From positions 1 to 38,460 of the forward strand of contig JAFLBG010000037.1 in NCBI GenBank assembly GCA_017303975.1: 38,460 nucleotides of DNA, given 5' to 3'. Within the stretch, counting starts at the first letter, position 1; each line of letters starts with the position of its first letter. The notes beneath the pieces were generated by a model that did not search any database, was not told the origin of the DNA, and saw only the letters and a list, made by a program, of their open reading frames with translations. Of this stretch, positions 1-38,460 are shown in pieces. Position numbers and translations under genes: made by a program. Source of the stretch: Bacteroidota bacterium. GTDB taxonomy: Bacteria > Bacteroidota > Bacteroidia > JAFLBG01.

Positions 1-2
1 TT

Positions 3-122
3 TTTGATATACAGGAAAGGAATTTTTATTGTCAACTACCTTTACAACAAAATCAAAAACAAAAGGAGAGTGGATTGCGTGCTTGTTTTTTGATTCAAGC
101 AAAAAGTGAATATATTTTTTGA
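3..122 (+). CDS. possible 3' end of an upstream gene (partial)
   Basis: The reading frame starting at base 3 is open from the window edge to a TGA at 120-122, giving about 39 residues that include the string NFYCQLPL. Frame 1 is also open, to a TGA at 91-93, so the sequence does not decide which frame is real, or whether either is. No domain is recognisable. The remaining stretch to base 225 is AT-rich and holds no evident gene; it presumably carries the promoter of the hydrolase, but I see no good TAnnTTTG match. Confidence 0.25.
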   Translation, partial: FDIQERNFYCQLPLQQNQKQKESGLRACFLIQAKSEYIF

Positions 123-225
123 CTAGAAAAATTTTGCTCATTGTAGAAGCTAAGATAATTGATAAAATACAATATGGCTATTTTAATAATATTTAATACA
201 TTTATAATGAAACTACCACTTTGTT

Positions 226-954
226 ATGAAAAAATTTCTTACTTGTATTTGTTTTAGCTTTTTCTTGTTGGGTTTGAATGCGCAACAAAAAATTGAAATT
301 CCCGGTGCGGATGGGATAAAGATTTCGGCTAGCATGTACACTGCAAATGATTCAATGCCATATATAGTTCTTTGCCATCAGGCGGATTATAGTAGAGGCG
401 AGTACGCGGAAACAGCAAAAAAGTTGAATAAGTTGGGTTATAATTGCTTGGCGGTAGATTTACGATTGGGGCAAGAGATAAATGGAGTTGTAAATGAAAC
501 TGCGGCTGCTTACAAGAATGCAGGGAAGCAAGTGACTCACTTAGATGCGGAACAAGATATAATTGCAGCTATTGATTTTTTATATTTTACTAACGAAAGA
601 AAAGTGATTTTAATGGGTAGCTCTTACTCTGCTGCATTGGCAATTAAAATAGGTTCGGTAAGCAATAAAGTAAAGGCAGTTATAGCTTACAGCCCAGGTG
701 ACTATTTAGGCACATCCATAAAACTAGAAGAAACTGCAAAATTATTTGACAAACCGATTTACTTAACCAGCAGTAAGGATGAGGTGTCTGGCGTAATTAG
801 CATAACTAGAGAATTAAAATCGCAGAACAAAACTCAGTTTATTCCTAAAGGCAAGGGCGACCATGGTTCGAAAGTTTTATGGGACAGTTGTGCTGACTAT
901 CCGGAGTATTGGTATTCTTTAATTATGTTTTTAACAGAATTAAAAGCGCTCTAA
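226..954 (+). CDS. secreted alpha/beta hydrolase, dienelactone-hydrolase-like
   Basis: This 242-aa protein starts with a signal peptide ending near LNAQ (residue 20), so it is probably periplasmic or lipid-free secreted. The segment CHQADYSRGEY (50-60) followed by LGYNCLAVDLR resembles the strand and oxyanion region of dienelactone-hydrolase-like enzymes. The nucleophile elbow is GSSYS (131-135) with Ser133 as the likely nucleophile; candidate acid and base are Asp185 and His213 (in KGDHGS). The last elbow position is Ser rather than Gly, a tolerated small residue. The substrate is unknown. It ends 6 bases from the stop of the convergent MazG-like gene. A general esterase, lipase or peptidase of the same fold cannot be excluded. 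Confidence 0.8.
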   Translation: MKKFLTCICFSFFLLGLNAQQKIEIPGADGIKISASMYTANDSMPYIVLCHQADYSRGEYAETAKKLNKLGYNCLAVDLRLGQEINGVVNETAAAYKNAGKQVTHLDAEQDIIAAIDFLYFTNERKVILMGSSYSAALAIKIGSVSNKVKAVIAYSPGDYLGTSIKLEETAKLFDKPIYLTSSKDEVSGVISITRELKSQNKTQFIPKGKGDHGSKVLWDSCADYPEYWYSLIMFLTELKAL

Positions 955-960
955 TTTCAG

Positions 961-1296
961 TTATTTACCGACTAGTTTTTTATTGGACTGGTGTCGAGTT
1001 TTATCTCTTTTTGTTTTTTTGTCTAAATTTTTCTTGAGTGCCTTTTCCAAATCTACACCGGTTTGATTGGCAATACAAATAATTACAAATAAGACATCAG
1101 CTAGCTCATCTGCCAATTTTTTATCTCTATCTTTCTTTTTGAATGATTGTTCTCCGTAGGTTCTAGAGATGATTCGGGCTACTTCGCCAACTTCCTCGGT
1201 AAGTATTGCCATATTGGTAAGCTCACTGAAATAACGAACTCCATATTTTTTTATCCAATCGTCTACTAGCTTTTGGGCATTTTGAATTGTAAGCAT
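961..1296 (-). CDS. MazG-like nucleotide pyrophosphohydrolase
   Basis: This is a 111-aa single-domain protein of the all-alpha NTP pyrophosphatase superfamily. The two metal-binding motifs are visible: EEVGE at 34-38 and ELADVLF at 64-70, which together give the E-x-x-E and E-x-x-D acidic residues that coordinate magnesium. Such enzymes hydrolyse (d)NTPs to the monophosphate and pyrophosphate, usually for nucleotide-pool cleaning. The short length fits the single-domain MazG-like group rather than two-domain E. coli MazG. The C-terminus is strongly basic and lysine-rich. The gene lies 84 bases downstream of the anti-sigma gene on the same strand, so read-through from that operon is possible. 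Confidence 0.85.
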   Translation of the reverse strand: MLTIQNAQKLVDDWIKKYGVRYFSELTNMAILTEEVGEVARIISRTYGEQSFKKKDRDKKLADELADVLFVIICIANQTGVDLEKALKKNLDKKTKRDKTRHQSNKKLVGK

Positions 1297-1380
1297 ACTA
1301 CCTAAATATTTATGCTAAATATACAGAGATTACAGCTTTATAAAACCTCTGCTTTCAGTTTAACTCTAAATAGACGAATA

Positions 1381-2550
1381 TTATTTAACAATCGTAATTT
1401 GACCTGTTTGTTGAATATTGCTTTGAGTAGAGGATAATTCGTACACATACACCCCCATAGGCAGCGCTATGCCTTGTATATCATCTCCGGTCCATGTAAA
1501 TGTGTTAGATGAAATAGTAGTTTGATAAACCACAACGCCAGTTCGGCCGTTTCTGATTCGTAATTGGACATCAAATCCGTTAAATCTATTGACAGGCACT
1601 TCCCAGTATTTTTGTTGTAATGGATAAAGAACATAGTTGCAATCTTGCTTATCTACTGTTTGGGAAACTACTTCGCTTTTGCAATTGCGGCTATCGCGAA
1701 TACTAATTTTATATACACCATTCGCAAGATTTTCGAATCTACCAGACGAATAATAGTTCTTGCCGTTATCGATAGAATATTCGAAGGGTGCAAATGCATT
1801 TTGCGATTCTTGTGAAAGTGTTATAATTCCATTTTGCTGAGATTGGCAACTACTTATTACATCGATAACCGGTGTAATTTGAACTCCATCGCACACGTTT
1901 TTTTCGTTATTGCTATTTTCATTTGCAACAGGAACGTTAGTTTTGTTAGACTCCGCACTATTACTTTGCGCACTACTTGTTTGACTGTAATTGTTAGAGT
2001 TGTTAGGTTTAGAGGGTTCATCCTTTCTAGTTACGGGAGCCTGTTCATCCAATTTAGCCTCCTCCTTTTTTTCAGGCGAGGGTTCTATTGTTTTACTACT
2101 TGAAGAAATTTTCTTCTCGGACACAATTGTGTTTTGTGTTTCAGGACTTAGCTCATGTGAAGTGGTTACAGAACTGTCTTGTGTAGCAATTTCAGTTTGT
2201 GAATTTTTAATTGCTGGCTGTACGATCGAATTAGGCTCTGTTTGTCGATTACTGTTTTTATATACCAAAACAAAAGTTGTAAAAAGTGCTACGATAGCTG
2301 CAATGGAAAGAATTCGTCTGCCATTTAGTTTTGATGGCTTGGTATTGTTTGAATGAATTTGTGCTAGTTGTTGTTTAATATTAACGAGTGCGTTATCTAC
2401 TATAATGTTATTTGCGGCTTGATGCGCATCAAACTCTGCCTTAAAATCAGCATCGCTGACGATTCTTTTTTCGACCTCCAATTTCTCTTGAGGTGTTAGG
2501 TCGTTATCGAGATAACGCTCTATTAAATCGTATGTAGTATTATCTATCAT
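1381..2550 (-). CDS. membrane anti-sigma factor with SprB-like repeat and type B-like T9SS sorting domain
   Basis: This 389-aa protein combines unlike parts. Residues 1-65 (IERYLDNDLTPQEKLEVEKR...) look like the cytoplasmic anti-sigma domain common in Bacteroidota ECF pairs, without the HxxxCxxC zinc motif. One membrane helix covers about 80-97. Residues 98-220 are a Ser/Asn/Glu-rich periplasmic linker. Residues 228-300 match a SprB repeat (APFEYSIDNGKNYYSS, FENLANGVYKISIRD, RNC). Residues 305-389 match the gliding-motility C-terminal (CHU_C, type B) pattern: YWEVP, RNGRTGVVVY, FTWTGDD, LPMGVYVYEL, GQITIVK. It overlaps the sigma gene by 4 bases (ATGA), so the two are co-translated partners. 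Unusually, there is no cleavable signal peptide, so the sorting domain should stay tethered to the inner membrane. Family assignments come from reading the sequence; the sensing role is inference. Confidence 0.75.
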   Translation of the reverse strand: MIDNTTYDLIERYLDNDLTPQEKLEVEKRIVSDADFKAEFDAHQAANNIIVDNALVNIKQQLAQIHSNNTKPSKLNGRRILSIAAIVALFTTFVLVYKNSNRQTEPNSIVQPAIKNSQTEIATQDSSVTTSHELSPETQNTIVSEKKISSSSKTIEPSPEKKEEAKLDEQAPVTRKDEPSKPNNSNNYSQTSSAQSNSAESNKTNVPVANENSNNEKNVCDGVQITPVIDVISSCQSQQNGIITLSQESQNAFAPFEYSIDNGKNYYSSGRFENLANGVYKISIRDSRNCKSEVVSQTVDKQDCNYVLYPLQQKYWEVPVNRFNGFDVQLRIRNGRTGVVVYQTTISSNTFTWTGDDIQGIALPMGVYVYELSSTQSNIQQTGQITIVK

Positions 2551-3122
2551 GAATATAAAAATTCTTTTAGGTGCTGATTTTCTTTAACTAATTGAATTAA
2601 TCGCTGCTTGCATTTATAGTTTTTTGTTTTTGCAGTATCGGCATTACTAAAACCCATTTTTTGACTTATATCCTCCATAGACATTTTATTAAAAATGCTA
2701 TACGTAAGTAGCTCCTTGCATCGTTCGCCTAGCATAGCAAGAATCTCTTGTATTTTTAAAGCTCGCTCTTTACTTACAGTTTGCGTGTATGCATCGGCTC
2801 CGTCAAATTGAACATCGGTATGATTTTCTATATTTCCCACTAATCTGTTTTTTTGTTTTGCTCTATTAATCCACAAGTTTCTGCTAATGCTGTATATAAA
2901 CCCTGTTACACTATTTCCCTCTTTAAACTGCCCGGCAAGAACATATTTATAAAACGCAACTACTGCATCTTGAAAAATATCTTGAGCTTCATCTTCATCC
3001 CCATTATTTTGAAGAACCAGTGACTTTACCTTTGGCTTAGCAACTTTGTACAAATGCGTTAATACACTCTCTGAATTACCTGATTTAATTGCCAACAGTA
3101 TGTCTTGATCTGTATAACCCAT
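2547..3122 (-). CDS. ECF (RpoE-type) RNA polymerase sigma factor
   Basis: This 191-aa protein has the two-domain ECF layout. Region 2 lies at about 22-92, including DEDEAQDIFQDAVVAFYKYV (region 2.2/2.1 core) and GFIYSISRNLWINRAKQ (2.4-like -10 recognition helix). Region 4 lies at about 125-180 with a helix-turn-helix around MSMEDISQKMGFSNADTAKTKN. Its partner is the overlapping anti-sigma gene downstream. It sits 39 bases after a T9SS type B cargo gene and downstream of a PorP/SprF-like gene, which suggests a role in T9SS-related expression. P. gingivalis SigP is an ECF factor that drives T9SS genes, so a SigP-like function is plausible but unproven. The start is an ATG with no nearer alternative. 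Confidence 0.9.
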   Translation of the reverse strand: MGYTDQDILLAIKSGNSESVLTHLYKVAKPKVKSLVLQNNGDEDEAQDIFQDAVVAFYKYVLAGQFKEGNSVTGFIYSISRNLWINRAKQKNRLVGNIENHTDVQFDGADAYTQTVSKERALKIQEILAMLGERCKELLTYSIFNKMSMEDISQKMGFSNADTAKTKNYKCKQRLIQLVKENQHLKEFLYS

Positions 3123-3161
3123 TTACCAATATTCTATTTTATTTCTGTTGTATTAAAATTA

Positions 3162-3821
3162 TTATCTGATCACGGTTATATGCGTAGTTTGATTTGTTTG
3201 CTTATTTATTGCGATATAAAAGCCCATTGGGACAATTGTACCTGTTCCATCTTTTCCGTCCCAAATTCCGCTACCCACCAAACGTCTAACCAATCTTCCA
3301 TCGCGATTAAAAATATCAATCATTTCTTCGACACCACCTGTAAAGCAGGAGAGTAGTGTTACATCATCTTTACCATCGTCATTAGGAGTAATTACAGAAA
3401 TAGCAGGAGGAACACTTAAACTATCATTACAATCGACAAGAATGCTTTCACATATTATTCCACAAACAAAGCCAAAAGTATCTGTAGCTATTAAACACAC
3501 GCTATACGTGGCAACAGCGGGGAATTCATAAGAGAAATTAGTAGAATAATATTTTGTTGTATCGTTTGATATATTCCAGTATGCATCTTGATAGTTAGAT
3601 GTATTTTCAAAATTAGCTACCCTACAATTTAAACTATAAGAAAAGGTAGGAGTGCATGTTGATGAAATAAGAGCCGACTTATACGAAGCCGCAGAATCGC
3701 TCTCTTCCAAAAAGGCATAACCAGAATTGCTGTTGCCGGCAAATGGAAGCGGCAAAGCAACCAGCGTAGCCATTTTAGCTATCAGCATAATTGTAATTAT
3801 TATTTTTGCACTTGTTTTCAT
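3162..3821 (-). CDS. PKD-like protein with T9SS type B (CHU_C) sorting domain
   Basis: I place the start at the ATG at 3821, giving 219 aa; the longer open frame begins with TTG at 3842. The N-terminus (MKTSAKIIITIMLIAKM...) is a signal peptide. The middle contains a PKD-like stretch (AYWNISNDT ... YEFPAVATYSVCLIATD) with several cysteines. The C-terminal 80 residues carry a classic type B sorting signal: ISVITPNDDGKDD, IDIFNRDGRLVRRL, GIWDGKDGTG, VPMGFYIA. The protein is therefore predicted to cross the outer membrane by T9SS. It is small for the family, which usually consists of large adhesins. Its position between a PorP/SprF-like gene and the sigma gene mirrors the known SprF-SprB pairing. 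Confidence 0.85.
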   Translation of the reverse strand: MKTSAKIIITIMLIAKMATLVALPLPFAGNSNSGYAFLEESDSAASYKSALISSTCTPTFSYSLNCRVANFENTSNYQDAYWNISNDTTKYYSTNFSYEFPAVATYSVCLIATDTFGFVCGIICESILVDCNDSLSVPPAISVITPNDDGKDDVTLLSCFTGGVEEMIDIFNRDGRLVRRLVGSGIWDGKDGTGTIVPMGFYIAINKQTNQTTHITVIR

Positions 3822-3877
3822 TTTACAATTTTCAAATATCAAATAAACTATTTTCCTTTATTCGAGTCCTTTTTAAA

Positions 3878-3910
3878 GTACTACATAACTACTAAGCAAA
3901 AGTAACCCCC
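3878..3910 (-). promoter_or_regulatory. ECF-like promoter motif copy 1, before the type B cargo and sigma operon
   Basis: Read on the minus strand this holds GGGGTTACTTTT, 12 unrelated bases, then TGTAGTAC. The same blocks with the same spacing occur before the PorP/SprF-like gene (4902-4933). Counting GTTAC as the upstream element leaves 16 bases before TGTA, a spacing normal for ECF promoters. It lies 57 bases upstream of the ATG at 3821. That the adjacent sigma factor reads it is inference. Confidence 0.55.
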
Positions 3911-3928
3911 ATTTCCATTTTTATTTCA

Positions 3929-4882
3929 TCAAAAAGTAGGACAATCAGCAGCACCCGACTTTGGTGCAGCCGCTGAATCTCCCTTACCAAATAAATAACG
4001 CACCATAATTTCGTATGCCTGTGTGTTTGTTCTTGTATTTGATAGTTGAGGCATAAAATATGCGAAATCTATCGACAATCTGTTTGTTTTACCGTTTTGA
4101 GGAATTGGAATGTTCTGAATGCCGGCAAATCCATAAAATCCTTCTCGCAAGTCGTAACCACCACCAAAAGAAACCATTTTTTTAATCAGCAATAAGAAAG
4201 ATGCCCCAATATTTACTTTTTGAAGGTAAGGATTGATTAGGGCTGGGGTAAATTTAGCGAATACAGAAGGTGTGATGCTAAATGATTCGTTTACAATAAA
4301 ATCGTGTTCGCCTAGTAAATAAAAGTGCCTATTTAGATGTATCACTTGATCTACCGGTCGGGCTTTAGTATTTGTGTATTGATTTATTGACAATCCAATC
4401 CGAGTTGTTGACGAATACAGCATTACACCGCCATTTCCGTCTATAGTAGAAGCTGATGCTCCGGCTGCATAATCTGTTGGCTTAACGCTAAAATTATACA
4501 ACCCAAACGACAGCCCTGCTGAAAAAAACCATGTGTCATTTATTTTTTGGTGTCGAGAGAATGAGAGATGCGCTCTGTTTCTACTTAAAACAGGACCTTC
4601 TCTATCGCTATAAAAATCTATACCGATAGAATTAAACCCATTATTCTTTTTCATTATTCGAAAAAAAGCGGAAAAAGCAGAAGTGAATACGCCCCCAAAA
4701 CTATTGCTATTTCTCCGGCTAAAGGCATACAACTCGACATCGGAACGAATACAACCTTTTGCAGGATTGATTTGAGGATTGTAGAAATATTGACCAAAAT
4801 GTACAGGTAGCTCAGAAACAATCGGCTGAGAATACAACCGACCAAAAATAAAAATTACAAGTAGCGTAAAAAATATTCGCAT
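3929..4882 (-). CDS. PorP/SprF family outer-membrane protein
   Basis: The start chosen is the ATG at 4882, because it opens directly into a signal peptide (MRIFFTLLVIFIFGRLYSQ); the longer frame starts at a TTG at 4942. The mature protein, about 298 aa, begins with HFGQYFYNPQINPAKGC, matching the FxNPAxxG-type opening of PorP/SprF proteins, and continues with alternating beta-strands ending in YEIMVRYLFG, as in an outer-membrane barrel. SprF is needed for SprB export in Flavobacterium johnsoniae, and paralogues usually sit beside a type B cargo gene, as here. The C-terminal tail after the last strand (AAAPKSGAADCPTF) is an odd extension with one cysteine. Confidence 0.88.
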   Translation of the reverse strand: MRIFFTLLVIFIFGRLYSQPIVSELPVHFGQYFYNPQINPAKGCIRSDVELYAFSRRNSNSFGGVFTSAFSAFFRIMKKNNGFNSIGIDFYSDREGPVLSRNRAHLSFSRHQKINDTWFFSAGLSFGLYNFSVKPTDYAAGASASTIDGNGGVMLYSSTTRIGLSINQYTNTKARPVDQVIHLNRHFYLLGEHDFIVNESFSITPSVFAKFTPALINPYLQKVNIGASFLLLIKKMVSFGGGYDLREGFYGFAGIQNIPIPQNGKTNRLSIDFAYFMPQLSNTRTNTQAYEIMVRYLFGKGDSAAAPKSGAADCPTF

Positions 4883-4901
4883 TCTTGGGTTGCTAGCTAT
4901 C

Positions 4902-4933
4902 GTATTACACTTGTAATTTAGAAAAGTAACCCC
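4902..4933 (-). promoter_or_regulatory. ECF-like promoter motif copy 2, before the PorP/SprF-like gene
   Basis: On the minus strand: GGGGTTACTTTT, 12 bases, TGTAATAC. It differs from copy 1 (3878-3910) in one base of the second block. It ends about 19 bases upstream of the ATG at 4882, which would give a short 5' leader and also supports that start over the TTG at 4942. Confidence 0.55.
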
Positions 4934-4945
4934 TTTTAACAAAAT

Positions 4946-5398
4946 TTATTCTCTATTCTTAGAATCTATACTAATAGTTACTGGGCCATCATTAACTAAA
5001 GAGATTTTCATATCGGCACCGAATTGACCGGTAGCAATATTTTTATCAAATTGAATTTCTAGTTCATTAATAAATTTTTCGTACATAGGTATTGCAAAAT
5101 CGGGCTTAGACGAGCGAATATAAGAAGGTCGATTTCCCTTTTTAGTACTTGCATATAATGTAAACTGAGAAACAACAAGTATTTCGCCCGAGATGTCTTT
5201 TACGCTTAAATTCATGATTCCATCGGCATCATCAAATATACGAAGATGAACGATTTTGGAACAAAGCCATTGAATATCTTCAATAGTATCGGAATCTTCT
5301 ATACCAACAAGTATTACCAATCCTTTTCCAATAGAAGATTTTATATTAGCTTCGATTTCAACAGAAGCAGAGGAAACTCTTTGAATAACAACTCTCAT
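4946..5398 (-). CDS. dtd: D-aminoacyl-tRNA deacylase
   Basis: This 150-aa cytoplasmic enzyme removes D-amino acids (and mischarged glycine) from tRNA. The full-length DTD1 pattern is present: MRVVIQRVSSASVEI at the start, the SQFTLYA motif at about 85 with the catalytic Thr region, STKKGNRPSY, FGADMKISLVNDGPVTI with the NxGPxT motif, and a short tail. It begins 2 bases after the end of gpmI, so the two are surely co-transcribed. Nothing is missing. Confidence 0.97.
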   Translation of the reverse strand: MRVVIQRVSSASVEIEANIKSSIGKGLVILVGIEDSDTIEDIQWLCSKIVHLRIFDDADGIMNLSVKDISGEILVVSQFTLYASTKKGNRPSYIRSSKPDFAIPMYEKFINELEIQFDKNIATGQFGADMKISLVNDGPVTISIDSKNRE

Positions 5399-5400
5399 TT

Positions 5401-6915
5401 TTATACTAATGCAACCCCATCCATTTGTTTAGGTGGGGTAATATTCATCAATTTTAAAATAGTTGGGGCAATGTCTGCCAAGCGGCCATTACTAATGCTT
5501 TTATAATCTTTATCAATTAAAATACATGGAACAGGATTAGTAGTATGCGCTGTATTGGGAGAGCCATCGTCATTAACCATGTAATCTGCATTTCCATGAT
5601 CGGCAATGATAATAAATGAATATCCAGATTGAATTCCTGCATTTACAATTCTTTCCAAACAAGAATCCACCGTTTCAACTGCTTTTACAACAGCGTTGTA
5701 ATCGCCTGTATGACCTACCATATCGGCATTAGCAAAATTCAAGCAAATAAAATCTGCTTCTGCTTTTTGAAACTCCGGCAAAATGGCTTCTGTTAGTTGC
5801 ATTGCACTCATTTCGGGTTGCAAATCATACGTTGCAACTTTAGGAGATGGAATTAGTATTCTTTTTTCGCCTAGAAATTCTTGTTCTCTGCCACCCGAAA
5901 AGAAAAATGTAACGTGTGGATATTTCTCTGTTTCGGAAATTCGAATTTGAGTTTTGTTATTCTTCTCCAACACCTCGCCTAATGTCATTTCTAAATCATC
6001 TTTATCAAAAACTACTTGTACTTTTTTGAATGTTGCATCGTACTTTGTCATTGTAACATAATGCAACGGCATGGCTTTCATTTGAAATTCGGGCATATCC
6101 ATTTGCGTTAACACTTGTGTTATTTCACGACATCTATCGGTTCGAAAATTATAACAAAATACAACATCGTTTTCTTGGATTAGAGCAATTGGATTACCTG
6201 AATTGTCAACACGTACAAGCGGTTTAATAAATTCATCTGTAACATTGTTAGCATAAGCATCTTTAATTGAACTCAGGATGTCTTTAGTCTTCTCGCCTTC
6301 TCCTTTTACTAACAAATTATATGCTAATTTTATTCGTTCCCATCTTTTATCTCTGTCCATAGCATAGTAGCGACCAATAAGAGAGGCTATCTTACCTCCT
6401 ACCCTTTCTAAATGGCTTTGAAGTTTTGACACATACTCATAGCCGCCTTTTGGGTCAGTATCTCTGCCGTCTGTAAATACATGTACAAAAAACCGAACTC
6501 CTTTTTCAGAAGCCATGGAACATAATTTATGTAAATGTTCTTGATGCGAATGCACACCTCCATCAGACAACAACCCCATGAAATGAACGGCCTTATTACT
6601 CTTTAAAGCATACTCAAAAGCTTCATTGATAACTACATTTTCATCAAAAACTCCTGTTTCAATTGCATTATTCACTTTCTCTAAATCCTGAAAAACGATT
6701 CTTCCCGCACCAATATTTAAGTGACCAACCTCGGAGTTACCCATTTGTCCATGCGGCAAACCAACATCCTTTCCGGAAGTTTTGAGTGTTGAATTAGGAT
6801 AATTTTTAATTAAGTCTTTGTAAAATGGAGTATTTGCGTTTGCAATTGCATCTGATTTAGAGCCATTGCCAATGCCCCAACCATCGAGTATAATAAGCGC
6901 TGTTTTTTTTGTCAT
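5401..6915 (-). CDS. gpmI: 2,3-bisphosphoglycerate-independent phosphoglycerate mutase
   Basis: This 504-aa glycolytic enzyme interconverts 3- and 2-phosphoglycerate through a phosphoserine intermediate using two manganese ions. The alkaline-phosphatase-like metal motif LIILDGWG is at 7-14, the phosphorylated serine is Ser61 in MGNSEVGHLNIGAG, and the second metal cluster IIADHGNADYM lies near the C-terminus. HVFTDGRDTDP and YYAMDRDKRWER are standard substrate-binding segments. Length is typical. It lies downstream of the DUF559 element, whose left repeat ends only about 12 bases before the gpmI start codon, so the repeat may contribute to or disturb its translation signals. Confidence 0.97.
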   Translation of the reverse strand: MTKKTALIILDGWGIGNGSKSDAIANANTPFYKDLIKNYPNSTLKTSGKDVGLPHGQMGNSEVGHLNIGAGRIVFQDLEKVNNAIETGVFDENVVINEAFEYALKSNKAVHFMGLLSDGGVHSHQEHLHKLCSMASEKGVRFFVHVFTDGRDTDPKGGYEYVSKLQSHLERVGGKIASLIGRYYAMDRDKRWERIKLAYNLLVKGEGEKTKDILSSIKDAYANNVTDEFIKPLVRVDNSGNPIALIQENDVVFCYNFRTDRCREITQVLTQMDMPEFQMKAMPLHYVTMTKYDATFKKVQVVFDKDDLEMTLGEVLEKNNKTQIRISETEKYPHVTFFFSGGREQEFLGEKRILIPSPKVATYDLQPEMSAMQLTEAILPEFQKAEADFICLNFANADMVGHTGDYNAVVKAVETVDSCLERIVNAGIQSGYSFIIIADHGNADYMVNDDGSPNTAHTTNPVPCILIDKDYKSISNGRLADIAPTILKLMNITPPKQMDGVALV

Positions 6916-6927
6916 ATGCTTCTTTTT

Positions 6928-6959
6928 AATTCCCCCTTTGAAGGGGGGAAGGAGGATGT
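6928..6959. repeat. left inverted repeat of the DUF559 element
   Basis: Plus-strand sequence starts AATTCCCCCTTTGAAG, continues G-rich and ends GGAGGATGT. The reverse complement of 7337-7377 starts with the same 16 bases and ends GGGGGATGT, so the two copies form imperfect inverted repeats on either side of the endonuclease gene. The CCCCCTT-TG-AAGGGGG core can form a hairpin. It directly abuts the stop codon of the DUF559 gene. Confidence 0.75.
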
Positions 6960-7333
6960 TACAATAATTTTAATTGTTCAATTTTATTTTCGACCGCACG
7001 AATAACATCATTCATATTTTTCTTTACTTCTGCATCCTTAAAGCGAATAAAATTAACGCCAAAAGATTCTAATCTACTTTGCCTTATACTATCATTCTCC
7101 GAAACATCAGAAAGACTATGAGTATTGCCATCAATTTCAATGGCTAGAAATAGTTCATGGCAGTAAAAATCGACAATATAATTATCAATAGGAACTTGGC
7201 GATGAAACTCAACTCCTAACCATTTATTCTTAATTTGCTTCCACAAAAGGACTTCCGACAAGACACCTTGTTTTCGAAGCTGCCTAGCAAGTTCTTTTAA
7301 TTTAAAATTATATGGAATAATTGTGTTTTTCAT
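6959..7333 (-). CDS. DUF559 endonuclease-like protein (Vsr-like fold)
   Basis: This 124-aa protein belongs to the DUF559 family, a branch of PD-(D/E)xK nucleases related to very-short-patch-repair enzymes. Visible family features are LRKQGVLSEVLLWKQIKNK (with the conserved Glu), FHRQVPIDNYIVDFYC (Asp of the active site), LAIEIDGNTHS (E-x-D) and FGVNFIRFKDAEV. It overlaps the kinase stop by 4 bases (ATGA) and is flanked within a few bases on both sides by inverted repeats (6928-6959 and 7337-7377). This boxed arrangement between two unrelated housekeeping-type genes suggests a small mobile unit rather than a resident operon member. Its DNA target and function are unknown. Confidence 0.85.
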   Translation of the reverse strand: MKNTIIPYNFKLKELARQLRKQGVLSEVLLWKQIKNKWLGVEFHRQVPIDNYIVDFYCHELFLAIEIDGNTHSLSDVSENDSIRQSRLESFGVNFIRFKDAEVKKNMNDVIRAVENKIEQLKLL

Positions 7334-8283
7334 TTTACATCCCCCGCCCTTCGGGCACCCTCTTCAAAGGGGGAATTATTAAATGCTATTTCAAATATAG
7401 TTCCTTCAGGAGTATTATTTTTTATTGCAATCGTTGCACTATGCTGCTCTACTAAACTTTTTACTATATACAAGCCCAAACCGGTTCCTTTTGTGGTACG
7501 AGTTAGCTCATTGCCTATTCGATAAAATTTCTCAAACACCTTACTATGTTCTTCTGTAGGAATACCAATTCCTTGATCCGCAACGGTAAGAACAACTAAA
7601 TTATCAATCATTTTCAAACTCAGTTGAACAACTTTATTAGGAGGCGAGTACTTTATTGCATTCTCTATTAAATTAACAACAATGCTGTAAATACTATGTT
7701 TATCGACAACAGCAAACGTATTTTCATCAATATTTACCTCTATCTGATTCCTATTCTCATTATAAACTGCTGAAGTTTTCAAAATACTTTGTATGTATTC
7801 TGAAAGATTAATTCTTTCTAGCGACAATGAAAAATTGTTGTTGTCAATACGAGCAGAAAATAAAATATTTTCAATCAATGCATTTAAACGTTCGGTTTCT
7901 ACTAATCCACTTTGCAATAGCGCTTTTTGCTTTTCCTTTTCAATATCTCTTAGGACAAGTGTTTCGAGCAATAATTTTATAGAAGCTAAAGGCGTTTTTA
8001 GTTCGTGGGTAACCGACAACATAAAATTTTGCTGCTGTATAGTTAGTTGATATTCCTTTTGAATGTTTTTATGGATTTTTCTGACGCCTAAAAATAACAG
8101 CAGCAAAAACACACTGCCTTCTCCAATAATCATTAGCCATCGCCTATTTAGCTCTAACGGATTGGAATATATCCTACTATTTAATTCGAACAATAAAAAT
8201 GCCCACCAAACAAATTGAAACACAACATAAGCAACCAATACATAAAATAAAATGAGTGTTTTGGATTGGTTGGTATTTTTCAT
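7330..8283 (-). CDS. two-TM sensor histidine kinase, C-terminus altered by a repeat
   Basis: This 317-aa HisKA/HATPase kinase has two membrane helices (about 9-32 and 50-68) separated by a loop of under 20 residues, so it is likely to sense something in the membrane or through a partner. The kinase core is complete: VTHELKTPLA with phospho-acceptor His93, N box NLIENAIKYS, G1 DQGIGIP, F box FEKFYR, G2 GTGLGLYIVK. No response regulator is adjacent, which is unusual for a classical kinase. The last 14 residues, SPFEEGARRAGDVK, are encoded by the right repeat of the DUF559 element, so the native C-terminus has been replaced or extended. The catalytic domain ends before this, so activity is probably kept. 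Confidence 0.93.
   Translation of the reverse strand: MKNTNQSKTLILFYVLVAYVVFQFVWWAFLLFELNSRIYSNPLELNRRWLMIIGEGSVFLLLLFLGVRKIHKNIQKEYQLTIQQQNFMLSVTHELKTPLASIKLLLETLVLRDIEKEKQKALLQSGLVETERLNALIENILFSARIDNNNFSLSLERINLSEYIQSILKTSAVYNENRNQIEVNIDENTFAVVDKHSIYSIVVNLIENAIKYSPPNKVVQLSLKMIDNLVVLTVADQGIGIPTEEHSKVFEKFYRIGNELTRTTKGTGLGLYIVKSLVEQHSATIAIKNNTPEGTIFEIAFNNSPFEEGARRAGDVK
7337..7377. repeat. right inverted repeat of the DUF559 element
   Basis: Its reverse complement begins AATTCCCCCTTTGAAG and ends GGGGGATGT, like the left copy at 6928-6959, but it contains an inner GCCCGAAGGGC palindrome absent from the left copy. It is translated in the kinase frame as the end of that protein. GC content is clearly above the surroundings. 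Confidence 0.75.
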
Positions 8284-8300
8284 AGCAATTACAACTCTTG

Positions 8301-8326
8301 CAAAGGTAATGAATTTAGAACTGCAA
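8301..8326 (-). promoter_or_regulatory. probable housekeeping promoter of the kinase-DUF559-gpmI-dtd operon
   Basis: On the minus strand TACCTTTG (8301-8308) fits the Bacteroidota -7 consensus TAnnTTTG exactly and ends 17 bases before the kinase ATG. A TTG (8324-8326) lies 15 bases upstream, shorter than the usual 17-23, so the -33 element is weak or different. Confidence 0.5.
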
Positions 8327-8365
8327 TTTTGTTAGAAAACAAACATGAAAATATTTTCAGGAGCA

Positions 8366-8418
8366 AGCAGCGTTTGTAGGGATTGAGATGTCTATATATG
8401 TAAAGGCGCCAAATTCCA
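8366..8418 (+). promoter_or_regulatory. ECF-like promoter motif, copy A, before the small peptide and propeller gene
   Basis: AGCAGCGTTT (8366-8375), 14 bases, then GTCT (8390-8393), then AATTCCA (8412-8418). The same three blocks with the same 14-base spacing occur at 10475-10526 before the ECF sigma gene. The spacing and the GTCT block fit ECF -35/-10 elements. It lies about 60 bases upstream of the 40-aa ORF. Recognition by the neighbouring sigma factor is inferred. Confidence 0.55.
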
Positions 8419-8454
8419 TACAAATAAAAAAATGATTAATAATAATTTAAAAAA

Positions 8455-8577
8455 ATGAAAACAATAAAAGCACAAAGATCATCGAAAGAAAAATTAATTA
8501 GCGCATTCACATTATTGGTTCAACTAATTGCACTACTTGTATTTATTAACTTCATTATCCAAGCTTTCTCGCACTGA
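8455..8577 (+). CDS. possible 40-aa single-pass membrane peptide
   Basis: This short frame (ATG at 8455, TGA at 8575-8577) has a basic N-terminus (MKTIKAQRSSKEK) followed by one strongly hydrophobic helix (LISAFTLLVQLIALLVFINF) and a short tail, IIQAFSH. It is preceded by an A-rich stretch typical of Bacteroidota start sites and lies between an ECF-like promoter and the T9SS propeller gene, so both may share a transcript. Without conservation data it could be a chance ORF. If real it is an inner-membrane peptide of unknown role. Apart from this frame and the promoter motif, the 8284-8624 gap shows nothing. Confidence 0.4.
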   Translation: MKTIKAQRSSKEKLISAFTLLVQLIALLVFINFIIQAFSH

Positions 8578-8624
8578 CAAATCAAACAACTAAAAAAAAT
8601 AATTAACCTAATACCACAAAAACT

Positions 8625-10355
8625 ATGAAATATTCAATAACACACATCATACTATTTTTTGCAGTAAACACTTTCTTAGCTCAGACTCCCAATTGGCATT
8701 GGGCCAAAAGCGCCTCTGGTAATTTTACGGAAGAAATATTGACCACGGTTACAGATAACCAAGGTAATGTAATTGCTGCCGGTTTTTTTGAAGATGCAAG
8801 TATTACCTTCGGAACGACTACCCTAACAAATTCTCACACTAGCCACTGCGATATTTTTATTGTAAAGTATGACACAAACGGAACAGTTTTATGGGCAAAA
8901 AGCTTTGGAGGAAATGCTTGGGACGATGTACATTCAATAACTACAGATGCAGCAAACAACATCATAGTAGTGGGAGGATTTAACAGTTCAACTATTGGAC
9001 TCGGTGCTACAACGCTATCCAATTCTGATGTGCCCTCTCATGACCTTTTCATTGCAAAATACGATACCAATGGAAATCTGTTATGGGCAAAAAGCTTTGG
9101 AGCACAAGATGATGACTATGGCACATCCGCTGCAATTGACGGAATGAATAACATATTTGTGTCCGGAACTTTCGAAAACACACAACTAGTATTCGGGGCA
9201 AACACAACAATATATAATACAAATAGTAACGGCAGTGCTGATATTTTTATTGCAAAATTTGACTCTGCCGGAAACATTATATGGGCGCAAGCTATTGGAG
9301 GTAGCTCAAATGATGAAGTAATGTCAATAACATGTGATTTAAATGGCAATGTATATATTGCGGGGCAATATGCGGGAGCAAGTATTTCAACAGGATCTAT
9401 AACAACAACAAACACTAGCTATACGGGCATAGGATACTCAGGTTTTATAGCCAAATACAGCACAAATGGAACCCCACTTTGGGCAGAAAGTGTTATAGGA
9501 GGTGGTAATTTATTTGGAAGCGGATTAAACAACATTAAAGCAGATACATCCGGAAATATTTTTGTTACAGGAGGATATTATAATGCATCAATAACTATAG
9601 GCGGACTAACCATTAGTAATACAGATCTTTCAGGAAATACATCTGATGCATTCATTGCTAAATACAGCCCAACTGGCAATATAAAATGGATAAAAAACCT
9701 TACAGGATCGGACAATGAAGGAATTTCATCTATAGCAGTAACAACAAAAGGAGAAGTTATTGTTTTAGGATTTTTTATGGGTGCAAGTTATACAGACGGT
9801 ACTACCTCGTTAAACAATACAGATGCCACAGGTATAAGTACAGATTTATTTATCGAAAAGTTTGACACCAATAGTAGTCCCCTTTGGTTAATTAGCGCTG
9901 GCGGTAATTATTTTGATTATCCTTATTCAATATCTACAGATCTAACAGGAAATATTTATGCTGCTGGGAGTTTTGCTAGTCCTTCTATACTTTTCGGAAC
10001 AACTCAACTTTACAACTCCAATAGTACTGCCTTTACAAATCCAGATTTATTTATAGTTAAATTGAGCAATAGTAATTATATAGCATCTGTTCCTGCCATC
10101 AGTAAAAACAACTATAGTGTTTATCCCAATCCAGCAACCGAAAGCTTGTGCTTAAAAACAAATGAAGTTCTAAATGGAGAGGTAACAATAGAAATTATAA
10201 ACAATAACGGACAGACGGTAAAAAGAGAACAAACAACCAATTTAGATACATATTCCATTAATATTAGCAACTTGATAAATGGCGTTTACTCCATAAAAGC
10301 AACTAATGGAAATAAAGTATTGAACCAAAAATTTGTAAAACTGAACAACAACTAA
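8625..10355 (+). CDS. SBBP-repeat-like beta-propeller protein with T9SS type A sorting domain
   Basis: This 576-aa protein starts with a signal peptide (MKYSITHIILFFAVNTFLAQ). The body consists of about eight repeats of roughly 55-65 residues with the pattern DxxGNxxxxGxF ... FIAKYDTNGNxLWAKSFGG, which resembles SBBP-type propeller repeats. The C-terminus (YSVYPNPATESLCLK ... INNNGQTVKRE ... LINGVYSIKATNGNKVLNQKFVKL) is a standard type A T9SS sorting signal. The product is thus predicted to be exported across the outer membrane and anchored or released. Ligand and role are unknown. An ECF-like motif upstream is shared with the sigma gene downstream. A general "T9SS type A sorting domain protein" label is safe. 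Confidence 0.88.
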   Translation: MKYSITHIILFFAVNTFLAQTPNWHWAKSASGNFTEEILTTVTDNQGNVIAAGFFEDASITFGTTTLTNSHTSHCDIFIVKYDTNGTVLWAKSFGGNAWDDVHSITTDAANNIIVVGGFNSSTIGLGATTLSNSDVPSHDLFIAKYDTNGNLLWAKSFGAQDDDYGTSAAIDGMNNIFVSGTFENTQLVFGANTTIYNTNSNGSADIFIAKFDSAGNIIWAQAIGGSSNDEVMSITCDLNGNVYIAGQYAGASISTGSITTTNTSYTGIGYSGFIAKYSTNGTPLWAESVIGGGNLFGSGLNNIKADTSGNIFVTGGYYNASITIGGLTISNTDLSGNTSDAFIAKYSPTGNIKWIKNLTGSDNEGISSIAVTTKGEVIVLGFFMGASYTDGTTSLNNTDATGISTDLFIEKFDTNSSPLWLISAGGNYFDYPYSISTDLTGNIYAAGSFASPSILFGTTQLYNSNSTAFTNPDLFIVKLSNSNYIASVPAISKNNYSVYPNPATESLCLKTNEVLNGEVTIEIINNNGQTVKREQTTNLDTYSINISNLINGVYSIKATNGNKVLNQKFVKLNNN

Positions 10356-10362
10356 AACAAAC

Positions 10363-10423
10363 AGCAAGGCGAGCAAATTTTAAAGGATATTCGGGTGAAA
10401 ACAATAAAATTACTCGCCTTGCT
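10363..10423 (+). terminator. long hairpin after the propeller gene
   Basis: AGCAAGGCGAG at 10363-10373 pairs perfectly with CTCGCCTTGCT at 10413-10423 across a 39-base loop, and the stem can extend imperfectly into AA-TTTT. It begins 8 bases after the propeller stop codon. No clear T-run follows, so it could be a terminator, a 3'-end stabiliser or another RNA structure. The middle arm could alternatively pair with AGCAAG at 10444-10449. Confidence 0.45.
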
Positions 10424-10474
10424 TAATGCATAAAAGCTTGGCAGCAAGAGAATTAAAAAATATTTTTAAAACAA

Positions 10475-10526
10475 AGCAGCGTTTTAAAGAATTCTGTTGT
10501 CTTTATGTGTGTATTGGCGAATTCCA
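10475..10526 (+). promoter_or_regulatory. ECF-like promoter motif, copy B, before the ECF sigma gene
   Basis: AGCAGCGTTT (10475-10484), 14 bases, GTCT (10499-10502), then AATTCCA (10520-10526), matching copy A at 8366-8418. Position upstream of the sigma gene is as expected for autoregulation. The leader to the ATG at 10607 is about 95 bases and holds nothing else I can recognise. Confidence 0.55.
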
Positions 10527-10606
10527 ACTTAAAAGTGAAATAGGAAGTTCATACAAGAAGGTTTAAATTCGCAAAACAAAGAAATAACCACAAAGAAGAA
10601 TAGTAA

Positions 10607-11206
10607 ATGTTCTTTAAAAAAGAAGTAAATACAGAACAAGAGCTGATAAAAAGGTGTATAGCCGGGTCAGAAAAGCACTGCAAAGAGCTTTTTGAGAGTT
10701 ATTATGGCAAGCTACTAAACTGCTGTTTACGCTATTCCACAAACGAAGACGAAGCGAAGGATATGCTACAAGAAGGCTTTATACGAATATTTCAAAACTT
10801 ATCGAAATTCTCCTTTGACGGATCTTTTGAGGGCTGGCTTAAGCGAATTGTAGTAAACACGGCTATTAATTATAATAAGAAGTATGTTTACAATTCAAAA
10901 ATAAATTACTATGACAATGACGATATTGGATATTTGGAAGGACAAAGTGTTGCTGTAATTATTGAAGAAAATGCCTTGGATAAATTTTATGCACAAGATA
11001 TACTAAGTGCAATTCAAAGCTTATCTCCAATATATAGAATGGTATTTAATATGGCAGCCATAGAAGGATATTCACATAAAGAAATTGCAGAAGAGTTAAG
11101 TATTACAGAAAGCACATCGAGGTCTAACTTAGCAAAGGCAAAAATTAAATTAATTGGGTTACTAGAAAAAAAAAATGAAAAAAAATTAGTTCATGAAGCT
11201 GTTTAA
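10607..11206 (+). CDS. ECF (RpoE-type) RNA polymerase sigma factor, Dma-partner type
   Basis: This 199-aa ECF factor has region 2 at about 25-95 (LFESYYGKLLNCCLRYSTNEDEAKDMLQEGFIRIFQNL, FEGWLKRIVVNTAINYNKK) and region 4 at about 130-185 (LSPIYRMVFNMAAIEGYSHKEIAEELSITESTSRSNLAKAK). This sequence type is common in Bacteroidota and usually precedes a membrane anti-sigma gene. It overlaps the next gene by 14 bases, which indicates translational coupling. An ECF-like motif lies upstream (10475-10526) and a matching copy precedes the propeller gene, which suggests a small regulon in cis. Assignment to the ECF21 group, the partner group of Bacteroides Dma proteins, is my inference from resemblance. 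Confidence 0.92.
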   Translation: MFFKKEVNTEQELIKRCIAGSEKHCKELFESYYGKLLNCCLRYSTNEDEAKDMLQEGFIRIFQNLSKFSFDGSFEGWLKRIVVNTAINYNKKYVYNSKINYYDNDDIGYLEGQSVAVIIEENALDKFYAQDILSAIQSLSPIYRMVFNMAAIEGYSHKEIAEELSITESTSRSNLAKAKIKLIGLLEKKNEKKLVHEAV

Positions 11207-12782
11207 CGAGAATAGTTTTGACAAATTTTTGAAGGATGGATTAAGTAATCTTCCTGAACATAAACCTAGTTCTTCTGATTGGGACAAGATGAGAGGCGCG
11301 CTAATCAATAAGAAAATATTTTTATTTAACCGAAGCTACAAATCAAAAACAGTAAAACTGTTTTTTTATAGCATATCAATAATTTGCACTGTAGCTGTAC
11401 TTATATATTTAAATACAGCCGAAAAGATCTCGACAATTATAAAATTAGATGGCGTAGAGATTAGTTCAGAAAAATCAGTTCTACCGAATGTCCGCAATTC
11501 ATCAACTAATGAACCTTTAAGAAAAGACATTACATACAACCAAAAACAAGAAGATAAACGAATTTATACTGAGAATGAAAGTAGTATAATCTCTTCTACA
11601 ATTAATAAATCAAACAAAGAGAACAGTGCAATAGAAAATAGAATTTACAACAATCGAAACACAACAGAGCCGGTAATGAATAAGGAGTATTTTGAATACA
11701 CAAAAGAAACAACATTTACCAATAAAAAAACACAACAAATGGCTCAAAAAACAGATAAACTAACCAATAAACATAACTATACTAACAATACTAAAACTAT
11801 ACAAAATAAAATAAGTTACAATGCCAATAAATTAAAATCGAGCTATTTAAACAAAAGCAGCAGAGAAAATCAAGAGAATTATACGCAAAAAACTAACAAT
11901 TCTTACTCAGCCGATAATGCTTTATATGCATTTGCAAAACGAGAATTTTCACAAATAAATTTCTTATTGGCAGACAGTTCCATTTTATCCGATTCTATAA
12001 TACCAATTTTCCCTCTTGAAATACCGCCTCATCAAAAAAAACATAAATGTGAGTTTAGTATTGGCGTTGTTTTAGGTGGAGGTAACACTTTTTTAACAAA
12101 CAAACTACAAGCCCCCCGTGTAATAGAAAGTAAACAATCCAACATTCCATATTATAACATGGGACTAATAATAAATTCAGATATTGGTTCTAGACTTTCG
12201 ATTTCTTCAGGTATTTTATTACAACAACTAAATCCATTAAAAGAAAAAATAGTAAAAACAGAAATAGATAGAACTACCTATTTTTCCACATCTACAATGG
12301 ACATAACTTACTTTGAACAAAAAATGAACATCTCGAAGAATATATTAATAATATATATTCCGGTAAATCTAAAATTCAATTACTATACAAATAAAAAATA
12401 CAGTTTCTTTATCGGAGCCTTTTCTCTTATAGATATTGGAGGAACTAACAACAGACCTAAAGACCCTACACTAGAGGAGTTTCTTATATCACCCAATCAA
12501 ACTATGGTTGATAACTGGGTTACAACGAGCAGCCAAGACTGGGAATCTAGAACCTACCAAGCCAACCTACCGCTTCTTGGTATTAATACCGGCTTAAAAC
12601 ATCAGTTAAAAAACAAAAAAATTCACCTTGGTTATGAGCTTACGTATTTCATAAATGGATTTAACAACTATAGATTTTCTATTTCCGAGTCTTATACAAG
12701 CTCCGATGCAAGTTTAAACTCTGTAAATAAATTTAGCTCTTTAGGATTAAACGTATCATTACTATACAAACTAGGGAAATAA
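11193..12782 (+). CDS. trans-envelope anti-sigma protein with C-terminal outer-membrane barrel (Dma-like)
   Basis: This 529-aa protein has a short cytoplasmic part (1-55, with FLKDGLSNLPEHKPSSSDWDKM), one membrane helix (about 56-73), a roughly 210-residue linker rich in Asn, Lys, Thr and Ser, and from about 284 a porin-like beta-barrel (FSIGVVLGGGNTF, MGLIINSDIGSRLSISSGILLQ, VNLKFNYY, ending NVSLLYKLGK with a terminal aromatic-containing strand). The chain should therefore span inner membrane, periplasm and outer membrane. This layout matches dual membrane-spanning anti-sigma factors described in Bacteroides thetaiotaomicron, which pair with ECF21 sigma factors and affect vesicle formation. 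It overlaps its sigma gene by 14 bases. The linker's biased composition differs from neighbours. Confidence 0.8.
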   Translation: MKLFNENSFDKFLKDGLSNLPEHKPSSSDWDKMRGALINKKIFLFNRSYKSKTVKLFFYSISIICTVAVLIYLNTAEKISTIIKLDGVEISSEKSVLPNVRNSSTNEPLRKDITYNQKQEDKRIYTENESSIISSTINKSNKENSAIENRIYNNRNTTEPVMNKEYFEYTKETTFTNKKTQQMAQKTDKLTNKHNYTNNTKTIQNKISYNANKLKSSYLNKSSRENQENYTQKTNNSYSADNALYAFAKREFSQINFLLADSSILSDSIIPIFPLEIPPHQKKHKCEFSIGVVLGGGNTFLTNKLQAPRVIESKQSNIPYYNMGLIINSDIGSRLSISSGILLQQLNPLKEKIVKTEIDRTTYFSTSTMDITYFEQKMNISKNILIIYIPVNLKFNYYTNKKYSFFIGAFSLIDIGGTNNRPKDPTLEEFLISPNQTMVDNWVTTSSQDWESRTYQANLPLLGINTGLKHQLKNKKIHLGYELTYFINGFNNYRFSISESYTSSDASLNSVNKFSSLGLNVSLLYKLGK

Positions 12783-12892
12783 GTACTTTTTATCTATAAC
12801 AGATGGAAATAATACCTCTCAAAACTTTTCAACACCTCTAGCTCAACTGCCCGATTTGCCTTATTTTTAGCACAAATTTTAATTGTAGGGAG

Positions 12893-15800
12893 ATGAGCCA
12901 ATTTTCGCATTTGCATGTGCACACACAATTTTCGTTATTAGATGGTGCCGCAGGAATATCCGATTTATATAAAAAAGCTGTTAACAATAACATGCCGGCC
13001 TTGGCTATTACCGATCATGGCAATATGTTTGGTGTTTTTAAGTTTGTTGCAGAAGCCAATAAATACAATACTCCGGAGAATCCAAATAAAATAAAACCAA
13101 TAGTAGGTTGCGAATTTTATTTGGTAGAAGACAGACACAAACGCCAATTTACAAAAGAGGCAAAGGATGTCCGCTGCCACCAATTGTTTCTAGCAAAAAA
13201 TGCCGAAGGATATAAAAATTTGGTAAAGCTTTGTTCGTTGGGCTATATAGAAGGGTTATATGGTAAATACCCTCGTATAGACAAAGAATTAATTTTACAA
13301 TACCATAAAGGCTTAATTGCCACTACATGTTGCCTTGCAGCCGAAGTACCAAGAACAATTCTGAGAAAAGGAGAGGCCGAAGCAGAAAAAGTTTTTAAAT
13401 GGTGGCTCGATTTATTTGGAGAAGATTATTATGTAGAGTTGCAAAGGCACGACATTCCTGATCAAAACATAGTAAACGAAGTTTTGTTAAGATTTGCAGC
13501 AAAATATAATGTAAAAGTTATTGCCTCCAACGATTCGCATTACGTAAACCAAGAGGATTCGAATGCTCACGACATTTTACTTTGTATAAATACCGGAGAA
13601 AAGCAAAGTACTCCTTCTGCTAAAGATTTTGGCGATGAAGATGGTGCTTCGCAAAAAGGAAAACGTTTTGCTTTTTTTAACGACCAGTTTTATTTTAAAA
13701 CCACCGAGGAAATGAGCGCACTTTTTAGCGATGTTCCTCAAGCCATTGACAACACAAACGAAATTGTAAGTAAAATAACACCGTTAAAACTAAAACAAGA
13801 CATTCTACTTCCACACTTTCAAGTACCAAAAGAATTTACATCTCAAGACGAATATTTAAAGCACATAACCTACGAAGGTGCCAAACAAAGATACAAAGAG
13901 CTTACTCCCGAAATTGAAGAACGAATAAACTTCGAATTATTTACCGTTAAAACAATGGGGTTTGCAGGCTACTTCTTAATTGTAGCCGATTTTATAAAAG
14001 CAGGCAGAGATATAGGTGTATTTGTTGGTCCGGGCAGGGGCTCGGCTGCAGGCTCGGCTGTTGCCTATTGCATCGGCATAACAAACATTGATCCGATAAA
14101 ATACAATTTACTATTTGAGCGTTTTTTAAATCCGGATCGTAAGAGCATGCCCGATATTGATACTGATTTTGATGATATCGGTCGCCAAAAAGTTATTGAC
14201 TATGTAGTTGACAAATACGGCAAAAACCAAGTTGCGCAAATTGTAACCTATGGCACCATGGCTGCCAAAATGAGTATAAAAGATGTGGCACGCGTAATGG
14301 ACTTGCCTTTGCAAGAAGCAAATATTTTAGCGAAATATGTTCCGGAAAAGCCGGGAATAGAACTTAACAGAGTTATAAACGCTCCACTTACGGGAGACAA
14401 AAGCTTAAAAGAGGTTGAAAACATTGATGGAGAAGATTTAGAAGGCGTAAAAAAATTACGAGAAATTGCCAAAGGAAATGATTTACAGGCAAAAGTTTTA
14501 AAAGAAGCTCTAATACTTGAAGGTTCTGTAAGAGGCACAGGCATTCATGCTGCGGGCATTATCATTGCCCCAAAAGATTTAACAGAAATTATTCCTGTTG
14601 CCACCTCCAAAGAAACACAATTACTTATTACACAATATGACGGAAAAGTAATTGAAGATTCCGGTGTAATAAAAATGGACTTTTTAGGATTAAAGACACT
14701 TACCATTCTGCGCGATGCATTGCAGCTTATAAAACAAAACCACGGTGTTGATATTAATCTAGACACCATTCCGCTAGACGACAAAAAAACATTTGAACTA
14801 TACCAAAAAGGCGATACCAACGGCACTTTCCAGTTTGAATCGGCCGGAATGCAAAAATATTTGAAGGAATTAAAACCCGATAAATTTGAAGATTTAATTG
14901 CTATGAACGCCTTGTACCGACCAGGGCCTATAGCCTATATTCCTAATTTTATTTTGCGTAAACACGGGAAAGAAGCGGTAGCATACGACTTACCGCAGAT
15001 GGAAGAACACCTAAAAGAAACATATGGTATTACCGTGTATCAGGAACAGGTGATGTTGCTCTCGCAAAAGCTTGCCAATTTTAGTAAAGGAGATGCCGAT
15101 GTATTGCGTAAAGCCATGGGAAAGAAAGACAAGGCTACGCTAGATAAAATGAAAAGCAAATTTATTGAGGGTGTGACTAAGAATGGATTGGATGCAAAAA
15201 CCTGCGAAAAAGTTTGGCACGACTGGGAAGCCTTTGCACAATACGCTTTTAACAAATCGCATTCTACGTGCTATGCTATGGTAGCATTTCAAACTGCCTA
15301 CTTAAAAGCCCACTACCCTGCGGAATACATGGCATCGGTGCTTACTCATAACCTGAGCAACATCGACAAGATTACTTTCTTTATGGAGGAGAGTAAACGT
15401 ATGGGCGTATCTGTTTTAGGTCCTGATGTAAACGAGAGTGAGTATCATTTTTCTGTAAATAAAAAGGGCGATGTTCGCTTTGGATTAGGTGCTATTAAAG
15501 GAGTTGGAGAATCTGCAGTAATAAGCATTGTAGACGAACGCAAACTAAATGGACCCTATCTTTCTATTTTTGATTTAGTAAAACGTATCAATTTGCGTGC
15601 AGCAAATAAAAAAACATTTGAAAGTTTAGCCTATGCCGGAGGCTTCGATTCATTTACAGAAATGCATCGCGCTGATTATTTTTGCCCGGAAAAAGAGGGC
15701 GGCACGTATTTAGAAAAAATTATTCGTTGGGGTGCTGCTACACAAGAAAGCAAAACACAAGTATCAAACTCGTTATTTGGCGATGGAGAAGAAGGCACAC

Positions 15801-16489
15801 AAATACCCGAACCTACTAAACCAAGCACAGAGCCTTGGGGAGCATTGGAAAAATTAAAACACGAACGAGATGTAATTGGATTTTATATTTCGGGGCATCC
15901 GCTAGATAATTACAAAATTGAGATGCAAAGCTATTGTCAGCATACTGTAGCTGATCTAAAAAACAATTTACCAGGTTTGCGAGGAAAAGATATTTCTATT
16001 GGTGGAATGATTATTGCAGCCAATCATCGTATTTCAAAAAACGGAAAACCATTTGGCAGCTTTACATTTGAAGATTATAACGATTCGCACGAACTTGTAT
16101 TGTTTGGAGAAGATTATGTAAAATTTAAAGCTTTCCTGAGTCAAGGATATTTTCTTTATATAAAAGGAAAAGTACAAGAACGCTTTCATCAACCCGATCT
16201 ATTAGAATTTAAAGTACAAAGCATTCAACTGCTTTCTGAGCTGAGAGATAAGCTAACCAAAAGTCTTACCATTTCCATTCCTGTACCTAAAGTATCAGAC
16301 GATTTAATTCAAAAAATTGGAGAAACATTAAAAGCATTTCCAGGCAATTGCCAACTGCGTTTTAGTTTAGTTGACATGGAAGAAAACTACGTAGTAGAAA
16401 TGCCATCTAAAAAAACAAAGGTATCGCCAAGTAATGAGTTGTTAAATGTGTTAGGGGAAATTGCAGAGATATCATACAAATTAAATTAA
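12893..16489 (+). CDS. dnaE: DNA polymerase III alpha subunit
   Basis: This 1198-aa replicative polymerase is full length. The PHP domain opens with FSHLHVHTQFSLLDG and continues to about 230. The C-family polymerase core shows GPGRGSAAGSAVAYC and the catalytic MPDIDTDFDD near residues 418-427, followed by a helix-hairpin-helix region (RFGLGAIKGVGESA) and an OB domain (ISIGGMIIAANHRISKNGKPFGSFTFEDY) near 1025-1060. It makes the new strand as part of the Pol III holoenzyme. It stands alone between the anti-sigma gene and a strong hairpin. The 110-base upstream gap shows no confident promoter. Confidence 0.98.
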   Translation: MSQFSHLHVHTQFSLLDGAAGISDLYKKAVNNNMPALAITDHGNMFGVFKFVAEANKYNTPENPNKIKPIVGCEFYLVEDRHKRQFTKEAKDVRCHQLFLAKNAEGYKNLVKLCSLGYIEGLYGKYPRIDKELILQYHKGLIATTCCLAAEVPRTILRKGEAEAEKVFKWWLDLFGEDYYVELQRHDIPDQNIVNEVLLRFAAKYNVKVIASNDSHYVNQEDSNAHDILLCINTGEKQSTPSAKDFGDEDGASQKGKRFAFFNDQFYFKTTEEMSALFSDVPQAIDNTNEIVSKITPLKLKQDILLPHFQVPKEFTSQDEYLKHITYEGAKQRYKELTPEIEERINFELFTVKTMGFAGYFLIVADFIKAGRDIGVFVGPGRGSAAGSAVAYCIGITNIDPIKYNLLFERFLNPDRKSMPDIDTDFDDIGRQKVIDYVVDKYGKNQVAQIVTYGTMAAKMSIKDVARVMDLPLQEANILAKYVPEKPGIELNRVINAPLTGDKSLKEVENIDGEDLEGVKKLREIAKGNDLQAKVLKEALILEGSVRGTGIHAAGIIIAPKDLTEIIPVATSKETQLLITQYDGKVIEDSGVIKMDFLGLKTLTILRDALQLIKQNHGVDINLDTIPLDDKKTFELYQKGDTNGTFQFESAGMQKYLKELKPDKFEDLIAMNALYRPGPIAYIPNFILRKHGKEAVAYDLPQMEEHLKETYGITVYQEQVMLLSQKLANFSKGDADVLRKAMGKKDKATLDKMKSKFIEGVTKNGLDAKTCEKVWHDWEAFAQYAFNKSHSTCYAMVAFQTAYLKAHYPAEYMASVLTHNLSNIDKITFFMEESKRMGVSVLGPDVNESEYHFSVNKKGDVRFGLGAIKGVGESAVISIVDERKLNGPYLSIFDLVKRINLRAANKKTFESLAYAGGFDSFTEMHRADYFCPEKEGGTYLEKIIRWGAATQESKTQVSNSLFGDGEEGTQIPEPTKPSTEPWGALEKLKHERDVIGFYISGHPLDNYKIEMQSYCQHTVADLKNNLPGLRGKDISIGGMIIAANHRISKNGKPFGSFTFEDYNDSHELVLFGEDYVKFKAFLSQGYFLYIKGKVQERFHQPDLLEFKVQSIQLLSELRDKLTKSLTISIPVPKVSDDLIQKIGETLKAFPGNCQLRFSLVDMEENYVVEMPSKKTKVSPSNELLNVLGEIAEISYKLN

Positions 16490-16533
16490 AACAAGATTAG
16501 AGAGCTTAATAACTAAGCTCTCTAATCTTGTTT
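16489..16533 (+). terminator. perfect 20-bp-stem hairpin after dnaE
   Basis: Two 20-base arms (16489-16508 and 16514-16533) are exact reverse complements with a 5-base loop ATAAC. The stem starts within the dnaE stop codon and ends in GTTTT, with an A-rich left side, so it can act in either direction. A Rho-independent terminator of dnaE is the simplest reading. Confidence 0.85.
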
Positions 16534-16550
16534 TACAAGTTCATTCACAA

Positions 16551-16592
16551 AAAAACGTCATGTTGGCATTCAATTTACAACATGACGTTTTT
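16551..16592 (-). terminator. hairpin terminator of the T9SS type A gene
   Basis: AAAAACGTCATGTTG (16551-16565) and CAACATGACGTTTTT (16578-16592) form a perfect 15-bp stem around a 12-base loop. On the minus strand it lies 14 bases past the stop codon and its right arm runs into seven T residues, the classic intrinsic-terminator form. Together with the adjacent dnaE hairpin it separates two convergent genes. Confidence 0.85.
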
Positions 16593-16606
16593 ACTCCAGC
16601 ACTATT

Positions 16607-18463
16607 TTAGTTACCAGTCTTTACAAACTTCTTTTGCACTAAATTTAGTCCGTTGCTTATGTTCAGCAAATAGATTCCATTTGGCAATGTTGAAGTTGGA
16701 ATTTCAAAGTTTGGTGTTTCTGAAGTTAATTGTAGCATCTTTTGTCCGTTAAGATTATATACCTCAGCATTCACTATACCTTCCATTTCACCAGCAATAG
16801 CTACATTCACATTTGTAACAACCGGGTTTGGATAAATAGTTGCATCTAATGCAGTAGCGTCTGTGGCAGTAATATCATTTTTATATGCATTACTATTATT
16901 CTCGTCCATTTGATCAAGCGGAGACAAGGCGCTTCCAGATAAATTATACCTGCACATAATACTTGCATTATCACCATTTACATTTATAATTGGAGAAGCC
17001 CCAGTAACTTGCAACTTATACTTGCCTAAGTTAGCATAGGCTGTTATTATAAGACTGTTCTTTAAAGGCATTAATTTACAATCTGTTAGAGATGCGTATT
17101 GCCCAGACGTTTTAGCAATTCTATTCTTCCACTTTAGAACAAAAGTATTACCAGTTGGCTTATATTTTGCCATGAACAAATCCGCCCCCATTGGATATGC
17201 CATATAAACATTCCCTTTTGAATCTAACGAAGAACTAAAACTCCAATAGCCCCAATCAGTAGATGGCAAAGATTTAGTCTCTTTGTAAGCAGATTGAAAA
17301 GCACCGTATTTAGAGTATTTAGCAATATATGGAACAATGCTATCTCCAATTGCTTTAAACTTTGCAGTTGAATTAAACTGTATTTCTTGTCCCGTATGAA
17401 GTATCCCTGTAAAAATTACTGAACCATCTAAATTTGCATATGCTTTGGGTTCTAGGAAATAAACTACATCCGTGTTTACTAAAGTATGCCAAGCATAAGC
17501 CATGGTTGCATGATACTTTATAATAATTGGATATCTTTTAGAATCCGTAAGTGTTGAGTTTTGAATTTTTTTAATTGGCGAAAAGCCGTCTAAGTCAATG
17601 CCATCCGTATTTCCGGCTCCTTTTACATATACTCCGCTTAAAATAATATTCTTGCTTTTATCGCAAGAAACATTTGTAATATTTATATCATTGCCAACAG
17701 CAGCAACAACAATATGGTTAACATACTTTAAATTTATATCATACTTAACCAACAACAAATCGTTTTCACCAACTACAGCTAATTTAACTCCTGCTGTAGG
17801 ATCCAAATCATATGTTTGGTATTGATCAGACCAATTTTGAAAAACGGCCACAAGAGAACCATTTACATCTGTTGTAAGTGCATGAACTGCAAGATTTGAA
17901 CTAGTTCCCACATTCTTAGGTTTAATTAATGCTGGTTGTGCAGTTGTAGCAACACCTAATTCATTTATTCTATAAATAAAAACATCCATGCTAATATTTT
18001 CATCGGTAGACGCATTTACAGATGTTACAACAGCACCATTGTTATAGCTTATTTTCCCGGCAAATCCACCAACCACATAAACCCCTTTTGTCTTACCAAT
18101 AGGAGTTATTTTCAACTTATCTGAAAAAGTATGATAATATGAATGCGACTTGAATTCGTTTGCCCATAAATATTTTCCAGTAGTTGCATCATAGCAAGAA
18201 ATTACATTCCCCTTTCTATTTGTCTTAGCAGCAGATTGATCGTAATCGATACTTTCATCCCAAGAATTTGAAGTTCTATAAATTCTGTTTGAGAGTGTAT
18301 CCAATACAGATTCACTTTCAACCGACTCTTCATATACTGTATGAAATCCGGCATGACCAAAATTCGCATTCCATGCGACAGTCGATTGAGATAGAACATT
18401 AGAAATGTTTCCTACGGCAAATAGTGCTACAATAGCCGCAATTGTTTTTGTTTTTGCTTTCAT
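16607..18463 (-). CDS. large secreted protein with T9SS type A sorting domain
   Basis: This 618-aa protein has a signal peptide (MKAKTKTIAAIVALFAVGNISNVLSQ) and a type A T9SS signal at the end (ATIYPNPVVTNVNVAIAG ... VYNLNGQKMLQL ... LPNGIYLLNISNGLNLVQKKFVKTGN). The body has propeller-like segments such as DVFIYRINELG, LLVKYDINLKYVNHIV and KGNVYMAYPMGADLFMAKY, similar in style to the 576-aa propeller protein but more diverged. It is predicted to reach the cell surface or medium. Function unknown. It is monocistronic, ends in its own terminator and is divergent from the helical-repeat gene. Confidence 0.87.
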   Translation of the reverse strand: MKAKTKTIAAIVALFAVGNISNVLSQSTVAWNANFGHAGFHTVYEESVESESVLDTLSNRIYRTSNSWDESIDYDQSAAKTNRKGNVISCYDATTGKYLWANEFKSHSYYHTFSDKLKITPIGKTKGVYVVGGFAGKISYNNGAVVTSVNASTDENISMDVFIYRINELGVATTAQPALIKPKNVGTSSNLAVHALTTDVNGSLVAVFQNWSDQYQTYDLDPTAGVKLAVVGENDLLLVKYDINLKYVNHIVVAAVGNDINITNVSCDKSKNIILSGVYVKGAGNTDGIDLDGFSPIKKIQNSTLTDSKRYPIIIKYHATMAYAWHTLVNTDVVYFLEPKAYANLDGSVIFTGILHTGQEIQFNSTAKFKAIGDSIVPYIAKYSKYGAFQSAYKETKSLPSTDWGYWSFSSSLDSKGNVYMAYPMGADLFMAKYKPTGNTFVLKWKNRIAKTSGQYASLTDCKLMPLKNSLIITAYANLGKYKLQVTGASPIINVNGDNASIMCRYNLSGSALSPLDQMDENNSNAYKNDITATDATALDATIYPNPVVTNVNVAIAGEMEGIVNAEVYNLNGQKMLQLTSETPNFEIPTSTLPNGIYLLNISNGLNLVQKKFVKTGN

Positions 18464-18713
18464 TTTTATTGGTTAGGTTAGTTAAACATGAGCTAAAAAA
18501 TGACATTAACATTAATATCATTTTTAACTACGCTGCAATAATACACTGCATGAATGTCGAACACAATAAAAAAAACAGCTGTTTGAACCTCTAAAAAACA
18601 CCTCAAAACAAAAAATAAATTTGGCTATCAACAAGTTAAGCTACGCTTGAATGTCTAAAATCAATTAATAGAAGTAGAGCATTTTTAATATATTGCAGCC
18701 TGAAATACCAAGC

Positions 18714-20207
18714 ATGCAAACAACAAATTTTTTATTTCAACTGATAAAAACATTATCAAAGAACGAGATTGCAAGTATCAAAAATGAAATTTCTACTCGA
18801 CCACACTTACATAAGTTGTTTAATGCTCTACTTGTAACGGAAGAGTATGACGAGGGAAAAATTATAAAACAACACCCATACATTACAAACACAAGTTACC
18901 TTAGAAAACTCAAATCTGAGCTTGGAAAAATTATTTTAAAAAATATTTCAACTGAAAATTACTCTCAGCAAAGTAGCAACAACCTTATATTTTCGTACCT
19001 AAAAGCTTCCTCACTAATAGAAAGAGGTTTTTTTCTAGAAGCTCAAACAGAATTAAACGAATTAAGAAAACAAAGTAAATCTATTGGGCTAAACGGATTA
19101 ACCATACTTGCAAATGAACTGCTCATTATTGCAGAAAGCAATTTAAAACTACCCACAGAAAATTATAAAAAAAGTGCAGATGAAATATCTTTTGAAATTG
19201 ATGACAGTATAAAAAAAATTGAAGCTCAATTTAAATTAAGCTTCTACTCAATCCGAAATTTTTATGATTCTTACAACAAAGATAGACACACACAACAAAT
19301 TTCGGAGCTAAATTCATTTCTAAAAAATACGAAAGAAACTAAAGAAAAAATTTTATGCCACTATATTTTGGCAAACAATTACACTTCCGAAAACTCTACA
19401 AAAAAAGTTCTTGTTAATATTTTAAAGGCAAAAGATTATGCATTAAAAAACTTCATTCTTACACAAAACACAAGTGAGTTGTTTTATTATATCCTTTGCT
19501 CTTCTACCTATTTGAGAATTGTAAGCAAATACAACCTGTTCTCAAAAAAGTGGGACACAGCCATAAATGAATTATTAGAATTAAGTGATCAATTAAAAAG
19601 TAAAAATAGACAACCCTATTTTTCTGCTATTGCAAAAACTACAGCGCAACTAAATATCGCTTTTTACTATTTTAAAACAGGAAGACTAAAGCAACTGATA
19701 GATTTTTGTGAACTTAACTTTAAAAAACAACAAGAACGAACCTTAGCAACCAACTATATTTACCTATACAAATACGTTTGTCTTGCCAATATAATTATGC
19801 AAAACTACCACAAAGCACACTTCTGGATAAACAAGGTGTTTGAGCTGGAGAAAAACGTACACCCACATTTTATCATCCCGGCAAAAATGATCTACTTGGC
19901 TTTGATAAATGAATCTGGTCCGCATGATTTAGAATTAGAGATTAAAAGAGTAAATTATTTTATGGAGAAATCAAAACTAAAACACGCTCCACTTAAATTA
20001 TTTATAAATGCGTTAAAGAATACAAATAAAAACAATACAAATAGCCTTAAAATAAAAAATGAATGGATGAAGCTAGAAAACAACTTAGCAACTGCTCCCA
20101 CTCATGAAATATCGCTTAGTGAAGACTGGTTACCATTTTACGTAGAAAGCAAAATAAAAAATCTGTCGTTCTATGATATCTATAAAAAATCGATTAATAA
20201 AAAATAG
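18714..20207 (+). CDS. helical-repeat (TPR-like) protein of unknown function
   Basis: I use the ATG at 18714 (497 aa); the longer frame starts with TTG at 18693. The protein is almost all helical, Lys/Asn/Leu-rich, with no signal peptide and no membrane helix. The opening TNFLFQLIKTLSKNEIASIKNEI ... LFNALLVTEEYDEGKI matches the style of a Bacteroidota-specific family of cytoplasmic TPR-like proteins whose N-terminus resembles a winged-helix or DNA-associated region. Segments such as LIERGFFLEAQTELNELRKQSK and CLANIIMQNYHKAHFWINKVFEL look like degenerate TPRs. It stands alone. A role as scaffold or regulator is possible but nothing shows it. The 229-base divergent gap upstream holds no clear promoter. 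Confidence 0.75.
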   Translation: MQTTNFLFQLIKTLSKNEIASIKNEISTRPHLHKLFNALLVTEEYDEGKIIKQHPYITNTSYLRKLKSELGKIILKNISTENYSQQSSNNLIFSYLKASSLIERGFFLEAQTELNELRKQSKSIGLNGLTILANELLIIAESNLKLPTENYKKSADEISFEIDDSIKKIEAQFKLSFYSIRNFYDSYNKDRHTQQISELNSFLKNTKETKEKILCHYILANNYTSENSTKKVLVNILKAKDYALKNFILTQNTSELFYYILCSSTYLRIVSKYNLFSKKWDTAINELLELSDQLKSKNRQPYFSAIAKTTAQLNIAFYYFKTGRLKQLIDFCELNFKKQQERTLATNYIYLYKYVCLANIIMQNYHKAHFWINKVFELEKNVHPHFIIPAKMIYLALINESGPHDLELEIKRVNYFMEKSKLKHAPLKLFINALKNTNKNNTNSLKIKNEWMKLENNLATAPTHEISLSEDWLPFYVESKIKNLSFYDIYKKSINKK

Positions 20208-20344
20208 AAATTCAATACAACTTATTAAAAAAGTTAAACTATATAATCAAGCCTTAGTAGTAAAAGAAGCTTCTTTAAGCAACACAATAAAATTCATAGC
20301 ATAATATTTCGTAAATTGGAAGTTGATGAGTTATACATCGCATT

Positions 20345-20983
20345 ATGTCTGTTTGGGAATTTATTAAAGAACTTACAAACCCTGAATCTATAATAAAATA
20401 TGGAGGTTTGGCACTACTCCTATTTGTTGTGTTTGCAGAAACAGGACTACTTGTAGGTTTTTTTCTGCCAGGAGATTCACTCTTATTTACCGCAGGACTG
20501 CTTTGTGGAACAGGATTATTCAAAACGGATATTATTACGCTTCTTGTAGGGCTGAGCTTAGCAGGAATAGTAGGCAATATTTTTGGTTATTTTTTTGGTA
20601 AACGAGTTGGCCCAGCGCTATTTACCCGTGACGACAATTTACTGTTTAAAAAAAGATACCTAACAACAACAAAGGAGTTCTACGATAGAAATGGCGGAAA
20701 GACATTGATACTAGGGCGCTTCTTGCCTATCATTAGAACATTTGCACCAATACTTGCCGGGGTAATAAACATCGATTTTAAAAAATTTATGCTATATAAT
20801 ATTTTAGGTTCAATTGCCTGGGTATTATCGCTTACGCTTACGGGGTATTATTTAGGAATTAAATTTCCAGAAATAAAAAACTACTTAGAGTATATTATCA
20901 TTGCACTTATTGTGATTACGTCCATTCCTGTGTATCGAACTTATAAAAAAGAAAAGAATTCAAATGAATCTAGTAGCAAGTAA
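20345..20983 (+). CDS. DedA/VTT-domain membrane protein
   Basis: This 212-aa inner-membrane protein carries the DedA (SNARE-associated/VTT) signature: FAETGLLVGFFLPGDSLLFTAG near 35-56 with the conserved Glu and Asp, GNIFGYFFGKRVG, and LGRFLPIIRTFAPILAGV with the two conserved arginines. DedA proteins act in polyprenyl-phosphate or phospholipid translocation and membrane homeostasis; the substrate here is not known. The C-terminus is a short basic tail after the last helix. It overlaps the following gene by 20 bases and appears to head a six-gene run reaching rlmB. Confidence 0.93.
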   Translation: MSVWEFIKELTNPESIIKYGGLALLLFVVFAETGLLVGFFLPGDSLLFTAGLLCGTGLFKTDIITLLVGLSLAGIVGNIFGYFFGKRVGPALFTRDDNLLFKKRYLTTTKEFYDRNGGKTLILGRFLPIIRTFAPILAGVINIDFKKFMLYNILGSIAWVLSLTLTGYYLGIKFPEIKNYLEYIIIALIVITSIPVYRTYKKEKNSNESSSK

Positions 20984-21560
20984 AAGAGAATCAATAAAAA
21001 AAATCATTGCTTTTTTTTTACTCTTTACAGTAACTATAATTGCTAATAGTGCTAACAGCGAGGCTACACAAGATTCTACCAAAGAAAAATACTTTGAAAT
21101 TAGTTTTGGCCAATCTATTTTATTCATCTCAAATAGCAAAGTTTTAGATTTAAAAAAGAACGAATCAGTAGTTCTTCCTACTAATGCAATACTTTTTTTT
21201 GTAGAACTAAGACCATATAAAAAATTGAGAATTCCAATATTTTTAAATCTTGCCACAGAAACAAAACAATTTTTAATAAATAATACCATCGTTAACGAAA
21301 GAGCATCACCAACCTTGGGAACAGGAATACAATACAGAATTTTCAATTACCCGTTAGGCAAAAAAAACAGGGTGGAATTGGAACTTGGACCGGTATGTAG
21401 CTTCTTATTCGACTCAAACGATAATTTCAGATTAGCGCCAATAATTGCGGGCAGAATACGTTTACTAAAAAAAGAAGATTTTGTATTATACTTTGGGAAC
21501 AGCTACTCTATTGGCATTAATGCTTTTGGAATTCTGTTTGGAACAGGATATATTTTTTAG
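20964..21560 (+). CDS. small outer-membrane-barrel-like protein
   Basis: This 198-aa protein starts inside the end of the DedA gene (20-base overlap) and has a signal peptide around residues 13-30 (IIAFFLLFTVTIIANSANS). The rest is alternating beta-strands (YFEISFGQSILFIS, ILFFVELRPYKKLRIPIFLNLA, GTGIQYRIFNY, RVELELGPVCSFLFD, AGRIRL, NAFGILFGTGYIF) ending in a phenylalanine, as outer-membrane barrels often do. An eight-stranded barrel would fit the length. The next gene is a BamA/TamA-like protein 33 bases away. No specific function can be given. Confidence 0.7.
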   Translation: MNLVASKRESIKKIIAFFLLFTVTIIANSANSEATQDSTKEKYFEISFGQSILFISNSKVLDLKKNESVVLPTNAILFFVELRPYKKLRIPIFLNLATETKQFLINNTIVNERASPTLGTGIQYRIFNYPLGKKNRVELELGPVCSFLFDSNDNFRLAPIIAGRIRLLKKEDFVLYFGNSYSIGINAFGILFGTGYIF

Positions 21561-21593
21561 TTGTTACAAAACCTGCGATAGGCAAATTTTAAA

Positions 21594-23333
21594 ATGCGAT
21601 ATTTACTAGCACTAATTCTATTTAGCATTACTCTAAATGATTCTATTCTAGGGCAAAACGCCTACCTTAAAATTACACTTACAACTACAATAGAAAAACA
21701 AAACAAACTGGATTATCAACAAAAATTTTCGAACACATTTAAAAGAGACAAAGAATTAAAACTCGTTTTCAATTCATTACTTAAAAATGGATATTTAGCT
21801 GCATCTATTGATTCTACTTTTAATAATAATGATACTTTAATTGCAATTATCAACTCAGGTAAGAAATATAAATGGCTAACACTAAAAAATTTAGAAGAAA
21901 ACGAATTGTTATCGAGCGAAATAAAAACTTCGATTAAAAATTTTAGCAACACCACTTTTAATACAGAAAAAACAGTCCTACTATTTGAAAAAACAATTTC
22001 GATTTACGAAAACTCAGGATACCCATTTGCCTCTGTTAGCTTATCTGATATCGAATTTGAAAACGACACAAATATAAAGGCTAATCTTCTAATACAAAAA
22101 AACAGAAGAGTAAGTATTGACAGTGTTATTGCAGAAGGGAATCTTAAAATCTCGAGTGCTTTTATAAAAAACTATTTAAACCTAAAGCCAAATGCTATCT
22201 ACCAAGAACGAACCATTGAAAGAATTGATTCACGTCTTAACGAAATTGCGTTTATTAAACAATCCAAACCTCACGAACTAGTTTTAACTGAAAATTACAA
22301 CAAACTTATTTTGTATCTAGACAAAAAGAAAGCCAGCCAGTTCGATGGAATTATTGGTGCATTGCCGGACAACAACACCGGAAAAATTTATTTTACGGGA
22401 GACATGCGTATCAACTTACTAAACTCGCTCAATAAAGCAGAGCGAATTGATATAAATTGGAGAAGTTTATCACGACAAACACAAGACTTAAAGGTAAAAG
22501 TAAATTTTCCGTATGTATTGGGAACCCCATTTGGGGCAGATTACGATTTAAAACTGTTTAAAAAAGACACCACGTTTATTGACATCCACCAAAATTTTTC
22601 TGCCATTTATTCATTCATTGGCCGCAATCAACTAAAGGTAACCTATGCCATTAGAAACTCCAATTTAATTTCTACAAAACAATATCAAAACTTAACTGTT
22701 TTGCCAAGCTATGCAGATATAAAATACAAATCGTATGGACTAGGATTTAATTATGACAAATTAGATTATCTCTTCAATCCTAGGAGAGGTTTATCAATTG
22801 CGGTTAGTGCACTTGCAGGGACAAAAGAAATAAAACAAAATCAAAAATTAAATCCGGAACTCTACAAAAAACTAAAACTAAAAAGCAATCAATATGCAGC
22901 AGAAGGAAAAATTGCTATATATATTCCCATAAAAAAAACACTTGCACTAAAAATTGCAAATCAAATAGCATCTACTTACAACGAATCTTTATTTCTAAAC
23001 GAACTTACTAGAATGGGCGGATTAAAAACCTTGAGAGGGTTTGATGAAGAATCTATTTGGGCTTCGTTTTACACCATTCAAACATTTGAAATACGGTTGT
23101 TGTTTGAAAAAAACTCTTACCTGCATGTATTTGGAGATTTTGCCTACTACGAAAACAAAAGTTTAAACTTTACAGGCGACAGATACGATACTCCTTACGG
23201 ATTTGGGGGAGGAATAAGCTTTGAAACAAAAGCCGGAATTTTCTCGCTAAATTATGCACTCGGGAAGCAATTCAACAATCCAATTCAGCTAAAATCGGGC
23301 AAAATTCACTTTGGGATAGTAAATTACTTTTAA
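21594..23333 (+). CDS. BamA/TamA-family outer-membrane protein (POTRA plus barrel)
   Basis: This 579-aa protein has a signal peptide ending near LGQ, two to three POTRA-like units (for example SLLKNGYLAASIDS, YENSGYPFASVSLSDIEF, VSIDSVIAEGNLKISSAFIKNYLNL) and a C-terminal 16-strand-type barrel with the family signature GGLKTLRGFDEESI near 470, whose RGF triad marks loop 6 of BamA/TamA proteins. It ends with a strand terminating in YF. It is shorter than BamA (about 800 aa), so it is better described as a TamA-like or other Omp85 paralogue. Its substrates could include the neighbouring small barrel protein, but that is speculation. Confidence 0.88.
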   Translation: MRYLLALILFSITLNDSILGQNAYLKITLTTTIEKQNKLDYQQKFSNTFKRDKELKLVFNSLLKNGYLAASIDSTFNNNDTLIAIINSGKKYKWLTLKNLEENELLSSEIKTSIKNFSNTTFNTEKTVLLFEKTISIYENSGYPFASVSLSDIEFENDTNIKANLLIQKNRRVSIDSVIAEGNLKISSAFIKNYLNLKPNAIYQERTIERIDSRLNEIAFIKQSKPHELVLTENYNKLILYLDKKKASQFDGIIGALPDNNTGKIYFTGDMRINLLNSLNKAERIDINWRSLSRQTQDLKVKVNFPYVLGTPFGADYDLKLFKKDTTFIDIHQNFSAIYSFIGRNQLKVTYAIRNSNLISTKQYQNLTVLPSYADIKYKSYGLGFNYDKLDYLFNPRRGLSIAVSALAGTKEIKQNQKLNPELYKKLKLKSNQYAAEGKIAIYIPIKKTLALKIANQIASTYNESLFLNELTRMGGLKTLRGFDEESIWASFYTIQTFEIRLLFEKNSYLHVFGDFAYYENKSLNFTGDRYDTPYGFGGGISFETKAGIFSLNYALGKQFNNPIQLKSGKIHFGIVNYF

Positions 23334-23372
23334 CCTATCTTTTACTTATATTTAAGAAAGAATATTGTAAAA

Positions 23373-24686
23373 GTGGATATTTTATTTTTAATAGTAGGTA
23401 TAACAATTGGCGTAATTATATCGTACTTATACTTTAAAGCCAAACACACAACCAATCCACAATCAAATGAGGATTATCAAATTTTGCTTACCGAAAAAAC
23501 AAAACTAGAAGAAAGAGCTACTGCTGCCAATACACTTAAACAAGAGTTAGAGAAAAAAAACAGTGAATTGCTTGAAACAACCTCTCTGCTAAGCGAGTGG
23601 AAAACCAAATATATAAATACAGAAGAAAAACTCACAAAACAAAAGCAGGAACTGGAAGAGTTAAACAACCGATTTACTAAGGAATTTGAAAATTTAGCCA
23701 ACAAAATTTTTGAAGAAAAAAGTTTAAAATTTACAGAGCAAAACAGAAATAATCTAGACACGATTCTCTCTCCTTTAAAAGAAAAAATAAAAGACTTTGA
23801 AGAGAAAGTTGACAAAACCTATAAAGCAGAATCGGCAGAGCGGATTACACTCAAAACCGAAATAAAAAATCTGGTTGATTTAAATAAACAAATAAGCCTA
23901 GAAGCCAATAACCTTGCCACCGCATTAAAAGGAAACAATAAAATGCAGGGAAATTGGGGGGAAGTGATTTTAGAAAAAATTCTGGAGCGCTCCGGTCTTA
24001 TAAAAGACGAAGAATACAAAACACAATACAGCACAGAAAACAACGAAGGAAAGCGTATTCAGCCGGATGTAGTTGTTCTCTTGCCTGACAACAAACATAT
24101 TATAATCGACTCTAAAGTTTCCCTAATTGCCTACGAAGCACTTGTAAACAGTACTGAAGATGAAGAGAAACAAAAACTTACAAAAGCACATATTGAGTCG
24201 TTAAAAGCGCATATAAAAGGATTAAACGAAAAAAATTACCAATCTTCACCACAACTTTCTACACCAGATTTTGTTTTGCTTTTCATTCCAATTGAATCGT
24301 CTTTCAGCATGGCAATTCAAGCCGATCAAGAATTGTTTAATTTTGCATGGGACAGAAAAATAGTATTGGTAAGCCCATCAACGCTATTAGCAACACTTAA
24401 AACCATTTCGTCTATTTGGAAACAAGAAAAACAAACACGAAATGCTATACAAATTGCAGAAGAAGGTGGAAAACTATACGATAAATTTGTAAATTTTGTA
24501 GAGGATTTGATTTCTGTTGGCAAAAAAATGGATGAAGCTAAAAAAGGGTATTCTGATGCAATGAGTAAACTGCACGAAGGAACAGGAAACCTTGTAAAAC
24601 GAGCAGAAAACATGAAAAAACTAGGCGCTAAAACTACCAAACAATTACCAACAACATTAATTGAGCGTGCTAATGAAAATGAGTAG
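23373..24686 (+). CDS. rmuC: DNA recombination protein RmuC
   Basis: This 437-aa protein begins at a GTG (23373); no upstream ATG is in frame. An N-terminal membrane anchor (ILFLIVGITIGVIISYLYF) is followed by a long coiled coil (about 30-120) and the conserved RmuC core: NKMQGNWGEVILEKILERSGL, QPDVVVLLPDNKHIIIDSKVSLIAYE, FVLLFIPIESSFSMA, LVSPSTLLATLKTISSIWKQEKQ. The core resembles a PD-(D/E)xK nuclease-type domain (D-D-SK). RmuC limits inversions at short repeats in E. coli. It lies 39 bases after the Omp85 gene and overlaps the GWxTD gene. Confidence 0.95.
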   Translation: MDILFLIVGITIGVIISYLYFKAKHTTNPQSNEDYQILLTEKTKLEERATAANTLKQELEKKNSELLETTSLLSEWKTKYINTEEKLTKQKQELEELNNRFTKEFENLANKIFEEKSLKFTEQNRNNLDTILSPLKEKIKDFEEKVDKTYKAESAERITLKTEIKNLVDLNKQISLEANNLATALKGNNKMQGNWGEVILEKILERSGLIKDEEYKTQYSTENNEGKRIQPDVVVLLPDNKHIIIDSKVSLIAYEALVNSTEDEEKQKLTKAHIESLKAHIKGLNEKNYQSSPQLSTPDFVLLFIPIESSFSMAIQADQELFNFAWDRKIVLVSPSTLLATLKTISSIWKQEKQTRNAIQIAEEGGKLYDKFVNFVEDLISVGKKMDEAKKGYSDAMSKLHEGTGNLVKRAENMKKLGAKTTKQLPTTLIERANENE

Positions 24687-25965
24687 AAGTGTTATTTTTA
24701 TAGTGCTTATTGGGGTTAATCTTTCTATTCTCCTGAATGGTTGTTTTACTAGTAGTAAACTCTCCAATCAAAACATTTCAAGCATGTATAAAAAGGAAAG
24801 TGTAGATGTACAGCCCGACTATATTGTTTACCACAACAGTAAAATGGAATCTATACTCTATTTTAAAATAAATTCCAAAGAACTTCTATACACCAAACAA
24901 CCCAACGGATATTTTGGATGCAAAGTACATTTAAACTATAAAATAAAAACAGGAATTGATAGCAAAGAAATTCTAGACAGTGCCACCACTATAATTTCTG
25001 ACTATATGGAAAATGACCAACTAACAGGGAAGGATATGTATGGCAAAATAGAAATGAAAGCACCCATAGGAAATTCATACATTCTGGAAATTACCCTAAC
25101 AGACATAAACAGAAATCAAGATTTTGTTACCTACCTACAGCTAGATAAATATAGCATACACAGCAATCAGAATTTTTTAGTTTGCGCAAACAATACAAAA
25201 ATCCCTAGTTTCAAAAATCATTTTCCTTACAACGAAAAAGTAAACATTACATACAGCCAAGCAATTGGCAGCAAACTATACGTTCGGTATTATAAAAAAG
25301 ATTTTCCTATTGCCAGTCCACCCTTTTCTGTAGCGGCTATTAAATCATTTGATTATAAATGCGACAGCACTTTTACTCTTGATTTATCGGATAGTTTAAC
25401 TACAACGGTAACAATCCCTGCAAAGGGCTTTCTGCACATTACAGCAGATACCCTCCAAAAACAAGGATTGACACTGTACTCTTTCTACAACTACTTTCCT
25501 GAAGTAAGCGCTCCGGAACAGTTAGTTTATCCATTAATTTATATAACATCTCAACAAGAATACAACGCCTTATTAAGTGCACCCAACAAAAAACAAGCAG
25601 TAGAAGAGTTTTGGGTTAAAATAGGTGGTAGTAAAGAAAGAGCAAGGGATTTAATAAAAAAATATTACGGGAGAGTAATAGAATCCAACAAACATTTTAC
25701 ATCTTATTTAGAGGGTTGGAAAACAGACAGAGGAATGATTTATATAATTTACGGAGCTCCTAATTATGTTTACAGAACAGCCAATTCAGAAAGTTGGACA
25801 TACGGAGAAGAAAACAATTTAATGTCACTAAACTATACATTTATAAAAGTAATAAATCCATTTACGAATAATGATTATTCAATTGACAGATCAAGCATCT
25901 ACAAAGACAGATGGTACAGAGCTGTTGATATTTGGAGACAAGGACGAATTTATTTAGACAACTAA
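24673..25965 (+). CDS. GWxTD-domain lipoprotein
   Basis: I take the ATG at 24673 (430 aa); the longer frame starts with TTG at 24661. The N-terminus is a lipoprotein signal with lipobox LLNGC, so the protein is probably attached to a membrane. The C-terminal third contains the name-giving motif EGWKTDRGMIYIIYGAPNYVYR followed by SWTYGEENN, as in the Bacteroidota GWxTD family. The middle is beta-rich (DYIVYHNSKMESILYFKINS, SNQNFLVCANNT). The molecular function of the family is not established. It overlaps rmuC by 14 bases and is followed after 2 bases by the rlmB start, so co-transcription is near certain. Confidence 0.88.
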   Translation: MKMSRSVIFIVLIGVNLSILLNGCFTSSKLSNQNISSMYKKESVDVQPDYIVYHNSKMESILYFKINSKELLYTKQPNGYFGCKVHLNYKIKTGIDSKEILDSATTIISDYMENDQLTGKDMYGKIEMKAPIGNSYILEITLTDINRNQDFVTYLQLDKYSIHSNQNFLVCANNTKIPSFKNHFPYNEKVNITYSQAIGSKLYVRYYKKDFPIASPPFSVAAIKSFDYKCDSTFTLDLSDSLTTTVTIPAKGFLHITADTLQKQGLTLYSFYNYFPEVSAPEQLVYPLIYITSQQEYNALLSAPNKKQAVEEFWVKIGGSKERARDLIKKYYGRVIESNKHFTSYLEGWKTDRGMIYIIYGAPNYVYRTANSESWTYGEENNLMSLNYTFIKVINPFTNNDYSIDRSSIYKDRWYRAVDIWRQGRIYLDN

Positions 25966-25967
25966 AC

Positions 25968-26723
25968 GTGCATCAAAAAGAAAACAACAACCAACTTATA
26001 TTTGGCATTCGTCCAATTATAGAAGCTATTGAATCCGGCAAAGAGATTGACAAAGTATTTGTACAACGTGCGTTAAGTGGCGATTTATTTAAATCACTCT
26101 TTAAACTATTGCGAGACAAAAACATATATTATCAATTTGTTCCACCACAAAAACTAAATTCACTTACCTCCAAAAACCATCAAGGAGTAGTGGCATACAT
26201 GGCTGTGGTAGAATATGAAAACATCTTCAATATTGTTCCTTCCTTATACGAAAAAGGCAAAACACCACTTATAATTGTATTAGACAGGGTAACCGATGTA
26301 CGTAATTTTGGCTCAATTGCCCGAACGGCAGAATGTATGGGAGTAGATGCAATTGTAATACCTAGCCAAGGAAGCGCACAAATAAACAGCGAAGCTGTAA
26401 AAGCATCTGCCGGAGCTATCTACAACATGAGTATTTGCAAACACGAAAACCTAAAAGATGTGTTGGATTTTTTAAAAGAATCCGGAATGCAAATAGTAGC
26501 AGCAAGCGAAAAAACAGACAAGTATATTTATGATATCCCACTAAAAGATGGAACCGTAATTATAATGGGATCGGAGGAAAATGGCGTATCAAGTGAATAC
26601 TTAAAACGCTGCAACTATACTGCGAAAATACCATTAATTGGCAAAACGGGCTCGTACAATGTTGCTGTTGCTACAGGTATTGTTTTATATGAAGTAGTAA
26701 GACAGAGAAACACTTCATCTTAA
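25968..26723 (+). CDS. rlmB: TrmH/SpoU-family rRNA 2'-O-methyltransferase (RlmB type)
   Basis: I place the start at the GTG at 25968, two bases after the GWxTD stop; the longer frame opens with TTG inside that gene. The protein is then 251 aa. An N-terminal L30e-like substrate-binding domain (LIFGIRPIIEAIESGKEIDKVFVQ ... NHQGVVAYM) precedes the trefoil-knot SPOUT domain: motif 1 LDRVTDVRNFGSIARTAE, motif 2 IIMGSEENGVSSEYL, motif 3 GSYNVAVATGIVLYEV. The HQG step and domain order fit RlmB, which methylates G2251 of 23S rRNA; a tRNA or other rRNA target cannot be ruled out. The Ser-Tyr in motif 3 replaces the usual Ser-Leu. Confidence 0.9.
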   Translation: MHQKENNNQLIFGIRPIIEAIESGKEIDKVFVQRALSGDLFKSLFKLLRDKNIYYQFVPPQKLNSLTSKNHQGVVAYMAVVEYENIFNIVPSLYEKGKTPLIIVLDRVTDVRNFGSIARTAECMGVDAIVIPSQGSAQINSEAVKASAGAIYNMSICKHENLKDVLDFLKESGMQIVAASEKTDKYIYDIPLKDGTVIIMGSEENGVSSEYLKRCNYTAKIPLIGKTGSYNVAVATGIVLYEVVRQRNTSS

Positions 26724-26853
26724 ATAAAAATAGCAAAATGTCATATTATTCCTAAGTCATAGTAAAGAAAGAGGAATTTGACCAAGCCGACAAAAGAGCA
26801 GAAATTTTAGTGGGGTTGTATTTTTTGGTAAATTGCAACCTTTATTTAGTATT

Positions 26854-29493
26854 ATGGAAGAAATCCCGAAAACATATAATCCGGCATCCATTGAGAATAA
26901 ATGGTACCAATATTGGTTAGATAACAAATTTTTCAAGTCGGTTCCAGATGAACGAGACCCCTACACCATTGTAATACCTCCGCCAAACGTAACAGGAGTG
27001 TTGCACATGGGGCACATGCTAAACAACACGATTCAAGATGTATTGATTAGAAGAGCTCGCATGCTTGGCAAAAACGCTTGTTGGGTACCGGGTACCGATC
27101 ATGCTTCTATTGCTACAGAAGCCAAAGTAGTTGCGTTGTTGAAAGAACAAGGTATTAAGAAGTCTGATTTATCTCGCGAAGAATTTTTAAAACACGCGTG
27201 GGATTGGAAAGAAAAATACGGAGGAATTATTTTAGAGCAGCTTAAAAAGCTAGGCGCATCCTGCGATTGGGACAGGACACGTTTTACCATGGAAGACGAT
27301 TTGAGCGAAGCGGTAATAGATGTGTTTATTGATTTGTACAAAAAGGGAAATATTTATCGTGGTGTACGAATGGTAAACTGGGATCCACAAGGTTTGACCG
27401 CTGTTTCGGACGAGGAAGTTATTTACAAAGAGGTAAATTCAAAGCTTTATTATGTAAAATATAAAATAGATGGAACGGCAGATGAATGGATAACCATCGC
27501 AACTACCCGCCCCGAAACTATCTTAGGGGACACTGCTGTTTGCGTACATCCGGAGGACGAACGCTACAATCATTTAAAAGGCAAAAAGGCTGTTATTCCT
27601 TTTGTGAATCGTGCTGTGCCCATTATTTTTGATGAATACATAGACAAAGAATTCGGAACAGGTGCACTAAAAGTGACTCCCGCACACGATATTAATGACT
27701 ACAATTTAGGAATTAAACATAATCTTGAAATAATTGATACGCTTACTCCCGATGGCAAGTTAAGTGCTGCGGCTGGACGTTACATAGGCGAAGACAGGTT
27801 TACTGTTCGTAAAAAAATTGTAAAAGAGTTAGAAGAGATTGGGCAAATTGTAAAAGTAGAAGACATAAAAAACAAGGTGGGCTACAGCGAGCGTACAGAT
27901 GCAGTTATAGAGCCAAAACTCTCCATGCAATGGTTTTTGAAAATGGACAAAATTTCAAAACCTGCATTAGACAATGTGTTGAATGGAGAAATCAAATTAA
28001 TTCCCGAAAAATTTGTAAACACCTACAAACATTGGATGGAAAATGTACACGACTGGTGCATTTCTCGCCAATTATGGTGGGGACAGCGTATTCCGGCATG
28101 GTACGATGACAAAGGAAATTGCGTGGTGGCCAAGACTCGCGAAGAAGCTGAAAAAGAATTGAAAATTAAGAATGAAAATTTAAAAATCGAAGAGATTAGA
28201 CAAGATGAAGATGTGTTGGACACCTGGTTTTCTTCTTGGTTGTGGCCTATCAGCGTATTCGATGGATTTAAAAATCCGGAGAATAAGGACATAAACTATT
28301 ACTATCCAACCAATGATTTGGTAACTGCTCCGGAAATTTTATTTTTCTGGGTGGCTCGTATGATTATTGCAGGATATGAGTATAGAGGCAAAAAGCCATT
28401 TACAAATGTGTATTTAACAGGAATTGTTCGCGATAAGCAAGGCAGAAAAATGAGCAAATCGCTTGGCAATTCGCCTGATCCGCTTGATTTAATAACTAAA
28501 TACAGCGCAGATGGCGTTCGGGTAGGAATGCTCTTGTGTTCGCCTGCAGGCAATGATTTGCCTTTTGACGAATCGTATTGCGAACAAGGCAGAAATTTTA
28601 CCAATAAAATTTGGAATGCATTTAGATTGATAAAAGGCTGGGAGGTTGATTCCAAGTTGCAACAACCTACAGCAAATAAAACTTCTATAGAATGGTTTGA
28701 AGCTCGATTTAATGAGCAATTGGGAGTTATTGATGATTTGTATTTGAAATACAGAATTTCAGAGGCATTGATGACAACATACAAATTAGTATGGGATGAT
28801 TTTTGCGCCTGGTACTTAGAAATGATAAAGCCAGATTTTATTGATGGAAAGCCCAATCCAATTGACAAAGCAACTCTTGAAGCAACTATCAATTTTTTTG
28901 AAAAAATATTAAAAGTGTTGCATCCGTTTATGCCTTTTATTACCGAGGAGTTGTGGAGTTTGGTAAAAGTACGCAATGAAAAAGACTGTATAATTGTTGC
29001 GGAGTGGCCTAAACTGGAAAAGATTAATAAAGATATCATCTCTAAAATTGACACATTAAAAGAATTAGTTGGTACGGTAAGAAATTTTCGTCAGCAAAAA
29101 AACATTTCACCCAAAGAGAAGTTAAATGTATTTGAGTTGGTTCCTACCATGAGAGAGGCGTGTAGATTAGACCCCCTTGCAATAAAATTGTCCAATCTAA
29201 GTTCTTATCAATATACGACAGTTAAGATTGATAAGGCCTACAGTTTTATGGTTAAAACAATTGAGTTGTATATTCCTTTGCAGGAAAAATTGAATGCAGA
29301 TGAAGAGCGTGAACGATTAACAAAAGAGTTAGATTACTATAAAGGCTTTTTAAAATCGGTTCAAATAAAACTTTCTAACGAAAAATTTGTTGCCAATGCC
29401 AAGCCCGAAATAATTGAAAACGAACGAAAAAAACTAGCGGATGCAGAAGCCAAAATAAAGGCGTTGGAAGAGCAATTAGCTAGGTTGAAGTAA
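26854..29493 (+). CDS. valS: valyl-tRNA synthetase
   Basis: The ATG at 26854 is preferred over the TTG at 26833, giving 879 aa. Class I signatures are present: the HIGH box as HMGH at 51-54 ([16 protein letters not shown]), the editing domain with [13 protein letters not shown], the KMSKS box at about 532 ([16 protein letters not shown]), the anticodon-binding domain ([20 protein letters not shown]) and the C-terminal coiled-coil tRNA arm ([16 protein letters not shown] ... [13 protein letters not shown]). It charges tRNA-Val and hydrolyses mis-made Thr-tRNA-Val. It is monocistronic in appearance; the 130 bases upstream contain no clear promoter or T-box. Confidence 0.98.
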
Positions 29494-29497
29494 TATT

Positions 29498-29529
29498 TTT
29501 GATTGAGACAATAAAACGATGTAGTTTTG
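29498..29529 (+). promoter_or_regulatory. strong Bacteroidota-type promoter before the tiny lipoproteins
   Basis: TTTG (29498-29501), 20 bases, then TAGTTTTG (29522-29529) fits the -33 TTTG / -7 TAnnTTTG consensus exactly. Transcription should begin around 29533-29536, only a few bases before the ATG at 29537, so the mRNA would be leaderless or nearly so. Confidence 0.65.
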
Positions 29530-29536
29530 CTTAAAT

Positions 29537-29677
29537 ATGCGCAGAGTTTCCTTTATATTTTTGGTTTTATTTGGAATGTCATTATTGTTGACAACAGAAA
29601 CTGGCTGCAAGTCTATTAAAAAAAACAAATGTGCCGATTGCCCCGATTTAAGCAAAAAGCCTAAAAGAAAAAGATAA
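29537..29677 (+). CDS. 46-aa putative lipoprotein, paired copy 1
   Basis: The frame starts at the ATG at 29537 and ends in TAA at 29675-29677. A hydrophobic signal (FIFLVLFGMSLLLTT) leads to a lipobox-like TETGC with Cys24. The mature part is only about 23 residues, very basic, with the pattern NKCADCPDLSKKPKRKR. A consensus promoter lies immediately upstream and a second tiny lipoprotein follows 6 bases later. Both end with a Cys-Pro motif after a lysine-rich stretch, which argues that both are real. Function unknown. Confidence 0.65.
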   Translation: MRRVSFIFLVLFGMSLLLTTETGCKSIKKNKCADCPDLSKKPKRKR

Positions 29678-29683
29678 ATCAGA

Positions 29684-29812
29684 ATGAAAAAAGTAGTGTT
29701 ATCCGTATTTATAGTAGTTTTTACTATAGTTTGTTTAAGTTCTTGTGGTTCTTCCAAAAAATCGGGCAAAAAAAAATCGAATGTAGATAATTGCCCAAGT
29801 TGGGGTGGTTAA
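29684..29812 (+). CDS. 42-aa putative lipoprotein, paired copy 2
   Basis: The ATG at 29684 begins a signal (KKVVLSVFIVVFTIVCLSS) with lipobox LSSC, Cys21, followed by GSSKKSGKKKSNVDNCPSWGG. The mature peptide is 22 residues. Like its neighbour it has a lysine-rich segment and then a Cys-Pro step (NCPSWGG against DCPDLSK). It sits 6 bases downstream of copy 1 and 56 bases upstream of feoA, so the three may share a transcript. Function unknown. Confidence 0.65.
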   Translation: MKKVVLSVFIVVFTIVCLSSCGSSKKSGKKKSNVDNCPSWGG

Positions 29813-29868
29813 AAAATACCCCTTTGTAGGTACATTCAAATCGAAGTTTATTCATACCTTTCAACACT

Positions 29869-30096
29869 ATGTTGCAAAAGAAAATATCTGATTTAAAGGT
29901 AGGAGAAGAAGCTGTCATATCTTATTTTCTACATGATTATATTGCACAGCATATAATTCCACTTGGTTTAATTCCCAATCAAAAAATAATTGTAGAGCAC
30001 ATTGCCCCAATGGGAAGCCCAATTGCACTAAACATAAATGGCGATATTTTAGCAATTAGAAAAGATATTGCTTCTGAAGTAGTTGTTTCGCAGTAA
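29869..30096 (+). CDS. feoA: FeoA family protein
   Basis: This 75-aa SH3-like protein matches the FeoA pattern: DLKVGEEAVISYF, then IIPLGLIPNQKIIVEHIAPMGSPIALNINGDILAIRKDIASEVVV, with the typical LGL-PG-type and NG-x-x-AIR elements. FeoA is the small cytoplasmic partner of the ferrous-iron transporter FeoB. It lies 14 bases before the FeoB start codon. No feoC is seen. I could not find a convincing Fur box upstream. Confidence 0.93.
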   Translation: MLQKKISDLKVGEEAVISYFLHDYIAQHIIPLGLIPNQKIIVEHIAPMGSPIALNINGDILAIRKDIASEVVVSQ

Positions 30097-30110
30097 AATT
30101 GTCCTACCTA

Positions 30111-32084
30111 ATGCAGTTGACTGAGGTACATAAGAAAATAAAAATTGCGCTGGTAGGCACACCAAATTCAGGCAAATCCACACTATTCAATCAACTTACA
30201 GGACTTAAACAAAAAACCGGAAATTTTGCAGGAGTAACGGTAGATAAAAAAAGTGGTATCTATAAAATTATCGATACGAAAAACCAACTAACAGAGGTTA
30301 GTATAATCGATTTGCCTGGTATTTACTCTTTTGAAGCCAATTCTATTGACGAGGAAATTGCTGTTAATGTGCTTAGCAATAAAAATAATCCAGATAATCC
30401 AGACGCTTTTGTTTTTGTAATTGATGCAACGAACCTAAGGCGAAATCTGTATCTGCTTTCTAAACTAATTCCTTTAAACAAGCCAATGGCAATTGTTGTA
30501 ACAATGTCGGATGTGTTAGAGAAAGAAAAGCGCAGTTTGAATTTAGAAAAATTGGCAGAGCTTACTGGTCTTTCTGTTTTTGGCGTAAATGCAAGAAATG
30601 GTAAAAACATCATGCAGCTTAAGCAGAAGTTGGTTTCTGATTTTAAAATAGGAAACACTAATTTGTTTTTTCATGATGACAGCGATGAAAACTGGGAGCA
30701 GAGAGAGCTTCGTTTATTTAAAAGGGTAGATGAATTAGTAGATAGTGTATTAGAGAAACGACATTTATTTTCAGATTCGCTCTCAAAAAAAGCCGATAAA
30801 ATTTTAACTCATAAAGTTGGAGGGTATTTGATTTTTGTATTGATTCTATCCTTCATTTTTCAAGCAGTATTTTGGGTTGCGGCATATCCTATGGAATGGA
30901 TAGAAAATTTTTTCTCGTATGCATCTAGTTTTTTGACCGAAAAACTTCCACCTACTAAACTTACGAGCCTGCTTGTGGATGGTGTATTGGCAGGGCTTGG
31001 AGGCGTTATAATTTTCATACCGCAAATTGCGTTTCTTTTTGGTGCTTTAGCCATATTGGAGGATACAGGCTATATGTCGCGTGTAAGTTTTATAATGGAC
31101 AGATTGATGAAAAGTATTGGTCTGAATGGGAAGTCGGTTATTCCACTGGTAAGTGGTGTAGCATGTGCAGTTCCCGCAATAATGAGTACACGAATAATTG
31201 CAGGTTGGAAAGAGCGATTGATAACTATTCTTGTTATTCCTTTAACTAGCTGCTCTGCGAGGCTGCCGGTATTTACATTGCTCATTGGCATTTTTGTTCC
31301 GTCTGTTAATTATGGGATTTTTAATCTACAAGGCTTGTTTTTAATGGGCCTTTATTTGCTTGGTTTCTTGTCGGTAATAGTTGTGGCAATTGTTCTGAAT
31401 GTACTTATTAAAAATAAAGAGAAGAGTTTTTTTGTACTTGAACTGCCTGCTTATAAATCTCCACATTGGAAGAATGTTGGAATAACTATCGTAACTAAAG
31501 TAAAGACTTTTGTTGGAGATGCAGGAGGAATAATAATTGCGATATCAATTGTACTGTGGTTTTTAGCATCTCATGCTCCGAATGACCGACATAAGGATAT
31601 TACTGAGAAATACGACAAACTGATAATGCTTAATCCCGAAAAAAAGGCTGAATTGAATGCTGAAATGTTTGCTAAAAAACTGGAAGTTTCCTACGCAGGC
31701 ATTGGAGGTAAGTTTATTGAGCCACTTATTAAACCTTTGGGCTTTGACTGGAAAATTGGCATTGCACTTATAACATCCTTTGCGGCTAGAGAAGTTTTTG
31801 TGGGAACTATTTCTACAATTTATAGTGTTGGAAATGCTGAAAATGAAGGCCCAATTAGAGAGGTGCTAAAAAAAGAAATTAATCCAGATACGCTAAAGCC
31901 TCAATATTCAATAGCTGTATGCGTATCTCTATTACTATTTTATGTATTTGCCTTACAATGCATGAGTACATTGGCTGTTGTATATCGTGAAACAAAAAGT
32001 ACAAAATGGACTGTTATTCAGTTTCTATATACAGGAGTTTTAGCCTATATGTCAAGTTATATTGCTTTTTCGTTACTCAGCTAA
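30111..32084 (+). CDS. feoB: ferrous iron transport protein B
   Basis: The ATG at 30111 gives 657 aa; an in-frame TTG at 30099 is the alternative. The N-terminal G domain has G1 GTPNSGKST, G2 region NFAGVTVDKKSG and G3 DLPGIYSF. The expected G4 NxxD reads TMSD, a substitution of the Asn. The membrane part has the gate segments SGVACAVPAIMSTRI, TSCSARLPVFTLLIG and FAAREVFVGTISTIY, followed by ALQCMSTLAVVYRET. It imports Fe2+ across the inner membrane. It is somewhat shorter than E. coli FeoB (773 aa), as is common in Bacteroidota. The following gene starts inside its stop codon (TAATG). Confidence 0.96.
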   Translation: MQLTEVHKKIKIALVGTPNSGKSTLFNQLTGLKQKTGNFAGVTVDKKSGIYKIIDTKNQLTEVSIIDLPGIYSFEANSIDEEIAVNVLSNKNNPDNPDAFVFVIDATNLRRNLYLLSKLIPLNKPMAIVVTMSDVLEKEKRSLNLEKLAELTGLSVFGVNARNGKNIMQLKQKLVSDFKIGNTNLFFHDDSDENWEQRELRLFKRVDELVDSVLEKRHLFSDSLSKKADKILTHKVGGYLIFVLILSFIFQAVFWVAAYPMEWIENFFSYASSFLTEKLPPTKLTSLLVDGVLAGLGGVIIFIPQIAFLFGALAILEDTGYMSRVSFIMDRLMKSIGLNGKSVIPLVSGVACAVPAIMSTRIIAGWKERLITILVIPLTSCSARLPVFTLLIGIFVPSVNYGIFNLQGLFLMGLYLLGFLSVIVVAIVLNVLIKNKEKSFFVLELPAYKSPHWKNVGITIVTKVKTFVGDAGGIIIAISIVLWFLASHAPNDRHKDITEKYDKLIMLNPEKKAELNAEMFAKKLEVSYAGIGGKFIEPLIKPLGFDWKIGIALITSFAAREVFVGTISTIYSVGNAENEGPIREVLKKEINPDTLKPQYSIAVCVSLLLFYVFALQCMSTLAVVYRETKSTKWTVIQFLYTGVLAYMSSYIAFSLLS

Positions 32085-32707
32085 TGCATCCTCAAGTAGA
32101 AAGAAATAAGAGTATTTTGCAAAAGTACATCCCCGAATCGACTGTATTTACAGTAGCCATGTGGGTGCATCAGTACGATTTTAAATTAAAAATTAAAAAA
32201 TCTCGTTCAACCAAATTGGGTGATTACAGACATCCGATTGCAGGGCAAAATCATCAGATTACAATAAACCACGATTTAAATAAATATGCATTTTTAATTA
32301 CATTAATTCATGAGGTGGCTCATTTAACTTGTTGGCTAAAATTTAAAAACAGCGTAAAGCCACACGGAGATGAATGGAAAAAAGAATATCATTTACTGAT
32401 AGATCCTTTCATAAAAGCAGCCGTTTTTCCGGAAGATATAACGCATGCACTAATCAAACATTTTAAAAATCCAAAAGCTTCTAGTTGCACAGATGTTCAT
32501 TTGTATTCGGTGCTTAAAAAATATGACACTCGTAATTCAAATCATTTATTCGTAAAAGATTTACCAAACTCCGCATTGTTCGAAACAAAGGAGGGAAGAG
32601 TATTTAAAAGAGGCGAAAAAGTAAGAACCCGATACAAATGTGTAGAACAAAGTACAGGCAGAGTTTACTTGTTTAGTCCTTTGGCAGATGTTCTATTGAA
32701 AAACTAA
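32084..32707 (+). CDS. SprT-like zinc metalloprotease-fold protein
   Basis: The start is the ATG at 32084 overlapping the feoB stop (207 aa); the longer frame within feoB begins with TTG. The zinc motif HEVAH is at about 85-89 (TLIHEVAHLTCW), with a likely third ligand in the downstream KPHGDEWKKEY. This fits the SprT-like family, known in eukaryotes (Spartan) as a DNA-protein crosslink protease; bacterial members are largely uncharacterised. The C-terminal half lacks the CxxC zinc ribbon often found in SprT but has basic KRGEKVRTRYKC and a final beta-rich segment. Linkage to feoB may be purely translational. Confidence 0.85.
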   Translation: MHPQVERNKSILQKYIPESTVFTVAMWVHQYDFKLKIKKSRSTKLGDYRHPIAGQNHQITINHDLNKYAFLITLIHEVAHLTCWLKFKNSVKPHGDEWKKEYHLLIDPFIKAAVFPEDITHALIKHFKNPKASSCTDVHLYSVLKKYDTRNSNHLFVKDLPNSALFETKEGRVFKRGEKVRTRYKCVEQSTGRVYLFSPLADVLLKN

Positions 32708-32708
32708 T

Positions 32709-32722
32709 CTGACAAAAATCAG
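32709..32722 (+). terminator. possible weak terminator after the SprT-like gene
   Basis: CTGA and TCAG flank a CAAAAA loop and are followed by TTTTTA. The stem is only 4 bp, so termination efficiency would be poor. Confidence 0.25.
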
Positions 32723-32753
32723 TTTTTATAGCGTACAACATTTACTTCAGCGA

Positions 32754-32761
32754 TAATTTTG
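32754..32761 (+). promoter_or_regulatory. possible -7 element before the coiled-coil gene
   Basis: TAATTTTG fits TAnnTTTG and lies 38 bases before the ATG at 32800. No TTTG is found at the expected -33 distance, so this is a half-match only. Confidence 0.3.
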
Positions 32762-32799
32762 TATCTTTCCGCACTAAAGTTATTTGCTTTAATAACGAA

Positions 32800-34134
32800 A
32801 TGCATCCACATAGTAATTACAATAAGAAATTAAGGCTATTATTTATCCTTTGTATATTCTCTATTTCAAATCTATTTTCTCAAAAAGTTGTTGGGTATTT
32901 AGAATTGGCCGGGCGGGCGCAAAAGGCAAACAAAGACTTGTCTGGGGCAACTATTCGATTGTATAAAAATGGGATGCTAGAAAAAGAACTTATTTCAGGT
33001 CGTAATGGAAAATTTAAGTTTTTTGTTGATTTTGGGTATGATTATAAACTAACTTTTGCTGCGAAAGAATGTGTAGATATGCATCTTATTATTGCAGCAA
33101 AAATCCCTAAAGATAAATACCACATAATGCCCTATTACGACTTGGGAGATATACCATTTTTCGAACCGGAATCTAAAATTGTGAATGTCGAAAAATTTAA
33201 GCAGCCTTTTTTGAAAATAATTTTTGATGGCAATAAATTATTTAAAGATGATGAAAATTATACTATTGATTTTAATAAAGAGGTATATGTAGATCCGGCA
33301 GCGGAGGCTTTAGCAGAAGCTGAGCGAAAAGCTCACGAAAAAGATGTGCAATATGCCGCAGAAAAAGAAAGACGAGATGCAGAAGAATTAGCAAAGCGCA
33401 AACAAGAAAGTGCTGCTTTAGAGCAAGCTAGGTTATTAGCGGAACAACGTGCATTAGAAGAACAGCGTATAAGAGAAGAGCTTGAAAAACTGAAAGAAGA
33501 AAAGGAACATCAAGCTGCTATGCTCGAGAAAAACAACTCTGTGGCTATGGCAAAAGAGGATATGAAGCTATTGGAAGAACGAGAACACAAAACTATTGTA
33601 GAGAAGAAAAACAAGAATATTAAGACAACTTTCGAAAGCGACTTGTTAAAACAAATAGCAGAAAATGAACGTGAACTAAAAGAAATTGAATTTGCTAAAG
33701 TTAAATCAGAAGCAGAAGGAGCATCAGTAATTTACAAAATGCGAAAGGAAACAGAAGCTAAAGCAAATGCCGATTATATAAGAACACAGGAATTTTCGAA
33801 AAACAAAAAATCACTTGTAAATAAACAGATAGTTATGCGTTACAATAAAAGAATTTTAACGGCAGCAGCTTTTGCAGAACGCTCGGTAAAAATTGATTCG
33901 CAAACCTCTCTTCCTGATCCCGGAACTTTCAAAATATCCAATCCTACCAACTATTCTGTAACAATTGACGATGGAATGTTTAAAACTACTACTACGATAA
34001 TGCTTACAACTAATAATAAGACGGATATTTACAAAAAAGAAAAATATGTTTTTGGGATGTATTCTTTTTATAAAAACAATACTCCAATTAATGAATTAGA
34101 GTACAAAACAGATGTTTCAAAGTATATTAAATAA
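32800..34134 (+). CDS. secreted coiled-coil protein, paralogue 1
   Basis: This 444-aa protein has a signal peptide (LRLLFILCIFSISNLFSQ) and three parts. The N-terminal domain (about 30-165) looks like a carboxypeptidase-regulatory/transthyretin-like fold: GATIRLYKNGMLEKELISGRNGKFKFFVDFGYDYKLTFAAK. Residues about 170-320 form a charged Ala/Glu/Lys coiled coil. The C-terminal domain ends DIYKKEKYVFGMYSFYKNNTPINE. The partial minus-strand gene at 36692-38460 shares both the N-terminal (YGHDYIFVFAKPGY) and C-terminal (DTYKKIVYNWGGVFYFKNDLAIT) patterns, so the two are paralogues. It overlaps the following sensor gene by 23 bases. It probably lies in the periplasm. Automatic annotation might call it TolA-like on composition alone. 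Confidence 0.75.
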   Translation: MHPHSNYNKKLRLLFILCIFSISNLFSQKVVGYLELAGRAQKANKDLSGATIRLYKNGMLEKELISGRNGKFKFFVDFGYDYKLTFAAKECVDMHLIIAAKIPKDKYHIMPYYDLGDIPFFEPESKIVNVEKFKQPFLKIIFDGNKLFKDDENYTIDFNKEVYVDPAAEALAEAERKAHEKDVQYAAEKERRDAEELAKRKQESAALEQARLLAEQRALEEQRIREELEKLKEEKEHQAAMLEKNNSVAMAKEDMKLLEEREHKTIVEKKNKNIKTTFESDLLKQIAENERELKEIEFAKVKSEAEGASVIYKMRKETEAKANADYIRTQEFSKNKKSLVNKQIVMRYNKRILTAAAFAERSVKIDSQTSLPDPGTFKISNPTNYSVTIDDGMFKTTTTIMLTTNNKTDIYKKEKYVFGMYSFYKNNTPINELEYKTDVSKYIK

Positions 34135-36640
34135 GGTGCATAATTTCTATTCATTTCATTTTTTATTTGCACGTAGAATATCAAGTGGTATATTTTTACT
34201 ACTTCTTTTTTCCATTTCTATCTTAAATAGTCAAACTACTGCATTTAGTTTTTATGGTGTTGAGCATGGTATTGCGCAAGCTCAAATTCAAGCATTGCAG
34301 CAAGATAATGACGGTAATTTATGGATAGGCACCCTTGGTGGATTAACTAAATACAATGGAAAACAGTTTGTAAATTACACCAAAAAACAAGGGCTGGCAG
34401 AAGATTGGGTTACATGTTCTTATAAAGATAAAGAAGGCAATTTATTATTTGGACACTGGGCTGGTGGTGTTACAAAGTATATTTCAAAAACCAAACAGTT
34501 CCAAAATTTAGAGCTTGAAAAACAAACCTACTTTAAGTCTATTACAGCTATTAATCAAGATTCAAAAGGAAATTATTGGATTGCAACAGAAGGTGCAGGC
34601 GTTTTTGTGTATGATACCAAAATCAATAAATTGGCAGTTTTATCTAAGAAAAAAGGATTACCTACCAATAATTTTTATTCAATAGAAAATGATAGCGCGG
34701 GAAATATTTGGTTGGCGAGTGATACAGGCGTATTTGTTTATCGTGAAAACATTTCTGAAAACAGCTATACGCTGTTAAATAAAAGCAAAGGATTACCCTC
34801 CAACAAAATCACTTCAATTAAACTTATAAACAAGAACGAAGTGTGGTTGGGGACAGCAGATGAAGGGGTTTTTGTTTTTTGGATAACAGACATGCTTTCT
34901 ATGAAAACAGCCGCCAGTGTTGTTTCCAATACATCCTTTCATTTTACCACTCAAAATGGATTGTCTTCTAATTTTGTGGAGTCTTTGTATAAAGACTCCA
35001 AAGGAAATATTTGGGTTGCAACTACCGGTGGTGGTGCCGTAAAGTGCCAACCCGATACTACATCAAATAGATTAGAAGCAATTAAAGGCGCGCAGCTATT
35101 TACATACAGTACCAAGCAAGGGTTAGCTTATTTCAACACCAATAGAATTTTCGAAAGTAATGAAGGAAGTGTATGGATTGCTACAGATGTAGGTTTAAAT
35201 CAGTATCGAGGAGAACGTTTTCAATTATACAGCATATCAGATAGTTTAATAAATAATTTGACTTGGGCAGTAGCTTGTGATATGGACAACTCCATTTGGA
35301 TAGGCACTAATGAAGGCGTTTCCAAGCTTACATTTGCAAATAAAAACACAACTAACAAAACATTTTACAGTGAAAATTTCACTATAAAAGACGGACTAGT
35401 AAGTAATGTTGTAATGGCCGTGCATCAAGACTTAAATGGGAATATGTGGTTTGGAACTGCTAATGGTGGGTTAAGTAAGCTCCCTAAAAATCAACGAAGA
35501 TTCGAAACTATTAATAAATCGTCTGGTTTAGCAAGTGATGTTATTTATTCAATAACATCTGACAACAATGGTAGCGTATGGATTGGAACAAAAGAAGGAG
35601 CCTCTTTTTACGATGCAAAAACTAAGCAAATAAAGAACTATACATTATCCGATGGATTGGGAGGAAATACCATTTATCGTGTGTTTCATGACTCCAAAGG
35701 ACGAGTTTGGTTTGGTGCCTTGGGAGGAGAATTAAGTTATTGGGATGGAACCAAAATAAAAAAACTAACTATTGAAAGCGATTTGAAGCATCGATTTATT
35801 TTATGCATTAACGAAGATAAGGAGGGGCATATTTGGTTTGGGACACACGGTGGAGGACTTTTCCGATATGATGGCGCTACCCTTACAAACTTTACAACAG
35901 TAGATGGATTATCTACCAACTCTCCTTACTCAATTGTGTGTGATAATGATGGAAACATTTGGGTTGGACATAACAAAGGCTTGGATAGATACAATGTAAA
36001 AGAGCATGTATTTAATTTTCATGAGAAGCAAGATGGTTTTTGGGGAGGCGAATGCAATCCAAATGCTGCTTGCAAAGACAAACAAGGTAACTTATGGTTC
36101 GGAACCATAAACGGAACTATTAAATTCAATCCTGCAGAAATAAAAGCGAATCCAATTCCCCCAATAACTATAATTACCGGATTGAAACTATTTATGAAAC
36201 CGATTGATTTTCCAGAAGATGCAAGATTTGAGTACAATCAAAATCATCTGACATTTTCTTTTGTTGGGATAAGTTTGGCGAGTCCAAAGAAAGTGGCTTA
36301 TTTATATAAATTAGAAGGATTTGATACCGATTGGTCTCCTGAAAGCACCACTGCAAATGAAGTTTCTTATACTAATTTACAACCAGGAAAATATACAATG
36401 CTTGTAAAATCCTGCAACAATTCAGGTGTTTGGGGTGAGCCGGTAAAATATAAATTTTACATTACACCACCATTTTGGCAAACCGCAATTTTCTACATTT
36501 TAGTTGTATGTGTAAGTGCCTTTCTTTTGTATAAAGCACATAAAGTGAGAACTAAAAATTTAGCAGATGCTAAAAAGGAACTTCAGGATACTATCAAAAA
36601 GTTGCAGAGTGAACTTGATGAATATAAAAAGATTAACTAA
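34112..36640 (+). CDS. Reg_prop/Y_Y_Y sensor protein lacking an output domain
   Basis: This 842-aa protein has an N-terminal signal or anchor (about 22-40), then some 14 two-component-regulator propeller repeats (patterns like DNDGNLWIGTLGGLTKYNGKQF, DSKGNIWVATTGGGAV, DKEGHIWFGTHGGGLFRYDG), the Y_Y_Y (triple tyrosine) domain near 700-780 (VAYLYKLEGFDTDWSPES, LQPGKYTMLVKSCNNSGVW), one membrane helix (about 788-808, AIFYILVVCVSAFLLY) and a 33-residue coiled coil (LADAKKELQDTIKKLQSELDEYKKIN). Family members normally continue into a histidine kinase, LuxR helix-turn-helix or SpoIIE phosphatase; none follows here and the next 51 bases are noncoding. It overlaps the coiled-coil paralogue gene, which points to a joint function. 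Confidence 0.88.
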   Translation: MFQSILNKVHNFYSFHFLFARRISSGIFLLLLFSISILNSQTTAFSFYGVEHGIAQAQIQALQQDNDGNLWIGTLGGLTKYNGKQFVNYTKKQGLAEDWVTCSYKDKEGNLLFGHWAGGVTKYISKTKQFQNLELEKQTYFKSITAINQDSKGNYWIATEGAGVFVYDTKINKLAVLSKKKGLPTNNFYSIENDSAGNIWLASDTGVFVYRENISENSYTLLNKSKGLPSNKITSIKLINKNEVWLGTADEGVFVFWITDMLSMKTAASVVSNTSFHFTTQNGLSSNFVESLYKDSKGNIWVATTGGGAVKCQPDTTSNRLEAIKGAQLFTYSTKQGLAYFNTNRIFESNEGSVWIATDVGLNQYRGERFQLYSISDSLINNLTWAVACDMDNSIWIGTNEGVSKLTFANKNTTNKTFYSENFTIKDGLVSNVVMAVHQDLNGNMWFGTANGGLSKLPKNQRRFETINKSSGLASDVIYSITSDNNGSVWIGTKEGASFYDAKTKQIKNYTLSDGLGGNTIYRVFHDSKGRVWFGALGGELSYWDGTKIKKLTIESDLKHRFILCINEDKEGHIWFGTHGGGLFRYDGATLTNFTTVDGLSTNSPYSIVCDNDGNIWVGHNKGLDRYNVKEHVFNFHEKQDGFWGGECNPNAACKDKQGNLWFGTINGTIKFNPAEIKANPIPPITIITGLKLFMKPIDFPEDARFEYNQNHLTFSFVGISLASPKKVAYLYKLEGFDTDWSPESTTANEVSYTNLQPGKYTMLVKSCNNSGVWGEPVKYKFYITPPFWQTAIFYILVVCVSAFLLYKAHKVRTKNLADAKKELQDTIKKLQSELDEYKKIN

Positions 36641-36691
36641 TTATATTTTTGCATCGAAGTTATTGTAAATGTAAATGGGAGTAACAAATTA

Positions 36692-38460
36692 CTACTTTGT
36701 ATCTAAATCAAAATTGGCTTGTGTGATTGCTAAATCATTTTTGAAATAGAATACCCCACCCCAATTATATACTATTTTCTTATAGGTGTCTTTGTAATCG
36801 GTGTAGGTAACAGTTATTAGGGTTATTTTTCTGTTTGGTTCTTCTATATATTCTTCTTTTTTATCTAAACGTCCGGTTGATTTAGTTGCATTTACAGAAG
36901 AAGTAGGTGTGCTTTTTTGTTGCGCCAATGCAAGTTGTCTAGCCTCTTCATCTGCTTTTGCTTTTGCAAGTGCCTTTTTCCTTGCCTCCTCTTCTTCTTT
37001 TGCTTTAGCAGAACGCATAGACTCTTGTTCCGCTTTAATTTTAGCTATTTTCTGCCTTTCCGCCTGCTCAGCAGCTTCCTTTGCTTTTCTCTTGTTTTCG
37101 GCATCTTCCGCTGCTTTCAGAGCAGCCTTCTTAGCCTCTTCATCAGCTGCCTTTTGCGCTGCTAATTTTTTTGCATCTTCTTCCGCTTTCAACTTTGCAG
37201 CTTCTTCGGCTTTACGTTTGGCTTCTGCTTCTGCAGCCGCTTGCTTAGCCTTTTCTTCCGCCTCTGCTTTGGCTTTTGCTTCTGCAGCTTGTTTAGCAGC
37301 TTGTTCTTCTGCAGCTTTTTGTGCTGCCGATTTTTTTGCATCTTCTTCCGCTTTCAGTTTGGCAGCCTCCTCTGCTTTACGCTTTGCTTCTGCTTCGGCA
37401 GCCGCTTGTTTTGCTTTGGCTTCCGCATCTGCTTTAGCTTTTGCTTCTGCTGCTTGCTTAGCAGCTTGTTCTTCTGCAGCTTTTTGTGCTGCCAGTTTAG
37501 CTGCTTCTTCTTCGGCTTTTTGTTTTGCTAAACGCTTAGCCTCTTCCTCGGCTGCCTTTTTCGATTTTTCTTCTGCTTCTTTTTGAGCTTTTTCATCTGC
37601 TGCTTTCTTCGCTGCCTCATCTGCTGCTTTCTTCTTAGCAGCTTCCTCGGCTGCTTTTTGAGCTAATTCAGCATCTCGTTTTGCTTTTTCCTCAGCCTCT
37701 TTCTTTGCCTTTTCCTCGGCTGCCTTTTTCGCTGCTTCCGCATCTGCCTTTGCTTTTTCCTCCGCAGCCTGCTGTGCTTTTTTCGCTGCCTCTTCTTCAG
37801 CCTTTTTCTTGGCAGCTTCATCTTCCGCTTTTTTCTTAGCTGCCTCTTCAGCTGCTTTCTTTTTCGCCTCCTCTTCAGCTGCTTTCTTAGCAGCCTCTTC
37901 GGCTTTTTTCTTGGCGTCCTCTTCAGCCTTTTTCTTAGCAGCCTCTTCTGCTGCTTTTTTTGCTGCATCTTCCTCGGCTTTCTTTTTCGCTGCTTCTTCG
38001 GCTGCTTTTTTGGCTGCCTCCTCAGCAGCCTTTTTCTTTGCCTCTTCAGCCGCAGCTTTCTGCGCAGCTTCTGCCAATCGAACTTCTTCTTTCTTCTTTT
38101 GTTCCGCCTCTTCTTTCTTTTGTTCTATTTGCTTTTGTATTTCTTCTAATTGCGCTTGTATCGATTTGGTATAATCTGTATCATAATCAAAATTATCAAT
38201 CTCCGCCCTATAGGCAATTTTACCAACAGGTTGGTTATAAATTACTGTATTTACACCATCATATTGCTTAAACAGTGTAATTTGAAATTTGTACAGGCCA
38301 AAATTTCCTTCTGCTAGTGCATCTTGTGGCACTTTAGTTGAGAAAAATATTCGCTTGGTAATATATCCCGGTTTAGCAAAAACAAAAATATAATCGTGAC
38401 CATATTCTAATTCTACATCCAATTTCTTTTTGGTATCGACAACTTTATATTCCTGACCAT
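36692..38460 (-). CDS. coiled-coil protein, paralogue 2 (N-terminus beyond window)
   Basis: The frame is open through the right edge, so the start is outside; upstream codons read GQEYKVVDTKKKLDVELEYG. The first part matches the N-terminal domain of paralogue 1 at 32800-34134. About 390 residues of Ala/Lys/Glu heptad-rich coiled coil follow (EEAAKKKAEEDAKKKAEEA), including a 55-residue unit in tandem. The end (YTDYKDTYKKIVYNWGGVFYFKNDLAITQANFDLDTK) matches the paralogue C-terminus. The coding strand is very purine-rich and generates many false antisense frames. It converges on the sensor gene with 51 bases between them. Probably envelope-located and highly extended. Similarity to TolA or other Ala-rich proteins is compositional only. 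Confidence 0.8.
   Translation of the reverse strand, partial: GQEYKVVDTKKKLDVELEYGHDYIFVFAKPGYITKRIFFSTKVPQDALAEGNFGLYKFQITLFKQYDGVNTVIYNQPVGKIAYRAEIDNFDYDTDYTKSIQAQLEEIQKQIEQKKEEAEQKKKEEVRLAEAAQKAAAEEAKKKAAEEAAKKAAEEAAKKKAEEDAAKKAAEEAAKKKAEEDAKKKAEEAAKKAAEEEAKKKAAEEAAKKKAEDEAAKKKAEEEAAKKAQQAAEEKAKADAEAAKKAAEEKAKKEAEEKAKRDAELAQKAAEEAAKKKAADEAAKKAADEKAQKEAEEKSKKAAEEEAKRLAKQKAEEEAAKLAAQKAAEEQAAKQAAEAKAKADAEAKAKQAAAEAEAKRKAEEAAKLKAEEDAKKSAAQKAAEEQAAKQAAEAKAKAEAEEKAKQAAAEAEAKRKAEEAAKLKAEEDAKKLAAQKAADEEAKKAALKAAEDAENKRKAKEAAEQAERQKIAKIKAEQESMRSAKAKEEEEARKKALAKAKADEEARQLALAQQKSTPTSSVNATKSTGRLDKKEEYIEEPNRKITLITVTYTDYKDTYKKIVYNWGGVFYFKNDLAITQANFDLDTK
37163..37492 (-). repeat. 165-bp tandem duplication inside the coiled-coil gene
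   Basis: Two adjacent 165-bp units (37328-37492 and 37163-37327 on the minus strand) each encode 55 residues starting AAQKAAEEQAAKQAAEAKAK and ending KAEEDAKK. They differ at few residues (ADAEAKAK against AEAEEKAK). A third partial copy begins at 37162 with AAQKAADEEAKK. The unit keeps the reading frame. Confidence 0.85.

Follow-up and report, generated by a model that had tools for sequence, protein, structure and literature searches.

The window analysed here is a stretch of 38,460 nucleotides from a Bacteroidota genome (assembly GCA_017303975.1, contig JAFLBG010000037.1). Near its beginning, four genes follow one another on the minus strand in the order porP, cargo, sigma and anti-sigma (Table 1). 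The reading frames of sigma and anti-sigma share 4 bp. The sigma factor exceeds the cut-offs of TIGR02937 (53.2 bits) and Sigma70_r2 (31.1 bits), while Sigma70_r4_2, at 19.8 bits, stays below its own. The locus has the arrangement of an ECF pair, in which a protein with sigma regions 2 and 4 is followed by an overlapping downstream gene with an anti-sigma region and one transmembrane helix, and the anti-sigma is predicted to inhibit the sigma factor that it overlaps. The small cargo protein just passes the CHU_C cut-off of 27, scores 26.5 bits with TIGR04131 (cut-off 35), and its single-sequence fold is of low confidence (mean pLDDT 32.6). The ORF caller extends cargo to a TTG at 3842 and porP to a TTG at 4942. 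The ATG codons at 3821 and 4882 are likelier starts, the latter because the extension (4882-4942) runs through a promoter element.

Table 1. Features of the porP-cargo-sigma-anti-sigma locus, with the evidence for each
Feature	Position	Strand	Basis
Anti-sigma factor with T9SS type B CTD-like tail, 389 aa	1381..2550	minus	ORF; 12-member family; CHU_C in 12 of 12
Type B CTD-like domain without TPNxDG, residues 305-389	1384..1638	minus	CHU_C matches, motif comparison, tree
SprB-like Ig-type domain, residues 222-304	1639..1887	minus	Same-genome and secreted-protein matches, model, Pfam SprB match of one homologue
Disordered periplasmic linker, residues 102-221, ~120 aa	1888..2247	minus	pLDDT <50 for 102-216
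Single transmembrane helix, residues ~80-99	2254..2313	minus	Hydropathy, positive-inside charges, helix in model
Cytoplasmic anti-sigma-type N-terminal region, residues 1-79	2314..2550	minus	AlphaFold2 helices; same region in anti-sigmas of surveyed sigma loci
ECF sigma factor, 191 aa	2547..3122	minus	TIGR02937, Sigma70_r2
Type B CTD cargo protein, small	3162..3821	minus	CHU_C 27.3 bits (cut-off 27)
ECF-type promoter element GGTTACTTTT-N12-TGTA before cargo	3882..3907	minus	Motif search
PorP/SprF-family outer-membrane shuttle	3929..4882	minus	Above cut-off with PF11751 (99.7 bits) and TIGR03519 (94.3 bits)
ECF-type promoter element GGTTACTTTT-N12-TGTA before porP	4906..4931	minus	Motif search

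The N-terminal region of the anti-sigma is the conserved anti-sigma-type region of the proteins encoded beside this sigma family. Its profile scores are weak (Pfam zf-HC2, 13.5 bits against a cut-off of 22.2; NCBIfam "antisigma", 17.7 bits), and it contains no cysteine, so that the HxxxCxxC zinc finger of the zf-HC2/ZAS type is absent. The single transmembrane helix follows this cytoplasmic domain, an order that differs from that of an N-terminal signal peptide for release to the periplasm, and the charges that flank it obey the positive-inside rule; the tail should therefore be periplasmic. An AlphaFold2 model, run on the 12-member alignment described below, is helical over residues 4-100, including the transmembrane helix, disordered over 102-216, and confident over ~222-389 (block-mean pLDDT 81-95), where two β-sandwich domains are formed. 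Homologues with a clear boundary have linkers of ~89-116 aa.

The relationship of the tail to secretion signals emerges from several comparisons. The window protein matches CHU_C over residues 326-387 with 20.5 bits (E = 5.4e-4), below the gathering score of 27, and has no match to TIGR04131 of NCBIfam; taken alone, this score is a lead only. CHU_C nevertheless matches all 12 family members at E<=0.1, the best at E = 2.2e-8, and Pfam SprB is matched by one of them (2.2e-6). The SprB-like part matches T9SS-type proteins of the window's own genome (37% identity, E = 3.4e-7), and together with the CTD-like part it matches the last ~150-165 aa of secreted proteins encoded in other genomes, a length in keeping with the 150-235 aa that type B signals are reported to have (PMC12618676). 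A PDB fold search returned generic Ig-like structures at low TM-scores, including a surface protein of Aureispira, GhpA, and the T9SS-related PorZ and PorU; this agrees with the other comparisons but is unspecific. A preliminary description of the sequence had read the chain as an anti-sigma factor overlapping an ECF gene and anchored in the inner membrane, with a long linker, a SprB-like repeat and a type B-like sorting domain. Profiles, model and homologues confirm that these features are real, correctly placed and conserved. That description had named the lack of a significant type B match for residues 305-389 as evidence against its reading; the family shows otherwise, CHU_C matching all 12 members.

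Searches at genus, family and order level matched only the window's own genome, and a class-wide search (395 genomes) added one full-length relative, in genome G306, with 25% identity over residues 10-388 and the same four genes at its locus. A scan of a genome collection with the sigma alignment gave 13 loci, 11 of which carry a tail-bearing anti-sigma, one being the G306 locus again. The family comprises 12 members, 11 of them from public records and nearly all from MAGs; the same fusion does recur beside ECF genes, as the preliminary description had proposed to check. When the phylum was searched with the alignment of whole proteins, many matches appeared, mostly to SprB repeats or short N-terminal stretches, and none was a new full-length member; a scan of viral contigs with the anti-sigma gave no match. 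The prevalence of the cassette is a lower bound, few candidates having been scored per genome.

The contiguous order porP-cargo-sigma-anti-sigma is found in the window and at loci L160, L163, L166, L167 and L168, the five non-window genomes being Flavobacteriales-type MAGs. In a seventh genome (L162) porP and cargo adjoin the sigma/anti-sigma pair on the opposite strand. Contig ends interrupt the cassettes of L161, L164 and L165, and another contig end of the L161 genome carries porP and the start of cargo with the expected promoter elements, while L169 and L170 show sigma and a tail-bearing anti-sigma only, without an adjacent porP. Pfam matches support the identity of the cassette genes. Cargo and porP are neighbours, as in cognate pairs of type B CTD and PorP, in the window and at six other loci. 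The cassette PorPs of seven genomes form a clade with support of 100/100, to which none of the 12 other PorPs encoded in the window's own genome belongs; the cassette sigmas are likewise one clade (SH-aLRT 99), and the tails form their own clade in the CTD tree. The cassette alignments comprise 12 sequences, which limits the support that they can lend.

A class survey of 120 sigma loci served for comparison, 117 of them as controls for PorP. The PorP profile matched the window and G306 loci only, and none of the 117 controls (Fisher p = 4e-10). Most of the downstream anti-sigmas surveyed have a different periplasmic part, such as a trypsin-like or a TPR domain. Beyond the cassette, CTD-type tails occur in the survey only in three PKD-type anti-sigmas of one family (L089:1580-2989, L093:1857-3278 and L148:2074-3468); two of these (L089 and L093) were scored, at 36.5 and 34.7 bits, above the CHU_C cut-off. 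No PorP lies near the three within the flanks fetched. A FlgD-like tail at L153 was set aside, as it is not a CTD. PKD-type tails group with canonical CTDs, and their sigmas too are separate from the cassette clade, so that sorting-domain tails were probably joined to anti-sigmas at least twice, once in the cassette type and once in the PKD type. The CTD tree is compatible both with descent of the cassette tails from the CTDs of the cassette's own cargo and with another source.

The upstream regions of porP share the element GGTTACTTTT-N12-TGTA, with putative -35 (GGTTAC) and -10 (TGTA) blocks, which stands at constant spacing before porP and before cargo, at 14 cassette sites in all. It precedes both genes in the window, at L160, L166, L167 and L168 and in the L161 genome; at L163 it precedes cargo, the region upstream of porP lying off the contig. 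At L170 it stands before sigma, as it does at L162 with one extra spacer base. The exact pattern has 20 matches in 12 whole genomes against one for a reversed control; with one mismatch allowed, the window has two matches against 0.07 expected, and the non-cassette loci of the survey have none. Seven sites were found in the window's own genome. Two are those of the cassette porP and cargo, one (C10) precedes a type B cargo gene followed by a PorP gene, one (C8) another type B cargo gene and one (C2) a gene for a type A T9SS protein, whereas C30 has no plausible gene downstream. At the seventh site (C16) a 200-aa protein resembling an outer-membrane barrel (L266:3161-3763) starts 73 bases after the element start; it has no NCBIfam family match and ends in CPKFNF, with a C-terminal cysteine like the tail of the window PorP. 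Position and co-occurrence suggest that the cassette sigma reads this element. With element sites in front of T9SS genes, this sigma probably drives the expression of T9SS cargo and of shuttles.

These linkages bear on a rival view of the tail, as an Ig-like periplasmic domain that was recycled to sense a condition with no relation to T9SS, such as envelope stress, peptidoglycan or redox state. The varied periplasmic domains of the sister anti-sigmas fit such a reading, as do the loss of motif A (see below) and the generic Ig sandwich with its generic PDB matches. On this view, however, it would be a coincidence that divergent genomes link the tail with a type B cargo and with shuttles of one dedicated clade, and that promoter elements stand ahead of T9SS cargo genes; we regard it as quite improbable.

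Dedicated PorP/SprF shuttles bind type B CTDs (PMC9143113, PMC12618676), and in Flavobacterium johnsoniae this recognition is specific (PMC12618676). The comparison with working type B signals centres on what the tails keep and what they have lost. Eight of the nine cassette cargos and about 28 of the 30 other CTDs of the window's own genome have the motif TPNxDG where the CTD begins; none of the 12 tails has it. The one exceptional cargo, at L166, reads PNQVG instead; the motif of the L165 cargo was confirmed by eye. At the motif-D position, MG is found in nine of the 12 tails and in seven of the nine cargos, against none of the 30 other own-genome CTDs. We infer that TPNxDG and the LPMGxY segment correspond to two of the published motifs, TPNxDG being motif A. 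In F. johnsoniae, mutating any one of five motifs in type B signals is enough to block secretion (PMC12618676). Since TPNxDG is missing from all 12, the tails are not ordinary export signals, and the comparison suggests a mimic, recognisable yet not exportable, that is, a tethered pseudo-substrate. On the shuttle side, the Cys-x-Cys tail of SprF is absent from the cassette PorPs, only the window PorP having one cysteine near its end.

It is very improbable that the tail still works as an export signal, with the anti-sigma being cut in the periplasm and either its tail or all of its periplasmic portion then exported, much as FlgM is. Such a mechanism would explain why secreted T9SS proteins end in the same two-domain block and why the PKD-type anti-sigmas retain a full CTD above the Pfam cut-off. 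The membrane anchor nevertheless bars export of the intact protein, and motif A, as we equate it, is missing from every tail although the loss of any one motif stopped secretion in F. johnsoniae.

The reading that we favour, and hold to be fairly probable, is a sigma/anti-sigma circuit dedicated to T9SS, in which the tethered pseudo-substrate adjusts the supply of cargo and shuttle. It builds on the anatomy of the anti-sigma, the conservation of the cassette, the co-inherited shuttle clade, the shared promoter elements and the loss of the motif, all computed here; the docking itself, the proteolysis and the sense in which the circuit responds are predicted steps. The ECF sigma would transcribe the genes of the PorP/SprF shuttle, the type B cargo and a few other T9SS surface proteins. 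The anti-sigma would keep it at the inner membrane, with the flexible tether and the CTD mimic crossing the periplasm. Having retained a recognition-like C-terminal part and lost TPNxDG, the mimic could dock at the shuttle or the translocon without an exit. Competition between mimic and cargo, or a shift in shuttle occupancy, would then alter the exposure of the anti-sigma or the strain on it, its proteolysis would probably change, and sigma activity would come to fit cargo and shuttle output to surface loading. The response could have either sign. Docking might strain or expose the anti-sigma, so that idle export capacity leads to more cargo being made, or it might protect the anti-sigma, so that cargo loading displaces the tail and amplifies expression; the protection of FoxR by FoxA (PMC11637429) is a model for the latter. 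The data favour neither sign, and the partner may be either the shuttle or the general translocon.

A related version describes a T9SS checkpoint, in which the anti-sigma is permanently tethered as a pseudo-substrate of its dedicated PorP/SprF shuttle and couples sigma to cargo loading or translocon availability, CTD tails having been acquired at least twice (cassette and PKD types). We see the case for it as evenly balanced. Against the favoured circuit stand the CHU_C score of the window tail, below the curated cut-off, the L169 and L170 tails without an adjacent porP, and the three PKD-type anti-sigmas, which have a fuller CTD and no porP nearby. Type B cargo is also known to meet its shuttle after entry into the SprA translocon, so that the tether would need to reach into the translocon. 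The preliminary description had proposed a sensor of secretion status and named tails in genomes without T9SS as evidence against it. No such case was found, as SprA is present in all 15 tail-bearing genomes, but the comparison is uninformative because SprA is present in 191 of 198 genomes of the class. The sensor idea overall is upheld in part, by the features on which it was built and by the porP and cargo neighbours and promoters that the preliminary description had missed, while the sensing itself stays at the level of the predicted steps above.

The nearest layout is that of TonB-dependent signalling (FecA/FecR/FecI, FoxA/FoxR/FoxI), which likewise combines an outer-membrane barrel, an inner-membrane anti-sigma with a periplasmic C-terminal domain and an ECF sigma, and in which the barrel gene belongs to the sigma regulon. 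By contrast, the cassette barrel is a PorP/SprF protein and not a TonB receptor, a Pfam scan of the anti-sigma found neither a FecR nor an STN domain, and the tail is a relative of secretion signals. The likeness raises the possibility of cell-surface signalling, with PorP as the transducer that relays an extracellular event sensed by its anchored cargo (adhesion or a ligand) to the tail, export status being irrelevant. As in the TonB-dependent layout (PMC11637429), the genes for barrel, anti-sigma and sigma lie together and have a promoter directed at themselves, and cargo at the surface stays bound to PorP (PMC9143113). Such a relay nonetheless seems unlikely to us, given the lack of FecR and STN, the want of a known ligand, and a tail that resembles cargo, a likeness that suggests competition with cargo more readily than relay from a receptor.

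FlgM, which acts on sigma28 at the flagellar checkpoint, is a soluble, exported anti-sigma. The two systems are alike in that an anti-sigma with a secretion-signal-like feature controls genes for the cargo of that machine; they differ in that the cassette protein is tethered to the membrane and a conserved motif is missing from its signal, and no homology is claimed. ECF control of T9SS components has already been reported (PMC4800418, PMC7712824, PMC9723704). In Porphyromonas gingivalis the ECF sigma SigP controls T9SS genes and the CTD protein PorA affects the PorXY-SigP pathway (PMC7712824, PMC4800418), but SigP acts with a two-component system on machine components, and no CTD-bearing anti-sigma has been described there. 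SM6 promoters of Flavobacterium psychrophilum are also of ECF type and precede T9SS component genes and a sigma/anti-sigma pair (PMC9723704); their -10 box has CGT, unlike the cassette element, whose targets are cargo and shuttle. The SprB-SprF and PG1035-PorP pairs share the placement of a type B CTD gene beside its PorP/SprF-like shuttle (PMC9143113, PMC12618676), without an adjoining sigma/anti-sigma or a membrane-anchored CTD protein having been described. No anti-sigma with CHU_C, SprB repeats or PorP/SprF was found in the open-licence literature, in agreement with the earlier statement that no system of this kind was known.

How the production of T9SS surface proteins is matched to export capacity in Bacteroidota is poorly known. 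As a compact candidate, the cassette opens feedback from T9SS status to transcription to direct test: its partners can be named, its promoter is predicted and its regulon is small. If the proposal is true, it would be a T9SS counterpart of flagellar secretion-coupled sigma control and of TonB surface signalling, and the cell may gauge its own secretion by means of a brake that bears the tag.

Elsewhere in the window, a second ECF sigma gene (10607-11206, plus strand) overlaps a gene for a 529-aa protein, the pair spanning 10607-12782. This protein has no Pfam match; its anti-sigma-like N-terminus is followed by a transmembrane helix and a long linker rich in polar residues, and its C-terminal half resembles a β-barrel. 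Two type A T9SS proteins are encoded at 8625-10355 (plus strand) and 16607-18463 (minus strand), with Por_Secre_tail scores of 49.8 and 44.2 bits. The own genome as a whole, with 83 TIGR04131 matches and 13 PorP/SprF matches, is richer in type B substrates and in shuttles than F. johnsoniae, for which 12 such substrates and 10 PorP-like proteins have been reported (PMC12618676, PMC9143113).
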